Assembly (NCBI GenBank): GCA_001972305.1
Contig: BDDD01001487.1
Span: forward strand, 186,001-250,000
Length of the DNA: 64,000 nucleotides
Source: Cephalotus follicularis
Taxonomy: Eukaryota > Streptophyta > Magnoliopsida > Oxalidales > Cephalotaceae
Direction of reading: 5' to 3'
Positions 1 through 64,000 of this stretch are shown here, one piece after another (positions within the stretch are counted from its first letter, which is position 1; every line of letters begins with the position of its first letter). Position numbers and translations under genes: made by a program. The notes under the pieces are model-generated. The model saw only the letters and a program-made list of their open reading frames with translations, did no database searches and was not told the origin of the DNA.

Positions 1-945
1 CCCTAGCATGGACCAGCCCATGCAAACCGAGCAGACCAATCTACATAGTCTCCGAGCACAATTATTCTATGCGTGCCAAGCTATCTAGTCCTAACAGTAC
101 AACGCCAGAGAGCGACGAGAAGACCACCCTTATCCACTTAAATTGAATACACACACATAGAATTGTTAGGACATGTCCTATAGCAGGTGAACTTAAGTAG
201 TGAATTCCGCATAGAGACTGTCCCTTAGCTAGTAAGCCCAAAAAGGGGTGAATTCTGCCAGAAAAAGTGAACCTAATGGTGAATTCAGCATGGCAGGTGA
301 ACCTCGGGCAAATCCCGCTTAATAGGTGAACCTAAAGATGAATGCCGCCAGAGCAGGTGAACCTAAGGGTGAATTTCGCAGGCAGGTGAACCTAATGGTG
401 AATTCCGCAGGTAGGTGAATCTAAAGGCGAACCTCTCATAGAAATCAGACTAATATAGGTGAACCTCCAATGCTTATATTTAGAATTAGAGGTCTGCTCG
501 TCGTTCAGTGAGGCCAAGATGGATGTTATGTATGGATTGTAATTATTGGCATGCATGCATCTTCTCTGTTGTATTGTATCTCCTCTGCTGGTGTGTAACT
601 ACGTGTAGTGGTCTACACAACCTACGGGTTGTTGACCCATTCATTGTAATGGGCCAGGTTCAGGAACAAGTGAAGCATCTTAGCAACCCAGAGGATAAAG
701 GACAAAGCAAGTACTCCTCGGTAGTGCAGTTGAAGACCATTTTGATAAGTAAGAATTATGTATTCATTGTCTTAACCTGCTGGCTTGTGGCAGAGTTTCC
801 TTGAGATATTATTGTATATATTTGGGCTTATCCACGTAAGTTATTTGGAATTTATATCCGTACATAATGTTATGAATTAAAGTTTAAAATTTTATGATAC
901 TGAATTATGGATAATTGTACGGAACCCACGGTTTGGGGCGTGACA
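1..945 (+). repeat. Tekay-1 5' LTR, 3' part
   Basis: This is the direct repeat of 6718-7680. It ends in GTGACA/GCGTGACA just before a five-base spacer and the PBS. It includes a degenerate minisatellite of GGTGAACCTAAGG/GGTGAATTCCGC words at about 186-465. The U3 part and promoter of this LTR lie left of the window. Confidence 0.93.
186..465 (+). repeat. Degenerate minisatellite in Tekay-1 LTR
   Basis: The words AGGTGAACCTAA and GGTGAATTCCGC alternate about eight times with a period near 30-36 bp. The equivalent array in the 3' LTR is at about 6890-7200. The array lies in the transcribed R-U5 part, downstream of the TATA-like site seen in the 3' LTR. Confidence 0.75.
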
Positions 946-950
946 GTTTT

Positions 951-968
951 TGGTATCAGAGCACCAGG
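951..968 (+). other. Tekay-1 primer-binding site, initiator Met tRNA
   Basis: TGGTATCAGAGCACCAGG begins five bases after the LTR end. TGGTATCAGAGC is the usual complement of the plant initiator methionine tRNA 3' end in gypsy and copia elements. It fixes the 5' LTR boundary at 945. Confidence 0.93.
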
Positions 969-1039
969 TTTGGACCTTGGCGAGTGAAGTTAAGAATTAA
1001 ACTGCGGATATTATATGTGGATATTGACCCATACTTTTT

Positions 1040-2440
1040 ATGCAAGCAGAATTGGAAGATTTGGAAGAACGTCGAAGTAGAACTGCACAAGGAGTGAGAG
1101 CCGGGCCATCGACTAGACGTACCCGAGCGAATAGAGATGCTGAGGAACAAGAAAATGTAAATGTAGCTCCAGAAACAGAGGCTGTTGCTCCTGCTTGAGA
1201 GGAAACTAGAGGTTTTATGAGGAGGATGTGTGCTATGATAAATCAAATGAGTGAGTTCATGCAATAGCATGTGGCTTAAATAGAATAACCACCCACTGCA
1301 AGACCTGAAAGGCGTACAGTGGAAGCACCAGAACAGATATCAGCCACGAGACCAGCTAGGAGGGCTAAAGCAGCAAGAAGATCCATTGACCAGCCTGTTC
1401 AACGAGAGGACCCCTTAATTAGATTCTTGAAGTTGAGCCCTCCAGCTTTTACAGGGGATCCTGATGCCATTTCAGCAAAGAGATGGCTTATGCAATTAGA
1501 TAAGATCTTCCGAGTCATGGAATGTTCTGACTCACATAAAGTTATCTTTGCAACATATATGCTACAAGGTGAAGCGGAGCACTGGTGGAAGATGATTGAA
1601 TCTGCTTGGGAAGCATCCAGGATATCATACTCTTGGGAAAGATTTAAAAAAGAATTCAATGACAAATTTTATCCCGAAGCTGAAGTTGATAAAAGAGAGG
1701 CCGAGTTTCTAGGCCTAACCTAAGGAGATATGTCTGTGGCCCAATATGAGGCCAAGTTTGTCGAATTATCGAGAATAGCTCCGTATATGGTTGACACTGA
1801 ATCAATGAAGGCTAAGAAGTTCCTTGGAGGACTTCGTCCTAAAATTAAGGAGAAGCTAATGCCCTTACATTTGTGATCTTTCTTCAATCTATCTAATAGG
1901 GCACGAGAGGTTGAAGCTATGACCCAGGAAATACAGAATTTGAGGATCCAAGCAGGCAGCAAGAGACCCGCCTCTTCTGGTGGATATTCTGGAAGAATTT
2001 CCAAGAGTAGTAATAAATCTCAAAAGTCTAGGTATGGTAGTAGTCTAAGGCAGGATGAATCTCCCCGTAGCGTCGGTAGCCCAGCAGGACCCTCAAGATT
2101 TGGGGGACAGTCTCGCGGTTCTCAGAAGAGGAGACAAGGTCGTGATTCACGACGAATACAACAAAGAAGGATGGCATCGCAGGATCTTATGGACCTGGTG
2201 ATAACGGTAAGGATTTTATTGAACCTTGTATACATTGTGGCTGCACTAACCATGCCACAGATAATTGATAGTGGAAGAACGGTAGATGTATGAACTATGG
2301 AGCTATGGACCATATGGTTGCTAATTATCCTCATAAAAGGTTTGGATCATGGGACCAAACAGGGCAAGGTTAGACCAAATCGCATGGAAGTTTCCAACAA
2401 GGTCATCCTAGCACCAGTTCATGCAGGGACCGAGGCAAGC
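1040..2440 (+). pseudogene. gag: Tekay-1 gag (capsid and zinc knuckles), broken
   Basis: The likely start is the ATG at 1040, beginning an acidic/basic N-terminal stretch (MQAELEDLEERRSRT). Stops follow at about 1197 and near 1265. The Retrotrans_gag core is readable from about 1400 to 1720, with the typical hydrophobic/WW pattern (GEAEHWWKMIES, WERFKKEFNDKFYP). A TAA near 1722 and a TGA near 1875 interrupt it. The nucleocapsid part at about 2226-2340 keeps two CCHC-like boxes that have lost cysteines; in the second, two cysteines read as tyrosine. Such changes fit G-to-A decay. The family role is virus-like particle assembly and RNA packaging; this copy cannot make a full Gag. Confidence 0.9.
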
Positions 2441-2445
2441 AACCA

Positions 2446-2950
2446 ATGGGATCAACACCTAAGGAACAAGGCAGAGTATATACCATGGATAAAAGGGCCA
2501 CCGTGGGATCAACTTCTATGATTGGAGGTACAATATATATATCTCAGCTTATGGCACAAATGCTTATAGATCCAGGCTCATCCCATTCGTATGTTGCATC
2601 ACATTTCAGATGCCATATAAACGTGGAGCCAGAGCCTTTACCCTTTATAATAGAGGTCAGTACACCAGTAGGAGAATCTGTTACCTCTGGATGGGTATGT
2701 AGGTCTTGTGCCATTGAGATTTCCATCCATAGTCTTCCAGAAGATCTTATAGTGTTACCGAAGGGTGATCTTGATGTGATCCTTGGAATGGATTGGTTAT
2801 CGGCACGCTATGCATATGTAGATTGTAATAGGAAGGTTGTAACCTTCCATATGCTAGGCCAATCTCCGTTCAGTTTATTGGAACCTTGGAGCATCAGTCC
2901 GCTCGGATGATATCTGCTATTCAAGTTAACAAGCTTTTGATACAAGGTTG
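2446..2950 (+). pseudogene. Tekay-1 aspartic protease domain
   Basis: An uninterrupted frame covers the protease. The active-site region reads MLIDPGSSHSYVASHF, where the family has D-S/T-G; the serine/threonine is replaced by proline, which should abolish catalysis. Downstream, VILGMDWLSARYAYVDC is the conserved ILG-MDWL flap/hinge region of gypsy proteases. The frame shifts near 2890, where reading moves to the RT N-terminal linker. The domain would mature the Gag-Pol polyprotein. Confidence 0.9.
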
Positions 2951-3790
2951 TGAAGCTTACCTGGCACATGTTATGGATAGTAGCAGATGGGTGCCGAAGT
3001 TAGAAAATGTCGCGGTTGTTTGTGATTACCAGGACGTGTTTCTGGAAGAATTGACATCTTTACCTCCTGAGAGAGATGTGGAGTTTACTATAGATCTCTT
3101 ACCAGGGACAACACCCATATCGAGATCTCCTTATAGGATGGCCCCTCCTGAATTAAAGAAATTGAAAGTACAATTATAGGAGTTACTCGATAAAGGTTTC
3201 ATAAGTCCGAGTGTGTCTCCATGGGGAGCACTAGTCCTATTTGTCAAGAAGAAGGATGGATCGTTAAGAATGTGTATTGATTATCGGCAGCTTAATAAGG
3301 TCACTGTTAAGAATAAGTATTTGATGCCGCATATTGATGAGCTATTCGATCAACTGAAGGGATCTTCAGTATTTTTCAAGTTGGATCTAAGATCAGGATA
3401 TCGTTAGCTCAGAGTTAGAGCAGAAGACATTCCTAAGACAGAATTTAGATCATGATATGGACATTATGAATTCGTGGTAATGCCGTTTGGGGTGACTAAT
3501 GACCCTGCCGCATTTATGAGTCTAAGGAATCGGATATTCATTACATATATTGACCAATTTATAGTGGTCTTCATTGACAATATCCTTGTATACTCTTAAT
3601 CTATGGAAGAACATGGAAGACATCTGCACTTAGCGTTGCAAACTCTCAGAGACCATCAATTATATGCCAAGTTCAGTAAATGTGAATTCTGGCTGTCAGA
3701 GGTATCCTTTCTCGGTCATGTTATATCCAGTGCTGGATTGTCAGTGGATCCATCCAAGATTGAAGATGTAAAGGACTGGAAATGACCAAC
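2951..3790 (+). pseudogene. Tekay-1 reverse transcriptase domain, inactive
   Basis: The frame carries the RT fingers and palm motifs in order: the VEFTIDLLPGTTPISRSPYRM entry motif, [29 protein letters not shown] and [14 protein letters not shown]. The catalytic box reads FIDN instead of FIDD, so a metal-binding Asp is Asn. In-frame stops occur at about 3177, 3405, 3451 and 3598; the one after RSGYR is a Gln CAG read as TAG. The segment continues to the thumb/connection ([19 protein letters not shown]). The family function is copying element RNA into cDNA. Confidence 0.93.
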
Positions 3791-4400
3791 GAATGTGACG
3801 GAAGTCCAGAGCTTTTTAGGCTTGGCAGGATATTATCGCCGTTTTGTAGAAGGGTTTTCACGGATAGCTATACCTCTGACCCGATTGACGCAGAAAAATG
3901 TAGAGTTTATATGGGATGATGCTTGTGAACAAAGTTTACAAGAATTAAAGCATAGCTTGATTTCTGCGCCAATCTTAGCCTTACCAGAAGGCAATGAAGG
4001 TTTTGTGATATATAGTGATACGTCAGGAAATGACTTGGGATGTGTCCTGATGCAGAATGAGAAAGTGATCGCATACGTCTCAAGGATATTGAAGCCCCAT
4101 GAAGAGAATTATCCGACTCTTGACCTTGATTTGGCAGCGATTATCTCCGCACTGTGAATATGGAGGTATTATCTCTATGGTACAAAGTTCGAGGTGTATA
4201 CTAATCACAAAAGATTATAATATCTATTCTCCCCAAAAAACCTGAATATGAGGCAAAGAAGATGGATGGAGTTGCTTAATGACTATAATTGTGAAATACA
4301 ATACCATCCAGACAAAGATAATATGGTTACAGATGCCTTAAGTTGTCGTTTGGCTTGCCTAACTATTGCTCATATCCAGGCACATCCTTGGTTAATGGAC
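3791..4400 (+). pseudogene. Tekay-1 RNase H domain
   Basis: After the tether ([19 protein letters not shown]) comes a gypsy-type RNase H ([44 protein letters not shown]). The family usually has DAS in place of the DTS here. Stops at about 4156 and 4218 break the C-terminal part. The stretch after about 4380 reads as the linker with three stops in seven codons, two of them Gln CAG to TAG and one Arg CGA to TGA. Confidence 0.88.
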
Positions 4401-4442
4401 TAGATCTGAGAAGCTTAGAGTAAGGATGGAGTCTTACTCAAA

Positions 4443-5682
4443 ATGTCTTTGAGCGAACAAGGAGGATTGAAGCCCAATTTCTCCATTATGAACAATGGTT
4501 TGATTCGATATAAGAATAGAATCTATGTTCCATGTGATAAAGAGCTAAGGATGAACTGTTGTCACAAACACATCAATACAGTTTCTACGTATATCCGTGG
4601 AATACCAAGATGTACCAAGACTTAAAGCTAAATTTTTGGTGGAGCAATATGAAAAGAGAAATGGCCGAGTATGTCGCTTCCTGCTTGACATGTCAACAGG
4701 TTAAAGCAGAACATCAGAGGCTAGCGGGATTACTGCAACCATTGCCTGTGGCACAGTGGAAATGGGAACACATTACAACAGATTTTGTGACAGGACTACC
4801 CAGAATGAAGACTGACCGCGATGCTATATGGGTGATCGTCGATCGCTTTACCAAATCGGGCCCCTTTTTTGTGATCAAGATGACTTATTCTCTCACACGG
4901 CTAGCCAATCTGTATATTGCAGAGATTGTGAGACTTCATGGAGTACCAGTTAGTGTGGTGTCAGATAGAGACCTTCGTTTCACATCGCAATTCTTGAGAT
5001 TCGGCTCTAACCACCTACCATTAGTAGAGTTCTCGTACAATAATAGTTATCATGCCAGTATTGGTATGGCCCCTTTTGAGGCTATATATGGACATAAATG
5101 TCAGACCCCGATCTGCTGGTTTGAAGATGGTGAACATAGTCTTGTGGGACCTAAGCTTGTGCAAGAGACAACTGAGAAGGCAAAGGTTATCATAGAAAGA
5201 CTTCTTACAGCACAGAGCAGGCAGAAAAGCTATGCAGACCACCGCAAGTGAGAATTGGAGTTCGCCGTGGGCGATCATGTATTCCTTAAGGTCTCCCCGA
5301 CTAAAGGAATTATAAGGTTCGACAGAAAGGGAAAGCTAGCCCCTCGATTTATAGGACCTTTTGAGATACTTGAAAGAGTGGGTGTCATCGCCTACCTACT
5401 TGCCTTGCCACCCAGCCTAGCGAATGTACACAATGTATTTCATGCTTCAATGTTAAGGAAGTACTATCCTGACCCTTCTCATGTGTTGCAATGGGAACCT
5501 TCGGAGTTGGGGAAAGATATGAGTTTCGAAAAGATACCTATTCAGACCCTCGACCACCGGGTGAAATAGTTGAGAAATAAAACCATTCCTTTGGTGAAGG
5601 TGCTGTGGCAATATCATGGGCTTGAGGAAGCCACTTAGGAAAGAGAAGAAGAAATGAAGGCCATGTATCCCCATTTGTTTTA
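4443..5682 (+). pseudogene. Tekay-1 integrase with chromodomain tail, internally deleted
   Basis: The zinc-binding region is shifted between frames near 4560-4620 and ends CLTCQQVKAEHQR. The catalytic core shows the first Asp (ITTDFVTGLP) and the second (VVSDRDLRFTSQF). About 55 residues including the catalytic Glu are then missing near 5003, where the text jumps to NHLPLVEFSYNNSYH. The C-terminal domain (FAVGDHVFLKVSPTKG, GKLAPRFIGPFEI) is intact to about 5569. A TAG then interrupts the chromodomain-like segment (LRNKTIPLVKVLW, GLEEATWE). In chromoviruses this tail steers integration to heterochromatin. Confidence 0.92.
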
Positions 5683-5713
5683 AACCTAGGGAATCTCGGG
5701 GCGAGATTCTTCT

Positions 5714-5726
5714 AAGGAGGGGAGGA
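5714..5726 (+). other. Tekay-1 polypurine tract
   Basis: AAGGAGGGGAGGA lies immediately before the TGTAATGCCCC start of the 3' LTR. It is the expected plus-strand primer site and fixes the LTR start at 5727. Confidence 0.93.
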
Positions 5727-7680
5727 TGTAATGCCCCTAAATATTATAAAGAAATTATTATTGGGCCTTGAAGAATTATTCCTTCCCATTTGGGCTGAAC
5801 TTGGACATGGGTAGTATGGGTTTTGGGCTCAAAATGAAGGAAAACAAGAATGGCCCAAAAAGGTTAGAATTGGCTCGTATCTGTTGAAGAACGCCTGGAG
5901 AATTCTAGATTCTTATTTCCTCCATCATAAAAGGAAGGAAACACCCGGGAGAGACACTTTGGACATTCTTACACACTCCCATATCTAGCAAGATTGAGAG
6001 AAGAAAGAGAAAATGAGAGTTGAGACCCGGTGTCACGGGAAAGTGAAGGAAGGAGACAAAAGGACAAACTTTTCATGAGAGTTCGATGTCTCCTATGCTC
6101 CTGTATAAATTCCCATCTCCTGGAGCTATGGGAGTAGTGAAGAGTAAATAAGCGAAGAAAAGCCCGAGGTGCGCAGCGATTGCTTTATCAGAAGGAAGTC
6201 CAAAATCTAAGCAAGGGGCTAGACGATCTCCATTTTCAACCAATATCAGGTAGGCTGCTATATGTCTGAGCGCCTACCAGCACGTGTGTGTGTATGTGTT
6301 GTTTGTCCTATTGTGTTGATTGTTTGTATGTGATGATTGTGTGTGATGTTTGAATTTCTGTGAATTGTGTATACTTGTTAGAATAGGATTTTTGGTTGTT
6401 TCTGTACCATGGATAGGTATTGGAATCATTGTTAAAGCTCAGTGCTTGAAAGGTACTTAGAGCCGAATCTCAATGCCAAGCATTCCATGGCATGTGCCCG
6501 AGCATACCTGAGCATGCGTCAGAGCATGCCACGGCATATGCCCGAGCATACCTGAGCATGCCAGACCATGGGTCATTCCCGAGCATGCAAGACCATGGGT
6601 CATTCCTGAGCATGCCAGACCATGCGCTCCCGAGCATGACCATGAGTCTCCCGAGCAAACCTGTCCATAGGGTCGCCAATAATATAAGTCATGCGTTCAG
6701 AGCAATAAGTACCCTAACATGGACCAACCCACACAAGCCGAGAAAACCAGTCTACATGGTCACCGAGCACAATTATTCTATGCGTGCTGAGCTGTCTAGT
6801 CCTAACGGTACAGTGCCAGAGAGCGCCGAGCTGACCACCCTTATCCACTTAAATTGAATACACACACATAGAATTGTTAGGACAAATCCTATAGCAGATG
6901 AACTTAAGTAGTGAATTCCACATAGACAATGTCCCTTAGCTGGTGAGCCCAAAAATGGGTGAATTCCAACAAAACAGTTGAACCTAAGGGTAAATTCCAC
7001 ATGGCAGATGAACCTTGGGCAAATCCCGCTTAATAGGTGAACCTAAAGAAGAATTCCTTCAAAGCAGGTGAACCTAAGGGTGAATTAAGCAGGCAGGTGA
7101 ACCTAAGGATGAATTTAGCAGGCAGGTGAATCTAAAGGTGAACCTCTCATAGAAATCAAACTATTATAGGTGAACCTAAGGGTGAACCTCACAGACCAAC
7201 TCCTATGCTTATATTTAGAATTAGAGGTCTGCTCATCGTTCAGTGAGGCCGAGATGGATGTTATGTATGGATTGTAATTATTGGCATGCACGCATCTTCT
7301 CTATTGTATTGTAACTCCTCTATTGGTATGTTCCTACTTGTAGTGGTCTACATAACCTACGGGTTGCTGAGCCATTCATTGTAATGGGCCAGGTTCAGGA
7401 AAAGGTGAAGCATCTTAGCAACCCAGAGGATAAAGGACAAAGCAAGTACTCCTCAGCAGTGCAGTTGAAGACCAGTTTGATAAGTAAGAATTATGTATTC
7501 ATTGTCTTAACCTGCCGGCTTGTGGCAGAGTTTCCTTGAGATATTATTGTATATATTTGGGCTTATCCACATATGTTATTTGGAATTTATATCCACACAT
7601 AATGTTATGAATTAAAGTTTTGAATTTTATGATACTGAATTATGGATAATTGTACGAAACCCACGGTTCAGGGTGTGACA
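5727..7680 (+). repeat. Tekay-1 3' LTR (1954 bp)
   Basis: It begins TGTAATGCCCCTAAAT and ends GGGTGTGACA (TG...CA). A TATA-like TCATAAAAGG is near 5927, so U3 is short (about 230 bp) and R-U5 is very long (about 1.7 kb). R-U5 contains two imperfect repeat arrays: GAGCATGCC/CCATGGGTCATTCC words at about 6480-6670, and the GGTGAACCTAAGG array at about 6890-7200. Confidence 0.94.
6480..6670 (+). repeat. GAGCATGCC / CCATGGGTCATTCC repeat array
   Basis: About seven imperfect copies of GAGCATGCC or GAGCATACC occur, several followed by AGACCATGGGTCATTCC. Many words are self-complementary (GCATGC, CCATGG), so the RNA could fold. The array lies in R-U5 of the Tekay-1 3' LTR; the 5' copy is outside the window. 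Confidence 0.7.
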
Positions 7681-9026
7681 GTTTTATCTCATCATTGAAG
7701 GGTTTTTACAAAGTTTTTACATATATGGTGTCCTGTCACATGAAGGGTTGAATGTCGGGCATGATGGCTATGAGAACGAATCATTTATTCCCTGTGACTA
7801 AACTCTACCAAATCATAGGTTCACTTTCTCGGGCAATGGTGAACCGGTTAGCCTTACTGTGTTATGCTTGCTCTTTACGTAGTGGAGGGTGGAGTCTCTC
7901 ATTTCCACTCACGGGGGGAAACCTAGAGCTAATACGGGATGCGTGCTGGGAGCATGTACACTGAACATGACCTACCATAGGAATCCTATTTTGATAGTCA
8001 CATACCTTGTGTCAGTAGAGATTCCAATCTGTTGCGGTAGTGTACAGTCACCGAGTGACTTGTAAGCCATGGCTGGACCTGCGTTTTTCCTCAGACCTGA
8101 GTGGCTACTATGCATCGTGTAGAGACTTCCTGGCTTTGATCTTTGGCTTACCCAGTTCTCTCGCAAGATTGGCAGAAGGGCGGTCTTTGGGCCTTGCGGG
8201 ATCAATATGAACGTAGGAGAGTGCGCAACATGGAATTGTCACACTCGATGTGAGGGTGATCGGCTCTATAGTATATGTATCCATTATAGACTTGAAAATA
8301 CCTAGCCATGTGCCGACGAACTGGAAACTAGGTTTCTGAGTAGGTTTATCGATAGTCATAATGTGTTTACGGATTTATAGACATCGCGGCAAAACTATGG
8401 TTGACACGTATCCTTACCATAGGCCGTAGTTAGAGCCAAGGATGACAAAGGAAATAATGCAATGCGACTAACATCAGGAAAAATTACCAGTTGAATTGGA
8501 ATCGGACAATTAACGTGGAGATTAATTTGGAATTAATTCTATGGATCCGGAAAGATATTAGATATCCTTTCGGGATCATTTTAATAGTTTGAAACTATTT
8601 AAATGGTCATACTGGGGCCCTGGGGACATTTCGGGAATTTATTGTCTTACTGGAATTTAAATCAGACTTTCGAGTCCCGCCTGATTATCGGAATTATGAC
8701 ATATGTCGAACACGTGTCACTTGAAGGGAGAATAGCATCTTGGAGATTCTACTTTTCATGAATGCTAGGGTTGCTAGACACTTGTCACCACATGGAGGTG
8801 GAGACTTGGCATTACCACAAACAAACATTCAAGTTAAAGGGTTGTATGTTTTACACTCCATCACATGTGAGGTGTAAGAAGCTAAGAGAGAGCACGGGAC
8901 GGTAAGAAAGGAATGGGACTTGTCTTGGGAGTGGCAGCTGAACCTTCCTTTGAATTTAGAATTCAAAGTCAAGCCTTGAGTGTTGGAAACTCAAGGCCAT
9001 GTGAAGGTATGGTGTTAGGCATGGGT
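7681..9026 (+). repeat. Copia-A 5' LTR, first visible part
   Basis: It aligns with 25407-26554 plus 29226 onwards. The LTR start (the part matching 25273-25406) is left of Tekay-1 and outside the window. It contains the block TCATAGGTTCACTTTCTCGGG at about 7813, which recurs in all copia LTRs here. It ends where copia-B LTR sequence begins with TAGATATTATTCC. Confidence 0.9.
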
Positions 9027-9335
9027 TAGATATTATTCCGAGAGCATTTAAATTGGTCTAGGACCATTTAGAATGGCTAAACCGAACACTAGGAGTATTT
9101 CGATAGTTTATGTACGCCATCGTTTCTAACCAAGATTTTAAAGGGTCCCTGCCCAATAATGATTAGTTCTTTAATATGTTGGACATATTAAGTCTTGGTA
9201 ATATTTTATTAAATATTAGTTCAATGGGTTATACATTTTATGGAAATATATTTGTTTGATCTTACTTAATCAATATTCGAAGGGTTCATGAAATCACTAA
9301 AAGAGTTAGACCCTATTTGCTTCACCTGCCAGTCA

Positions 9336-9515
9336 AAGCGCCGACGCATTCTAGGAAAGCGTCGACACATTAATTTGGACAAAGAGTCAATGCATTCTAG
9401 GAAGAGTCGACGCTTAACACTTGTATAGGCGTCGATGTCTTTTAGAAAGACGTCGACGTTTAGTGCCATGCTATATAAGCGTCGATGTTTTTATTGAGAG
9501 CGTCGACGCTTTGTG
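9336..9515 (+). repeat. GCGTCGACG palindrome cluster around the copia-B promoter
   Basis: Eight variants of GCGTCGACG occur in pairs about 12-16 bases apart, with linkers such as CATTCTAGGAAA. The cluster flanks the TATA box on both sides. The same cluster is in the 3' LTR at 17357-17535, and a leader cluster is at 10563-10715. Confidence 0.85.
9471..9480 (+). promoter_or_regulatory. Copia-B LTR TATA box
   Basis: CTATATAAGC lies within the palindrome cluster. The 3' LTR equivalent at 17493-17502 reads TTATATAAGC. It is the best core-promoter candidate of this LTR. Confidence 0.7.
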
Positions 9516-10279
9516 CGAGTTGAGCAACCTGTACACGATCACTCATCGTGGGCACGTTCTCTCTCTCATCTCCCACCGGTTTCTCACGTCCATACATGAT
9601 ATGTACACGTGGGTATTTAGCACCATGATCCCTAGTGTATGGAAGAGTGGGAGAGAGAGATAGGTGGCTGGTGAGAAGCTTTATCTGTAGAAACGGGTCC
9701 AAAAATGTGTGGGGATTTAATTGCTAAAAATTGTGAGTGACCTATATGCAGATTCTATATGTTCCCTTACTGATACACCAAGCAAAGTTCTTATCTAGGG
9801 TGGATTGATTTTGACTTCACTTGTCAATCTCAATTTACTCTTCCTAAGCTTAGAGAGAGAGTGTGTTAGCTTTGTGTGTTTGCTTCATCCTTGCTGGGCA
9901 GTAGCTGTTCTTTCTTGGAGCATAAGCATAACGACTTGGAGTACAACGGAGGAGCATCATTAAGGTTGTCTTCTTAAGCTTGTAGTGGCAGAGATTGAAG
10001 GAGCCTACACCCGCTGGTATAATCTCCTGATTTCTCCTGTTGACATGTTTTTGCCATGCTTGTGTGTCACCATTACAAGCAATGGTGACGCCAATTCAAC
10101 TAATGTGATGATGTGGTGATCCTTGTGGGTTGTGTTCATGCCATTAAGGACTGGTGTTGTTTGTTTAGGGTGTTTTTCCACTGCCATGATTATGCTTTAT
10201 ATAATTTTTAAGTTTTGTTCTACACCCTATACACCTTAGTCCGTTTTTTGCTCCGGGAACGTTCTACCATTTCCATTAG

Positions 10280-10291
10280 TGGTGTCAAAGC
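10280..10291 (+). other. Copia-B primer-binding site
   Basis: TGGTGTCAAAGC lies four bases after the LTR end. It is a variant of the initiator-Met complement TGGTATCAGAGC. Confidence 0.85.
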
Positions 10292-11158
10292 ATCCCACAT
10301 CATCGTTAGTTGAATTCATGCCTTGAATGATGAACTGATATAAGTTTTAATTAAAGGATGTGTTTTATAGTTAAACTTGATTTTCAAAGTGCCCTAGTGA
10401 TTTAGGTATGAAATTGGATATCATTGTGTTTATGTCCTGGGGATTTTGATTCAATATGTTTAGAACTTGCATAGTGTAGTTTGGATTGCCAAAATGGAAT
10501 GCCAAAGTCTAAACCATTTATTTATGCTATTTTACAAACTGTAGAAACTGTCCAGGGGACTTAAGCGTCGACACCTTTTGGGAAAGCGTCGACGCTTGTC
10601 TCACTGGTATGATGTTGCGTCGATGCCTTGGTATAGCGTCGACACTTATTTGAGTTTTATTAATTTTGCGCCTAAGACGTAAGCATCGACGCCTTCTGGG
10701 AAAGCATCGACAATTTAGTCAATTTAAAAAAAAATCTGTTTTTACAAAAATTGGATTTTTTTGCATTATGGTACTTAGAAAATAATGATGATTTAGTGGG
10801 AGTTTGACTAATTAACAATCCTCAAATTAAAATTTTGTAATTGGTTATCATTTATGGCATTTTGTTACTTTGTGTTTAATTATATTGGATATAATTTTAA
10901 GTCTTATGCACAATGGATGACCTAGAAGGACATTGACCTAGTTTATGGTTTTCTTGTGTGGATGGATTTATTTATTATCTTTAATGGTACGTAATAAGGT
11001 GCATGCGAGCACCATTTATTTTTTTCCTTTCTCATGTTATTTCTCCTTGTAATTTTAAATGTAATTTTTATTTTCAAAATGTAAAGTTCCTTTTGTAAAT
11101 GAAGATCTTGCAAGGAGAGATGGAGGAGAGGATAAATGGAGTACAAGACCTTTGAAGG

Positions 11159-11172
11159 CCATGTATGCATGG
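11159..11172 (+). other. Leader palindrome, copia-B
   Basis: CCATGTATGCATGG is self-complementary apart from one position that pairs as G-U in RNA. The homologous sites in copia-A and copia-C are perfect palindromes with different central bases. It sits 46 bases before the leader stem-loop. Confidence 0.7.
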
Positions 11173-11218
11173 TTATTGTTGTAATAGATAAATTTATTCT
11201 TTACACCTAGGAAGACCT

Positions 11219-11248
11219 AGTAATGACTTTGGGCTCAAGTCACTACTT
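11219..11248 (+). ncRNA. Leader stem-loop, copia-B (candidate RNA structure)
   Basis: AGTAATGACTT pairs with AAGTCACTACT (10 of 11 pairs) around the loop TGGGCTC. The loop core GGCTC is shared with copia-A and copia-C, while the stem sequence differs yet still pairs. Confidence 0.65.
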
Positions 11249-11993
11249 ATAATGTCTTTACCAATCCATTGATATATTTTAGAAATATGTCCAAGGCGCA
11301 TAAGATACACGTCATGCATGCTAAGACGTAATTAATTGAAATTGGCTAATGCAACCAATGAATTAATTAATGGCTCGATAATTAAAATGTGAGACCGCAA
11401 ATTCTCTCAACTTAATAATAAGTCTGAACGTAGGAACCCATGGAGTGGTTCCCCGTGACCTTCCACAATTTTCGTTGAGTAGTGTTCCAGGGTTATTGGT
11501 CTGTCATGGCCTAGCTGAGGCTAATAACTTTGGGATACTATGTCAACGTCAGTGTTGGGCACCGCAAAGGATGGCTATGTTGTAGCACTTGGACACGCCT
11601 ACTTGTGTGTGTTAAAACTAGTGCATTCCAATGAAAATTATGGGTGTTTGACTTATCGAGATTCTGATGGTTTGTCATGCCCTAGCTAAGGCCATATTGA
11701 ATCTAAGGCCAAATTTTATGATTGGATCTTGTATTGGATGCAAATTGGCAAGAAAGCCTACCCATTGGATATATTATGGTTTTTCATGTCTTAGCTGAGG
11801 CCATAATATGATTGCGATGGATTCCAATCCCCACTGGGAAGTTGGACTTCTCGAGTTTCATATGGGGGTATGGGATATGATTAGAATATTGGGAGGAACC
11901 ATAAGCACTAAAGACCAAGTGTTATGGTTGTCATATATTAAAATTGGAATAAATGCTAACTCAAGTTTATATTTCCTTATATAGGTTGCTAGA

Positions 11994-12885
11994 ATGGCTT
12001 TATCAAATGCAATGTCCCGTATACTTGAGACAAACAAACTTGAAGGGCCCAACTTCAATGATTGGCATCAAAACCTCAAAAACGTCCTTACGGCCAATAA
12101 AAATGGCCTATGTGATGACTGGGGGGCCTCCTTCACTGGGTGAAAATCCTATGCCCTAAGAGAGTGAGCGACTAGCCAAGTGTCTAGAGGATGACGAGTA
12201 GGCTAGATGTCTTGCCCTCCTTGGGATGACACATGAGCTTCAACATCAAAATGAGAAAATTGAGACCTTATCTACTATACTACTCCACCTTCAGGAGATG
12301 TATTGGGCTGAGTCTGGGACTCAAAGGTTCAATTTCTCACGCAAACTCTTCAAGGCGCAGATGAAAGAGGGAGCTTCAGTCCATGAGCATGGATTGAAGA
12401 TGATAGACATGATTGAGTAGCTGGCTCAATTAGGGTTTGTCATGGACCATGATCTGTATGTGGATCTTATTTTGACGTCCCTTCCTAGGTCATTCTCATA
12501 GTTCTTGGTGAATTTTCACATGAACAAGATAGAGGTGACTCTATCTGAGCTTATTGCCATGCTGAGGACGGTTAAGGCTGATTTTGACTCTGGGAAGTCA
12601 AAGACCCAGTCCCTGCTTCTTCCTTCTTCTTCTAGGTCTGCCCATGGAAAGGGCAGTGCCTCGTCTTCCTCTAAAGGGAAGGGCATTCTCATGCCTGTCA
12701 ACACAAAAGGCAAGGGTAAGAAGAAGCAGAAGAAGAAGAAGAAGAAGAAGAAGAAGAAGGGTAAGCTTGGAGCTAGTGGAAATGTTTCCAAAGATCGGAT
12801 GAAGAAGTTAGCTGCTGAAGGTGCTTGTTTCCAGTGCGGTAAGATCGGGCACTGGAAAAAGGATTGTCGTGTTGCTATTGCTGGA
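11994..12885 (+). pseudogene. gag: Copia-B gag, broken, with polylysine expansion
   Basis: The start ATG at 11994 gives MALSNAMSRILETNKLEGPNF, the typical N-terminus of copia gag (UBN2_2 type). A frameshift occurs near 12105-12125 and stops follow at about 12160, 12202, 12418 and 12499. The helical capsid part (HEHGLKMIDMIE, LYVDLILTSLPRSFS) remains readable. A basic linker carries a pure AAG run at about 12718-12762. The zinc knuckle CFQCGKIGHWKKDC near 12829-12870 is intact. The family product forms the particle; this copy cannot. Confidence 0.9.
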
Positions 12886-12954
12886 GTCTCTGCTGATAAC
12901 CCGCATGGTGCGAGTACATCAGGTATATTCATGATTGAATTTTATCTAGCTTTA

Positions 12955-13035
12955 AATAGTATTTCTTCATGGGTATTAGATACTGGATGTGGAAGTAAAT
13001 CTTTGCAATTCATTGCAGGGACTAAGAAAAGTTAG
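12955..13035 (+). pseudogene. Copia-B protease active-site region
   Basis: SSWVLDTGCGS is the copia aspartic protease motif with DTG intact. The frame then runs into a stop at about 13033 because it is one base out of step with the downstream LRKVRKLGAGELDLRLGNG segment. The GGA-CTA-AG junction aligns with the homologous positions of copia-A and copia-C. Confidence 0.8.
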
Positions 13036-14308
13036 AAAGCTTGGAGCAGGAGAACTGGACTTGAGGCTTGGGAATGGATCTAGGATCATTGCTCAAGCTG
13101 TTGGTGTTTATGATATTTGTTTGTGTAATAATTTTATTTTGACATTGGATCCTTGTTATTATGTTATGAATATTGTAAGGAATATTGTAAGCGTTTCTCA
13201 CTTAGGTTTATTGGGCTTGGAGCTTAGATTGTGAGACATTGGATGTTTTATATATTCAAACAATGTTTGTGTTGGTAATGGGGTTATCGACAATGGATTA
13301 TATGTCTTAAATACTTCACAATCAAATATCTTGTCCATTGAGAAAAGTAATAATAGGAAAAGATGAAGAGAAACCGGGCTAAATAAAACTTTTACTTGGC
13401 ATAGTAGACTTGGTCATCTTAGTGATGCTAGACTATCACAGTTGGTTAAGGATGATCTTCTTGATATGTAGGACTTAGAGTCCTATCCAACTTGTGAATC
13501 TTGTTTATTGGGAAAGATGACCGAATCTCCCTTCTCTGGTCAAGGAGAAAGGGCTATGGACTTACTGGGCTTAGTCCTTACTGACGTATGTGGTCCTATG
13601 TCAGTCAGTGCTCGAGGAGGTTAAATCTACTTCATAACCTTTACCGATGATTTATCTAGGTATGGTTATGTGTATCTGATGAAACACAAGTCAGAATTCT
13701 TTGAGAAATTTAAGGAGTTCAGACTTGAAGTAGAAAAACAGACAGGTAAATCAATTAAAATACTTTGGTCGGACCGAGGTGGCTAATACCTGTCAGTCAA
13801 ATTCCTAGGTTATCTTAGAGATAACGGAATTCTATCTCAGTGGACACCTCCTAGAACACCACATCATAATGGTGTGTCCAAAAGGAGGAATTGAACCTTG
13901 TTGGACATGGTTCGATCCATGATGTCTTTTACTGACCTTCCTACCTATCTCTGGGGTTATGCCCTAGATACAGCTGTTTATATCTCGAATCAGATTCCTT
14001 CAAAATCTGTACCTTCCACTCCATACCAGGTATGGTCAGGGAGGAAACCCAGCCTGAACCATTTAAAGGTTTGGGGCTGTCCTGCTTATGTCAAGAGGCT
14101 TGACACAGATAAGCTGGAAGCGCGGTCGGACCGTTGCAGGTTTGTGGGGTATCCCAAAGAAACTAAAGGATATTACTTCTACCACCTTAGCGAACAAAGA
14201 ATATTTGTTTCGGGAAATGCTGTGTTCCTAGAGAAGGAATACGATCTTGAAGGAAACGGTGGGAGTCAAGTGGAACTCAAGGAGTTGCCACAGGTAGAAA
14301 CCACATAG
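13030..14308 (+). pseudogene. Copia-B integrase, catalytic Glu lost
   Basis: A GAG-pre-integrase zinc-finger region (TWHSRLGHLSDARL, SYPTCESCLLGKMTESPFSG) is followed by the rve core. The first Asp (LTDVCGPMSV) and second Asp (LWSDRGG) are present, but the catalytic Glu box reads GVSKRRN, a Glu to Lys change. Stops are at about 13232, 13363, 13469, 13622, 13783 and 13891. The part from 13898 on (MVRSMMSFTDLPTYLWGYALDTAVYI) is open for 136 codons. The domain would insert cDNA into host DNA. Confidence 0.9.
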
Positions 14309-14311
14309 CAA

Positions 14312-15225
14312 ATGGAGGAGTTGGAGGTTGGACCTTCAACAGACACAGCTGAGATTGGATCTCAGGGTGAGAATGGTTCTCAGTTAGGTAGAGGTCTTTT
14401 GAGGAGATCAGGCAGGATCCCATTAGCACCTGAGAGGTATGGTTTCCTCATTGATGGTACTGATGAGATCAACATCATTGAAGATGACGAGCCTACCAGC
14501 TATCAGGAGGCAGTGCAAGGCACTGAATCTGAAGCATGGCTAGGAGCCATGAAATCCGAAATGGATTCCATGTACTCCAACCAAGTTTGGAATTTGGTTG
14601 AAGCACCTGAAGGCATGGTGCCTATTGGCTGCAAATGGATCTTCAAGAAGAAGATGAATGCAGATGGAAAAATCGAGACTTATAAAGCTCGATTAGTGAT
14701 GAAAGGGTATAGGCAAAGACATGGAGTCGACTATACTGAGACTTTCTCACATGTCGCCATGCTTAAATCCATTAGGATTTTGCTTGCTATTGTTGCTCGT
14801 TATGATTATGCGATATGGAAAATGGATGTCAAGACGGCATTTTTAAATGGGCGTCTTGAAGAGGACATTTACATGTCCCAACCCGAGGGGTTTACATCTA
14901 TCGAGCATCCGCACATGGTGTGCAAGATCGAACGGTCCATCTATGGACTAAAGCAAGCATCACGTATCTGGAATCTATGTTTTGATGAAGAACTCAAAGC
15001 TTTTGACTTCATAAAAAATGTAGATGAGCCCTGTGTTTATCAAAAGCAAGAGGGACCTAGTGTCACTTTCTTAGTGCTATAGGTAGATGACATCCTACTA
15101 ATTAGGAATGATGTAGGGATGATAAAGTCTGCAAAGATACGGCTAACTAAGATTTTTTCCATGAAGGATTTGGGAGAAGCCACCTATATACTGGGCATTA
15201 AGATTTCAGGGATAGATCCAATAGG
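14312..15225 (+). pseudogene. Copia-B reverse transcriptase (RVT_2), stop at YVDD
   Basis: A 256-codon frame covers most of the copia [56 protein letters not shown] and YGLKQASRIWN. It ends FLVL, then TAG, then VDD; the stop has replaced the Tyr of the catalytic YVDD box at about 15080. The remaining thumb is shifted in frame near 15200. Of the copia copies here this is the most open RT. Confidence 0.93.
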
Positions 15226-16035
15226 TTGCTTAGGCTTTCCCAAAGCCAGTACATCAGCAAGGTGCTGAAAAGGTTTAGCATGGAGAATTCCAAGAGAGGC
15301 CTATTTCCAATAGGCGAAGGAATTCATCTTTGTAGAAAGATGTCTCCTCAGACATCTGAAGAGAGAGCACGCATGAGTCGGATACCTTATGCTTCAGTAG
15401 TAGGGTCAGTCATATATGCCATGTTATGTACTAGGCCTAATGTCGCACTAGCCCTGGGTATGGCAAGTCGATTTCAGTCTGATCCCTGTGAGAATCACTG
15501 GGAGGTGGTCAAGGGAATCCTGAAGTACCTTAGGAGGACTCAGGATATGTTCTTGATCTATGGAAATGATAGTGAGCTGAAATTGGAGGGCTTCACAGAC
15601 TCCAGTTTTGATAGTGATCCAGATGATCAAAAATCTATCTCTGGGTACGTCTTTGTACTTAATGGTGGAGCTGTGAGCTGGCGCAGTTCAAAGCAAGGGA
15701 CTATTGCAGATTCTACCACAGAAGCCAAGTACATAGCAGCCTCAGACACAGCCAAGGAGGGTGTATGGATGCGCAAGTTCATTACTGAACTAGGAGTTGT
15801 TCCTTCCATTAGTAGTCCAGTTGTAATATACTATGACAATAATGGGGCTGTAGCACAAGCCAAGGAACCTCGGTCTCACTAGAAATCCAAACACATCGCG
15901 CAACGCTATCATTTGATCCAAGAGATTATTGGTAGGGGAGATATTCAGCTTGAGAGGGTCTCCTCAGAGGAGAACACAACAGATCCACTGACCAAGGCAA
16001 TGGGCACCAAGGCTCTGGAGGCTACATGAGTTCAT
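15226..16035 (+). pseudogene. Copia-B RT C-terminus and RNase H
   Basis: A 218-codon frame reads LSQSQYISKVLKRF, PYASVVGSVIYAMLCTRPNV, then the RNase H (LEGFTDSSFDSD, SGYVFVLNGGAVSWRSSKQ, TEAKYIAASDTAKEGVWM, YYDNNGAVAQAKEPRSH). A TAG follows PRSH where related copies have Gln or His. The frame resumes to about 16030 (ENTTDPLTKAMGTKALEAT), the usual copia C-terminus just before the polypurine tract. Confidence 0.92.
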
Positions 16036-16047
16036 GGCTTGAGGGTC

Positions 16048-16058
16048 AAGTGGGAGAT
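16048..16058 (+). other. Copia-B polypurine tract
   Basis: CAAGTGGGAGAT directly precedes TGTTAG at 16059. The same purine tract precedes the 3' LTR of copia-A (25261-25272) and copia-C (minus strand, 49983-49995). Confidence 0.9.
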
Positions 16059-18293
16059 TGTTAGATGTAGTGACCCGACAAGCCATTGGATGGGCTGTCG
16101 TATTATATCTATCCCTGTATATAAACAATCTTATTCTTTTATATATGACATGTGCTATTTTGTTATGGCAATATCACTTGTGTTTCATCACTTAGTTGAA
16201 GTAGTTTATTGTTTACCTACTTATGCTTGTGATGCCCTGACATAAGATTGGATGCCTAGCAAGGAGGCTATGAGATTGGTTACCTTATTCCTTATGTCGA
16301 ATTAGTTCCAAGTCATAGGCTCACTTTGTGGGCATTAGTGAACCGGATAGACTTGCGCGTATGTTGCCTGCTCATGGAATTGGAGGATGGATTCTCTCAC
16401 TACCATCTATATTGGACACTAGGGAAAATACGGGGTGCACGATGGGAGCGTGTACACTGAACTGGATCCGCGTAGGAGACACTGTTTGGATAGTTGTAAT
16501 TCTCGTGTCAGTAGTGACTCCTACTTGTTACGGTTGTGTATAAGTGTTAGTCACTTAGCGAGTGCTCAAACTCGTCTGATCCTTAGACCTGAGCGACTGC
16601 TCTATATTCTATTGAGACGGTTATGCTTTGATCTCCACCTTACCCAGTTCTTGCGCAGGACTGGCAATCTGGTAGTCTTTGGGTATGATCGAATCTATAC
16701 AAATATAAGTGAGTGCACAATAAGGGATTGTCACACCTGAGCGAAGGTGATCGACCATATTATGGTATGATTGTACTTTGGACTTATGAAATCCTTGGCC
16801 AAGGTCAAGGTAGATTGGAAATTAGATTTTCGAGGAATCTGCCAAAGGTCCTAATAATAATTAGATATTTTAGATATTGAGGTTTTATCTAGGGTTGACA
16901 TGTATCCTTACCCTAGACCTCAATCAGGGCCAAGTATGACAAGGGATTATAGTACACGTGAACCAATGACATATAAAGTCTTGCGTTACGGTGGTACGTA
17001 ATAAATTATGAGAAAATTAATTAGATTAATTTTTCCATCTGGATAATATTAGATATTATTCCGAGAGTATTTAAATTGGTCTAGGACCATTTAGAATGGC
17101 TAAACAGAACCCTAGGGGTATTTCGGTAGTTTATGTACGCCATCGTTTCTAACCAAGATTTTAAAGGGTCCCTGCCCAACAATGATTAGTTCTTTAATAT
17201 GTTGGACATATTAACTCTTGGTAATATTTTATTAAATATCAGTTAAGTGGATTTTACATTTTATGGAAATATATTTGTTTGGTCTTACTTAATCAATATT
17301 CGAAGGGTTCATGAAATCACTAAAAGAGTTAGACTCTATTTGCTTCACCTGCCAGTCAAAGCGTCGACGCCTTCTGGGAAAGCGTCGACACATTACTTTG
17401 GACAAAGCGTCAACGCCTCTGGGAAGCGTCGATGCTTAATGCTTGTATAGGCGTCGATGTCTTTTAGAATGATGTCGACATTTAGTGCCATGTTATATAA
17501 GCGTTGACGTTTTTATTGAGAGCGTCGACGCTTTGTTCGAGTTGTGTAATCTGTGCACGATCACACATCGTGGGCACATTCTCTCTCTCTCATCTCCTGC
17601 CGATTTCTCACGCCCTACATGATATGTACACGTGGGGATCATGGTTTTGAACCCCCGGGGAGTTAGCACCATGATCCCTAGTGTATGGGAGAGTGGGAGA
17701 GAGAGAGATAGGTGGCTGGTGAGAAGCTTTATCTACAGAAACGGGTCCAAAAATGTTTGGGGATTTAATTGCTAAAAATTGCGAGTGACCTCTCTGCAGA
17801 TTCTATATGTTCCCTTACTGATACACCAAGCAAAGTTCTTATCCAGGTGGATTGATTTTGACTTCACTTGTCAATCTCAATTTACTCTTCCTAAGCTTAG
17901 AGAGAGAGTATGTGAGCTTTGAGTGTTTGCTTCATCCTTGCTGGGCAGTAGCTGTTCTTGCTTGGAGCAGAAGCATAACGACTTGGAGTACAACGGAGGA
18001 GCATCATTAAGGTTGTCTTCTCAAGCTTGTAGCGGCAGAGATTGAAGGAGACTACACCTGCTGGTATAATCTCCTGATTTCTCCTGTTTACATGTTTTTG
18101 ACATGCTTGTGTTTCAACTATTGTGATGATGTGGTGATCCGTGTGGCTTGTGTTTATGCCATTGAGGACTAGTGTTGTTTATTTAGGGTGTTTTTACGCT
18201 ACCATGATTATGCTTTATATGTTTTTTAAGTTTTGTTCTACACCCTATACACCTTAGTCCGTTTCTGGCTCAGGGAACGTTCTACCGTTTCCA
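16059..18293 (+). repeat. Copia-B 3' LTR (2235 bp)
   Basis: It begins TGTTAGATGTAGTGACC and ends CTACCGTTTCCA. It carries the common copia U3 block (AAGTCATAGGCTCACTTTGTGG at 16308), the palindrome cluster at 17357-17535 and TATA at 17493. It has a 24-bp stretch near 17635-17665 (CCCCCGGGG within) absent from the 5' LTR. Confidence 0.93.
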
Positions 18294-19239
18294 TAATGCC
18301 TTACACCTTGTAAGAGAGTATTAATATGTTGAAAATAGAGAGCCTTGGATGGGGCACACATACATTACTCTCACTTTCTCATTTTTAGCCCGTAGCTAGA
18401 AGCTTTCCCTTCTCTCATCTTCTACCTTTCTTCTACACCATTGTTGGACATTGAAGAAAAAGCTTAGAGTTTTTTTGAAGAAATGAAACACACTCTTTTC
18501 TCCCATATTTTACCGTTGATCATTTTAGGTGGAGCTACACTATTCATTGTAGTGTAACTTTGCTTATCTTGGTCACTAGATTAGGGTTTTGGAACTCTCC
18601 ACACAACTAGGTTTCTTAGAGATCACCTTGATCTTGGAAGTCTTACATGGTGTGTGATTGACGTTCCAAAGTGTGTGAGTTGAGAGAACCCTTTTGTTGC
18701 CTCGGGTTGGAACTCTTATTCCCACGGGTTGGAGGTCTTGGACACTGATTCTTGGACCTTGGAGGAGAAGCAACATAGCTTGAAGTGTAGAGGAAAAACT
18801 TGAAGGAAGGAGTCTTCAAGGGGTAGGTAACCTAAACCCTAACTCCCTCTCTTTTTCTCTTTCGTTTCGGGTTTTAGGGTTTCATGGTGGAACCCTAGCC
18901 TAACCCTTAAGGTTTGTGTTTGTTGGTTGCCACGGGTTCTAGGGTTTTCTATTAGCCGAACCCCTAGGGTTTCTCTAGAAACCCTTTGAGCTTGTTTGCT
19001 TGGAGCTAAAGCTAAGGTTGTGGTAACCCTAGCTTGGCCCGTGGGTTTTCCTTTGGCATGCTTGTGTTATTTTGTTAAATTGGTTGTTAATTAGTGATCC
19101 TTGTATGGTTATGTATATTTATAGACTTAGATTTAAAGGGAGTTCATTGACTTGGAGTCACTTTGATTGAAAAATCAAAGTTGAGCACTATATGGACCTA
19201 TGACCTAAAATGACCTAATAACCTAAAATGCTTCCTTCA
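18294..19239 (+). repeat. Copia-A 5' LTR, second part
   Basis: It resumes with TGCCTTACACCTTGTAAG, matching 29400 onward, then 31918-32761 of the 3' LTR. It ends ATGCTTCCTTCA before the PBS. It includes repeated CCCTAG/AGGGTTT words at about 18830-19050. Confidence 0.9.
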
Positions 19240-19242
19240 AAG

Positions 19243-19255
19243 TGGTATCAGAGTC
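19243..19255 (+). other. Copia-A primer-binding site
   Basis: TGGTATCAGAGTC lies three bases after the LTR end. It matches the initiator-Met complement for 11 of 12 bases. Confidence 0.88.
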
Positions 19256-19564
19256 TCCTAATTAACTCCAATTGGACTTGGATTTTGATGTTTGGTGGCT
19301 TAATTGGTTGTCTTTATGTTGGCTGAAACTTTAAGGAGCTGCATCCCTAAGTAATTTAAAAATTCTACAATTAGATTGTGTGATTTAAATGGTTGGACCA
19401 TTAGGTGAACTGGTGTATTTCACCAACTAGTGGATTGTTGGTGATCCAAAGACAATGTACAAGGGTTTTTTTATGGTACATAGGGCATTCAAACAGTCCT
19501 AGGTACAGTTTAGGATCATAAGTAGGGCCTTAGAAGGTGAATGGACTAGGTTTTAGGTGTTAGA

Positions 19565-19810
19565 ATTTTCTGCAGTAAAAACTATGTATGTACAGAAATT
19601 TCTGCGTAGATTTTCCGCACTGTTTAGTGCAGAATTTTCTGGCAGTTATTTTACAGAAAATCAAGGCAGTTTACTACAGTTTTAGTGAAAAATTTCTTGC
19701 GCAGTTACTGGCAGTTTCTGCACTATCACTGGCAGTTTCCTACATAAATTCCTACAAGTTTCCTGTAGTGTTTTCTGTGCCGTTTCTGGCAGTTTTACTG
19801 CATGGGTTGG
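19565..19810 (+). repeat. TTTCTGGCAGTTT-type minisatellite in copia-A leader
   Basis: About ten imperfect copies of TTTCTGGCAG, TTTCTGCAG and CAGTTTACTGCA are spaced 12-40 bases apart. Its equivalent was not recognised in the leaders of copia-B or copia-C. Confidence 0.6.
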
Positions 19811-20404
19811 ACAGACACATACTAAGTGTTTTGGGCAGAAATTTAATACTCCTATATACGTAGTTCACTTATATAATGCAGTAAATTCTTGGAGAATAAA
19901 ATATATAGTTTGGAGCTAATATTTAAACTGAATTAATACTTGATTTAATTTATTGCTTGGACCAAATAATTAAATAGTTTAGAACTAATAGTAAGGGATG
20001 CTAGGTTTTCTATAATCTAGTGGGAGTTATAATTAATTCTTGGCTACTAATTAGATTGGATCGATTAGCCATCGAATATTAAAATTCTTTGTGTTTATTC
20101 AAATTTATATATTGGATATATTTATTTTGAATGTCATATGCATAATGGTAGGCTTCGGGACTTAACCGATCTTTTGGTATCTTTTGTGGATGGTTTAATT
20201 TGCTTTATTATTTTGTGCTTTATTTGGTCTGTAATAAGGTTGTCTGCGTGCACCAAAATTCCTAATCTCCTTATTCTCACTAGGATAGAATTCTCTTTTC
20301 CCTCATTTTGTATTCTTTTCTTTAATTCATTAGATGTAATCAAAGGAGGAGTGTCAAAGGAGCTTGAAGAGGGAGATCAAAGAAATTACAAGACCAAGTG
20401 AAGG

Positions 20405-20418
20405 CCATGTATACATGG
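20405..20418 (+). other. Leader palindrome, copia-A
   Basis: CCATGTATACATGG is a perfect 14-nt palindrome, 45 bases before the stem-loop, and is preceded by ACAAGACC...GAAGGCC as in copia-B and copia-C. Confidence 0.75.
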
Positions 20419-20463
20419 CACATTTGTAATAAAGTAGTTTTAAATAGTTCACCTAAAAGACCG

Positions 20464-20492
20464 AGTGATTGCATTGGCTCGTGTGATCACTT
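20464..20492 (+). ncRNA. Leader stem-loop, copia-A (candidate RNA structure)
   Basis: AGTGATTGCA pairs with TGTGATCACT (ten pairs, two of them G-U) around the loop TTGGCTCG. The loop is identical to that of copia-C. Confidence 0.7.
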
Positions 20493-21290
20493 ATGGTTTT
20501 AGTCCATAGCCTAGCCATTTTACTTTTATGTTGGACATAGGGTGCATAAGATGGATGGTCAAAAAAAGACAAGCATGCTCAAACATAAGTTATTTAAATT
20601 GGTTAAGATAACCAATAAATTTATTAATGGCTTGGTAATATAAAATTGGTAAGACCAAATACATCCAAAGTTGAAATAATAAGTCATAATGACAGGGACA
20701 CAAGTGAGTGACCCGGCATGGGCCTTCCTTGATTCTCGTTGAATGGCATGGATATATTGTAGACGGTTAACTACAGCTAAGGTCCACAATATGACCATTG
20801 CTATGTCAATTACAGTGCTGGGCAATGTAAGGAAATGGCTATGTTTTGGCACTTGGACATGTACACGTGTGGGTGTTTCAAAACGGGTATATTTCTTTGA
20901 GGATTGTGGGTAATGACTTATTCTGGCTCCAATGGTTTGTTAAGCTATAGCTGAGACAATATTGAGCTAGGAGGCCGAATCCATGATCGGATCTTACATA
21001 GCGAGGGTTGGACCCTACGCAGTGTAAATTGGAGAGCGAGCCTACCTATCTTGGGTATTGTGGTTTTTCATGCTACAGCTCAGTCCATGATATGCTAAGA
21101 TAGATTCCAATCCCCACTAGGAGGTTGAACTTCCCGAATTCCACATAGGGGTGTGGGATACGATTAGAATAGTGGGATGAACCATAAGCACTAAAGACCA
21201 AGTGTTACGGTAGTAACATAAAATTGGAATAATATGCTAATATCCTATTTTGTTTCCTTTTTAGGTTGCATAGATATATTTTCCTAACTT

Positions 21291-22130
21291 ATGGCAGCCA
21301 GTACCACAATCGTCCGTGTTTTAGAAACAAACAAGCTGGAAGGTCCAAACTTCCTAGATTGGCAGCATAATCTGTGCTTGGTTCTCACGAGCATGAAGTT
21401 GACGAACCCCCACCCCCCCACCATTTATGGGTGCTAATCCATCCAAGGAGTACAAAGCCAAAGTGGCTAAGTGGTATGATGATGACGAGCAGGCTCGGTG
21501 CCTTGTGATCACCGGCATGGTGCCAAAGATGCAGAGGTAGCATGAGCACATGGAGACCTTAGGTGGCATACTTCTTTGTCTTAAGGAGTTGTATAGCGTA
21601 CATTCTAGGACTGCGAGGTTTAACCTGTCTCGTACGCTCTTCTGGATGAAGATGCACGAGGGATCTTTGATCCACGAGCATGGACTGAAGATGATAGATT
21701 TGATTGAGCAGTTGGCTCAATTAGATCTGATCATGGATAATGATTTCTATATAGATCTCATGCTATCTTCTCTTCCTCTATCATTCTTCATTTCGTTTCG
21801 AACTTCCACATGAAGAAAGTGGAGTGTTCATTACTGGAGCTTGTGGAAATGCTCTAAACTGCGGAGGCTAATCTTGACCATGGTAAGTCAAAGTCAGATG
21901 TGATGATTCTTCCATCTTCTTCAGGGACAACATCTATGAGGGGTGGATCTAAGGGATCCGGTTCCAAAGGCAAGGCCAAAAAGAAGAGGAAAGGGAAAAA
22001 AGGAAAAGTCACTTGGAGTGACTCAGGGGGCCATAAAAAAACAGATCAAGAAGATTAAAGAGGAAAAGGCTTGCTTCTATTGTGGAAAGCAAGGCCACTG
22101 GAAGAAGGACTGAAAAGAGTTCCTTGCCTC
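21291..22130 (+). pseudogene. gag: Copia-A gag, frameshifted
   Basis: The ATG at 21291 starts MAASTTIVRVLETNKLEG, then PNFLDWQHN. A run of C at about 21408-21420 marks a frameshift. A Gln CAG to TAG stop is at about 21538, and another frameshift lies near 21805. The capsid helices (LLCLKELYSVHSRTARFNLS, HEHGLKMIDLIEQLAQLDLI) are readable. The zinc knuckle near 22069 reads CFYCGKQGHWKKD and then TGA where the last Cys is expected. Copia gag proteins package element RNA; this copy is dead. Confidence 0.9.
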
Positions 22131-22189
22131 CACTGCTGGTGAAGCCTCTGGATCAGGTATGTTCATGATTGAACTAAACCTAGTGTACA

Positions 22190-22255
22190 ATGTTAGTTCT
22201 ACTTGGGTGTTGGACACCTGTTGTGGTACTAATATTTGTAATTCTTTGTAGGGAC
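22190..22255 (+). pseudogene. Copia-A protease active-site region, DTG to DTC
   Basis: STWVLDTCCGTNICNSL contains the copia protease active site, but the Gly of DTG is Cys. A TAG follows at 22249-22251 in place of the Gln of the family motif NSLQGL; copia-C has the same TAG. Confidence 0.8.
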
Positions 22256-23530
22256 TAAGAAACGCAAGGCAACTTGGAGCTGATGATGCAGTGGACCTAT
22301 GACTGGGTGATGGATCTAGGATCTTCACTGGAGTTATGAGTGTTTTTCATTTGTATTTGCCTAGTGGATATGTATTGACATTACATCCCTGTTATTTTGT
22401 AAAGAACTTGATTCGGAATATTATAAGTGTCTCGTATGTATATAAATTGGGCTTGGAGCTCATTTTTAATGCTAATGGATTCACACTTTTGTCATCTGAT
22501 AGAGTTTCAATTTGTGTTAGGCATGTGGATAATGGGATTTATGTGTTAGAAACTAATCGTAACTTGACATTATCAATAAAGGAAGGAACTAGTAGTAAAA
22601 GACAAAGAGAGAAAAATGATGTTAATCGATCCTATACTTGGCATTGCAGATTAGGGCATCTTGGTGAGGCGTGGATGTCATAGTTGGCTAAGGATGGTTT
22701 TTTTATACATCTAGGACTTGGAGCCCTTTCCAACATGTGAATCCTGCTTATTTGAAAAAATGACCAAATCTCCCTTCTCTGGTCAAGGAGAGAGGGCAGT
22801 GGACATATTGAGTCTTGTCCACACCGACGTCTGTGGGTCGATGTCAGTCAGTGCGCGAGGAGGATATATTTACTTGATTACCTTTACCGATGATTTATTT
22901 CTATATGGGTATGTGTTTTTTATGAGACACAAGTCATATTCCTTTGAGAGGTTCAAGGAATTTAGACATGAGGTAGAGAAGCAAATAGGTATGTCTATTA
23001 AGACACTTTGGCTAGACCGAAGGGGTGAATACTTGTTTGCTGAATTCCAAAATTATCTTAGAGATAATGGGATTATTTCTCAGTGGACATCTCCCAGAAC
23101 ACCATGGCATAATGGTATGTCTGAAAGGAGGAATCGGACCTTGATGAATATGGTTTGGTTCATGATGTTTTTCACAGATCTTCCTGCCTCCTTTTGGGGT
23201 TACGCGCTAGTAAAAGTAGTGTATATCCTAAATTGGATTCCTTTGAAATCAGTCCCCTCCAAACCTTACGAAGTGTTTAAAGGCAGGAAACCCAGCCTAA
23301 ACCACTTAAAGGTTTGGGGCTGTCCAACTTACGTGAAAAAGTTGGAGCCTAATAAGCGGAGGCATGATAGGAACGTTGACGGTATGTTAGGTATCCCAAG
23401 GAAAAAATGGGATACTATATCTACCATCCCAGAGAACAAAAAGTTTTTAATTCGCGTAATGCTAGGTTCCTAGAGAGGGAATTACTTCTCGAAGGAACCA
23501 GTGGGAGCAAAGTGGAACTCAGGTAATTGC
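22256..23530 (+). pseudogene. Copia-A integrase, catalytic triad kept
   Basis: GAG-pre-integrase (TWHCRLGHLGEAWMS, FPTCESCLFEKMTKSPFSG) precedes the core. All three acidic residues are visible: HTDVCGSMSV, LWLDRRGEYL and GMSERRNRTLM. A 251-codon frame spans 22718-23473. Stops and frameshifts lie at about 22300, 22682 and after 23473. The C-terminal part (YVKKLEPNKRRHDR) is shifted relative to copia-B. Confidence 0.9.
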
Positions 23531-23569
23531 CACAGGGAGAAATACTACGGGACGATGAGGAATTAGAGG

Positions 23570-24480
23570 TTTGGATCCCAACCTAAGATTGGATCTCAGT
23601 CAGGCACTCCTCTTGTGAGGAGATCAATAGGATTTTGACAGCACACGAGAGATATGGTTTTCTCATCGATGGCACTAACGAACCCAACATCATCGAGGAT
23701 GATGAGCATGTCATCTATTAAGAAGCAGTGCAAGGTACTAAATACGAGGTATGGTTAGAAACCATGAAATCCAATATGGATTCCATGTATGCCAACCAAG
23801 TTTGTGACTTGGTTGAAGCTCCCAAAGGCATAGTGCCTATTGGTTGTAAGTGGATCTTCAAGAAGAAGATTGGCGTTGATGGAAAGACTGAGACATATAA
23901 AGAACGATTGATTGCGAAAGGGTATAGATAAATACATGGTGTCAACTATTCTAAAAATTTCTTACCAGTTGCGATGCTCAAATCCATTCAAATTTTGTTG
24001 GTTATTGCCCCTCATTATGATTATGAGATATGGAAAATGGATGTCAAGATGGCATTTTTAAATGAGCGTCTTAAAAAGGACATTTATATGTCTCAACCCA
24101 AGGGGTTCACATTCGAGAAGTGTCCGCACATGGTGTGAAAACTCCAAAGGTTGATCTATGGCATTAAGCAAGCATCTCGTAGCTGAAACATCCATTTTGA
24201 TGAGGCTATCAAGTCTTTTGGCTTCATAAAAAACGTGGATGATCCATGTGTCTACCAGAAACAGGAAGACCACTGTATCACTTTCTTGGTGCTATACGTG
24301 GATGACTATCTACTCATTGGGAATGATGTAGGAATGTTGCAGTCCGTAAAAGTATGGCTTTCAAATAACTTCTCTATGAAGGATTTAGGAGAAGCCTCTT
24401 ACATACTGAGTATAAAGATCTTTAGAGACAGATCTAGTAGGTTGCTTGGGCTTTCCCAAAGTTAGTACGTCAGCAATGTA
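23570..24480 (+). pseudogene. Copia-A reverse transcriptase (RVT_2)
   Basis: Readable motifs are WLETMKSNMDSMYANQVCDLV, CKWIFKKKIGVDGKTETYKER and WKMDVKMAFLN (family TAF). LVLYVDDYLLIGNDVGML follows with the YVDD box intact. Stops are at about 23719, 23929, 24138, 24184 and 24463. The last is Gln CAG to TAG in LSQSQY, hit also in copia-C and copia-D. Confidence 0.9.
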
Positions 24481-25255
24481 CTGAAACGGTTTAGTATGGA
24501 GAATTCCAAACGTGGCTTACTGCCAACTGACCATGGAATTCGCATTTCCAAGAAGATGTCCCTGCAAACATCTGAGGAGAGGAAATGCATGAGTCATCTC
24601 CCTTATGCATCTGCTGTGGGATCGATCATGTATGTCATTTTTATGTACTAGGCCTAATGTCGCGTATGCCCTGGGAATGGCAAGCCGTTTTTAGTTCGAT
24701 CCTGGTGAGAAGCATTGGGAAGTAGTCAAAGGGATCCTTAAGTACCTTAGACTGACTCAAGATGCCTTCTTGATCTATGGAGGAGATAGTGAGTCGAGAT
24801 TGGAGTGATCCGGATGATCACAAATCTGTTTCGGGATGTGTTTATCCTGAATGGAGGTGTTGTGAGCTGTAGGAGCTCGAAGCAGGAGACTACTGCTGAC
24901 TCCACCATGGAAGAGGAGTATACTGTAACCTCAGATGTCGTAAAGGAGGGTTTTTGGATGCGAAAGTTCGTTGCTGAGCTTGGGGTGGTTCCATCCATCA
25001 ATCGTCCGATTGTGCTGTACTGTGACAATGATGGGGCTGTTGCACAAGCAAAGGAACCCAGGTCTCACCAGCTTTTCAAGCATATCCGGTGACGTTATCA
25101 TCTAATCAGGGAGATCATTTATAGAGGAGACATTCAGTTAGAGAGGGTTGCCTTAGAGGCAAACATAGCAGACCCACTGACGAAGGCTCTAGGTAGCTCT
25201 GTATTCGAGTGTCATCGTAGTATGATGGGCTTGAACTTTAGGTTTTCGTAACTTG
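24481..25255 (+). pseudogene. Copia-A RT C-terminus and RNase H
   Basis: KRFSMENSKRGLLPTDHGI and PYASAVGSIMYV mark the RT end. After frameshifts at about 24645 and 24805 the RNase H is read as VFILNGGVVSCRSSKQETTAD, EEEYTVTSDVVKEGFWMRKF and LYCDNDGAVAQAKEPRSHQ. The C-terminus (ANIADPLTKAL-like) reaches about 25250. A deletion of about 15 codons around 24805 removed the first RNase H strand (TDSSF). Confidence 0.88.
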
Positions 25256-25272
25256 AGGGCCAATTGGGAGAT

Positions 25273-26554
25273 TGTTAGAAAGAGTGTGACCTTTAAAGCC
25301 ACTGGGTGACTAATTGTATATGTACACTGCTCTTAATATATACAGTCTAAATTCCATTTATGTTACACTGTGTAAATTTCTATGATTTATGGCATACTGT
25401 ATGTGTTTTATCTCATCATTTAAGGGTTTTTACAAACTGCTTACATATTTGGTGTTCTATCACATAAAGGGTTGGATGTCGGGCATGGTGGCTATGAGAA
25501 CGACTCCCTTATTCCATGTGACTAAATTGTTCCAAGTCATAGGTTCACTTTCTTGGGCAATTGTGAACAGGTTAGATTTTCCGTGTTATGCTCGCTTCCT
25601 GCGTACTGGAGAATGGAATATCTCATTGCCACTCAGGAGGGAAGCCTAGAGCTAATAAGGGGTACATGCTGAGAGCATGTACACTGAACATGACCCACCA
25701 TAGGAATCGTATTTGAATAGTCACATACCTCATGTCAGTAGAGATTCCTATAGGTTGCAGTAGTGTACAGTCACTGAGTGACTTGCAGGCCATGGCTGGA
25801 CCTACGTGTTTCCTAAGACCTAAGTGAATGCTATGCATCATGTATAGACTTCCTAGATTTGATCTCCGCCTTACCCAGTTCTCTCACGGGACTGACAAAC
25901 GGGTGGTCTTTGGGCCTTGTAGGATCTAAATAAATATAGGAGAGTGCGCAACATGGAATCGTCACACTCGATGTGAGGATGATCGGCTCTATAGTATTTG
26001 AATCCATTATAGCCAGGTGTCGGCGAACTAGAAACTAGGTTTATGGGTAGGTCTGCCAATAATCGTAACCTGTTTACAGATTTATAAACCTCACAGCAAA
26101 ACTAGGGTTGACAGGTATACTTACCCTAGGCCGCTGTTGGAGCCAAGGATGACGAAGGAAATATTGCACTGAAACTTACATAAGGAAAAAGTACTGGTTG
26201 AACCGGAATAGATTAATTTGGAATTAATTCAACGAATTTGGAAAGATATTAGATATCTTTTCGGGATCATTTTAATAGTTTGGAACTATTTAAATTGTCT
26301 TACCGGGGCCCTAGGGATGTTCCGAGAATTTATCGTCTTACCAAAATTTAAATCGGACTTTCGGGTCCCGCCTGATTATCAGAATTATGACATATGTCGG
26401 ACACATGTCACTTGATGGGAGAATAACATCTTGGAGATGCTACTTTGTATGAATGCTAGGGTTTCTAAACACTTGTCACCACATGGAGGTGGAGACTTGG
26501 CATTACCCCAAGCAAGCATTCAAGTCAAAGGGTTGTGTATTTTACACTCCATCA
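25273..26554 (+). repeat. Copia-A 3' LTR, part 1
   Basis: It begins TGTTAGAAAGAGTGTGACC after the polypurine tract CAATTGGGAGAT. It aligns with 7681-8870 from 25407 on. It ends in CATCA (26550-26554), the left target duplication of the next insertion. Parts 2 (29226-29505) and 3 (31918-32761) complete an LTR of about 2.4 kb. Confidence 0.92.
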
Positions 26555-29225
26555 TGTTAGATTAGGGGTGTCCCTACAAGCCAGAGGTGGCTGAAGAGCA
26601 AGCCTCATGGGGTGGATGTGCACATTTATGTGTGATATACTCCTGATTCATACAGTCTTAGTTCCATTCATGTTCAATTGTGCATATTCAGTAAACATTG
26701 GCACCTGTTATATGTATTATCCCAACCCATTTCAATGGAACATCAGTTGATCACCAAGTCGACTGAATACACATATAACACCTTGTCTGAAATAGGGTTG
26801 GATCTCTTGCCTGAGAGGTTATGAGAATGAGATCCTAACTTCCTTATAAAAAAAAGGTCCACGTCATAGGTTCACGTTCTTATGGAAATTACTGAACCGC
26901 AAAGACTTGCCGTGTTAAGCTTACTCCCGATGTTAGGGAGGATGGATCATCTCAGTACAATTTGGATTTATACTAAAGCTAAAGCAGGGTGCGTGCAGGA
27001 AAGCATGACAATGAACAGACTCACTATAAGTTACCTATTTGAAGAGTCAACACCTTTTCCAATAAGATTCCTATTGTCTCGGTAGTGTATATTCAGAGGA
27101 GAGTAGTTGATCATACGTGAATAGCGTTGTGTCCCTAGACTTGAGCGGATAGCATGCATTGTGTAGTAATTGCTAGACTTTGATTTTTTACTTCCTCAGC
27201 ACTAGCCACATGCTAGAGAAAGGATTGTCTTTAGGCCTTGTGGGAGCTGTATTGAGATGTATGGGCGAGTGCACAAGATGGGATCATCACACCCGTGTTG
27301 AGGGTAATAGGCTCTAAAACCTCTGTGACCATTATAGACTTGAAGACTGGCCAGGCACTTGGGAGATTGGAAACATGTGGTTTCATAGGATATGTCCCAT
27401 AGTCTCAGTGCATTCACAGTATTATAGTTATTGTAGCTTTACCCAGGGGTGACATTAATCCAAACACTGGGCTGCGGTAAGAGCTGAGATGATGAGGGAT
27501 ACATGACACATAAACCGATGACAAAGTAGAGTAATGGTTTAACCAACTAACTGATGATAGAAATGGAACTTCGGTCCATGGATCTGGTAGATGATTGGTA
27601 ATCATTCAAGGGCTGCAAGTAGTAGTCGTACCAGAGTTGTGGGATGCTCTAGGAAACTTGTCAACGTACTGGGAATAAACCAGGCTTTCGGGTCCTACAT
27701 GATCTTGGAACAGGTTAACGTGTGTGAAAGAGTCACATGTCATTTAGTGGGAGGTTAGCGTCTGAGGGAGATGCTACTTTGCTGGTGAACATTTTATTTG
27801 CTGAAACGGTGTGTTCAAGCATTGCCATAATGAAATGTTCTAAGCAGAGGTTGGACGAATGAATACAGTAGGTATTTATTTGTTGAGAGAAAGCTTAACG
27901 GATTGTGGATTATTGAAGGTAGACGTCATACCTCGAAGTCAGACCTAAGAGGAAGAGGACAGACCTAGAAGGCAGACGTCAGACTTCAGACCTCATAGTT
28001 AGATCTCATAGTTGGAGATCAGACATCAGAGGCAGACTTCAAACCTTAATGGTCAGAGCACGAATGAAAGAGGTCATAGCTCAAAGTCAGACCTCAGAGC
28101 ATGAATGAAAGAGATAGTAGCTCAAACACAGAGGTCAGAGTACGAATGAAAGAGGTCTTAGCTCGAAGTAGAAGTTGGAGCTCGTATGCAATGATCAGAC
28201 CTCATAGGTAGAGGTAACAGATCAGAGCTCAAATCCACAACCACCTTTGTTGATAAAATCTAATGCAAGACGTGTCACTAAATGATTTGGCAATTGCGAC
28301 TGGTTCACCTGGGGAAGGTAAAGAGAGAAAGGATAAGTGTAACCCCCGTCTTTTAGAAGATTGACAAGAGAATTCATTTTTCATAGGAAGTGAAAAGTTT
28401 ACAATTAACACACTTCCATCTCTCTAATCCAACACCGCCAAAAAGCTTTCTCTCATATCTTCTCTTCTACGATGTCTCTCAATCCTCCATTGGAGGACAT
28501 GGTAGGAGCTTTGGAGCTCTTGAAAAGTAAGAAAGCAAACAACCTCCTCCTACCCTCCATGATCATAATAGGTGGAGATAACTCACACCCTGTGTTTTAT
28601 ATTTACATATTATGATCCCTAGTTATAGGATAAACAATTTAAACACTTTAAGCCTTCATGCCTTCATTAAAGTTGTTGGCCGCAAGGATTGGAGCATCTT
28701 TTGTGAAGATGGAAGCTTGGATTCAAAGTGTTGAGGGAGCGCACCAAGGAAGGAGTTAAAGAACGTTTGGTAACTATTTCTAAACGTCCTTCATGATTTC
28801 ATTTGTTTAAGGGTCTGTTTAACCCTTGTGGTCATGGGTAGGAGAATGGATAAAAATTTTGGTGTGTAAACTTTCTTACAATTCTTTGCAAGCTTAGGGT
28901 TAGGGAACCCTAGCTCAAACCCATGTCCATTTGCTTGGAAGTTTCCTTGGTTCGATTGAACGGCTACATTAGTGATCTTTGGCCTTATCATTACAAATGT
29001 GGACTTTGCATTCTAGTGCGTCCCACTACTTGGGGACTTAAGGGTTAAATTTTTAAATTCAACCCTTAACCTTAAGTCCATGTTTGTATCTCTTTTTTCG
29101 CTGTGCTAGGACCTTTGGGGTCCCCACATGTTGGTTTTTCTTCCATCAAGTGGTATCTGAGCTTATGACCGATGTGGGCTCATAACCCACAGGTCATAAG
29201 TCTCCAATACCGATCTCTTTCTACA
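26555..29225 (+). mobile_element. Solo-LTR-like insertion 1 (2671 bp, TSD CATCA)
   Basis: It begins TGTTAGATTAGGGGTGTCCC and ends CTTTCTACA, flanked by CATCA at 26550-26554 and 29226-29230; the empty site is seen in the 5' LTR at about 8866. The start resembles the copia-C LTR start, so it is a related copia LTR. There is no coding capacity. A PBS-like GTGGTATCTGAGC occurs at about 29151, 75 bases before the end, so either the LTR end is at about 29149 with a little internal sequence left, or the motif lies within the LTR. It holds a GGTCAGACCTC-type array at 27920-28225. Confidence 0.85.
27920..28225 (+). repeat. AGAGGTCAGACCTCA-type minisatellite
   Basis: Words such as GGTCAGAC, CAGACCTCA, GAATGAAAGAGGTC and TAGCTCGAAGT recur about 15 times in 300 bp inside solo LTR 1. 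The units are imperfect and of variable length. Confidence 0.65.
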
Positions 29226-29505
29226 CATCACATGTGAGGTGTAAGAAGGATAAGAGAGAGCATGGGACGGTAAGAAAGGCATGGGCCTTGTCTTGGGAGT
29301 GGCGGTCGAACCTTCCTTTGAATTTAGAATTAGAAGTCAAGCCTTGAGTGTTGGACACTCAAGGCCATGTGAAGGTATGGTGTAAGGCATGGGTTGCCTT
29401 ACACCTTGTAAGAGAGAATTAATATGTTGAAAAGAGAGAGCCTTGGACGGGACACAAATACATTACTCTCACTCTCTCATTTTTGGCTCGTTGCTAGGAG
29501 CTCTC
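29226..29505 (+). repeat. Copia-A 3' LTR, part 2
   Basis: It starts with the right CATCA duplication and matches the 5' LTR at 8866-9026 and 18294-18400. It ends in CTCTC (29501-29505), the left target duplication of solo LTR 2. Confidence 0.9.
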
Positions 29506-31917
29506 TATTGAGAAACATACATGAGGTCTGGTCCAATCTTAGGAATCAAGTGCTATAGGGTAATAATTTTAATTTTATTTCAAGACCCCAAGACCTAAGT
29601 CCATAGATTGTCCAGACCAAGGCCAAGGATCAACTAATTGACTACCCAATGAAACAAGAGAAGGACTAAGCATGCATAAGGCATCACGGTTTGGATAGGG
29701 TCTCCCAGACCCTGGCCATAACCACACAAAAAACATAAAGGGTTTGCACATCAAACCAAGAAACTGTGAGCAACCAGAAAACCAAACCTTGAGAGTTTAG
29801 TTAAGGATTTCCACATGAAACCCTATAACAAGAAGGAAGAGATGATAAAGTAATTACCTAAAGTCTTTACTCCTACCTTCAAGCGCTCCCTCTAATCTAT
29901 CGCTCATCTACGCCATGGATAGAAGACACCAAGCTACGACCAAGAACTAAGCTCTCTAACTCTCAAAATAAAGCTTCAATCTTACACCATGTAAAGCATC
30001 CTGGACACTAATGTCTTCCATAACACTTAATTGTGTAGAGAGCTTTATACCCTAAAGCTAAAGACCAGTAGAAGTAAAGATAGAACAAAGTGTATGAACA
30101 ATCTCCAAGTATAATGATCTTAGAGGGTGAGAGGAAGTTGTAGTGTTGTCTTATTTCTCAAAAACACGAAGCTTTTTGATCCACCAGCAATGGAGGAAAA
30201 ACGAGAGTATGAGAAAGAAGAGGGAGAGAGAGCAAAGTGACAGACTTGGCCAAGAGAAAAGAGAGAGACGTTGTGTGTGTAATGAGACTTCCTTTGTCTC
30301 TTATTTTCCTCTATTACACTTCCCAAGGCCGGCCTTACACATGCATGAAGGAAACCATCACTTTTGTCATAAGCATGTAAGAGTTGCCCACAATTTTGTC
30401 ATAAGGTTGAGTGCACTTCACCTTACCATCATGAGACTTCCAAAGTCAACATGTGACTTAGTTAGAAACCAACCAAATGGCTCAAATTAGGGCATGGGGC
30501 GGTCGAACCTAGTCCATTTGAAATGCTTTGGGTTTGGCCCTAAGGGTTAGGGTTTCCCAAACCCTAACCGCCCCATTTTTTCTCTTATGGTAAGAAAACT
30601 TGTTCAATACTCAACTTTTTGATCAGAATATTTTACATGGTGATGCATTGACCAATTCACTTAGGAATTGTTATATGTCCAGCAAATAAAATATTCTTCT
30701 CAAAGTAATATCCTCTCCAGATGCTAACGTCTCACTAAATGACACGTTTCCCTACGTGTCAACCTGTTCCAAAACCAGGCGGCACCCGAAAGACCGGTCG
30801 GAATCAGACACGAAGATAAATTTTTCAGAACATCCCAGATTTCTGGTACGACTATCATAATAGTCCCCCGACTATTAAAATAGCCCTAGCTTGTTTCCAA
30901 AACACCCTAGCCGAATCCGTGGATATTAAACTCCACATCTATCAGTCGAAATCCGATTAACTAGTACTTTATCCTTTCATCGGTTTACATGTAGTGTTTC
31001 CCTCGTCATCCTTGGCTCCGACCATGGCCTAGGGTTTGGATAAATGTCAACCCTAGATATGTCACGATAACTATAAATCCATGTACACACTGAGACTATC
31101 GGCAGACCTCCCCGGAAACCCCATTTCCAATCTGCCTATGCCTAGTCAGGTCTTAAGTTTACAACAGACAAAGATATTATAGAGCCAATCACCTTTAACA
31201 TTACAGGTGTGACAATCCCTCATTGCACACTCGCCCATACATCTTAATGCAGCTCCCGCAAGGCCCAAAGACAACCCTTTTCCCAGCACGTGGCTAGTAC
31301 TGGGGAAGGCGAAAATCAAAGTCAAGCAGTTACTACATAATGTATGCCAGGCACTCAGGTCAAAGGAACAACGTAGATCACGTATACTCTACTAGTCACC
31401 CGTGGACTATACACTACCGATAACTGTAGGACTCCTGTTGGCACAGGTAATGTCTATCCAAATAGGATCCTACGATGGGTTGGTTCAGTGAACATGCACC
31501 TTGCATGCACCACGCATCAGTTTTAGGGATATACCCAAATGGCAATGAGATGATCCACCCTACATATGAACTTGGGAGCAAGCTCAATACGACAAGTATG
31601 TCCGATTCATCAATTGCCCCAAGAAAGTGAACTTACGACTTGGAACATTTTGTCAAAAGGGAGTAAGGATCTCATTCTCATAACTTACCCGGCATGAGAT
31701 CCAACCCTTTAAATGACGGGGCGTTATATGTGTATTAATTTAATATGTAAATTAAGACTGATCTTTGATGAAGGTAATGGGATGATACATATAGAAATGC
31801 CATTAATATAAAGAATATGCACAAATTAACATAATGAAATTAAGAATGTACAAATAAAAAGTGTATTACAAACATATTTAGCCACCTCATGGCTTGCTGG
31901 GACACCCTAATACAACA
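29506..31917 (-). mobile_element. Solo LTR 2 (2412 bp, minus strand, TSD CTCTC)
   Basis: On the minus strand it starts TGTTGTATTAGGGTGTCCC and ends GTTTCTCAATA, where the usual final CA is TA by one change. CTCTC lies at 29501-29505 and 31918-31922. The sequence is collinear in outline with the copia-C LTR, including the TTTCTTGGGGCAATTGATGAATCG block at 31604-31645. No internal element sequence is present, so it is best read as a solo LTR formed by LTR-LTR recombination. No coding region is credible. Confidence 0.88.
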
Positions 31918-32761
31918 CTCTCCCTTCTCTCATCTTCTACCTTTCTTCTACACCATTGTTAGACATTGAAAAAAAAGCTTAGAATTTTTTGAGGAAAGGA
32001 AACACACTCCTTTCTCCAATCTTTTTCCCTTGATCATTTTAGTTAGAGCTACACTATTCATTATAGTGTAGCTTTACTTATCTTGGTCACTAGATTAGTG
32101 TTTTGAAACTCTCCACACAACAAGGTTTCTTGGAGATCACCTTGATCTTGGAAGTCTTACTTGGTGTGTGATTGAAGTTCCAAAGTGTGTGAGTTGAGAG
32201 AACCCTTTTGTTGCCTAGGGTTGGAACTTTTTTACCCAAGGGTTGGAGATCTTGGACACGGATTCTTGGAGCTTAGAGGAGAAGCAACATAGCTTGAAGT
32301 GTAGAGCGAAAACTTGAAGAAAGGGGTCTTTAAGGAGAAGGTAACATAAACCCTAAATCCCTCCCTTCTTCTCTTTTGTTTTGGATTTTAGGGATTCATG
32401 GTGGAACCTTAGCCTAACCCTTAGGGTTTACGTTTATTGGTTACCATGGGTTCTAGGGTTTTCTAGGCAAACCCTAGCCGAACCCTTAGGGTTTCTCTAG
32501 AAACCCTTTTGGCTTGTTTGCTTGGATCCGAAGCTAGGGTTGTGGTAACCCTAGCTTGACCCGTGGGTTTTCCTTTGGCACGCTTGTGTTGTTTTGTTCA
32601 ATTGGTTGTTAATTAGTGATCCTTGTATGGTTATGGACATTTATGAACTTACATTTATAGGGTGTACCTTGACTTGGAGTCACTTTGATTGAAAAATCAA
32701 AGTTGAGCACTATATGGACCTATGGCCCAAAATGACCTAATAACATAAAACGCTTCCTTCA
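31918..32761 (+). repeat. Copia-A 3' LTR, part 3
   Basis: It matches 18400-19239 of the 5' LTR and ends AACGCTTCCTTCA. The sequence after 32761 (TAAAAATCCC) is unrelated, which marks the element end. Confidence 0.9.
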
Positions 32762-34056
32762 TAAAAATCCCAAGCAGCATGCCCTACATATTGAGGAAAA
32801 CGACAATAATTTGGTCGTGCAATATCAGCAGGCATAGGAACCTTATGAACATACAACAACCTGGCGTCACCATTGGCTAGCCGTTGATCCAGCAAGTCAT
32901 TAACCTTTCTCTACACTTACTGGAAAAGGCATTGGTTTATCATCACCGCTTGCTTTCCTTTTTTCTGAAATGCTTTGACGACATTTGTTGAGGCTGATCC
33001 CCTCTTAGGTCGCTTTGCCACCTTTAAAGTAACTCACCTCATGGACCATGCGCTCTTCCTAGCTGACTTACTAAGGCCCTCCAGATTCTTGATCCCTGAG
33101 TTCTCTAAAAATCACCTGTACTCATCAGCCATTCCTTAAATACAAATGTCAACCATGTGCTCCTAATTCATGGATTCTTGACATTCTATGACCTGGCCCT
33201 TGAAGCACTCCACATAGGCATCCAACTCCTCGTTATTCTATTGGGTGATGCACCCCAAGTCCATCGCCATTACCTAAGTATGGGTATGGAAGAACTTACC
33301 ATAAAACATGGTTTCCATATCATCCAAAGTCGATATAAATCCTAGGGGTAAGTCGGAGTACCTTATATACGATATGTCACTGAGTGACTTGGAAAATTTA
33401 TGGAGGCGCAATGTCAAATCTGACCCATGCACCCCCAAAGCATCAAGGAAATGAAATTATGTGCTCTCTGTCACTCCTTGTTTTTCCATTGAACATAACA
33501 AAAATAGGGACTTTGTGGTCTACTGTATAAGGCATGCTTACCAAGTGTATTGGGTAAGGTGGCCTCATGTCAATCACAATCAACAAAGGGTAATCACATT
33601 CCTTGTGTATCAACTACTGTAACTACTCTCTTGTTACATAGGGTCCCTGACCCCTTTCACTACCTAGTTGGAGGACGGAAGCATACACAGACAGTGGTGT
33701 TTGTAAGGGCACTTGAGCAGGTGGTTTCTCAACAAGAGGATTATTTTGCTATCCTCCTTGCACTACGGCGGCAGTATCTGGAGTGTGAAATGGTGGGATA
33801 GAGGGTGTAACAGTAGGTCTTGGTTCATGGTTTAGCAAAAACTATGCCATGAGGCTTGGTGTTGCTGGATAGTATTGTGCTGTTGTTAAAAAGTTTTTTA
33901 TTGTTGATGAAGGTTGGTCAAGAATGGCCTCTGTGATGGGTCTGATGACTGGCACAAATGGTGACTCCCCTTGATGGTTTTCATTAACCTCCTCTTCAAT
34001 GTGATCTAAACTCTGGGTAGCAAGTACGTTTCTTCTTTAAGCCATCTTGTATAATT
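32762..34056 (-). pseudogene. gag: Gypsy gag fragment, target of copia-A
   Basis: Reading the minus strand from an ATG at about 34051, a Pro-rich N-terminal part (THIEEEVNEN, SPFVPVIRPITEAILDQPSS) is followed by a Retrotrans_gag-type core. Recognisable pieces are VPIFVMFNGKTRSDREHI, LRLHKFSKSLSD, ISTLDDMETMFYGKFFHT and NEELDAYVECFKGQV. The C-terminal part near 32800 reads RPNYCRFPQYVGHAAW, a relic of a Cys/His box. Many stops occur, the first two codons after the ATG. The element lineage is not settled; the gag resembles Tat/Ogre-group gags in outline. It is cut by copia-A at 32761. Confidence 0.75.
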
Positions 34057-34060
34057 ACCT

Positions 34061-34079
34061 CCCTAGCAGAGTTGCCAAA
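34061..34079 (-). other. Primer-binding-site-like sequence of the gag-fragment element
   Basis: The minus strand reads TTTGGCAACTCTGCTAGGG just after an LTR-like end and about 10-30 bases before the gag ATG. Position and TGGC start fit a gypsy PBS; the tRNA was not identified with certainty. Confidence 0.55.
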
Positions 34080-34522
34080 TGTTTTAACAGGGTTTTTCTA
34101 AGGTATTTGGGTATGGAAGGTAGGTAATTAAGTACAAAATCAGCCAGAAGAAAAGGGATAATTGTTCAAAGAGGTTGAGGAGGAAATAAAAGTACTATCT
34201 AAGGAGAGTTTGGAGCAGAGATCACAAGTATTGTGTTTGTGTTTCTAGGTCAAATCTTGTTGGAGCAATCTATCCTCTTGTAACCATAAATGCCTCTATT
34301 TATAGAGTTTTTTCCTCTTCGGTTATAAGAAATCTGTACCTCAAAAAAGAATAAAATTCTTCTTAAGATTAACCAATCAGGATCATATTCTTTTATGGAA
34401 GTAGGATCCTAATTCTTCCAAGACACTTTTTAACACATTTTTTTGTGATAAAAGTCAATACCTAGAAAATAGGCCCATGTAAGTTAATCTCTTGAAAGGG
34501 AAATGATTAACTACACATTGCA
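34080..34522 (-). repeat. Probable 5' LTR (about 443 bp) of the gag-fragment gypsy element
   Basis: On the minus strand it starts TGCAATGTGTAG and ends CTGTTAAAACA (TG...CA), directly before the PBS-like site. A TATA box CTATAAATAG lies on the minus strand at 34296-34305. No second copy is in the window, so the right boundary is inferred only from TG/CA. Confidence 0.55.
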
Positions 34523-35560
34523 GGACCAACTTGCTCTTTCAACCACCAAACAACAACCCTCAACAAGAATACCTGAACCAGTTAAACAAGAAGAGCATTT
34601 ACAGATTCTTCAAGTGCTTAACTAAACCACTAAGTGAGAAGGGCGTTTACAGTCGCCTCAAGCACTTATCCATAAGTCACCTTTTAGAACTCGATTCAAG
34701 GTCCAAAGGCAAAGTACCAGCTTGTATAAAAGATAATTCATGGACAATTCACTCAATTCTAATGGAACGAGCTTGACAAAGCGAATAGGATGTCTCCTAT
34801 GGCTTGGAAAATGATAGAAACAAGTGTAGGCCTACTATAAAAATGAAAATGTGATTTGTACATTTATGGTGTGATCCTGAACACATAAAGGAACAGTGAT
34901 GAACTCATTTAGTCATATTGAATCTGGGACTGACGACCCTTCATAGCGGGAATCTGCCTTCCAAGAGATATATGGGATTAAATCCTCCTTCAAGGCGGGA
35001 ATCCACTTTCAGAGAGATAAATGTATAGTAATACTTGTAAGGGCCATCAAAGTGCCCAAGTAAGAATCATTAATGGCTCATTTAAAGAGGCGCATGATAA
35101 AGCACTCTCCAGAAAATCAAGGATTTATGATGACTAGTTTCTCAAACCAATGTAGCGCTTTCATGGTATTTCAATATAGCGCTCTAGCGATTTCCAAGTA
35201 TAAATAGTAGCAAGCCCCTCCTACTCAATTCAAGTGGCAGAGGTGTCAATCCGAGAGCTCACAACATAGGAGTAGTACCACAAGGTCCATGAGGACCAAC
35301 CATTAGAACTCAACAGATGAGAAAGATTTAGATTACGGACCAGAGGATGATTTACCACCAGTACGTGATGGTGGAAATCAATACCATAAAAATTGACCCT
35401 CAAGGATAGTTCCTCTGAGGATGACTCCTTCTCTGTTAAGGAAGTACATTCAAGGATGAGGGAAATGAAAAAGGGTGAAAGGCCTGTTCAAGAGAAGGGT
35501 GGTTCATGCCTCCAAGACTATTGAGAGGAAAACCAATCTAGAGAAACGTTTGGTGAACCT
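34523..35560. other. Unclassified stretch with a plus-strand TATA box
   Basis: An 81-codon frame (34531-34776, rich in Asn, Gln and Lys) matches nothing I recognise. A near-repeat GCGGGAATCTGCCTTCCAAGAG / GCGGGAATCCACTTTCAGAG lies at about 34944-35010. TATAAATAG at 35199-35207 has a good promoter context. Downstream, frames contain acidic/basic pieces (DYGPEDDLPPVRDGG, SSEDDSFSVKEVHSRM) broken by stops. It could be an LTR plus leader of another retroelement or a pararetrovirus-like relic; neither is shown. Confidence 0.35.
35199..35207 (+). promoter_or_regulatory. TATA box in unclassified stretch
   Basis: TATAAATAG is followed by a C-rich start-like region (CAAGCCCCTCC) and no neighbouring element explains it. 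Confidence 0.45.
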
Positions 35561-36234
35561 CATATAATATAGAACATACTCCAAAAGGTGCTATAAATTT
35601 AAAACTTTAAATTTCATATGCATGCGGCAGATAAACATCCAACAACCAAGAAGATAAGCCCATCCTTATACACATCATGCCATACAAATATCTTAAGCGT
35701 TGCCATAAGCCAGCAGGTCAAAGATGAAATACAAATGTCTCTTATACATTTCCAACATATTTACATAATTTAGAGATAGGGGACTGTGCTGCTGCTAGAA
35801 TCCCACGCTATCGTCCGTCCCGTCCATTCACTTCGAAGCTTCACCTGACCCATTACAAGAATGGATCAGCGACCACTGGACGTGTAGGTAATACAGTATG
35901 CGATGCAATTATATGCAACAGATATAACAGTATATATATGCATGAATGCCAAGTGCAGACAGCTTCCGTATACCAATCATCCCTAAGCAGTGGTATACTC
36001 AGCTAGTCCTAACATCATATAAAAGGCCATAGGCCTGCAGACACTCCGTAAACAAACCATAACCATATCATGAGAACAATCAATCCGTAAGGTCAAGTAC
36101 TTCTCTGCCTCTCTGGCCCGAGATAGTACATCTACTGTCCACGCACCCTCCGTGTCATATCCAAGTGGAGCATAGGATAACACTGGTCACATAACCGTAA
36201 TGAAATGCTTACACCCGAAGGTGCCATACCGTCA

Positions 36235-36460
36235 GGGATCTATACGATCTATCCAAATGGAGACTAATGCAATCTTCCTCGTAGGGGAATCTGTACGATC
36301 TATCCATATGGAGACTAATACGATCTACCCTCATATCTGTAACACTAGTCCCGAAGGTACTAGCTCATCGGGGATCCATACGATCTATCCAAATGGAGAC
36401 TAATACGATCTTCCCCGTGGGGGAATCTATACGATCTATCCATAAGAAGACTAATACGTT
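36235..36460 (-). repeat. About 60-bp repeat array in Tekay-2 LTR
   Basis: Four imperfect copies of a unit built from ATACGATCTATCCAAATGG and GAGACTAATACGATCTTCC are arranged in tandem, broken once by CCCTCATATCTGTAACACTAG. Confidence 0.75.
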
Positions 36461-37009
36461 CAACCCTCATATCCGTATCCATGATATATGTGGCCTACAC
36501 TCATAATACATCATGATGGAAAGGAAGATCATAAGTGGGGTTATTATCCCATAAGTCTCAAACATAACAATCATAGCCATACTGTAACCATAACCGTAAC
36601 CATAACTGTATTTCCGTGTAAAGGATAGGGACCGTCCTTAAAGGACCACATAGGATCCACTCCGTCAAAACCGTTTTAAAACCATTTCCGTAACCGTTTC
36701 TGAAACCATTTCTGTTTCTTGGTCCCCATCGAAGTTGAAAAACAATGGAGAGGAAGACCAACTAGGATATCCGCGTTAGATGTCCCAATGGAGCTATCCT
36801 AACCATTCTTGAAAACTATTTATATAAAAACCTCTTTTTGTTGCAACTTTCTTCAAAGATTTACTTTGGAAATCAAAAGTACTGTTAAAAGAGGATTCCC
36901 ATAAGCTACAAGGCCTTAGGGAGGCTTCCTATGGAATCCAATTGAAGAGAAAACTATTTGGGATTGAAAAGAGATGAAAACCAGTATGGTTCAGTTGAAA
37001 CAGGGCACT

Positions 37010-37190
37010 AAGCGTTGACTGCTTCACCCTAAGCGTCGACGGTTTCGCGTACACGAAGCGTCAATAATTTTACAACACATAAAGTGTCGACGCTTTAACC
37101 AAAAGTGTCGACGACCTAGTTCAGAGAAGAACATCGACTTTTAATCTGTTCAAAGCGCCACCGCTTTCACCCAAAGCGTCGACGGTTTGA
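37010..37190 (-). repeat. GCGTCGACG palindrome cluster in Tekay-2 LTR, copy 1
   Basis: Eight GCGTCGACG-type words occur (AAGCGTCGACGG, AGTGTCGACGCTT and variants), about 500-700 bases downstream of the LTR TATA box on the minus strand. The duplicated cluster is at 39783-39990. Confidence 0.85.
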
Positions 37191-38108
37191 CAGTATCAGG
37201 CAGGTCACCGAATAGCTGAAAAATCCGTTTAAAATTCTATCCAAAGGTAGCTATATGTTCATAAGGTCGATAGCAAGTTAAAAACACCTTTAACTCTTCA
37301 AATCTGTATCCGTAATTTGTAAATCTAGAGAGAAAAAGGTTTAGGCCTATAAACCCAAAACTCAAAAATCACTCTCATGTTCCCATTTTAATCCATTTTA
37401 AACTATAATGAACACCCTAGTCCATCCATCTAGCATGTATATAGCTATCCATAACCATAAAACCATGCAAATCCATCCATATAAGGAGATCGAAGCATAA
37501 GTATAATTTACCTTAATTAGTTGAGAACGAAGAATAGGCTACTTGAATCTGTATTCTACTTGTCCCTTTAGGTTCTATATTCTGCTACGATTCCATTGAC
37601 TCCTTATTTGCTTGATTTCGCCCACTCTCACTCTAACTCACTCTCTCTCTATCTCTCTAAGAGGAAATGAGAAGTGAATTGAGAATGAACTGAACCTCTT
37701 ATATATAGGAATAGGCTCCTTAAGGCGAAAATCTCATAAACAGCGATCAGGTTCTACTGAACCTCCACTACCCATAAACAGGCATAAAAGAGAAAAATAG
37801 TATATATCTATATATACATCCCATACCATCCATCAGTACGATATTGTACGATACTGTATAAATACAAGCAAAATACATGCCAATCTGTACACATAAAATA
37901 TTTGGGGCTCACACTCAAAGCTTTTGCTCTCCTGAACCTCTCAATCTTTCCAGACTTCAAATGAACTCCCCTTCGAATTTTATTCACAAAAATCTCAGGT
38001 GTGCTGTTTCTTTCCTGTTTTTTTTTACAAATTTATCTAGGTGGCCCAAGGGTTTTCCTTGGCTTCTCATCTTATCTTCCTCTCTCTCTCCTCTTCACGA
38101 ATCTCCAG

Positions 38109-39410
38109 ATGGCTAGGGTCAAACAAACATCCAGACAAACCATTACCCCCACAAAAGTATGCCGCATGACGAGGGGGTAACTGTAGCCGAGGGCCCTCTT
38201 GGAATAGAGGGGGCTATGAATGCCGGCTCTGCGGGCACTCATGATGTCATTTCTACCAAGGCTAGGGCCCAAGTATTTAGGGCCCACTTTGATAGGAGTG
38301 TGCACCGCCCTGAAAAGGTGAAAGAGTTGTGCAAAAAGTACTGTTTCCCGAGGAGCATGGAGGTCTTTCTCCCCCGAGATCCCAAGGAGACCACAGAGAG
38401 CAAACCTGGTCTCTTTGTGGTATTTGAAGATGCGTTGTCGCATGGCCTATGACTCCCCATACCACCCTTTGCCATTGCAATGTTGAGGCACTTTCAAATT
38501 CACCCTTCGCTGTTTCAAGCTCAATCTTGGGCCTTCATAATAGGTTTCTTGGTGAAGTGCTTGGAAACAAGGGTGACAGCGACGGTGGGGCTCTTCAAGG
38601 AGTTTCACTCCCTTAATGCATCTTCTGGTAAGCGCGGATATTATATCAAGTCGCGCATTTGTCTGACCAAGAAGCTACTGGTGGACCCTACAAAGTCCGT
38701 CAAGGGGTGGAGGGGGAGGTACTTCCCTGTTAGGAACCTTCCTGGATTTACTCCTTGCCAATGGTGTGACTCGTTGGATATCCAACGTCTCAATCAGAGG
38801 ACAATTTTGTCTGTAGCGGAGAAGGAAAACCTAGCGAAGCTCTCTGCTCTAGAGTCAGAGGAAGTGAATTCTAACATCTTTGAGGTTCATTTGCGCCGTG
38901 CTGGCTGAGCATGTCCCCTGGTTGGCTATACGCCTTGGATGAGGGAGAGGAGATCCCAGTGGGGTTAAAGAGAGAGGTGGTTCATGATAGCAGAGAAGAA
39001 CCCGTGACCTCACCCATTACCAAGGGGGAAAGCTGTATTAAGCCTTCCTCACCTCTTCTGTATCCAATGTGTTCATTTTTTAGTTCGACCATTATTTTAG
39101 GCTAGTTTCTTGTGGTTCTCTGCATCGATGGCTTCTTGGAGATATACAGTTGATGTCTTGAAAGCTGTAGAGATAGGGGTGATTCCAAGGATGTGAGGTA
39201 GAGAGCCTTGAGGGTATCGGCCAAGGCGGTAGAGAAGAAGAGAGAGAAAGAGGCCGTTGATGCTGCTGCTACTGAAGAGGCCACCAGGGTAACCTTTGCC
39301 CGAGGCAAACACACTGGGGATGAGCAGCTAGCTCCACCCAAAAAACAGAAAAAGAGAAAAGGTGAAGAGAGCTCTGCTCGGGGTAAGACTAATTTGTCCC
39401 CCACAGCAAG
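38109..39410 (+). pseudogene. Antisense accessory ORF, copy 1, 5' part (broken)
   Basis: The H3-tail-like leader starts at 38109 (MARVKQTSRQTITPTK, stop after 23 codons) and the main frame follows one base out of step at 38159. Relative to copy 2 it has a TGA near 38451 (GCCTATGACTCC against GCCTACGACTCC) and a one-base loss near 38905 in the segment RRAG. The central part carries the putative gypsy-type transposon domain (PF04195-like: HPSLFQAQSWAFIIGFLVKC). It stops at the duplication boundary at 39447 and has no 3' part. Confidence 0.85.
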
Positions 39411-40899
39411 TTCCGAGGTCCCGGTTCACCTTGGTGAGCCTCGGAATCGTTTTAAAACCATTTCCGTAACCGTTTCTGAAACCATTTCCGTTTCTTGGTC
39501 CCCATCGAAGTTGAAAAGCAATGGAGAGGAAGACCAACTAGGATATCCGCGTTAGATGTCCCAATGGAGCTATCCTAACCATTCTTGAAAACCATTTATA
39601 TAAAAACCTCTTTTTGTTGCAACTTTCTTCAAAGATTTACTTTGGAAATCAAAAGTATTGTTAAAAGAGGATTCCCATAAGCTACAAGGTCTTAGGGAGG
39701 CTTCCTATGGAATCCAATTGAAGAGAAAACCATTTGGGATTGAAAAGAGATGAAAACCAGTGTGGTTCAGTTGAAACAGGGCACTAAGCGTTGACTGCTT
39801 CACCCTAAGCGTAAATAGTTAGCGCCATAAGCGTCGACGGTTTCGCATACACCAAGCGTAAATAATTTTACAACACATAAAGTGTCGACGCTTTAACCAA
39901 AAGCGTCGACGGCCTAGTTCAGAGAAGAACATTGACTTTTAATCTGTTCAAAGCACCACCGCTTTCATCCAAAGCGTCGACGGTTTGACAGTATCAGGCA
40001 GGTCATCGAATAGCTGAAAAATCCGTTTAAAATTCTATCCAAAGGTAGCTATATGCTCCTAAGGTCGATACCAAGTTAAAAGCACCTTTAACTCTTCAAA
40101 TCTGTATCCATAATCTGTAAATCTAGAGAGAAAAAGGTTTAGGCCTATAAACCCAAAACTCAAAAATCACTCTCATGTTCCCGTTTTAAACTGTAATGAA
40201 CACCTTAGTCCATCCATCTAGCATGTATATAGCTATCCATAACCATAAAACCATGCAAATCCATCCATATAAGGAGATCTAAGCATAAGTATAATTTACC
40301 TTAATTAGTTGAGAACGAAGAATAGGGTGCTTGAATCTGTATTCTGCTTGTCCCTTCAGGTTCTATATTCTGCTACGATTCCAATGACTCCTTGTTTGCT
40401 TGATTTCGCCCACTCTCTCTCTAACTCACTCTCTCTCTATCTCTCTAAGAGGAAATGAGAAGTGAATTGAGAATGAATTGAACCTCTTATATATAGGAAT
40501 AAGCTCCTTAAGGCGAAAATCTCATAAACAGCGATCAGGTTCTACTGAACCTCCACTACCCATAAACAGGCATAAAAGAGAAAAATAGTATATATATATA
40601 CATCCCATGCCATCCATCAGTACGATATTGTACGATACTGTATAAATACAAGCAAAATACATGCCAATCCGTACACATAAAATATTTGGGGCTCACACTC
40701 AAAGCTTTTGCTCTCCTGAACCTCTCAATCTTTCCAGACTTCAAATGAACTCCCCTTCGAATTTTCTTCACAAAAATCTCAGGTGTGCTGTTTCTTTTCT
40801 ATTTCTTTTACAAATTTGTCTAGGTGGCCCAAGGGTTTTCCTTGGCTTCTCATCTTCTATTCCTCTCTCTCTCTCTCTCTCCTCTTCACGAATCTCCAG

Positions 40900-40971
40900 A
40901 TGGCTAGGATCAAACAAATAGCTAGACAAACCATTACCCCCACAAAAGTATGCCGCATGACGAGGGGGTGA
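40900..40971 (+). CDS. H3-tail-like leader peptide of the accessory ORF
   Basis: The ATG at 40900 is in good context (CCAGATGGCTA) after a CT-rich leader. It encodes MARIKQIARQTITPTKVCRM and ends after 23 codons. Positions 1-8 after Met match the histone H3 tail pattern A-R-x-K-Q-x-A-R; copy 1 at 38109 has A-R-V-K-Q-T-S-R. The frame is one base out of step with the main ORF that starts at 40950. A one-base loss in the A run at 40944-40947 would explain the break, which is shared by both copies. Whether it was ever translated as the N-terminus is inferred. Confidence 0.6.
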   Translation: MARIKQIARQTITPTKVCRMTRG

Positions 40972-41897
40972 CTGTAGCCGAGGGCCCTCTTGGCATAGAG
41001 GGGGCTATGAACGCCGGCTATGCGGGCACTCATGATGTCATTTCTACCAAGGCTAGGGCCCAAGTTTTTAGGACCCACTTTGATAGGAGTGTGCACTGCC
41101 CTGAAAAGGTGACAGAGTTGTGCAAAAAGTACTGCTTCCCGAGGAGCATGGAGGTCTTTCTCCCCCGAGATCCCAAGGAGACCACGGAGAGCAAACCTGG
41201 TCTCTTTGTGGTATTTGAAGATGCACTGTCGTATGGCCTACGACTCCCCATACCACCCTTTGCCATTGCAATTTTGAGGCACTTTCAAATTCACCCTTCG
41301 CTGTTTCAAGCTCAATCTTGGGCCTTCATCATAGGTTTCTTGGTGAAGTGCTTGGAAACAGGGGTGACTGCGACGGTGGGGCTCTTCAAGGAGTTTCACT
41401 CCCTTAATGCATCTTCTGGCAAGCGCGGATATTATATCAAGTCGCGCATTTGTCTTGCCAAGAAGCTACTGGTGGACCCTACAAAGTCCGTCAAGGGGTG
41501 GAGGGGGAGGTACTTCCTTATTAGGAACCTTCCTGGATTTACTCATTGCCAATGGTGTGACTCGTTGGATACCCAACGTCTCAATCAGAGGATAATTTTG
41601 TCTGTAGAGGAGAAGGCAAACCTGGCGAAGCTCTCTGCTCTAGAGTCAGAGGAAGTGAATTCTAACATCTTTGAGGTTCATTTGCGCCGTGCTGGGCTGA
41701 GCATGTCCCCTGGTCGGCTATACGCCTTGGATGACGGAGAGGAGATCCCAGTGGGGTTAGAGAGAGAGGTGGTTCATGATATCAGAGAAGAACCCATGAC
41801 CTCGCCCATTACCAAGGGGGAAAGCTGTATTAAGCCTTCCTCACCTCTTCTGTATCCAATGTGTTCATTTTTTAGTTCGACCATTATTTTTGGCTAG
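40950..41897 (+). CDS. Accessory ORF of Tat element, PF04195-like domain (copy 2)
   Basis: A 315-codon open frame. It contains KPGLFVVFEDALSYGLRLP, PPFAIAILRHFQIHPS and LFQAQSWAFIIGFLVKCLE, the pattern of the plant "putative gypsy type transposon" domain. A conserved Trp/Cys part follows (VKGWRGRYF, HCQWCDSLDTQRLNQR). Tat-group gypsy elements are known to carry extra ORFs between pol and the 3' LTR, some of them antisense; the function is unknown. Here it is on the plus strand and the Tat pol is on the minus strand. The last 30 codons or so (SSPLLYPMCSFFSSTIIFG) look non-coding, so splicing is likely. Confidence 0.82.
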   Translation: MPHDEGVTVAEGPLGIEGAMNAGYAGTHDVISTKARAQVFRTHFDRSVHCPEKVTELCKKYCFPRSMEVFLPRDPKETTESKPGLFVVFEDALSYGLRLPIPPFAIAILRHFQIHPSLFQAQSWAFIIGFLVKCLETGVTATVGLFKEFHSLNASSGKRGYYIKSRICLAKKLLVDPTKSVKGWRGRYFLIRNLPGFTHCQWCDSLDTQRLNQRIILSVEEKANLAKLSALESEEVNSNIFEVHLRRAGLSMSPGRLYALDDGEEIPVGLEREVVHDIREEPMTSPITKGESCIKPSSPLLYPMCSFFSSTIIFG

Positions 41898-41989
41898 TTT
41901 GTTGTGGTTCTCTATTGCGATGGCTTCTTGGAGATCTACAGTTGATGTCTTGAGAGCTGCAGAGATAGGGGTGATGCCAAGGATGTGAG

Positions 41990-43218
41990 GTAGAGAGCCT
42001 TGAGGGTATCGGCCAAGGCGGTAGAGAAAAAGAGAGAGAAAGAGGCCATTGATGCTGCTGTTGCTGAGGAGGCCGCCAGGGTAACCTTTGCCCGAGGCAA
42101 ACACACTAGGGATGAGCAGCCAGCTCCACCCAAAAAACAGAAGAAGAGAAGAAGTGAAGAGATCTCTGCTCGGGGTCAGACTGATTTGCCCCCCCCGTAG
42201 CAAGTTCCGAGGTCCCGATTCGCCTTGGTGAGCCTCGGAATGTAGACCAGTTCGTGGAGGAGCTTGAGGCACTGGATGACTCTGGCGTAGACCTGAATAC
42301 TCCAGGGGCACCTTTTAAGCTAAGCAGGTTGTGCATCTTCCCTGCTGAACTAAATGCAAGGAAGGATTGAAGCATTAGCCAGCACTGGAATCACTGTCTT
42401 CAGAGCAACATTAGGGTATGAACTTCCTCCTCTTTCTCTCTTTAGGTATGCTATTTGTTCTTCCTCTGATTTTGGTTTTTCTTTGTTTGGCTCTGAACGA
42501 CACCCATATAATAATAGAGAACTCCAAGGCCAGCCACGAACTCATTAATCAACTTTGGGAGAAGATCACAGAGCTCAAGCATGCGGCTAGCTCAGCCCAA
42601 TCTCAACTGGTAGAGGTTCTCAAGGCCCAAGAGTCCGTTATGGAGGAGAAGAGGCAGGATTTGGAATCTCTGGACAAGGAGACGAGGGAGAAAGATCTTG
42701 TTGTTCGCTATAATATAAAGCTTCAGGATCGGCTGAAGGCTATGGAAGATAGGGTCTCTAAGATCTAGGAGACGGAGACTGCTCGGACTCAGTCGGCAGT
42801 TGTCAAGGCCCTTGCGAAGTTCAAAGCATCGGCAGAGTTTCAAGGTGCTTTGACTAAGGCCGTGGATGACTTCAGGGCTTCCAAATAATTTGAAGAGGAA
42901 GTCCTTAAGGAATCTAACATACTCTACCGCAGGGGCTTCTACACCTGCAGCAACTTGGTCACTCGTCATCCGGATGCTCCTCTGGATTCTATTGTTTGTC
43001 GTCCGTCAGTGGCTGAGTTTGACTTCTTTCTCGAAGGGGTTGATGCAGAGGAAGAGAAATCTCTCCTTGATTTCGAGGAACAGGAGCGTCTCGCTCGGGC
43101 GATTGTCCCTTACACTAGTCCTGCTGCGGATCCTGACTTTGTCCCTTCTCTCGAGGACCCTCAAGTGCCTACTTCTCCTCCAGATGTACACAATATCCCT
43201 TTAGGGGATGATGATTAG
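41990..43218 (+). pseudogene. Accessory ORF, C-terminal coiled-coil part
   Basis: Downstream frames continue the same product. A Lys/Glu-rich part (VSAKAVEKKREKEAIDAAVA, PPKKQKKRRSEE) is at 42000-42200. ELEALDDSGVDLNTPGAPF comes next. A heptad-rich stretch at 42520-42768 (LINQLWEKITELKHA, VMEEKRQDLESLDKETREK) is followed by TAG, then FKASAEFQGALTKAVDDFR. The last frame (42955-43218) ends acidic, with PLGDDD. Frames change at about 41895, 42200, 42368, 42768 and 42887; some may be introns, others are decay. AATAAA follows at 43294. Confidence 0.72.
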
Positions 43219-43293
43219 GCTAGAATTTTTTCTTTTTGCCTTGTACTTTTCGTAACTTGTTCTTGCTTAATGTAACTTTCTCTTTTTCCGAGA

Positions 43294-43299
43294 AATAAA
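43294..43299 (+). terminator. Poly(A) signal of accessory ORF
   Basis: AATAAA lies 76 bases after the last stop, in an AT-rich, TTTTTC-containing region. It is the only canonical signal near the end of this transcription unit. Confidence 0.55.
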
Positions 43300-44289
43300 A
43301 TATAACTTCTTCAACTTCATTTGAATATTTATGTTTCCCTTAGGAAGATTTAATATAAGTAATAGAACTTAACTTCTGCTTCATTCGAGTTTTTGTAATT
43401 CCTTTAGGAATTTTTACTTAGTCTATCTTATTTGTAGACTTCTTTGACAATGGTCTGATATTTTTCAGACTAGGTTACCTAAGCTTTCTAACCCCCGTAG
43501 GATACTTTGTATCAAAGCGCTTAGGCAAAGAGAATAGGTCTTTGCGAGTTCTTAAGTATTCGCAGGCCAAGATTTAGGTCTGGTCTGACAAGTTCTTATG
43601 GATTTACAGACCAGGATCTCTTATGGCCTGATATTTTATAGGCCAAGTAATCTGAGCTTGCAGCCCTCGTAGGGACACTTGTATTAAAGATATCAGTCCA
43701 AGAAACTTGATCTTTGCGAGTTCTTATGTGTTCGCCTCTCAAGTTACGATATTAGGTCTGGTCAGACAAGTTCTTAAGGGTTTGCCGACCAGAATTTGCT
43801 CCCTTGAGAGTATTTATTTATTGCTTACATAGAAGTCTTTTGGTCATTCCCTTAGGACTTTTTTGACATTGCCCCCTTAGGAGTCTTTTACTATGAGCTT
43901 GTATTAAAGCTTTGGGTGCTCCTCGGACGGGAGTCTTAGGTGCTCCTTTGACGGGAGTCTTCTCGGATTTGGGACTTTAGTCTGTTCGAGACTTTAGTCT
44001 ACTTTGGTGCTTAGTCTGTTCGAGAATGAAAAAGCTCTGGTCCTTTATTAAGGCCTGCTCTGATTACTCCCTTGGGAGTCTTCATTTCCATCTCCCTTGG
44101 GAGTGATCTGACAAACTTGTAATAAATCTTTTGTTGAGGAAACTTGTTGGAGGCTGTCCAGAGGTTTAAGGACGTGAACATTGGACCTCATGTCCCTTGC
44201 AAACTTGGAACTACTATCTTGGAACTGATCTTTTTGAAGAAAAACTTCTCTTTATTGATTTTCTTGAACATTTGTACATTTTTACAATC
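43300..44289. repeat. Spacer with about 180-bp tandem repeats between accessory ORF and Tat pol
   Basis: Two imperfect units of about 180 bp at roughly 43440-43625 and 43630-43800 share CTTTGCGAGTTCTTA, TTAGGTCTGGTC and GACAAGTTCTTA. Short CTCCTTTGACGGGAGTCTT/CTCCCTTGGGAGTC words follow to about 44110. No coding region is evident. Tat/Ogre elements are known to carry tandem repeats in this 3' non-coding part. Confidence 0.65.
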
Positions 44290-45370
44290 TTCATTGGTAA
44301 TACTTCCTTAGATGCTCGGCATTCCAAGCTCTAGGAATCTCCCTGCCCCCCAGAGTTTCAAGTATGAATGTTACAGGTCGGAGCACTTTCTTCACCTTGT
44401 AGGGTCCTTCCCAATTAAGAGCTAATTTTCCTCTGGTGCCAGTAGGATCAGCGATTGCAGCATTGCGGAGAACTAAGTCTTCTTCCCTTAGTGGTATGGG
44501 GTTTACCTTTTTATTGTATTAACAACTCACCCTCTGTTGGTAGGCTACTACTCTAATGGTCACTTTATCTCTAAGCTCTTCCACTAAGTCGAGAAGATTC
44601 CTCAACTCTTCTTCATTATAAGTTTCATTGAAATGCACAACTCTGGGGCAGTGCACCCCAATCTCCATTGGTATCATAGCTTCTGATCCGAAACAAAGGC
44701 TAAATGGGGACTCACTAGTTATGATCCAAGGAGTAGTTCTATAAGCCCATAGTACACTAGGTAGTTCATCTGTCCATCTTCATTTTATATCTTAGAGGCA
44801 TTTTTTCAACCCTAAGATGATCTCTATGTTAATGACCTTTGCTTGGACATTGCTCTGGGGGTAGGCTAAGGAGGCAAGCCTATGCTCAATTCTCCACTCC
44901 TTAAAAAAAACTCGGAAAGCTTGACAGCCAAATTGTTTCCCATAATCAGAGACAATTACTCTTGGGACTCCAAATCTACAAATGATTGACTTCCAGACAA
45001 AGCTCTCCGTCTTGCTCTAGGTTATTGTGGCCATGGGCTCTGCTTCCCACCATTTAGTGAAGTAGTCCATTGCCACAATGAGGTAATTTTTCTGTCCCAT
45101 TGCCACTGGTAATGGTCCGACGAAGTCCATTCCCTATTGTGCAAAGGGCCAAGGGGCTGTGATAGATGCCAAAGGCTCTGATGGTCTTATGCTTATGTTG
45201 GCATTCCTCTGACAGTTATCATATTACCTAACAAAGTCAATGGCATCTTGGTGCATGGTTGACAAGAAATAACCTTGCCTCAACAATTTATTGGACAAGG
45301 TTCTGCCCCCCGTGTGATTTCCACACACTCCTTCATGGACCTCCCTTAGGGCGTAGTCAGCCTCTGAGGG
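44290..45370 (-). pseudogene. Tat integrase, broken
   Basis: On the minus strand, pieces in shifting frames read MDFVGPLPVA, YLIVAMDYFTKWWEAEPMAT (first Asp), GVPRVIVSDYGKQFG (second Asp) and RIEHRLAS. The region of the catalytic Glu follows (SNVQAKVINIEIILG, where the family has Glu in NGQAE). The C-terminal domain reads GKLALNWEGPYKVKKVLRP and IPRAWNAEHLRKYY, the usual Tat pol end. Stops are many. Integrase would insert element cDNA. Confidence 0.85.
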
Positions 45371-46440
45371 AGCTAGACATCTCAATAAAGGGAAAGAGAA
45401 TGACCTTTTGTAGAGGATCCCTTCTCTGAATTAGTACAAGTTGGATCTGTACACCAACATTCTCGCATCCTCTGGTCCTCTGGCAAAATACCATCCCTTA
45501 ACCAACTAATGAATGGAGTCATCCAATTTTGCTCCTGCTGAACATCAATATCCATCACATCCACCTCCGAAATGGTGGGCCTGCCTAGATAGTCTACAAG
45601 AATGGCTTGATTTCTTTCTATTTCACCCGTTGTAGCTAGTTTTGACAACTGGTCTGCTCTGGCATTCTCTACTTTGGGAACTTTCAGAACTCAAAACACT
45701 TGGAAAGCGGACTTAAAATTTTGAACATGGGCTAAGAATTTAACCATGGACTCTTCTCTGGTTTCATACTCTCCACTTACCAGACCAATCTCTAGCTAAG
45801 AATCGCTAGAGGCTAACCTCTGAGTGCTTCGCAATTGTTAATCCAAAAATTAGAACTTCCCATTCCACTTCATTGTTTATTTCTTTAAACCCAAATCTTA
45901 GAGCATACCCCAAGGTCCGCCCATCTGGGCTAGTCAGCACCAATCATGTTCCACTTCTGGATATACAGGATGACCCATCAACTGATAGTTTCCATAACCC
46001 CTTCTCATTTTCTGAGGAGTATTCTTCCATACACTCCGTAAGTGTATTATCTCTTACAAAATAAGCCAAGTCCTGTGATTTAATTGAAGGTCTGGCTTCG
46101 AACTTAACGTCATATTAACCCAATTCGAAAGACCACTTGACTAGTCTACCCGACATGTCTAGCTGTGCTAGCACTTGTCAAGTGGATTGTCGGTCAAAAC
46201 TTTGATAGCATAGGCTTGGAAATACGGCCTTAGCTTTCTCGCTGCAATGATCAGAGCATAGGCATACTTCTCTACCTCTGGATATCTCCCCTCAGCATCA
46301 TTCAAGGCCTTGCTCACATAATACACTGGCTTCTACACTTTGTCTTCTTCTCTAACTAGCACTGCACTCACTGCGCCTTGTGTAGCTGCAAGGTACAAAT
46401 ACAATTCTTCCCCGTCATTTGGTTTTGATATCAGAGAGGG
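45371..46440 (-). pseudogene. Tat RNase H and RNase H-integrase linker
   Basis: Minus-strand pieces at 46440-46050 spell the RNase H in several frames: LYLYLAAT-like text, VYYVSKALNDAEGRYPEVEK, IAARKLRPYFQAYAIKVLTD, LDMSGRLVKWSFELG and FEARPSIKSQDLAYFV. A second, archaeal-type RNase H-like region typical of Tat pol may lie in 45650-46050 but is too decayed to confirm. An 88-codon frame (45382-45648) reads LSRPTISEVDVM-like linker sequence (GRPTISEVDVMDID, MTPFISWLRDGILPED). Confidence 0.78.
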
Positions 46441-47349
46441 GAAGCCAAGTATTCCTTCAATTTCTCAAGGGCTGCTTGACATTCATCAGACCAGAGAAAC
46501 CCCTTGGGGTCCCTTAATACCTTGAAGAAATGAAGACACTTCTCCACTGACTTGGAAACAAATTTACTCAAGGCTGCAATTTTTTTATTTAATCTCTGCA
46601 CATCCCTGATAGATTGAGGAGGCCTCATGCTCTGATTCGTCGAAATCTTCTCTGGATTGGCCTTTATTCCCCTGCTAGAAACCATAAACCTGAGGAACTT
46701 ACCAGAAGTGACCCCAAAAGTCCACTTGGAAGGATTGAGACGCATATTGTATCTTCTCAATACCTTAAAAGTCTCCTTAATATGAGGACTCTTCGCTGGT
46801 GTTTTGACGAGCATTTCGTCAATATAAACCTCCATATTCCTCCTGATTTGAGGTTAAAAAATTTTGTTGACCAACCGTTGGTAGGTCGCTCCAACATTTT
46901 TTAGTCCAAAGGGCATGACCTTGTAGCAATACATACCCCTATCAGTGATGCACGCTCTCTTGTTCTCATCTGGTCCCTGCATAGGGATTTGATTGTAGCC
47001 AGAGTAAGCATCCAAGAAGCTCAACATTTTGTAACCTGAGGTTGCATCCACCAATTGATCAATCGTTGAGAAGGGGAAGTGGTCTTTTGGACAAGCTTTG
47101 TTGAGGTCTTTGAAGTCTATACACATCCTCCATTTGCCATTGGCCTTCTTGACTAAGACCGGGTTTGCCAGCCAGTGAGAGTATTGCATTTCCCTTATAA
47201 ACCCCGCTTGCAATATCTTATTAACTTCATTTGCTATCACATGTTGCCTCTCGGGGGTGAAGCTTCTCTTCTTTTGCCTGGTCGAAGGCCGCATTGGATC
47301 CACACTTAGCCTATGCACCATTACTTCTGGGCTGATCCCGGGGACCTCC
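46431..47349 (-). pseudogene. Tat reverse transcriptase, YIDE in place of YxDD
   Basis: Minus strand 47321-46854 is open for 155 codons: MVHRLSVDPMRPSTRQKKRS, FIREMQYSHWLANPVLVKK, WRMCIDFKDLNKACPKDHFP, MLSFLDAYSGYNQIPM and YKVMPFGLKNVGATYQRLV. After a frame break near 46850 the catalytic box reads VYIDEMLVK, so the second Asp of YxDD is Glu. The thumb and connection follow (LNPSKWTFGVTSGKFL). The N-terminal linker (GISPEVMVH) is cut by copia-C at 47349. Confidence 0.92.
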
Positions 47350-48019
47350 TGTTGAGAACGGGCTCAGGCGCAGCGGAAGAAATGCAACCAATTCAGACTT
47401 TAGGGTTTAGGGAGGATTAATTTTAAATTTCATCCAATTGATTAATCCCTGTGAAATGGGATCCTCTAATCTAAGTCCAAATTGTCCCAATTAATGTCAA
47501 GGAACCCTAATTAAACATTCAATCAAACCGAAATCAAAAACCAAGAAAGGGGGATAATCGGGTTCACCATAGGCTTGGCATAAACCCTAAGAGAGGGGGC
47601 TAAAAATCGGCTCATAAGGTCAACACACAAACCCTAGTTAATAAACCCAAAAGCCCGAACCCTAGCTTCCCTAACCCTAAGGGTTGCTAGGTTCCCACCA
47701 AAGAAAGCCATGGAGGTTTGGCTAGGGTTACCCACCCTAGCAATAACCCACTACCATGGAACCACAGAGGAAGAAGAGAAAAGATTCTTACTAAGGGTGA
47801 AGACTCCTTACTTCAAGCCTAGCTCCCTCTACACTTTTATCCCAAGGATCCTCCTTAAGCCACGAAAGAGGAAGATCAAAGGTTGAAGGCCAAGTGTTTA
47901 ACCGACACTAAATCACTCTAGGTAAAGATAAGATGCAGTGTAAAAGTTATCTCCACCTATCATGAACTTTAAGAGGTGAAAGAAGGGTTGAAAATGGCTG
48001 CACTTCGAACCAAACGTTA

Positions 48020-48086
48020 TTGGCGTCGACACCTAGGCGTATGGCGTCAACGCGTACGCAAGGAGTAGAAAGAAGAGACACAGTAG

Positions 48087-48175
<89 letters not shown>

Positions 48176-48690
48176 TGTGTGTGTGTTATGGAAGCTTGGA
48201 TCTATTGTCCCTTTTGTCATAAAGTACTTATGCTTTTTGACTTTTCTCATTAAATGCTCAAAGTCCACTCTTTGGCTTATTGAGCACACCTCTCTCACTC
48301 ACCAACTCTTCTTAAGTTGGTAAGTCCCGTGTGTCAGCCCTCTTGGCGTCAACTCCATGTGTCTCATCCTATCTTGGCGTCAACGCCAATGATAAGATGA
48401 AACAAGCGCGTAGTCTCTTCCCGTATAAGCATCGACGCATGCTCTTCTTGTCGTCAATGCGTAAGTCACTGGAATAACATGGCGTCAGCGTATGCTCCCC
48501 ACGACGTTAATGCCCAGCGACTCTAGCTACATATAGCGTCAAAGCATGCTCTTCATGGCATCAACGCGTGAGTCCCTATTTTAGATGGTATCGACACATG
48601 CTCTCTATAGCCTCGACGCCCAAAGGCTTAAGCTAGACATGGCATCAATGCATGTTCTCCATGGCATTGACACCTAAGACAAGAATGAGA
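48020..48690 (-). repeat. GGCGTCAACGC / GCGTCGACG array in copia-C LTR
   Basis: About 18 words of the type GGCGTCRACGC or decayed forms (GGCATCAACGC, GCATCGACGC) are spread over 670 bases, often followed by ATGCTCTCCATGG. Equivalent arrays are at 56083-56712 and 62578-62915. Confidence 0.82.
48091..48187. repeat. (GA)n(TG)n compound microsatellite
   Basis: About 23 GA units are followed by about 24 TG units. The 5' LTR copy (56151-56221) and the right-edge copy (62369-62410, GA only) are shorter, showing length change among LTR copies. Confidence 0.95.
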
Positions 48691-49994
48691 CATTCTCTTC
48701 TAGTTTTCAAACCCTCTGCTTGGATTATTTCATCGTGGCATTACATGGACCTAAATCCAGCAAATGAAATACTCACTCGCAAAGCAACATCTTCCCTGAT
48801 GTTGTCCTTTCACTAAATGACATGTGTCCATCACATGTCAACCTGTTCAAAGCCAGGTAGGACCCTAAAGCCTGTCGATCTCCAGTATGAAGATAAATTC
48901 CCAAAACATCCCGATTTCTGGTACGACCATTCTAATATTCACCGACTATCAAAACAGCCCAGGTGTGAGCGCCAGTCACCACCCGGATCCGTGTATTACC
49001 ACGTCTATCTTTCATAGTCCGAATAGTCAGTCACTTTATCTATTCATCAGCATATGTGTCATGTTTCCCTTGTCATACTTGGCTCCGATCATAGCCTAGG
49101 GTTTGGATGAATGTCACCTCTAGTATTGTTGCGATAACTATGAATCTATGAATGCACTGAGACTATCGGCAGACCTCCCATGGAAACCTCTCATTCCCAG
49201 TCCACCGATATCTGATCTGGACTTTTAAGTCTGCAATGTATATAGATAAATAGAGGTGGTCATCCTCAGCCCAGGTGTGACGATCCCCTATTGCCCACTC
49301 GCCCATATATCTCAATGCAGCTCCCACAAGACCCAAAGACAACACTTTTGCCAGCACATGGCTAGTGCTGGGGAAGGCAAAAATCAAAGTCAAGCAGTCA
49401 CTACACAATGCATGCCATCCGCTCAGGTTTAAGGAGACAACTCAGGCTATAGACCTACTAGTCAGCATAGACTATACACTACCGAGACCATAGGAATCCT
49501 ATTGACATTGGGTATTGACTATCCAAATAGGTTTACTATTTGTGGGTTTGTTCAGTGTCATGCTCTCGAGCACACACCTCACATTAAGATTTAGGGATAA
49601 ACCCAAATGGTTACGAGATAACCATTCTCCACTGCTAACCCAGGAGCAAGCATAATGTGACAAGTCTTCGCGGTTCATCAATGACCCAAAGAAAGTGAAC
49701 CTATGACTTGGAACATTTTGTCACAGGGAGTAAGGATCCCATTCCCATAGCCTCCTTGGCACAAGATCCAACCCTTTGGTGTGACAGGATGCTATATGAC
49801 ATATAGTTAATTATAAATAATTATTCTGTTCCTTTTGGTTGGCTGGGATGATCCATATAACCTTGCCAATATAAAAATATGCACATGAAATATGAATGGA
49901 ATTCATAATTGTATAAATCAAGAGTGTATATATATAAAGAACAAGCCCTATCATGGCATACAGGGACACCCCTAACCTAACAATCTCCCACTTG

Positions 49995-50770
49995 GCCCTA
50001 TAGCCACGATGACCTATAACCTAAGCCCATGGCACTTCGATGTCTCTTTAGAACAATGCTGCTTAGGGCCTTGGTTTTTGGGTCTTCCAAATTTGCCTCT
50101 GTGGCAACTCTCTCAAGGGTAGTGTCTCCTCCAGCAATGATCTCTCTATTCAGGTGATATTGTCGTTGTATATGCTTGGAGTGATGATGAGATCACGGTT
50201 CTTTGGCTTGTACAATAGCCCCATTGTTGTCACAGTACACCATAACTGGACGTTCAATGATTGGAACCACATCAAGTTCAGCAATGAAATTTTGCATCCA
50301 AACAGCTTCCTTGGCGGCATCTGAGGCTTCAACATATTCTACTTCTATAGTGGACTCAGCAGTAGTTTCCTGCTTCAAACTCCTCCAGCTCACAGCACCT
50401 CCGTTCAGGACGAAAACATATCCTGAAACGGATTTGTTATCATCCGGATCACTGTTGAAACTAGAGTCTGTAAAGCCCTTTAATCTCAACTCACTATCTA
50501 TTCCATAAACCGAGAAGCCCTTAATTGATTCCCAGTGTTTCTCACCAGGGTCAGACTAAAATCGACTAGCCATACCCAAGGCATAGGCGACATCAAGTCT
50601 AGTACATAGCATGGTGTACATGATGGAGCCAACAACCGAAGCATATGGCTACCTACTCATGTGAACCCTCTCTTCATTTGTCTGTGGAGACATCCTCTTG
50701 GAGAGGTGAATTCCCTGGCCAATCGGTAGAAGGCCAGGCTTGGAATTCTCAAGGCCATACCTTTTTAGCA
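49995..50770 (-). pseudogene. Copia-C RNase H and RT C-terminus
   Basis: Minus-strand frame 50489-50193 reads LKGFTDSSFNSDPDDNKS, GYVFVLNGGAVSWRSLKQ, EVEYVEASDAAKEAVWM and YCDNNGAIVQAKEP, a copia RNase H. Upstream, PYASVVGSIMYTMLCTRLDV and ALGMASRF are read, then EKHWESIKG jumps to FSVYGIDSEL: about 11 codons present in copia-B are deleted. The C-terminus runs into the polypurine tract (CCAAGTGGGAGAT on the minus strand, 49983-49995). Confidence 0.9.
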
Positions 50771-51660
50771 CCTTGCTGATGTACTAGATTTGGGAGAGTC
50801 CCAGCAACCTATTAGATCTGTCTCTATAGATATTTATACCCAATATATAGGAAGCCTCTCCCAAATCCTTCATGGAGAATTTCTCGGACAACCATACTTT
50901 AATGGACTGCAACATACCCACATCATTCCCTATGATTAGTATGTCATCCACGTATAGTACCAAGAAAGTGATGTTTGGGCCATCCTGTTTCCGGTAGACA
51001 CAAGGCTCATCCACGCTTTTGATGAAACCGAAAGTCTTAATGGTCTCGTCAAAATGGATGTTCCAGCTACCGGATGCATGCTTAAGGCCATAGATAGACC
51101 TTTGGAGCTTACACACTCTTTATGGATGCTCCTTGGATGTAAACCCCTCGGGTTGGGACATGTAAATGTCCTTTTCAAGAAATCCATTCAGGAAGGCTGT
51201 CTTGACATCCATTTTTCATATCTCATAATCGTAATGAGCGGCAATAGCAAGCAATATCTGAATGGACTTAAGCATAGCGACTTCTAAGAAAGTCTCGGTA
51301 TAGTCAACTCTGTGTCTTTGCCTATACCCTATCATGACGAATCGCGCTTTATAAGTCTCTATCTTACCATTAGTGCTAATCTTCCTCTTGAAGGTCCATT
51401 TGCAACCAACAGGGTTAATACCCTCTGGTGCATCGACCAAGTTCCATACTTGGTTGGCGTCCATGGAGTCCATCTCAGATTTCATGGCCTCGAGCCATGC
51501 CCCTGATTCAGTGCTCTTCACTGCCTCTTCATAGTTGACAGGCTCGTCATCATCGATGTCGTTGAGTTCGTCAGTGCCCTCAATGAGAAAGCCATATCTC
51601 TCAGGCGCTGTCAAAACTCTGCCTGATCTCCTCACCTAAGAAGAGACTAATTGAGATCCA
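50771..51660 (-). pseudogene. Copia-C reverse transcriptase (RVT_2)
   Basis: Minus-strand frames 51635-51216 (WLEAMKSEMDSMDANQVWNLV, GCKWTFKRKISTNG) and 51116-50784 (YGLKHASGSWNIHFDE, LVLYVDDILIIGNDVGML) are in the copia RT order. YVDD is intact. A TGA replaces the Trp before [10 protein letters not shown] at about 51213, and the Gln of LSQxQY is TAG at about 50785. The N-terminal part preserves EEAVKSTESGAW. Confidence 0.92.
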
Positions 51661-53010
51661 CTCTTAGGTTGGGAACCTTCCCCAACAATGTCTGTAGAGG
51701 GTTGAACCTCTAATTCCTCCGTATCCTATGGGCTTTCACCAGGTGACAACTCTCTCAGTTCCACCTTGCTCCCACTGCTCCCTACAAGCAGGTATTCCTT
51801 CTCTAGGAATTTTGCAGTTCGCGAAACAAAAGTCTTTCGTTTGCTCGGATCGTAAAAGTAATATCCTATGATCTCCTTAGGATATCCCACAAACCGGCAA
51901 TGATCCGCTCATGCCTCCAGCTTAGAAAACTCATGCCTCCTAACATAAGCTGGACAGCCCCAAAACCTCAAATGGTTTAGGTTGGGTTTCCTCCCTATAT
52001 AAACCTCGTAAGGAGTGGAGGGGACGGATTTAGAAGGAATCCGGTTTAGGATGTACACTGCCGCATGTAGTGCATAACCACAGAATGATATAGGAAGATC
52101 CGCGAAAGACATCATGGACCGAACCATGTTCATCAAAGTCCAATTCCTCTGTTCGGACACACCATTATGCTTTGGTGTTCCAGAAGGTGTCCATTGAGAG
52201 AAAATTCTGTTATCCCTAAGATAACCTTGGAATTCAGCAGATAGGTATTCACCACCTCGATCCAACCGAAGGATCTTAATGGGTTTACCCATTTGCTTTT
52301 CTAATTCTAGTATGAATTGCTTGAACCTCTAAAAGGCTTCAGACTTGTATTTCATCAAAAACACATACCCATACCGTGACAAGTCATCAGTGAAGGTAAT
52401 GAAGTACGGAAAACCTCCAACAGCATTGACCGACATAGGTCCGTAGACGCTGGTGTGGACAAGTCCCAGTATGTCCACTGCTCTTTCTCCTACCCCAGAG
52501 AAGGGATATTTGGTCATCTTTCCAATTAAACATGGCTCACATGTAGGAAAGGACTCCACGTCCTGGATGTCTAAAATACCATCATTAACTATACGTGTTA
52601 GTCTAGTCTCGCTAGGATGACCTAATCTACAATGCCATATGTATGAAGGGTTTACATCGCATATCTCTCGTTGTCTTTTAGTGCTTGTTCCAGTTTGAAT
52701 TGTTAAAGCCATTTGTTCATTTGTATTTAAAACATAGATCCCATTGTCAATGTGTCATCACATAAAAGAACATTGTTATGTATAAGTCCACAGCCATATG
52801 CAGAAAAAGTGAGCTCCATGCCCATCTTATACAAATATGAAACAGAAACAATGTTTCTTACAAGGTTCTTGACAAAATAACAAGGATCAAGTTTAATTAC
52901 ATGTCCATTACACAAAAACAATTCAAAAGCACCTATTGTCGTGGTGTGAATCCTCGATCCATCACCTAAGCGCAAGTCCAAAGCTTCAGCCTCTCTCAGC
53001 TGTCTAGCGC
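51661..53010 (-). pseudogene. Copia-C integrase, first Asp lost
   Basis: Minus-strand pieces read LRLGDGSRIHTTTIGAFELF, IWHCRLGHPSETRLTRIV and FPTCEPCLIGKMTKYPFSG. The box holding the first catalytic Asp reads LVHTSVYGPMSV (family HTD), so the Asp is Ser. LRLDRGGEYLSAEF and GVSEQRNWTLMNM keep the second Asp and the Glu. A stop lies near 52330 and one near 51909. Confidence 0.9.
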
Positions 53011-53039
53011 CTCTTAGCCCCTACAAAGAGTTACAAATA

Positions 53040-53215
53040 TTAGTTCCACAACCTGAATCCAAAACCCAAGTTAAACTAACATTAGTAGCTAGAAAAAGCT
53101 CAATCATGAAAGTACCTGACCTTGAGGCACCCCCAAATTTGGACTTTTGGAACTCACTGCACTGTGATCTCCAATGTCCGTGCTTTCCACAATAAAAGCA
53201 ACAGTCATAATCCTG
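53040..53215 (-). pseudogene. Copia-C zinc knuckle and protease active site
   Basis: On the minus strand CFYCGKHGHWRSQC (about 53205-53165) is an intact CCHC knuckle, one frame away from the gag ORF. TWVLDSGCGTNICNSL (about 53085-53035) is the protease active site with DSG intact. It is followed by TAG in place of Gln, as in copia-A. Confidence 0.82.
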
Positions 53216-53221
53216 AAGCTG

Positions 53222-53980
53222 TCAGATCTTATCAAGGATGGCTCCCCAAACAGCTAGCCCCGTTGACACCGCTGCTTTTCTTCCTTTCTTCTTCTTTCCT
53301 TTAGGTTTCATGGGCGCCTTGCCCTTGGACTTTGATCCTCTTGATCCGCCCCCTCTTGGAGCTGTCTGATAAGATGTAGAAGGAAGAAACATCACATTCG
53401 ACTTGGACCTCCCATGGTCCATGTCGGCTTCGATCGTATGAAGCATTTCCACAAGTTCAGGTAGATTAATATCCACCTTGTTCATGTAGAAATTTGTGAT
53501 GAACTGGGAGTATGATCGAGGGAGAGATGAAAGCACCAGGTCAATGTAGAAATCATTATCCATGGTGAGATCTAGCCGAGCCAACTGCTCAATAAGATCA
53601 ATCATCTTCAATTCATGAGCATGGACTGAAGATCCCTTGGCCATCTTCGTACAGAAGAGCTGACAGGATAAGTTAAACAGATCGGTCCTCGATCGAGATC
53701 CATACAACTCATGAAGACGAAGAAGTATGTCTCCTAGGGTATCAAGTTTCTCGTGTTGTCTTTGCAATTCCAGGACCGTACCTGAAATCGCTAGGCAACG
53801 AGCTTGCTTGTCCTCATCTAACCATTTGGCCCTCTTGGCCTTTTGCTCTTCCGACGGGTTGGCTCCCAGTTTGGGAGCGCTCTCAGTCATGACATGAGAA
53901 AGTTTCATGCTCGTGAGTGCTAGGCCCAGGTTGCGTTGCCAATCCAAGAAATTTGGACCTGTGAGCTTGTTTGTATCCAT
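53222..53980 (-). pseudogene. gag: Copia-C gag, longest intact gag frame
   Basis: The first in-frame ATG is the Met of MDTNKLTGPNFLDWQRN (about 53980). Upstream frame extends to about 54037 without ATG where copia-A and copia-B have their start, so the original start was probably lost. The capsid part (ARCLAISGTVLELQRQHEKL, LFNLSCQLFCTKMAKGSS, HELKMIDLIEQLARLDLTMD, YIDLVLSSLPRSYSQFITNF) is unbroken for some 250 codons. The basic C-terminus (GSKSKGKAPMKPKGKKKKGRK) leads into a frame break just before the zinc knuckle. Confidence 0.92.
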
Positions 53981-54816
53981 AACATGTGAAAGTGTTGTGC
54001 CAATTGATATATCATAGAATATGGTGATAACTAGCAACCTATAAAAGAGGAAACAAAATAGAGTAAAATTAGCAAATCATTCCATTTGTATTATTACCAT
54101 AATACTTGGTCTTTTGTAATTATGGCTCCTTCCACTATTCTAATCGTATCCCACACCCCCGTGTGGAATTCGGGAAGCCTATCATTTCCTAGCGGGGATC
54201 GGAATCTATCCAGCATAATATAGTCCCGACTTTTGCCGTGCAAACCATAATACTTGAATAGGTAGGTATGTATACCAATTTACATTAGGACCTCTCGCCC
54301 AAAATGTAAGATCCGATACAAAATTTGGCCTCTCGACCCATATGATCTCAACTTCCGCTGTGCAAACCATATGATCCCGATATAAGTCAAACCCATAATC
54401 CTCAAAGAAATTAACTTGTTTTGAAACATCCACACGTATCGATGTCCTGATGCCAAAACAAAGTCATTTCCTTCCAGTGTACCTTACACTGAAATTGAAC
54501 AGAAATGGTCATACGGGGGACCTCTGATTTTACAATACCATCCCCAATATGTCCACACCATTCAACGATGATTATGGAAGGTCAATGATAGGGCAGCCAT
54601 ATGCCCCACCGCTTATGGACTTATTATTTGGAAGTTTGAGGGATGTGGTCTCATCAATTTTTTTTATCAAAATTACCAAAGCTGTTTTAGATTAATTTTA
54701 ATCTTCCAATCCATTTGGACGGCTGAACATGCTTTGACGTGTTTGAATTGTTTGCAAAGGAAAAAAAAATCCATCTCATGTACCCTAAAAGTGGCCTGAC
54801 TTGGGACTTAAGCTAT

Positions 54817-54846
54817 AAGTAATCACGCGAGCCAACGTGATCACTT
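54817..54846 (-). ncRNA. Leader stem-loop, copia-C (candidate RNA structure)
   Basis: On the minus strand AAGTGATCACG pairs with CGTGATTACTT (11 pairs, one G-U) around the loop TTGGCTCG, identical to the copia-A loop. Confidence 0.72.
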
Positions 54847-54893
54847 GGTCTTCCTAGGTGTACAAATTTAATTTAACTCTATTACAATTGCTA

Positions 54894-54907
54894 CCATGCA
54901 TGCATGG
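54894..54907 (-). other. Leader palindrome, copia-C
   Basis: CCATGCATGCATGG is a perfect 14-nt palindrome, 47 bases from the stem-loop. Confidence 0.75.
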
Positions 54908-55382
54908 CCTTAACTGGTCTTGTAATCTTCTTGATCTTTTCTTTATTCTCCATTGATCTCGTTTCTTCAACTTACAGCCATATGTACACAATTAAAGAAA
55001 AAGAAATACAATTGAGGGAGAAGATAATTCCACTCTATGAATAAAAGAACAAGAATAACTACGGCGCATGCGGACAACCTTATTACAGGGCGATTGAATT
55101 CCATGAATGTAATAAAGCAATTAAATCATTCACACAAAGAAAACACAAAGCTAGGCCGAGTCCCAAACCTACCAGCATGCATAAGAAATTCAAAAATATA
55201 ACCAAGATATAATTGAATTAACATGTAACAATCTGGCGTTCAATGGTTCATCGATTTCATTAGTGTGACCAACAAAGATGCAACTCCCACTAAACGTAGG
55301 GCTACAAAAATTTTGCCAAGGCACATATGCAATCTCCAATCCACTAAACATCAAATTGAGGTCTAATTGAAGTTAATTAGGT

Positions 55383-55397
55383 GGCTCTGACACCGCT
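55383..55397 (-). other. Copia-C primer-binding site
   Basis: The minus strand reads AGCGGTGTCAGAGCC immediately after the LTR end, a variant of TGGTATCAGAGC. Confidence 0.82.
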
Positions 55398-56147
55398 TGT
55401 TGGGAACGGGCTCAGGTGCAGCGGAAGAAACGCAACCAATTTGGACTTTAGGGTTTATGGCCGATTAATTTTAAATTTCATCCAATTGATTAATCCCCAA
55501 GAAATGGGATGCCCTAATCTAAGTCTAAATTGTCCCAATTAGTGCCAAGGAACCCTAATTAAACATTCAATCAAACTGAAACCAAAAACCAAGCATGGGG
55601 GATAATCGAGTTCACCATAGGGTTGCCATAAACCCTAAGAGAGGGGGGGGGTGAAAATAGGTTCATAAGGTCAACACACAAACCCTGGCTAATAAACCCA
55701 AAAGCCTGAACCCTAGCTTCCCTAAACCTAAGGGTTGCTAGGTTCCCACCAAAGAAAGCCATGGAGGTTTGGCTAGGGTTCACCCACCCTAGCAACAACC
55801 CACTACTATGGAACCATAGAGGAAGAAGAGAAAAGATTCTCACTAATGGTGAAGACTCCTTCCTTCAAGCCTAGCTCCCTCTACACTTTTATCCCAAGAA
55901 CACCAAGGATCCTCCTTAAGCCACGAAAGAGGAAGATCAAAGATTGAAGGCTAAGTGTTTAACCTACACTAAATCACTCTAGGTAAAGATAAGATGTAGT
56001 GTACAAGTTATCTCCACCTATCATGAACTTTGAGGGGTGAAAGGAGGGTTGAAAATGGCTACTCTTCGAACCAGACGTTATTGGCGTCGATGCCTAGGCT
56101 TATGGTGTCAATGCATATGCAAGGAGCAGAAAGAAGAGACACGGTAG

Positions 56148-56193
<46 letters not shown>

Positions 56194-58011
56194 GTGTGTG
56201 TGTGTGTATGTGTGTGTGTGTTATGGAAGCTTGGACCTCTTGTCCCTTTTGTCATAAAGTATTTATACTTTTTGACTTTTCTCATTAAATTCTCAAAGCC
56301 CACTCTTTGGCTTATTGAGCACACCTCTCTCACTCATCAACTCCACTTAAGTTGGTAAGTCCCGTGTGTCAGCCCTCTTGGAGTCAACGCCATGTGTCTC
56401 ATCCTATCTTGGCATCAACGCCAACGATAAGATGAAGCAGGCGCATAGTCGCTTCCTGTATAAGTGTTGATGCATGCTCTTCATGTCTTCAATGCGTAAG
56501 TCACTGGAATAACATGGCGTCAACGCATGCTCTCCACGACGTTAACGCCCAGTGACTCTAGCTACATATAGCATCAAAGCATGATCTTCATGGCATAAAT
56601 GAGTAAGTCCCTATTTTAAATGGTGTCGACGCATGCTCTCCATAGCGTCGATGCCCAGAGGCTTAAGCTAGACATGGCGTCAACGCATGCTTTCCATGGC
56701 GTTGATGCCTAAGACAAGGATGAGACATTCTCTTCTATTTTTCAAACCCTCTACTTGGAATATTTCATCGTGGCATTGCATGGACCTAAATCCAGCAAAT
56801 GAAATACTCACTCGCAAAGCAACATCTTCCCTGATTTGTCCATTCACTAAATGACATGTGTCCATCACATGTCAACCTGTTCAAAACAAGGCAGGGCCCT
56901 AAAGCCTATCGATCTCCGATATAAAGATAAATTCCCAGAACATCCTGATTTCTGGTACGACCATTCTAATAGTTACCAACTATCAAAACAGCCTCGGTAT
57001 ATGCGTCACCCCCTGGATCCGTGTATTACCATGTCTATCTTTCATAGTCCGAATAGCCAATCACTTTATCCAGTCATTGGTATATGTGTCATGTTTCCCT
57101 CATCATACTTGGCTCCGATCACAACCTAGTGTTTGGATGAATGTCACCCCTAGTATTGCTCCGATAACTATGAATATATGATTACACTGAGACTATCGGC
57201 AGACCTCCCATGGAAAGCTCTTGTTTCTAGTCCACCTATGCCTGATCAGGACTTTTAGGTCTACAACGTATATAGATAAATAGAGCCAGTCACCCTCAGC
57301 CCGGGTGTGACGATCCCTTATTGCGCACTCACCCATACATCTCAATGCAGCTCCCACAAGACCCAAAGATAACCCTTTTGCCAGCACGTGGCTAGTGTTG
57401 GGGAAGGCAAAAATCAATGTCAAGCAGTCACTACACAATGCATGCTAGCCGCTCAGGTCAAAGGAGACAACGCAGGCTATAGACCTACTAGTCACCATAG
57501 ACTATACACTACCGAGACCATAGGAATCCTATTGACATTGGGTATTGACTATCCAAATAGGTTTCCTATTGGTGGGTTTATCCAGTGTCATGCTCTCTAG
57601 CACACACCTCATATTAAGTTTTAGGGATAAACCCAAATGGCTACGAGATAACCATCCTCTACTGCTAACCCAGGAGCAAGCATAATGTGACAAGTCTTCG
57701 CGGTTCATCAATGGCCCAAAGAAAGTGAACCTATGGCTTGGAACGTTTTGTCACAGGGAGTAAGGATCCCATTCTCATAGCCTCCTTGGCACGAGATCCA
57801 ACCATTTGGTGTGACAGGGCACTACATGACATACAGTTAATTATAAATAATTATTCTATTCCTTTTGGTTGGTTTGGATGAGCTATATAGACTTGCTAAT
57901 ATAAAAATATGCACATGAAATATGAATGGAATTCAGAATGGTATAAATCAAGAGTGTATATATACAAATAACGAGCCATATCGTGGCACATAGGGACACC
58001 CTAACCTAACA
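55398..58011 (-). repeat. Copia-C 5' LTR (2614 bp)
   Basis: The plus-strand start is TGTTGGGAACGGGCTCAGG and the end ACACCCTAACCTAACA. It is collinear with 47350-49982. It holds the microsatellite 56151-56221, the palindrome array 56083-56712 and the U3 block 57701-57743. Confidence 0.94.
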
Positions 58012-58596
58012 CCTCCTCTGTCGACCCAGCAATTACATCTCTATTGTTTTTGAGGAACGTTATTAGTTCCTCTTTCTCCACCTCTCTAAGTTGGGAGCCA
58101 ACTTGGAATACTTTCTCTGTATCGCCTTCCTCCAAAGGCACTTGCACGACCTCCTCCACGGGCTGTGGACGCTCAGCCTCCAGAGGAGTGGGGTTGCGCC
58201 TGCAACTACCGACAAATCGATGGATCCCAGAGGATGGATCATCTCTCCCGTAAAACCCACCAGAGGAGTCTTTACTGGTCTTAGCGGGTCAGCCAGAATC
58301 CTCAACTGATCGAAAGCATGTTTGTAAAGGATATCCGCCGAGCTCCCACTGTTAATGAGAATTCTCTTCATAGTGAATAATTCCACTAGAAGAGTCACTA
58401 CCACAGGATCATCGTGAGGGAGACGTACTCCCTCATAGTTCACCTCTGAGAAGGATATTACCTGCTCTTCTCCACCAGTCTTTATCCATTTACTATGCGT
58501 GTATTGTTGCACAACAAAGGTTTGCCTAGCATAGGCTTTTTGAGCCCTGATATGGTCACCGCCAGACGTGACCCCTCCAAAGATGGTGTGGATCAT
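58012..58596 (-). pseudogene. Tat protease and PR-RT linker
   Basis: Minus strand: MIHTIFGGVTSGGDHIRAQK, VISFSEVNYEGVRLPHDDPV, then the active-site region ILINSGSSADILYKHAF, where the family has Asp-x-Gly-Ser-Ser; the Asp is replaced by Asn/Ser. VGFTGEMIHPLGSIDL continues the protease core. After a frame change near 58160 the linker reads VQVPLEEGDTEKVFQVGS and LREVEKEELITFLKNNRDV up to the copia-C insertion. Confidence 0.9.
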
Positions 58597-58599
58597 ACC

Positions 58600-60284
58600 C
58601 CTGAACTGCTGCTCCTCTTCCCGCTACGAAGCTTCTTCTCTGTGCTCCCCTCTTCCCCGAGGAGCATCTCTGTCAACATATTTTCTTAGATGAGCTTTGC
58701 AGATCAGGTCTTCTATTTGGTTCTTCAAGTGTCTGCACTCTTTCGTATCATGCCCGTGATCACGGTGGTACCGGCAGTACTTGTTCGAGTCCCTCTTTTC
58801 CACCAGGGATCTCAATGGAGCTAGGCACTGGATAGGAATCTTGTCCTTCTCCACCACTAGTATCTTGGTCTGCGTCTCCAAGAGAAGGGAAAAATTGTTG
58901 TAATTGGGGATTGGTGTTCCCCTTTTTTGTGACTCCTCTCTCCTGGAAAGTTTGTGCCTAAGGTAATCTTTGGTCAGCTCTGACCTCTCCTTTCTTTCTG
59001 CTTTTTCCCCAGAGCACTTCTTGAGTGCTCCTCTTTCTCCACCTACTGACCCAACCAGGAAGTCTTCTGCTTCCTAGCCGCCATAACCTCTTCTGCATTG
59101 ACATACTTCTATGCTCTTCTTATGAGGTCTGCCATGTCTAGAGCAGGCTTCTTCATGAGGGAGAAGGTAATGGGTGAATTGTCCTTCAACACCCACTATT
59201 CAGAGTTTCCAGAGCAAAGGATGACTCCAAATCCTTCACCATCAAAGACTCCTTGTTAAATCTGGTTAGGTAGTCTCTGAGGGACTCATCCTTCCCCTGC
59301 ACCACGTTGAGCAGATGGTTCGAGTTCTTCCTCTAGGTGGTGCTATTGAGGAACTTGGTAACGAACAGTTCCGTAAACTTCTCAAAGTTCGCCACTGAAT
59401 TTTGAAGCAGAGTGGAGTACCACGCCTGGGCTATGTCGGTCAGAGTTGCCAGCAATCCTCGGCAAAGCACAGCATCCGAAGCCTAATGAACCAACATGAT
59501 TTGTGTATAGTAGCGTACATGTTGGATTGGGTCAGTGGACCCATCATACTCCTTGAGATTCAGGAACCGGAATCTTCTTGGGATACGCTCCCTCATTATC
59601 TCTGGCGTGAAGGGCGTGCAGTTAATGTTTCGCACCTCAGAAAGGTACCCCTTCGACTGCTCGGCTCCTCTGAGCCTCTTCTCCATCTCAGCAAACCTTC
59701 TGTTCATGGTCTGCTCCACATCGTCAATGTCCCTGATCCTGATAGAAACTTGCGATGTACCTATTGCAAGTCTGACTAAGTGATCCGACCTACTCCTCTG
59801 CAAAGTTCCCGTCCTACGAGAAGGGTAGGAACGTGCTCGGGTCTCCTCCTCCTCTACTGCATAATCCTCTTCCATCGGATCCTGCTCTGGAAGGTCTTGT
59901 TGGGGATTATAGCTATAATCTTTTGTGCTTGAAGACTATGCCCTCAGAGATGTATTAATCTCTGACTGCCTCAGAGGACGCATGGTCCTCCTTGGTGGGT
60001 TTCGCCTGGCCCTTTGGGGTTGTTGAACTTCGGTGGCCGGCCTACTCGGTCCAGCCTGATCTTTGAGGGCTGGTCGGCTTGGCCAAGCCTGATTTTGACT
60101 AGACAAGTTGTTTTCCAGCAGGGTGGTAAGATGCCCCATTTCTTGGAGCAGCTGAGTGAATTGTTCGCCAGTGATGGGAGCTTGCTCAGGAGCCTGAACT
60201 GCAGCAGGTGCTTGATTGTCATCGGGAGCTTGGCTGTCGGCGGCTGCAGAGCTGGTGTTTCTTCTCGGAGGCATGGTTCAAATA
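58600..60284 (-). pseudogene. gag: Tat gag, broken
   Basis: Starts near 60274 with MPPRRNTSSAAADSQAPDD, an Ala/Pro/Gln-rich N-terminus, about 30 bases after the PBS. A second frame (59875-59483) holds the gag core start: INCTPFTPEIMRERIPRRF and LNLKEYDGSTDPIQHVRYY, typical of Tat/Ogre gag. Decayed core follows to about 58900. A Cys/His-like box, NKYCRYHRDHGHDTKECRHL, then KNQIEDLICKAHLRKYVD, lies at 58780-58670. Stops and shifts are spread along the length. Confidence 0.9.
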
Positions 60285-60300
60285 ACTTTTTGTTACGTTT

Positions 60301-60318
60301 CTCACAGACGGCGTCAAC
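60301..60318 (-). other. Tat primer-binding site
   Basis: The minus strand reads GTTGACGCCGTCTGTGAG directly after the LTR end; the family form is close to TTGGCGCCGTCTGTGGGA. It sits just upstream of gag. Confidence 0.8.
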
Positions 60319-60828
60319 TGTTGATGTCGAAATCAACACCATAGCAGTCCCTTACGTGTAGATGTTTGATTTGTAAAGGAAAATGCACCGAATGCTCTGA
60401 GGATGATGTTGGGTAGGTGTTTTGAGGTCCTCCCTGCACACAGAAAGCAAACTAAACGAAGATCCAGGAGGTTTTACCCTCGAGGACTCTCAGATGCTCA
60501 AGTTAGATGATGGCAGAGAGAAAACAGTAAGGTTCTTTAAGTCTAAAATTAACCGACCTGTGTAAAGTGTTGCTTTGTGTTATTTATAGGATCACCTAGT
60601 CGTAATTGTCTCCCCACCATTAGCTTACATTACGAAGATGATTACTGTACCCCTAGGAAACGGTCGAGTATCTCGTCATTTCACTTATTTGGCACCAGAG
60701 TGTTATGTTGTGCGTTACCATTTTGAATTGTAAATGGCCTAACCACGTGTCTGTAGCTCCAAAGGACACATGGCTAAATTTCCAGAGGACACGTGGCTGC
60801 TTATTTGGGTAGAAATTTTCCCATATCA
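60319..60828 (-). repeat. Tat 5' LTR (about 510 bp)
   Basis: On the minus strand it starts TGATATGGGAAAATTTC and ends GACATCAACA. TATA-like CCTATAAATAAC is on the minus strand near 60580-60592. The right boundary is set by TG and by the change to AT-rich CACTA sequence. No second copy was found in the window. Confidence 0.75.
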
Positions 60829-61680
60829 ATAGTACTTCTCATCCATCGAGATAGTTTTATATTGCGTAATACTTTTGAACAATCTTTTAACATTGTAGCT
60901 ACATTAATTACATTGCCTTACTAGTTTTTAACAATCTTTCAAAGTTTTATTTAAGTATTGAATTTCAAAGTTTTATTAAGTATTGAATTTGTTGTACTGA
61001 TGGTTTAAATTTTTCATTTGAATGCATCTGTTATTGTTTGATTATTTTGTTGTTTGATTTTTGAGTTTTTTTTATTGAATTTGTACAACATGGGAGTAGT
61101 TTAAAAATAAAATGATATTGTTTTAAAAAAAAAAATCGGTTTGTGACGAATTTTTCTGTCACAAACACGACTTTGTGATAGATTTTTTTAAAGATATAAT
61201 TAGAGGACTTTGTGACAGATTTTGTTTTAAGATATAGTTAGAGTTGTGATAGACTAACTCCATCACAAAGAAACATTTGTGACAGAATTTGACAGTCCGT
61301 CACAAAATTTGTGACATATTTCCATCATATGTATAACACAACTTTGTGACGGACTATCAAATTTCGTCACAAATTTTTTACGAAAAGCCAAATTCTGTCA
61401 CAAATTTGTGATGGAATTCGACAGTCTGTCACAAAGTTGTGGTACAAATCTGGTGCACATATGTCACAAAATTTGTGATAAACGAAGGAATTCCATCACA
61501 GAATTTGGCTGTCCATCACAAAGTCTTTGTGACGGAGTTACAAAATCTATCACAAAGTGACGTAAAATTATGTGACCGACGAAGTCCGTCGCAAATTCTG
61601 TCACAACACTCAATTTGTGTCAAAATACATCTGTTTGTGACAGAATTAGTCCGTCACAAATCAGCCTGTTTCTAGTAGTG
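60829..61680 (-). mobile_element. CACTA (En/Spm-type) DNA transposon terminal part
   Basis: The right end reads, on the minus strand, CACTACTAGAAACAGG, the canonical CACTA terminus. About 24 subterminal repeats of TTTGTGACGGA or its complement TCCGTCACAAA (with decay) fill 61137-61665 in both orientations, as expected for transposase-binding sites. The AT-rich part 60829-61130 has no coding region. The other end is not visible; the Tat element interrupts it on the left. A 3-bp target duplication cannot be checked with one end. Confidence 0.88.
61137..61665. repeat. CACTA subterminal repeats (TTTGTGACGGA)
   Basis: Direct and inverted copies of an 11-bp word alternate about every 20 bases and include head-to-head pairs such as TGTCACAAATTTGTGATGG. 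Known CACTA transposases bind such arrays. Confidence 0.88.
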
Positions 61681-62364
61681 TTTTATAATCGTCTGGATCC
61701 GTGTCAAAAGTGGAGTCCGTGAAACCTTCCAGTTTCAGGTCGCCCTCTCTATAAACCAAGAATTCGTCCTTAGTCCTTCTCAAGTACTTAAGGATATTAT
61801 TGAGTACCTCCCAGTGTCCCACACCGCGGTTAGACTGATATCTTCTAGCCATTCCCAATGCATGAGCAACATCAAGCCTAGTACAAATCATCGTATACAT
61901 GATGGATCCTATTGATGATGCATAAGGGATCCTACTCATGCGATCTATCCCCTTAAGTGTGTTGGGACACATCTTCTTGGAGAGTCGAACTCCAGAACTT
62001 ATGACAAAAGTCCTTTCTTTGAGTTTTTCATGCTGAATCATTTAAGCACTTTATCAATGTACTAGCTTAGGGATAAACCCAGCAACCTGCGTGATCTATT
62101 TCTATAGATCTTTTTTCCCAATATGTAGGATGCCTCTCCCAAGTCTTTCATGAAAAAGTTCTTGGATAACCTTATTTTGACGAACTATAACATATCTACA
62201 TCATTCCAAATAAGTAGTATGTCATCCACATACAGTACCAAGAATATGACACTGCTCCCACTAAACTTCTCATATACAAAAGGCTCATCATTGTTCTGGA
62301 TGAAGTCAAAGGACTTGATTGCCTCATCAAAATGAACATTCCAGCTATATGATGCTTGCTTCAA

Positions 62365-62366
<2 letters not shown>
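61681..62366 (-). pseudogene. Copia-D pol fragment (RT C-terminus and RNase H start)
   Basis: On the minus strand from 62366: KQASYSWNVHFDEAIKSFDF, FLVLYVDDILLIWNDVDML (YVDD intact), MKDLGEASYILGKKIYRNRS and LGLSLS followed by TAG. After a frame change come MSRIPYASSIGSIMYTMICT, ARRYQSN and LKLEGFTDSTFDTDPDDYK, where the CACTA end begins. It is a different copy from copia-A, -B and -C. Its 5' side is lost at the GA repeat at 62367. Confidence 0.9.
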
Positions 62367-62414
<48 letters not shown>

Positions 62415-64000
62415 AAGTGTGTTATGGAAGCTTGGATCTATTGTCCCTTTTGTCATAAAGTATTTATGCTTTTTGACTTTTCTCATTAAATGCTCAAAGT
62501 CCACTCTTTGGCTTATTGAGCACACCTCTCTCACTCACCAACTCTTCTTGAGTTGGTAAGTCCTGTGTGTCAGCCCTCTTGGCGTCAACTCCATGTGTCT
62601 CATCCTATCTTGGCGTCAACGCCAATGATAGGATGAAACAAGCGCGTAGTCTCTTCCCGTATAAGCATCGACGCATGCTCTTCTTGTCATCAATGCGTAA
62701 GTCACTGGAATAACATGGCGTCAACGTATGCTCTCCACGACGTTAATGCCCAGTGACACTAGCTACATATAGCGTCAACGCATGCTCTTCATGGCATCAA
62801 CGTGTGAGTCCCTGTTTTAGATGGTATCGACACATGCTCTCCATAGCTTCGACGCCCAGATGCTTAAGCTAGACATGGCGCCAATGCATGCTCTCCATGG
62901 CGTTGACGCCTAAGACAAGAATGAGACATTATCTTCTAGTTTTCAAACCCTCTGCTTGGATTATTTCATCATGGCATTGCATGGACCTAAATCCAGCAAA
63001 TGAAATACTCACTCGCAAAGCAACATCTTCCTTGATGTTGTCCTTTCACTAAATGACATGTGTCCATCACATGTCAACCTGTTCAAAGACAGGTAGGACC
63101 CTAAAGCCTATCGATCTCCAATATGAAGATAAATTCCTAAAACATCCCGATTTCTGGTACGACCATTCTAATAGTCACCGACTATCAAAACAGCCCAGGT
63201 GTGAGCGCCAGTCACCACCCGGATTCGTGTATTACCACGTCTATTTTTCATAGTTCGAATAGTCAGTCACTTTATCTATTCATCGGCATATGTGTCATGT
63301 TTCCCTTGTCATACTTGGCTCCGATCACAGCCTAGGCTTTGGATGAATGTCACCTTTAGTATTGTACGATAACTATGAATCTATGAATGCACTGAGACTA
63401 GCAGACCTCCCATGGAAACCTCTCATTCCCAGTCCACCTATGCCTGATCTGGACTTTTAAGTCTACAATGTATATAGATAAATAAAGGTGGTCATCCTCA
63501 GCCCAGGTGTGACGATCCCCTATTGCCCACTCGCCCATATATCTCAATGCAGCTCCCACAAGACCCAAAGACAACACTTTTGCCAGCACATGGCTAGTGC
63601 TGGGGAAGGAGAAAATCAAAGTCAAGCAGTCACTACACAATGCATACCAGCTGCTCAGGTTTAAGGAGACAACTCAGGCCATAGACCTACTAGTCAGCAT
63701 AGACTATACACTACCGAGACCATAGGAATCCTATTGACATTGGGTATTGACTATCCAAATAGGTTTACTATTGGTGGGTCTGTTCAGTGTCATGCTCTCT
63801 AGCACACACCTCACATTAAGATTTAGGGATAAACCCAAATAGTTACGAGATAACCATTCTCCACTGCTAACCCAGGAGCAAGCATAATGTGACAAGTCTT
63901 CACGATTCATCAATGACCCAAAGAAAGTGAACCTATGACTTGGAACATTTTGTCACAGGGAGTAAGGATCCCATTCCCATAGCCTCCTTGGCACAAGATC
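62367..64000 (-). repeat. Copia-C-type LTR fragment at the right edge
   Basis: It is collinear with about 48087-49750 of the copia-C 3' LTR, at about 97 percent identity over the 300 bases compared. It starts inside the GA microsatellite (62369-62410), lacking the first 740 or so bases of the plus-strand LTR, and runs off the window. It includes the palindrome array (62578-62915) and U3 block (63902-63945). Confidence 0.92.

What the first reader, a model, noticed from the sequence alone, without database searches (positions are those of the whole stretch)
11159..11248. Conserved palindrome plus stem-loop in three copia leaders, with compensatory changes
Copia-A (20405-20418), copia-B (11159-11172) and copia-C (54894-54907, minus strand) each have a 14-nt palindrome: CCATGTATACATGG, CCATGTATGCATGG, CCATGCATGCATGG. 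In A and C both central bases changed together; B keeps a G-U pair. Between 45 and 47 bases later each has a stem-loop (A 20464-20492, B 11219-11248, C 54817-54846). The loop core GGCTC is constant, yet the stem bases differ: GTGATCACG in C, TAATGACTT in B. The elements are otherwise strongly diverged in the leader, so pairing rather than sequence seems conserved. Retroviral leaders use palindromes for genome dimerisation next to packaging hairpins, so this looks like a copia dimerisation/packaging element.
Basis: partly seen in the sequence, partly recalled or inferred. Interest (0 to 1): 0.75.

Follow-up and report, generated by a model that had tools for sequence, protein, structure and literature searches.

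The report
Folded RNA leader in plant retrotransposons
Three copies of a jumping element in a plant genome, and dozens of relatives elsewhere in that genome, keep the same folded RNA shape ahead of their first gene although the letters of one flagged hairpin have changed in matching pairs, which points to a signal that the element's RNA needs in order to be copied.

Summary
The palindromes and stem-loops exist where stated. The window's own genome (G000, 1.58 Gb) gave 96 copies of the interval, the window's three included.

The stem-loop holds: 94.6% of pair cells form and 8 of 11 pairs carry two-sided changes. On internal tree branches 79% of changes keep pairing (null mean 54%, maximum 71%); at tips 45% (null 36%).

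The compensatory change claimed inside the palindrome is not supported. The usual form is CCATGTATGCATGG; A and C each differ from it by one base. A subfamily reads CCATG[G/A]ATGCATGG. None of 47 palindrome-unbiased copies is a perfect palindrome; 38 keep the five-pair hairpin arms.

The pair is a small part of a conserved leader of about 1.25 kb reaching to gag. In a fold predicted from the window's three copies, 28 of 29 helices pair above slid controls in 80 other leader rows. Internal double-change events number 45, against 3-10 in simulations.

Best reading: part of a cis-acting RNA domain, probably for packaging and/or dimerisation. That function is inferred, not shown. No Rfam match.

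The parts
11140..11185 (+). Copia-B hairpin H1: basal stem (6 of 7 pairs possible in B) with the palindrome hairpin at its top
   Evidence: mapped; 3-copy fold; alone, B's H1 folds no better than shuffles (z 0.21)
11159..11172 (+). Copia-B near-palindrome CCATGTATGCATGG, read as a 5-6 pair hairpin with loop TATG
11218..11248 (+). Copia-B stem-loop H2 (flagged), loop core GGCTC
20385..20430 (+). Copia-A hairpin H1
   Evidence: alone, A folds with another lower stem but the same palindrome hairpin (z -3.12)
20405..20418 (+). Copia-A palindrome CCATGTATACATGG
20463..20492 (+). Copia-A stem-loop H2
54881..54926 (-). Copia-C hairpin H1
   Evidence: alone z -1.35
54894..54907 (-). Copia-C palindrome CCATGCATGCATGG
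54817..54846 (-). Copia-C stem-loop H2
10280..10291 (+). Copia-B primer binding site (TGGTGTCAAAGC; many other copies have TGGTATCAGAGC)
19243..19254 (+). Copia-A primer binding site (TGGTATCAGAGT)
55384..55395 (-). Copia-C primer binding site (CGGTGTCAGAGC)
10796..12008 (+). Copia-B conserved leader, alignable with A and C up to the gag start
20020..21288 (+). Copia-A conserved leader
54012..55290 (-). Copia-C conserved leader
11474..11547 (+). Copia-B long hairpin (25 pairs, model 720-793); A 20738-20810, C 54494-54566
11565..11633 (+). Copia-B long hairpin (model 811-882); A 20828-20899, C 54403-54474
11762..11820 (+). Copia-B long hairpin (model 1025-1082); A 21046-21103, C 54206-54261
11830..11893 (+). 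Copia-B multi-helix domain just before gag (model 1092-1155); A 21113-21176, C 54131-54196
11994..11996 (+). Copia-B likely gag start codon; a pyrimidine tract plus AG lies just upstream (11983-11984)
   Evidence: letters printed; start inferred by alignment with C
53222..54037 (-). Copia-C open frame matching the copia gag family (Retrotran_gag_2)

Best explanation
The flagged pair (H1, a hairpin carrying the near-palindrome; H2, the stem-loop with a GGCTC loop) is one section of a cis-acting RNA domain of about 1.25 kb in the leader of the genomic RNA of a high-copy plant Ty1/copia family. Supported by tests: H2 pairing was kept, with a sense-strand bias, while the lineages were active, and the leader as a whole has a conserved fold. 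Inferred, not tested: the fold marks full-length RNA for Gag binding and packaging, and H1 can open and pair with the same stem of a second RNA molecule. Loop cores that mostly stay while stem letters turn over (GGCTC in H2, ATG in H1) suggest protein or RNA contact points.
For: Position: after a TGGTATCAGAGC-like primer site (404-1467 nt upstream where one was found with at most 1 mismatch) and before gag. H2: 94.6% of cells paired in 96 copies, 8 of 11 pairs with two-sided changes; 98.1% in a MAFFT alignment of 14 copies; 52 of 96 copies form all 11 pairs and 29 form 10; without alignment, 80 of 96 fold with z below -2 against mononucleotide shuffles. Two H2 pairs rank first and second of 5886 column pairs, E about 0.02 among the 24 structure pairs. 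Branch test: internal changes keep pairing 79% (null mean 54%, maximum 71%), double events 4.5 (null mean 0.91, maximum 4); tips 45% against 36%. Whole leader: of 29 helices predicted from A, B and C alone, 28 pair more often than their slid controls in 80 other leader rows. Consensus energy is -289.9 sense, -218.2 antisense, -73 to -111 in 8 simulations; internal changes keep pairing 309 of 475 sense, 95 of 241 antisense, and in 38-45% of simulated changes; double events 45, 29 and 3-10. Precedents in copia elements: Ty1 hairpins needed for dimerisation and packaging (PMC5454406, abstract); conserved dimerisation and packaging signals stated for BARE2 (PMC3735527, passages).
Against: No assay of any kind. 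The self-complementary centre is not kept: 0 of 47 unbiased copies perfect, 13 with G-U allowed, and the predicted dimer gain falls from about -14 kcal/mol to -7.5 and -3.8 in the GATG and AATG forms. The basal stem of H1 shows no pairing preference on branches (41% against 38%), and alone B's H1 folds no better than shuffles. No H2 pair survives correction over all 5886 column pairs (E 5.6 and 6.2), and no H2 pair reached E<0.05 in the 58-copy leader set. The number of pairs with two-sided changes in the whole three-helix structure is not unusual against shuffles (10 against 8.1; 70 of 500 reach it). Per-helix branch tests on a fold made from the same data are leaky (0-7 'significant' helices in simulations, 7 observed, 4 antisense). 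Sampling: the search for B-type copies not chosen by the palindrome did not complete, so the B-type copies besides the window's were chosen by the palindrome; 49 of the 96 rows come from that sample or the window. The alignment was fitted to the structure.
Confidence: 0.5

Rival explanations
1. The structured leader serves translation or export of the mRNA: it lets ribosomes reach gag past dozens of upstream AUGs (internal entry or shunting), or recruits export factors, and H1/H2 are parts of that device.
For: 36-62 ATGs between primer site and gag in A, B and C; longest ATG frames there 54-91 aa. Well-kept helices lie directly before gag. A structured leader of a plant pararetrovirus is reported to recruit export factors (PMC12786077, passage). 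CCATGTATGCATGG has an ATG in each of three frames (read from the sequence).
Against: H1/H2 lie about 750-890 nt before gag. No Rfam family, IRES families included, matches. No translation or export data.
Confidence: 0.22
2. The leader, or its end, is an intron. Splicing to an acceptor just before gag makes gag mRNA and leaves the leader signals only in full-length RNA.
For: Pyrimidine tract plus AG directly upstream of gag in A, B and C; a strict AG|GTTGC-like motif in 22 of 63 copies, preceded by 83% pyrimidine against 49% background, with looser forms among the other copies printed.
Against: Only 22 of 63 copies meet the strict motif; no strong conserved donor found in the leader (the LTR was not examined); by eye, the deletions in L006 and L056 are not at GT-AG.
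Confidence: 0.13
3. The palindrome and inverted repeat are DNA-level sites (transcription factor or cruciform) and the RNA fold is incidental.
For: An inverted repeat in DNA also keeps two-sided changes; the antisense strand too has 29 double events, above simulations.
Against: Internal-branch changes favour G-U over A-C on the sense strand (H2 14:5; tips 19:17). In 22 of 22 leaders the sense letters are TATGCA or TATACA, never the C-A form CATACA. The antisense fold is weaker.
Confidence: 0.05
4. Shared ancestry alone: a few subfamily founders fixed different letters and later copies inherit them.
For: Events are few, and few pairs reach significance under the tree-based null (2 of 24; 4 of 277).
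Against: The branch test counts events, not copies, and exceeds its null; 45 double events against 3-10 in simulations on the same tree.
Confidence: 0.1

Closest known systems
Ty1 5' domain (pseudoknot, SL1a/SL3a kissing loops, PAL1/PAL2) of yeast
   Same: Copia superfamily; hairpins and palindromes near the 5' end of genomic RNA; palindromes that can form intramolecular stem-loops or intermolecular pairs (PMC9503155 passages; PMC5454406 abstract)
   Different: Ty1's structure lies in the first 326 nt of the RNA; here H1 lies 404-1467 nt after the primer site in a leader of about 1.25 kb. Sequences were not compared.
BARE1/BARE2 dimerisation and packaging signals of barley
   Same: Plant Ty1/copia with an untranslated leader; the paper states conserved dimerisation and packaging signals in BARE2 (PMC3735527 passages)
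   Different: The BARE signals were not compared by sequence here; the passages seen give no covariation evidence for them
Retroviral dimer initiation sites (HIV-1 SL1, MoMLV palindromes)
   Same: A hairpin with a self-complementary stretch in the leader, near other hairpins (PMC516450 passages)
   Different: The HIV-1 palindrome is described as remarkably conserved (same passages); here the centre varies to non-self-complementary forms in whole subfamilies
Conserved non-coding motifs of plant Sireviruses
   Same: Plant copia elements with palindromic non-coding motifs and a Met-tRNA primer site (PMC2829016 passages)
   Different: Those palindromes are reported upstream of the LTR TATA box or near ENV and read as transcriptional sites; the passages seen describe no leader RNA fold

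Membership tests
Ty1/copia retrotransposon | copia-type gag and pol, LTRs, tRNA primer site | tested here: met
   Retrotran_gag_2 (C) and RVT_2 (B) Pfam matches; repeated LTR-like blocks and primer sites
Retrovirus-type dimer initiation site | self-complementary sequence kept by selection | tested here: not met
   0 of 47 unbiased copies perfect, 13 with G-U; GATG/AATG subfamilies; arms kept in 38 of 47
Retrovirus-type dimer initiation site | RNA dimerises in vitro through the palindrome | not testable with these tools
   only predicted duplex energies
Packaging signal (psi) | conserved structured RNA between primer site and gag | tested here: met
Packaging signal (psi) | needed for RNA uptake into particles, bound by Gag | not testable with these tools
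   no assay
Known Rfam family | covariance-model match | tested here: not met
   0 matches at gathering score in the window; 0 with E up to 1 in B leader 10700-12050
Leader intron | conserved donor and acceptor | tested here: inconclusive
   strict acceptor-like motif 22 of 63, no strong donor in the leader
Kissing interaction of the H2 loop with the primer site | loop letters follow the letters after the primer site | tested here: not met
   mean run 4.13 against 4.04 permuted, 24% of permutations reach it, 45 copies

The most novel reading that the evidence does not exclude
The leader is a new large structured RNA of plant copia elements: over 1 kb with 27 predicted helices of at least 5 pairs, kept by selection in several divergent subfamilies, and with repeated hairpin loops that change in concert (model 931 and 1055 carry the same letter TT, AA or CC in 47 of 58 leaders). 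Those loops would be an array of sites for one protein, probably Gag. As far as I recall it would be among the longest covariation-supported cis-acting RNAs of a retrotransposon, and it would let packaging in plant elements be dissected.
Probability: 0.3. Interest if true: 0.7.

Novelty: new variant of a known kind. Interest (0 to 1): 0.5.

Why it matters
To my knowledge little is known of how plant LTR retrotransposons choose their genomic RNA for packaging; the passages seen of a 2025 review on plants discuss packaging without naming a cis signal (PMC12786077). A leader fold with covariation support gives defined helices to probe and delete. The copy set also shows a useful control for old repeats: pairing is kept better on internal branches of the copy tree than at the tips.

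Tried and rejected
Viral contigs: the gag query found no relative; the pattern found 2 contigs whose best match to the island is the 18-nt pattern itself. H2 loop pairing with the primer site: complementary letters exist (GAGC/GCTC, 7 nt in 5 of 45 copies), but permutation gives no support. Compensatory change in the palindrome centre: rejected. Deletion derivatives (L009, L015, L017, L061, L062, L074) as packaged mini-elements: they were found by the palindrome itself and break at different points, and the search for the L017 junction did not complete, so nothing is claimed. Gag-shortened copies (matches ending near residue 119): 7 of 9 E-type ones looked at still show pol downstream; not pursued. 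Literature searches for a leader fold in plant LTR elements; none of the listings showed one, which is no proof of absence. (host name) added nothing.

Rows dropped before the 96-copy count: 15 of 112 loci were not given to it: L001 and L002 (viral contigs), L027 (same place as window A), L037, L041, L042, L045, L053, L054, L055, L084 (no island hit), and L043, L058, L063, L079 (partial). Of the 98 sources given, L011, L012, L095, L098 and L102 had no match. Of the 40 places, 20 were fetched.

Full report
What was checked. The letters and positions in the finding are right. The three copia elements are A (primer site 19243, gag start about 21291), B (10280, 11994) and C on the minus strand (55395, gag frame 54037-53222). 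No frame of polyprotein length is open in the window (longest copia frames 218-271 aa), so all three look like dead copies.

More copies. The assembly that holds the window, G000 (1,577,397,061 bases), has 6196 places with CCATGYATRCATGG and 9 with the reversed control pattern. Of 24 such loci looked at, 22 match the leader model, 16 of them over nearly its whole length and 6 in part. Because that sample was chosen by the palindrome, a second one was taken with a block near gag about 680 nt downstream: the 40 best places for A's block and 20 of the 40 for C's block. The same search for B's block did not complete. A covariance model from 14 copies then gave 96 matches from 98 sources; 15 loci were left out as listed in Tried and rejected. 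The structure in the model is the three-copy RNAalifold structure trimmed by eye.

The stem-loop (H2). In 96 copies 94.6% of cells pair, and 8 of 11 pairs show two-sided changes. The two best column pairs of all 5886 are H2 pairs; under a tree-preserving null their E is about 0.02 among the 24 structure pairs but 5.6 and 6.2 over all column pairs. Counting events on the tree, internal-branch changes keep pairing in 79% (null mean 54%, maximum 71%), tip changes in 45% (null 36%). Changes from a Watson-Crick pair go to G-U 14 times and to A-C 5 times on internal branches, 19 and 17 at the tips. So pairing was kept on the RNA sense strand while lineages were active and is kept less well after insertion. 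Pairing is 94.0% in the 47 palindrome-unbiased copies and 95.1% in the other 49; folding without alignment gives z below -2 in 80 of 96. The alignment was fitted to the structure, which favours it; the MAFFT alignment of 14 copies gives 98.1%, and an HMM alignment not fitted to structure gives 84% in 80 leader rows.

The palindrome. Its arms CCATG and CATGG (CGTGG in a C-type group, a G-U change) are mostly kept, its centre is not: TATG 62, GATG 17, AATG 10, TATA 2, CATG 1, other 3 of 95. In the unbiased 47 none is a perfect 14-nt palindrome, 13 are with G-U allowed, and 38 keep five-pair arms. The apical hairpin has one two-sided cell in all, so covariation cannot speak for it. In all 22 leaders the sense letters are TATGCA or TATACA, never CATACA.

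The leader. RNAalifold on 21 diverse of 58 near-complete leaders gives 277 pairs with a span limit of 160 nt. A fold made only from A, B and C was tested on 80 other leader rows (some partial, a few from one locus): H2 84% paired, model 720-793 87% with 9 pairs doubly changed, 811-882 86%, 1034-1072 95%, 1099-1113 99%; the best slid control of each helix lies between 41% and 70%. One of the 29 helices (629-634) does no better than its slid control and several are weak, so not every predicted helix is real. On the same tree, simulated leaders give energies of -73 to -111 and 3-10 double events, the real sense strand -289.9 and 45, the antisense -218.2 and 29. Per-helix tests are leaky: up to 7 helices pass in a simulation, 7 in the data. 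Four single pairs, none in H2, are significant within the structure, and the strongest pair of the leader (931-1055) is not a base pair but the same place in two repeats.

Mechanism. Most likely a cis-acting domain of genomic RNA for packaging and/or dimerisation (0.5). Translation or export (0.22) and leader splicing (0.13) are live rivals, because the leader holds 36-62 ATGs before gag and ends in an acceptor-like tract.

Known or new. The kind is known from Ty1, BARE and retroviruses. No Rfam family matches, and the literature searches named in Tried and rejected showed no such leader in plant elements. I file it as a new variant of a known kind.

Noticed in passing
A 20934 and 21062; B 11498, 11669 and 11778 (leader model about 741, 917, 1041): A repeated hairpin-loop motif near GGTTTGTCATGC...AGCTGAGG (none found in C with up to 3 mismatches); model positions 931 and 1055, equivalent places in two repeats, carry the same letter in 47 of 58 leaders (TT 20, AA 19, CC 8), the strongest covariation of the leader.
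   Followed up: partly
A 21263-21264, B 11983-11984, C 54039-54040: Pyrimidine tract plus AG directly before the gag start, splice-acceptor-like.
   Followed up: partly
leader of A, about 20390, 20456 and 21194; also B and C: The motif AAGACC(N)AGTG or near forms of it recur three times in the leader, at H1, at H2 and near gag.
   Followed up: no
L035, L047, L051, L052, L056, L085, L086, L087, L090 and others: Gag matches that stop near residue 119; in 7 of these 9 pol sequence follows after a shorter gap than in A, a shared shortened gag.
   Followed up: partly
L009, L015, L017, L061, L062, L074: B-type copies in which the leader (model 763-1026) runs into LTR or pol sequence at different points.
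   Followed up: partly
window 10543-10730 and 48479-48678, 56514-56713, 62715-62914: GCGTCGACGC-like palindromic repeats in B's leader and GCGTCAACGC-like repeats in the C-type LTRs.
   Followed up: no
61682-64000: A further C-type element: an LTR piece next to pol, with the leader missing between them.
   Followed up: no
36669-42241: Tandem duplication of about 2.8 kb, 94% identical, with a Transposase_28 match.
   Followed up: no
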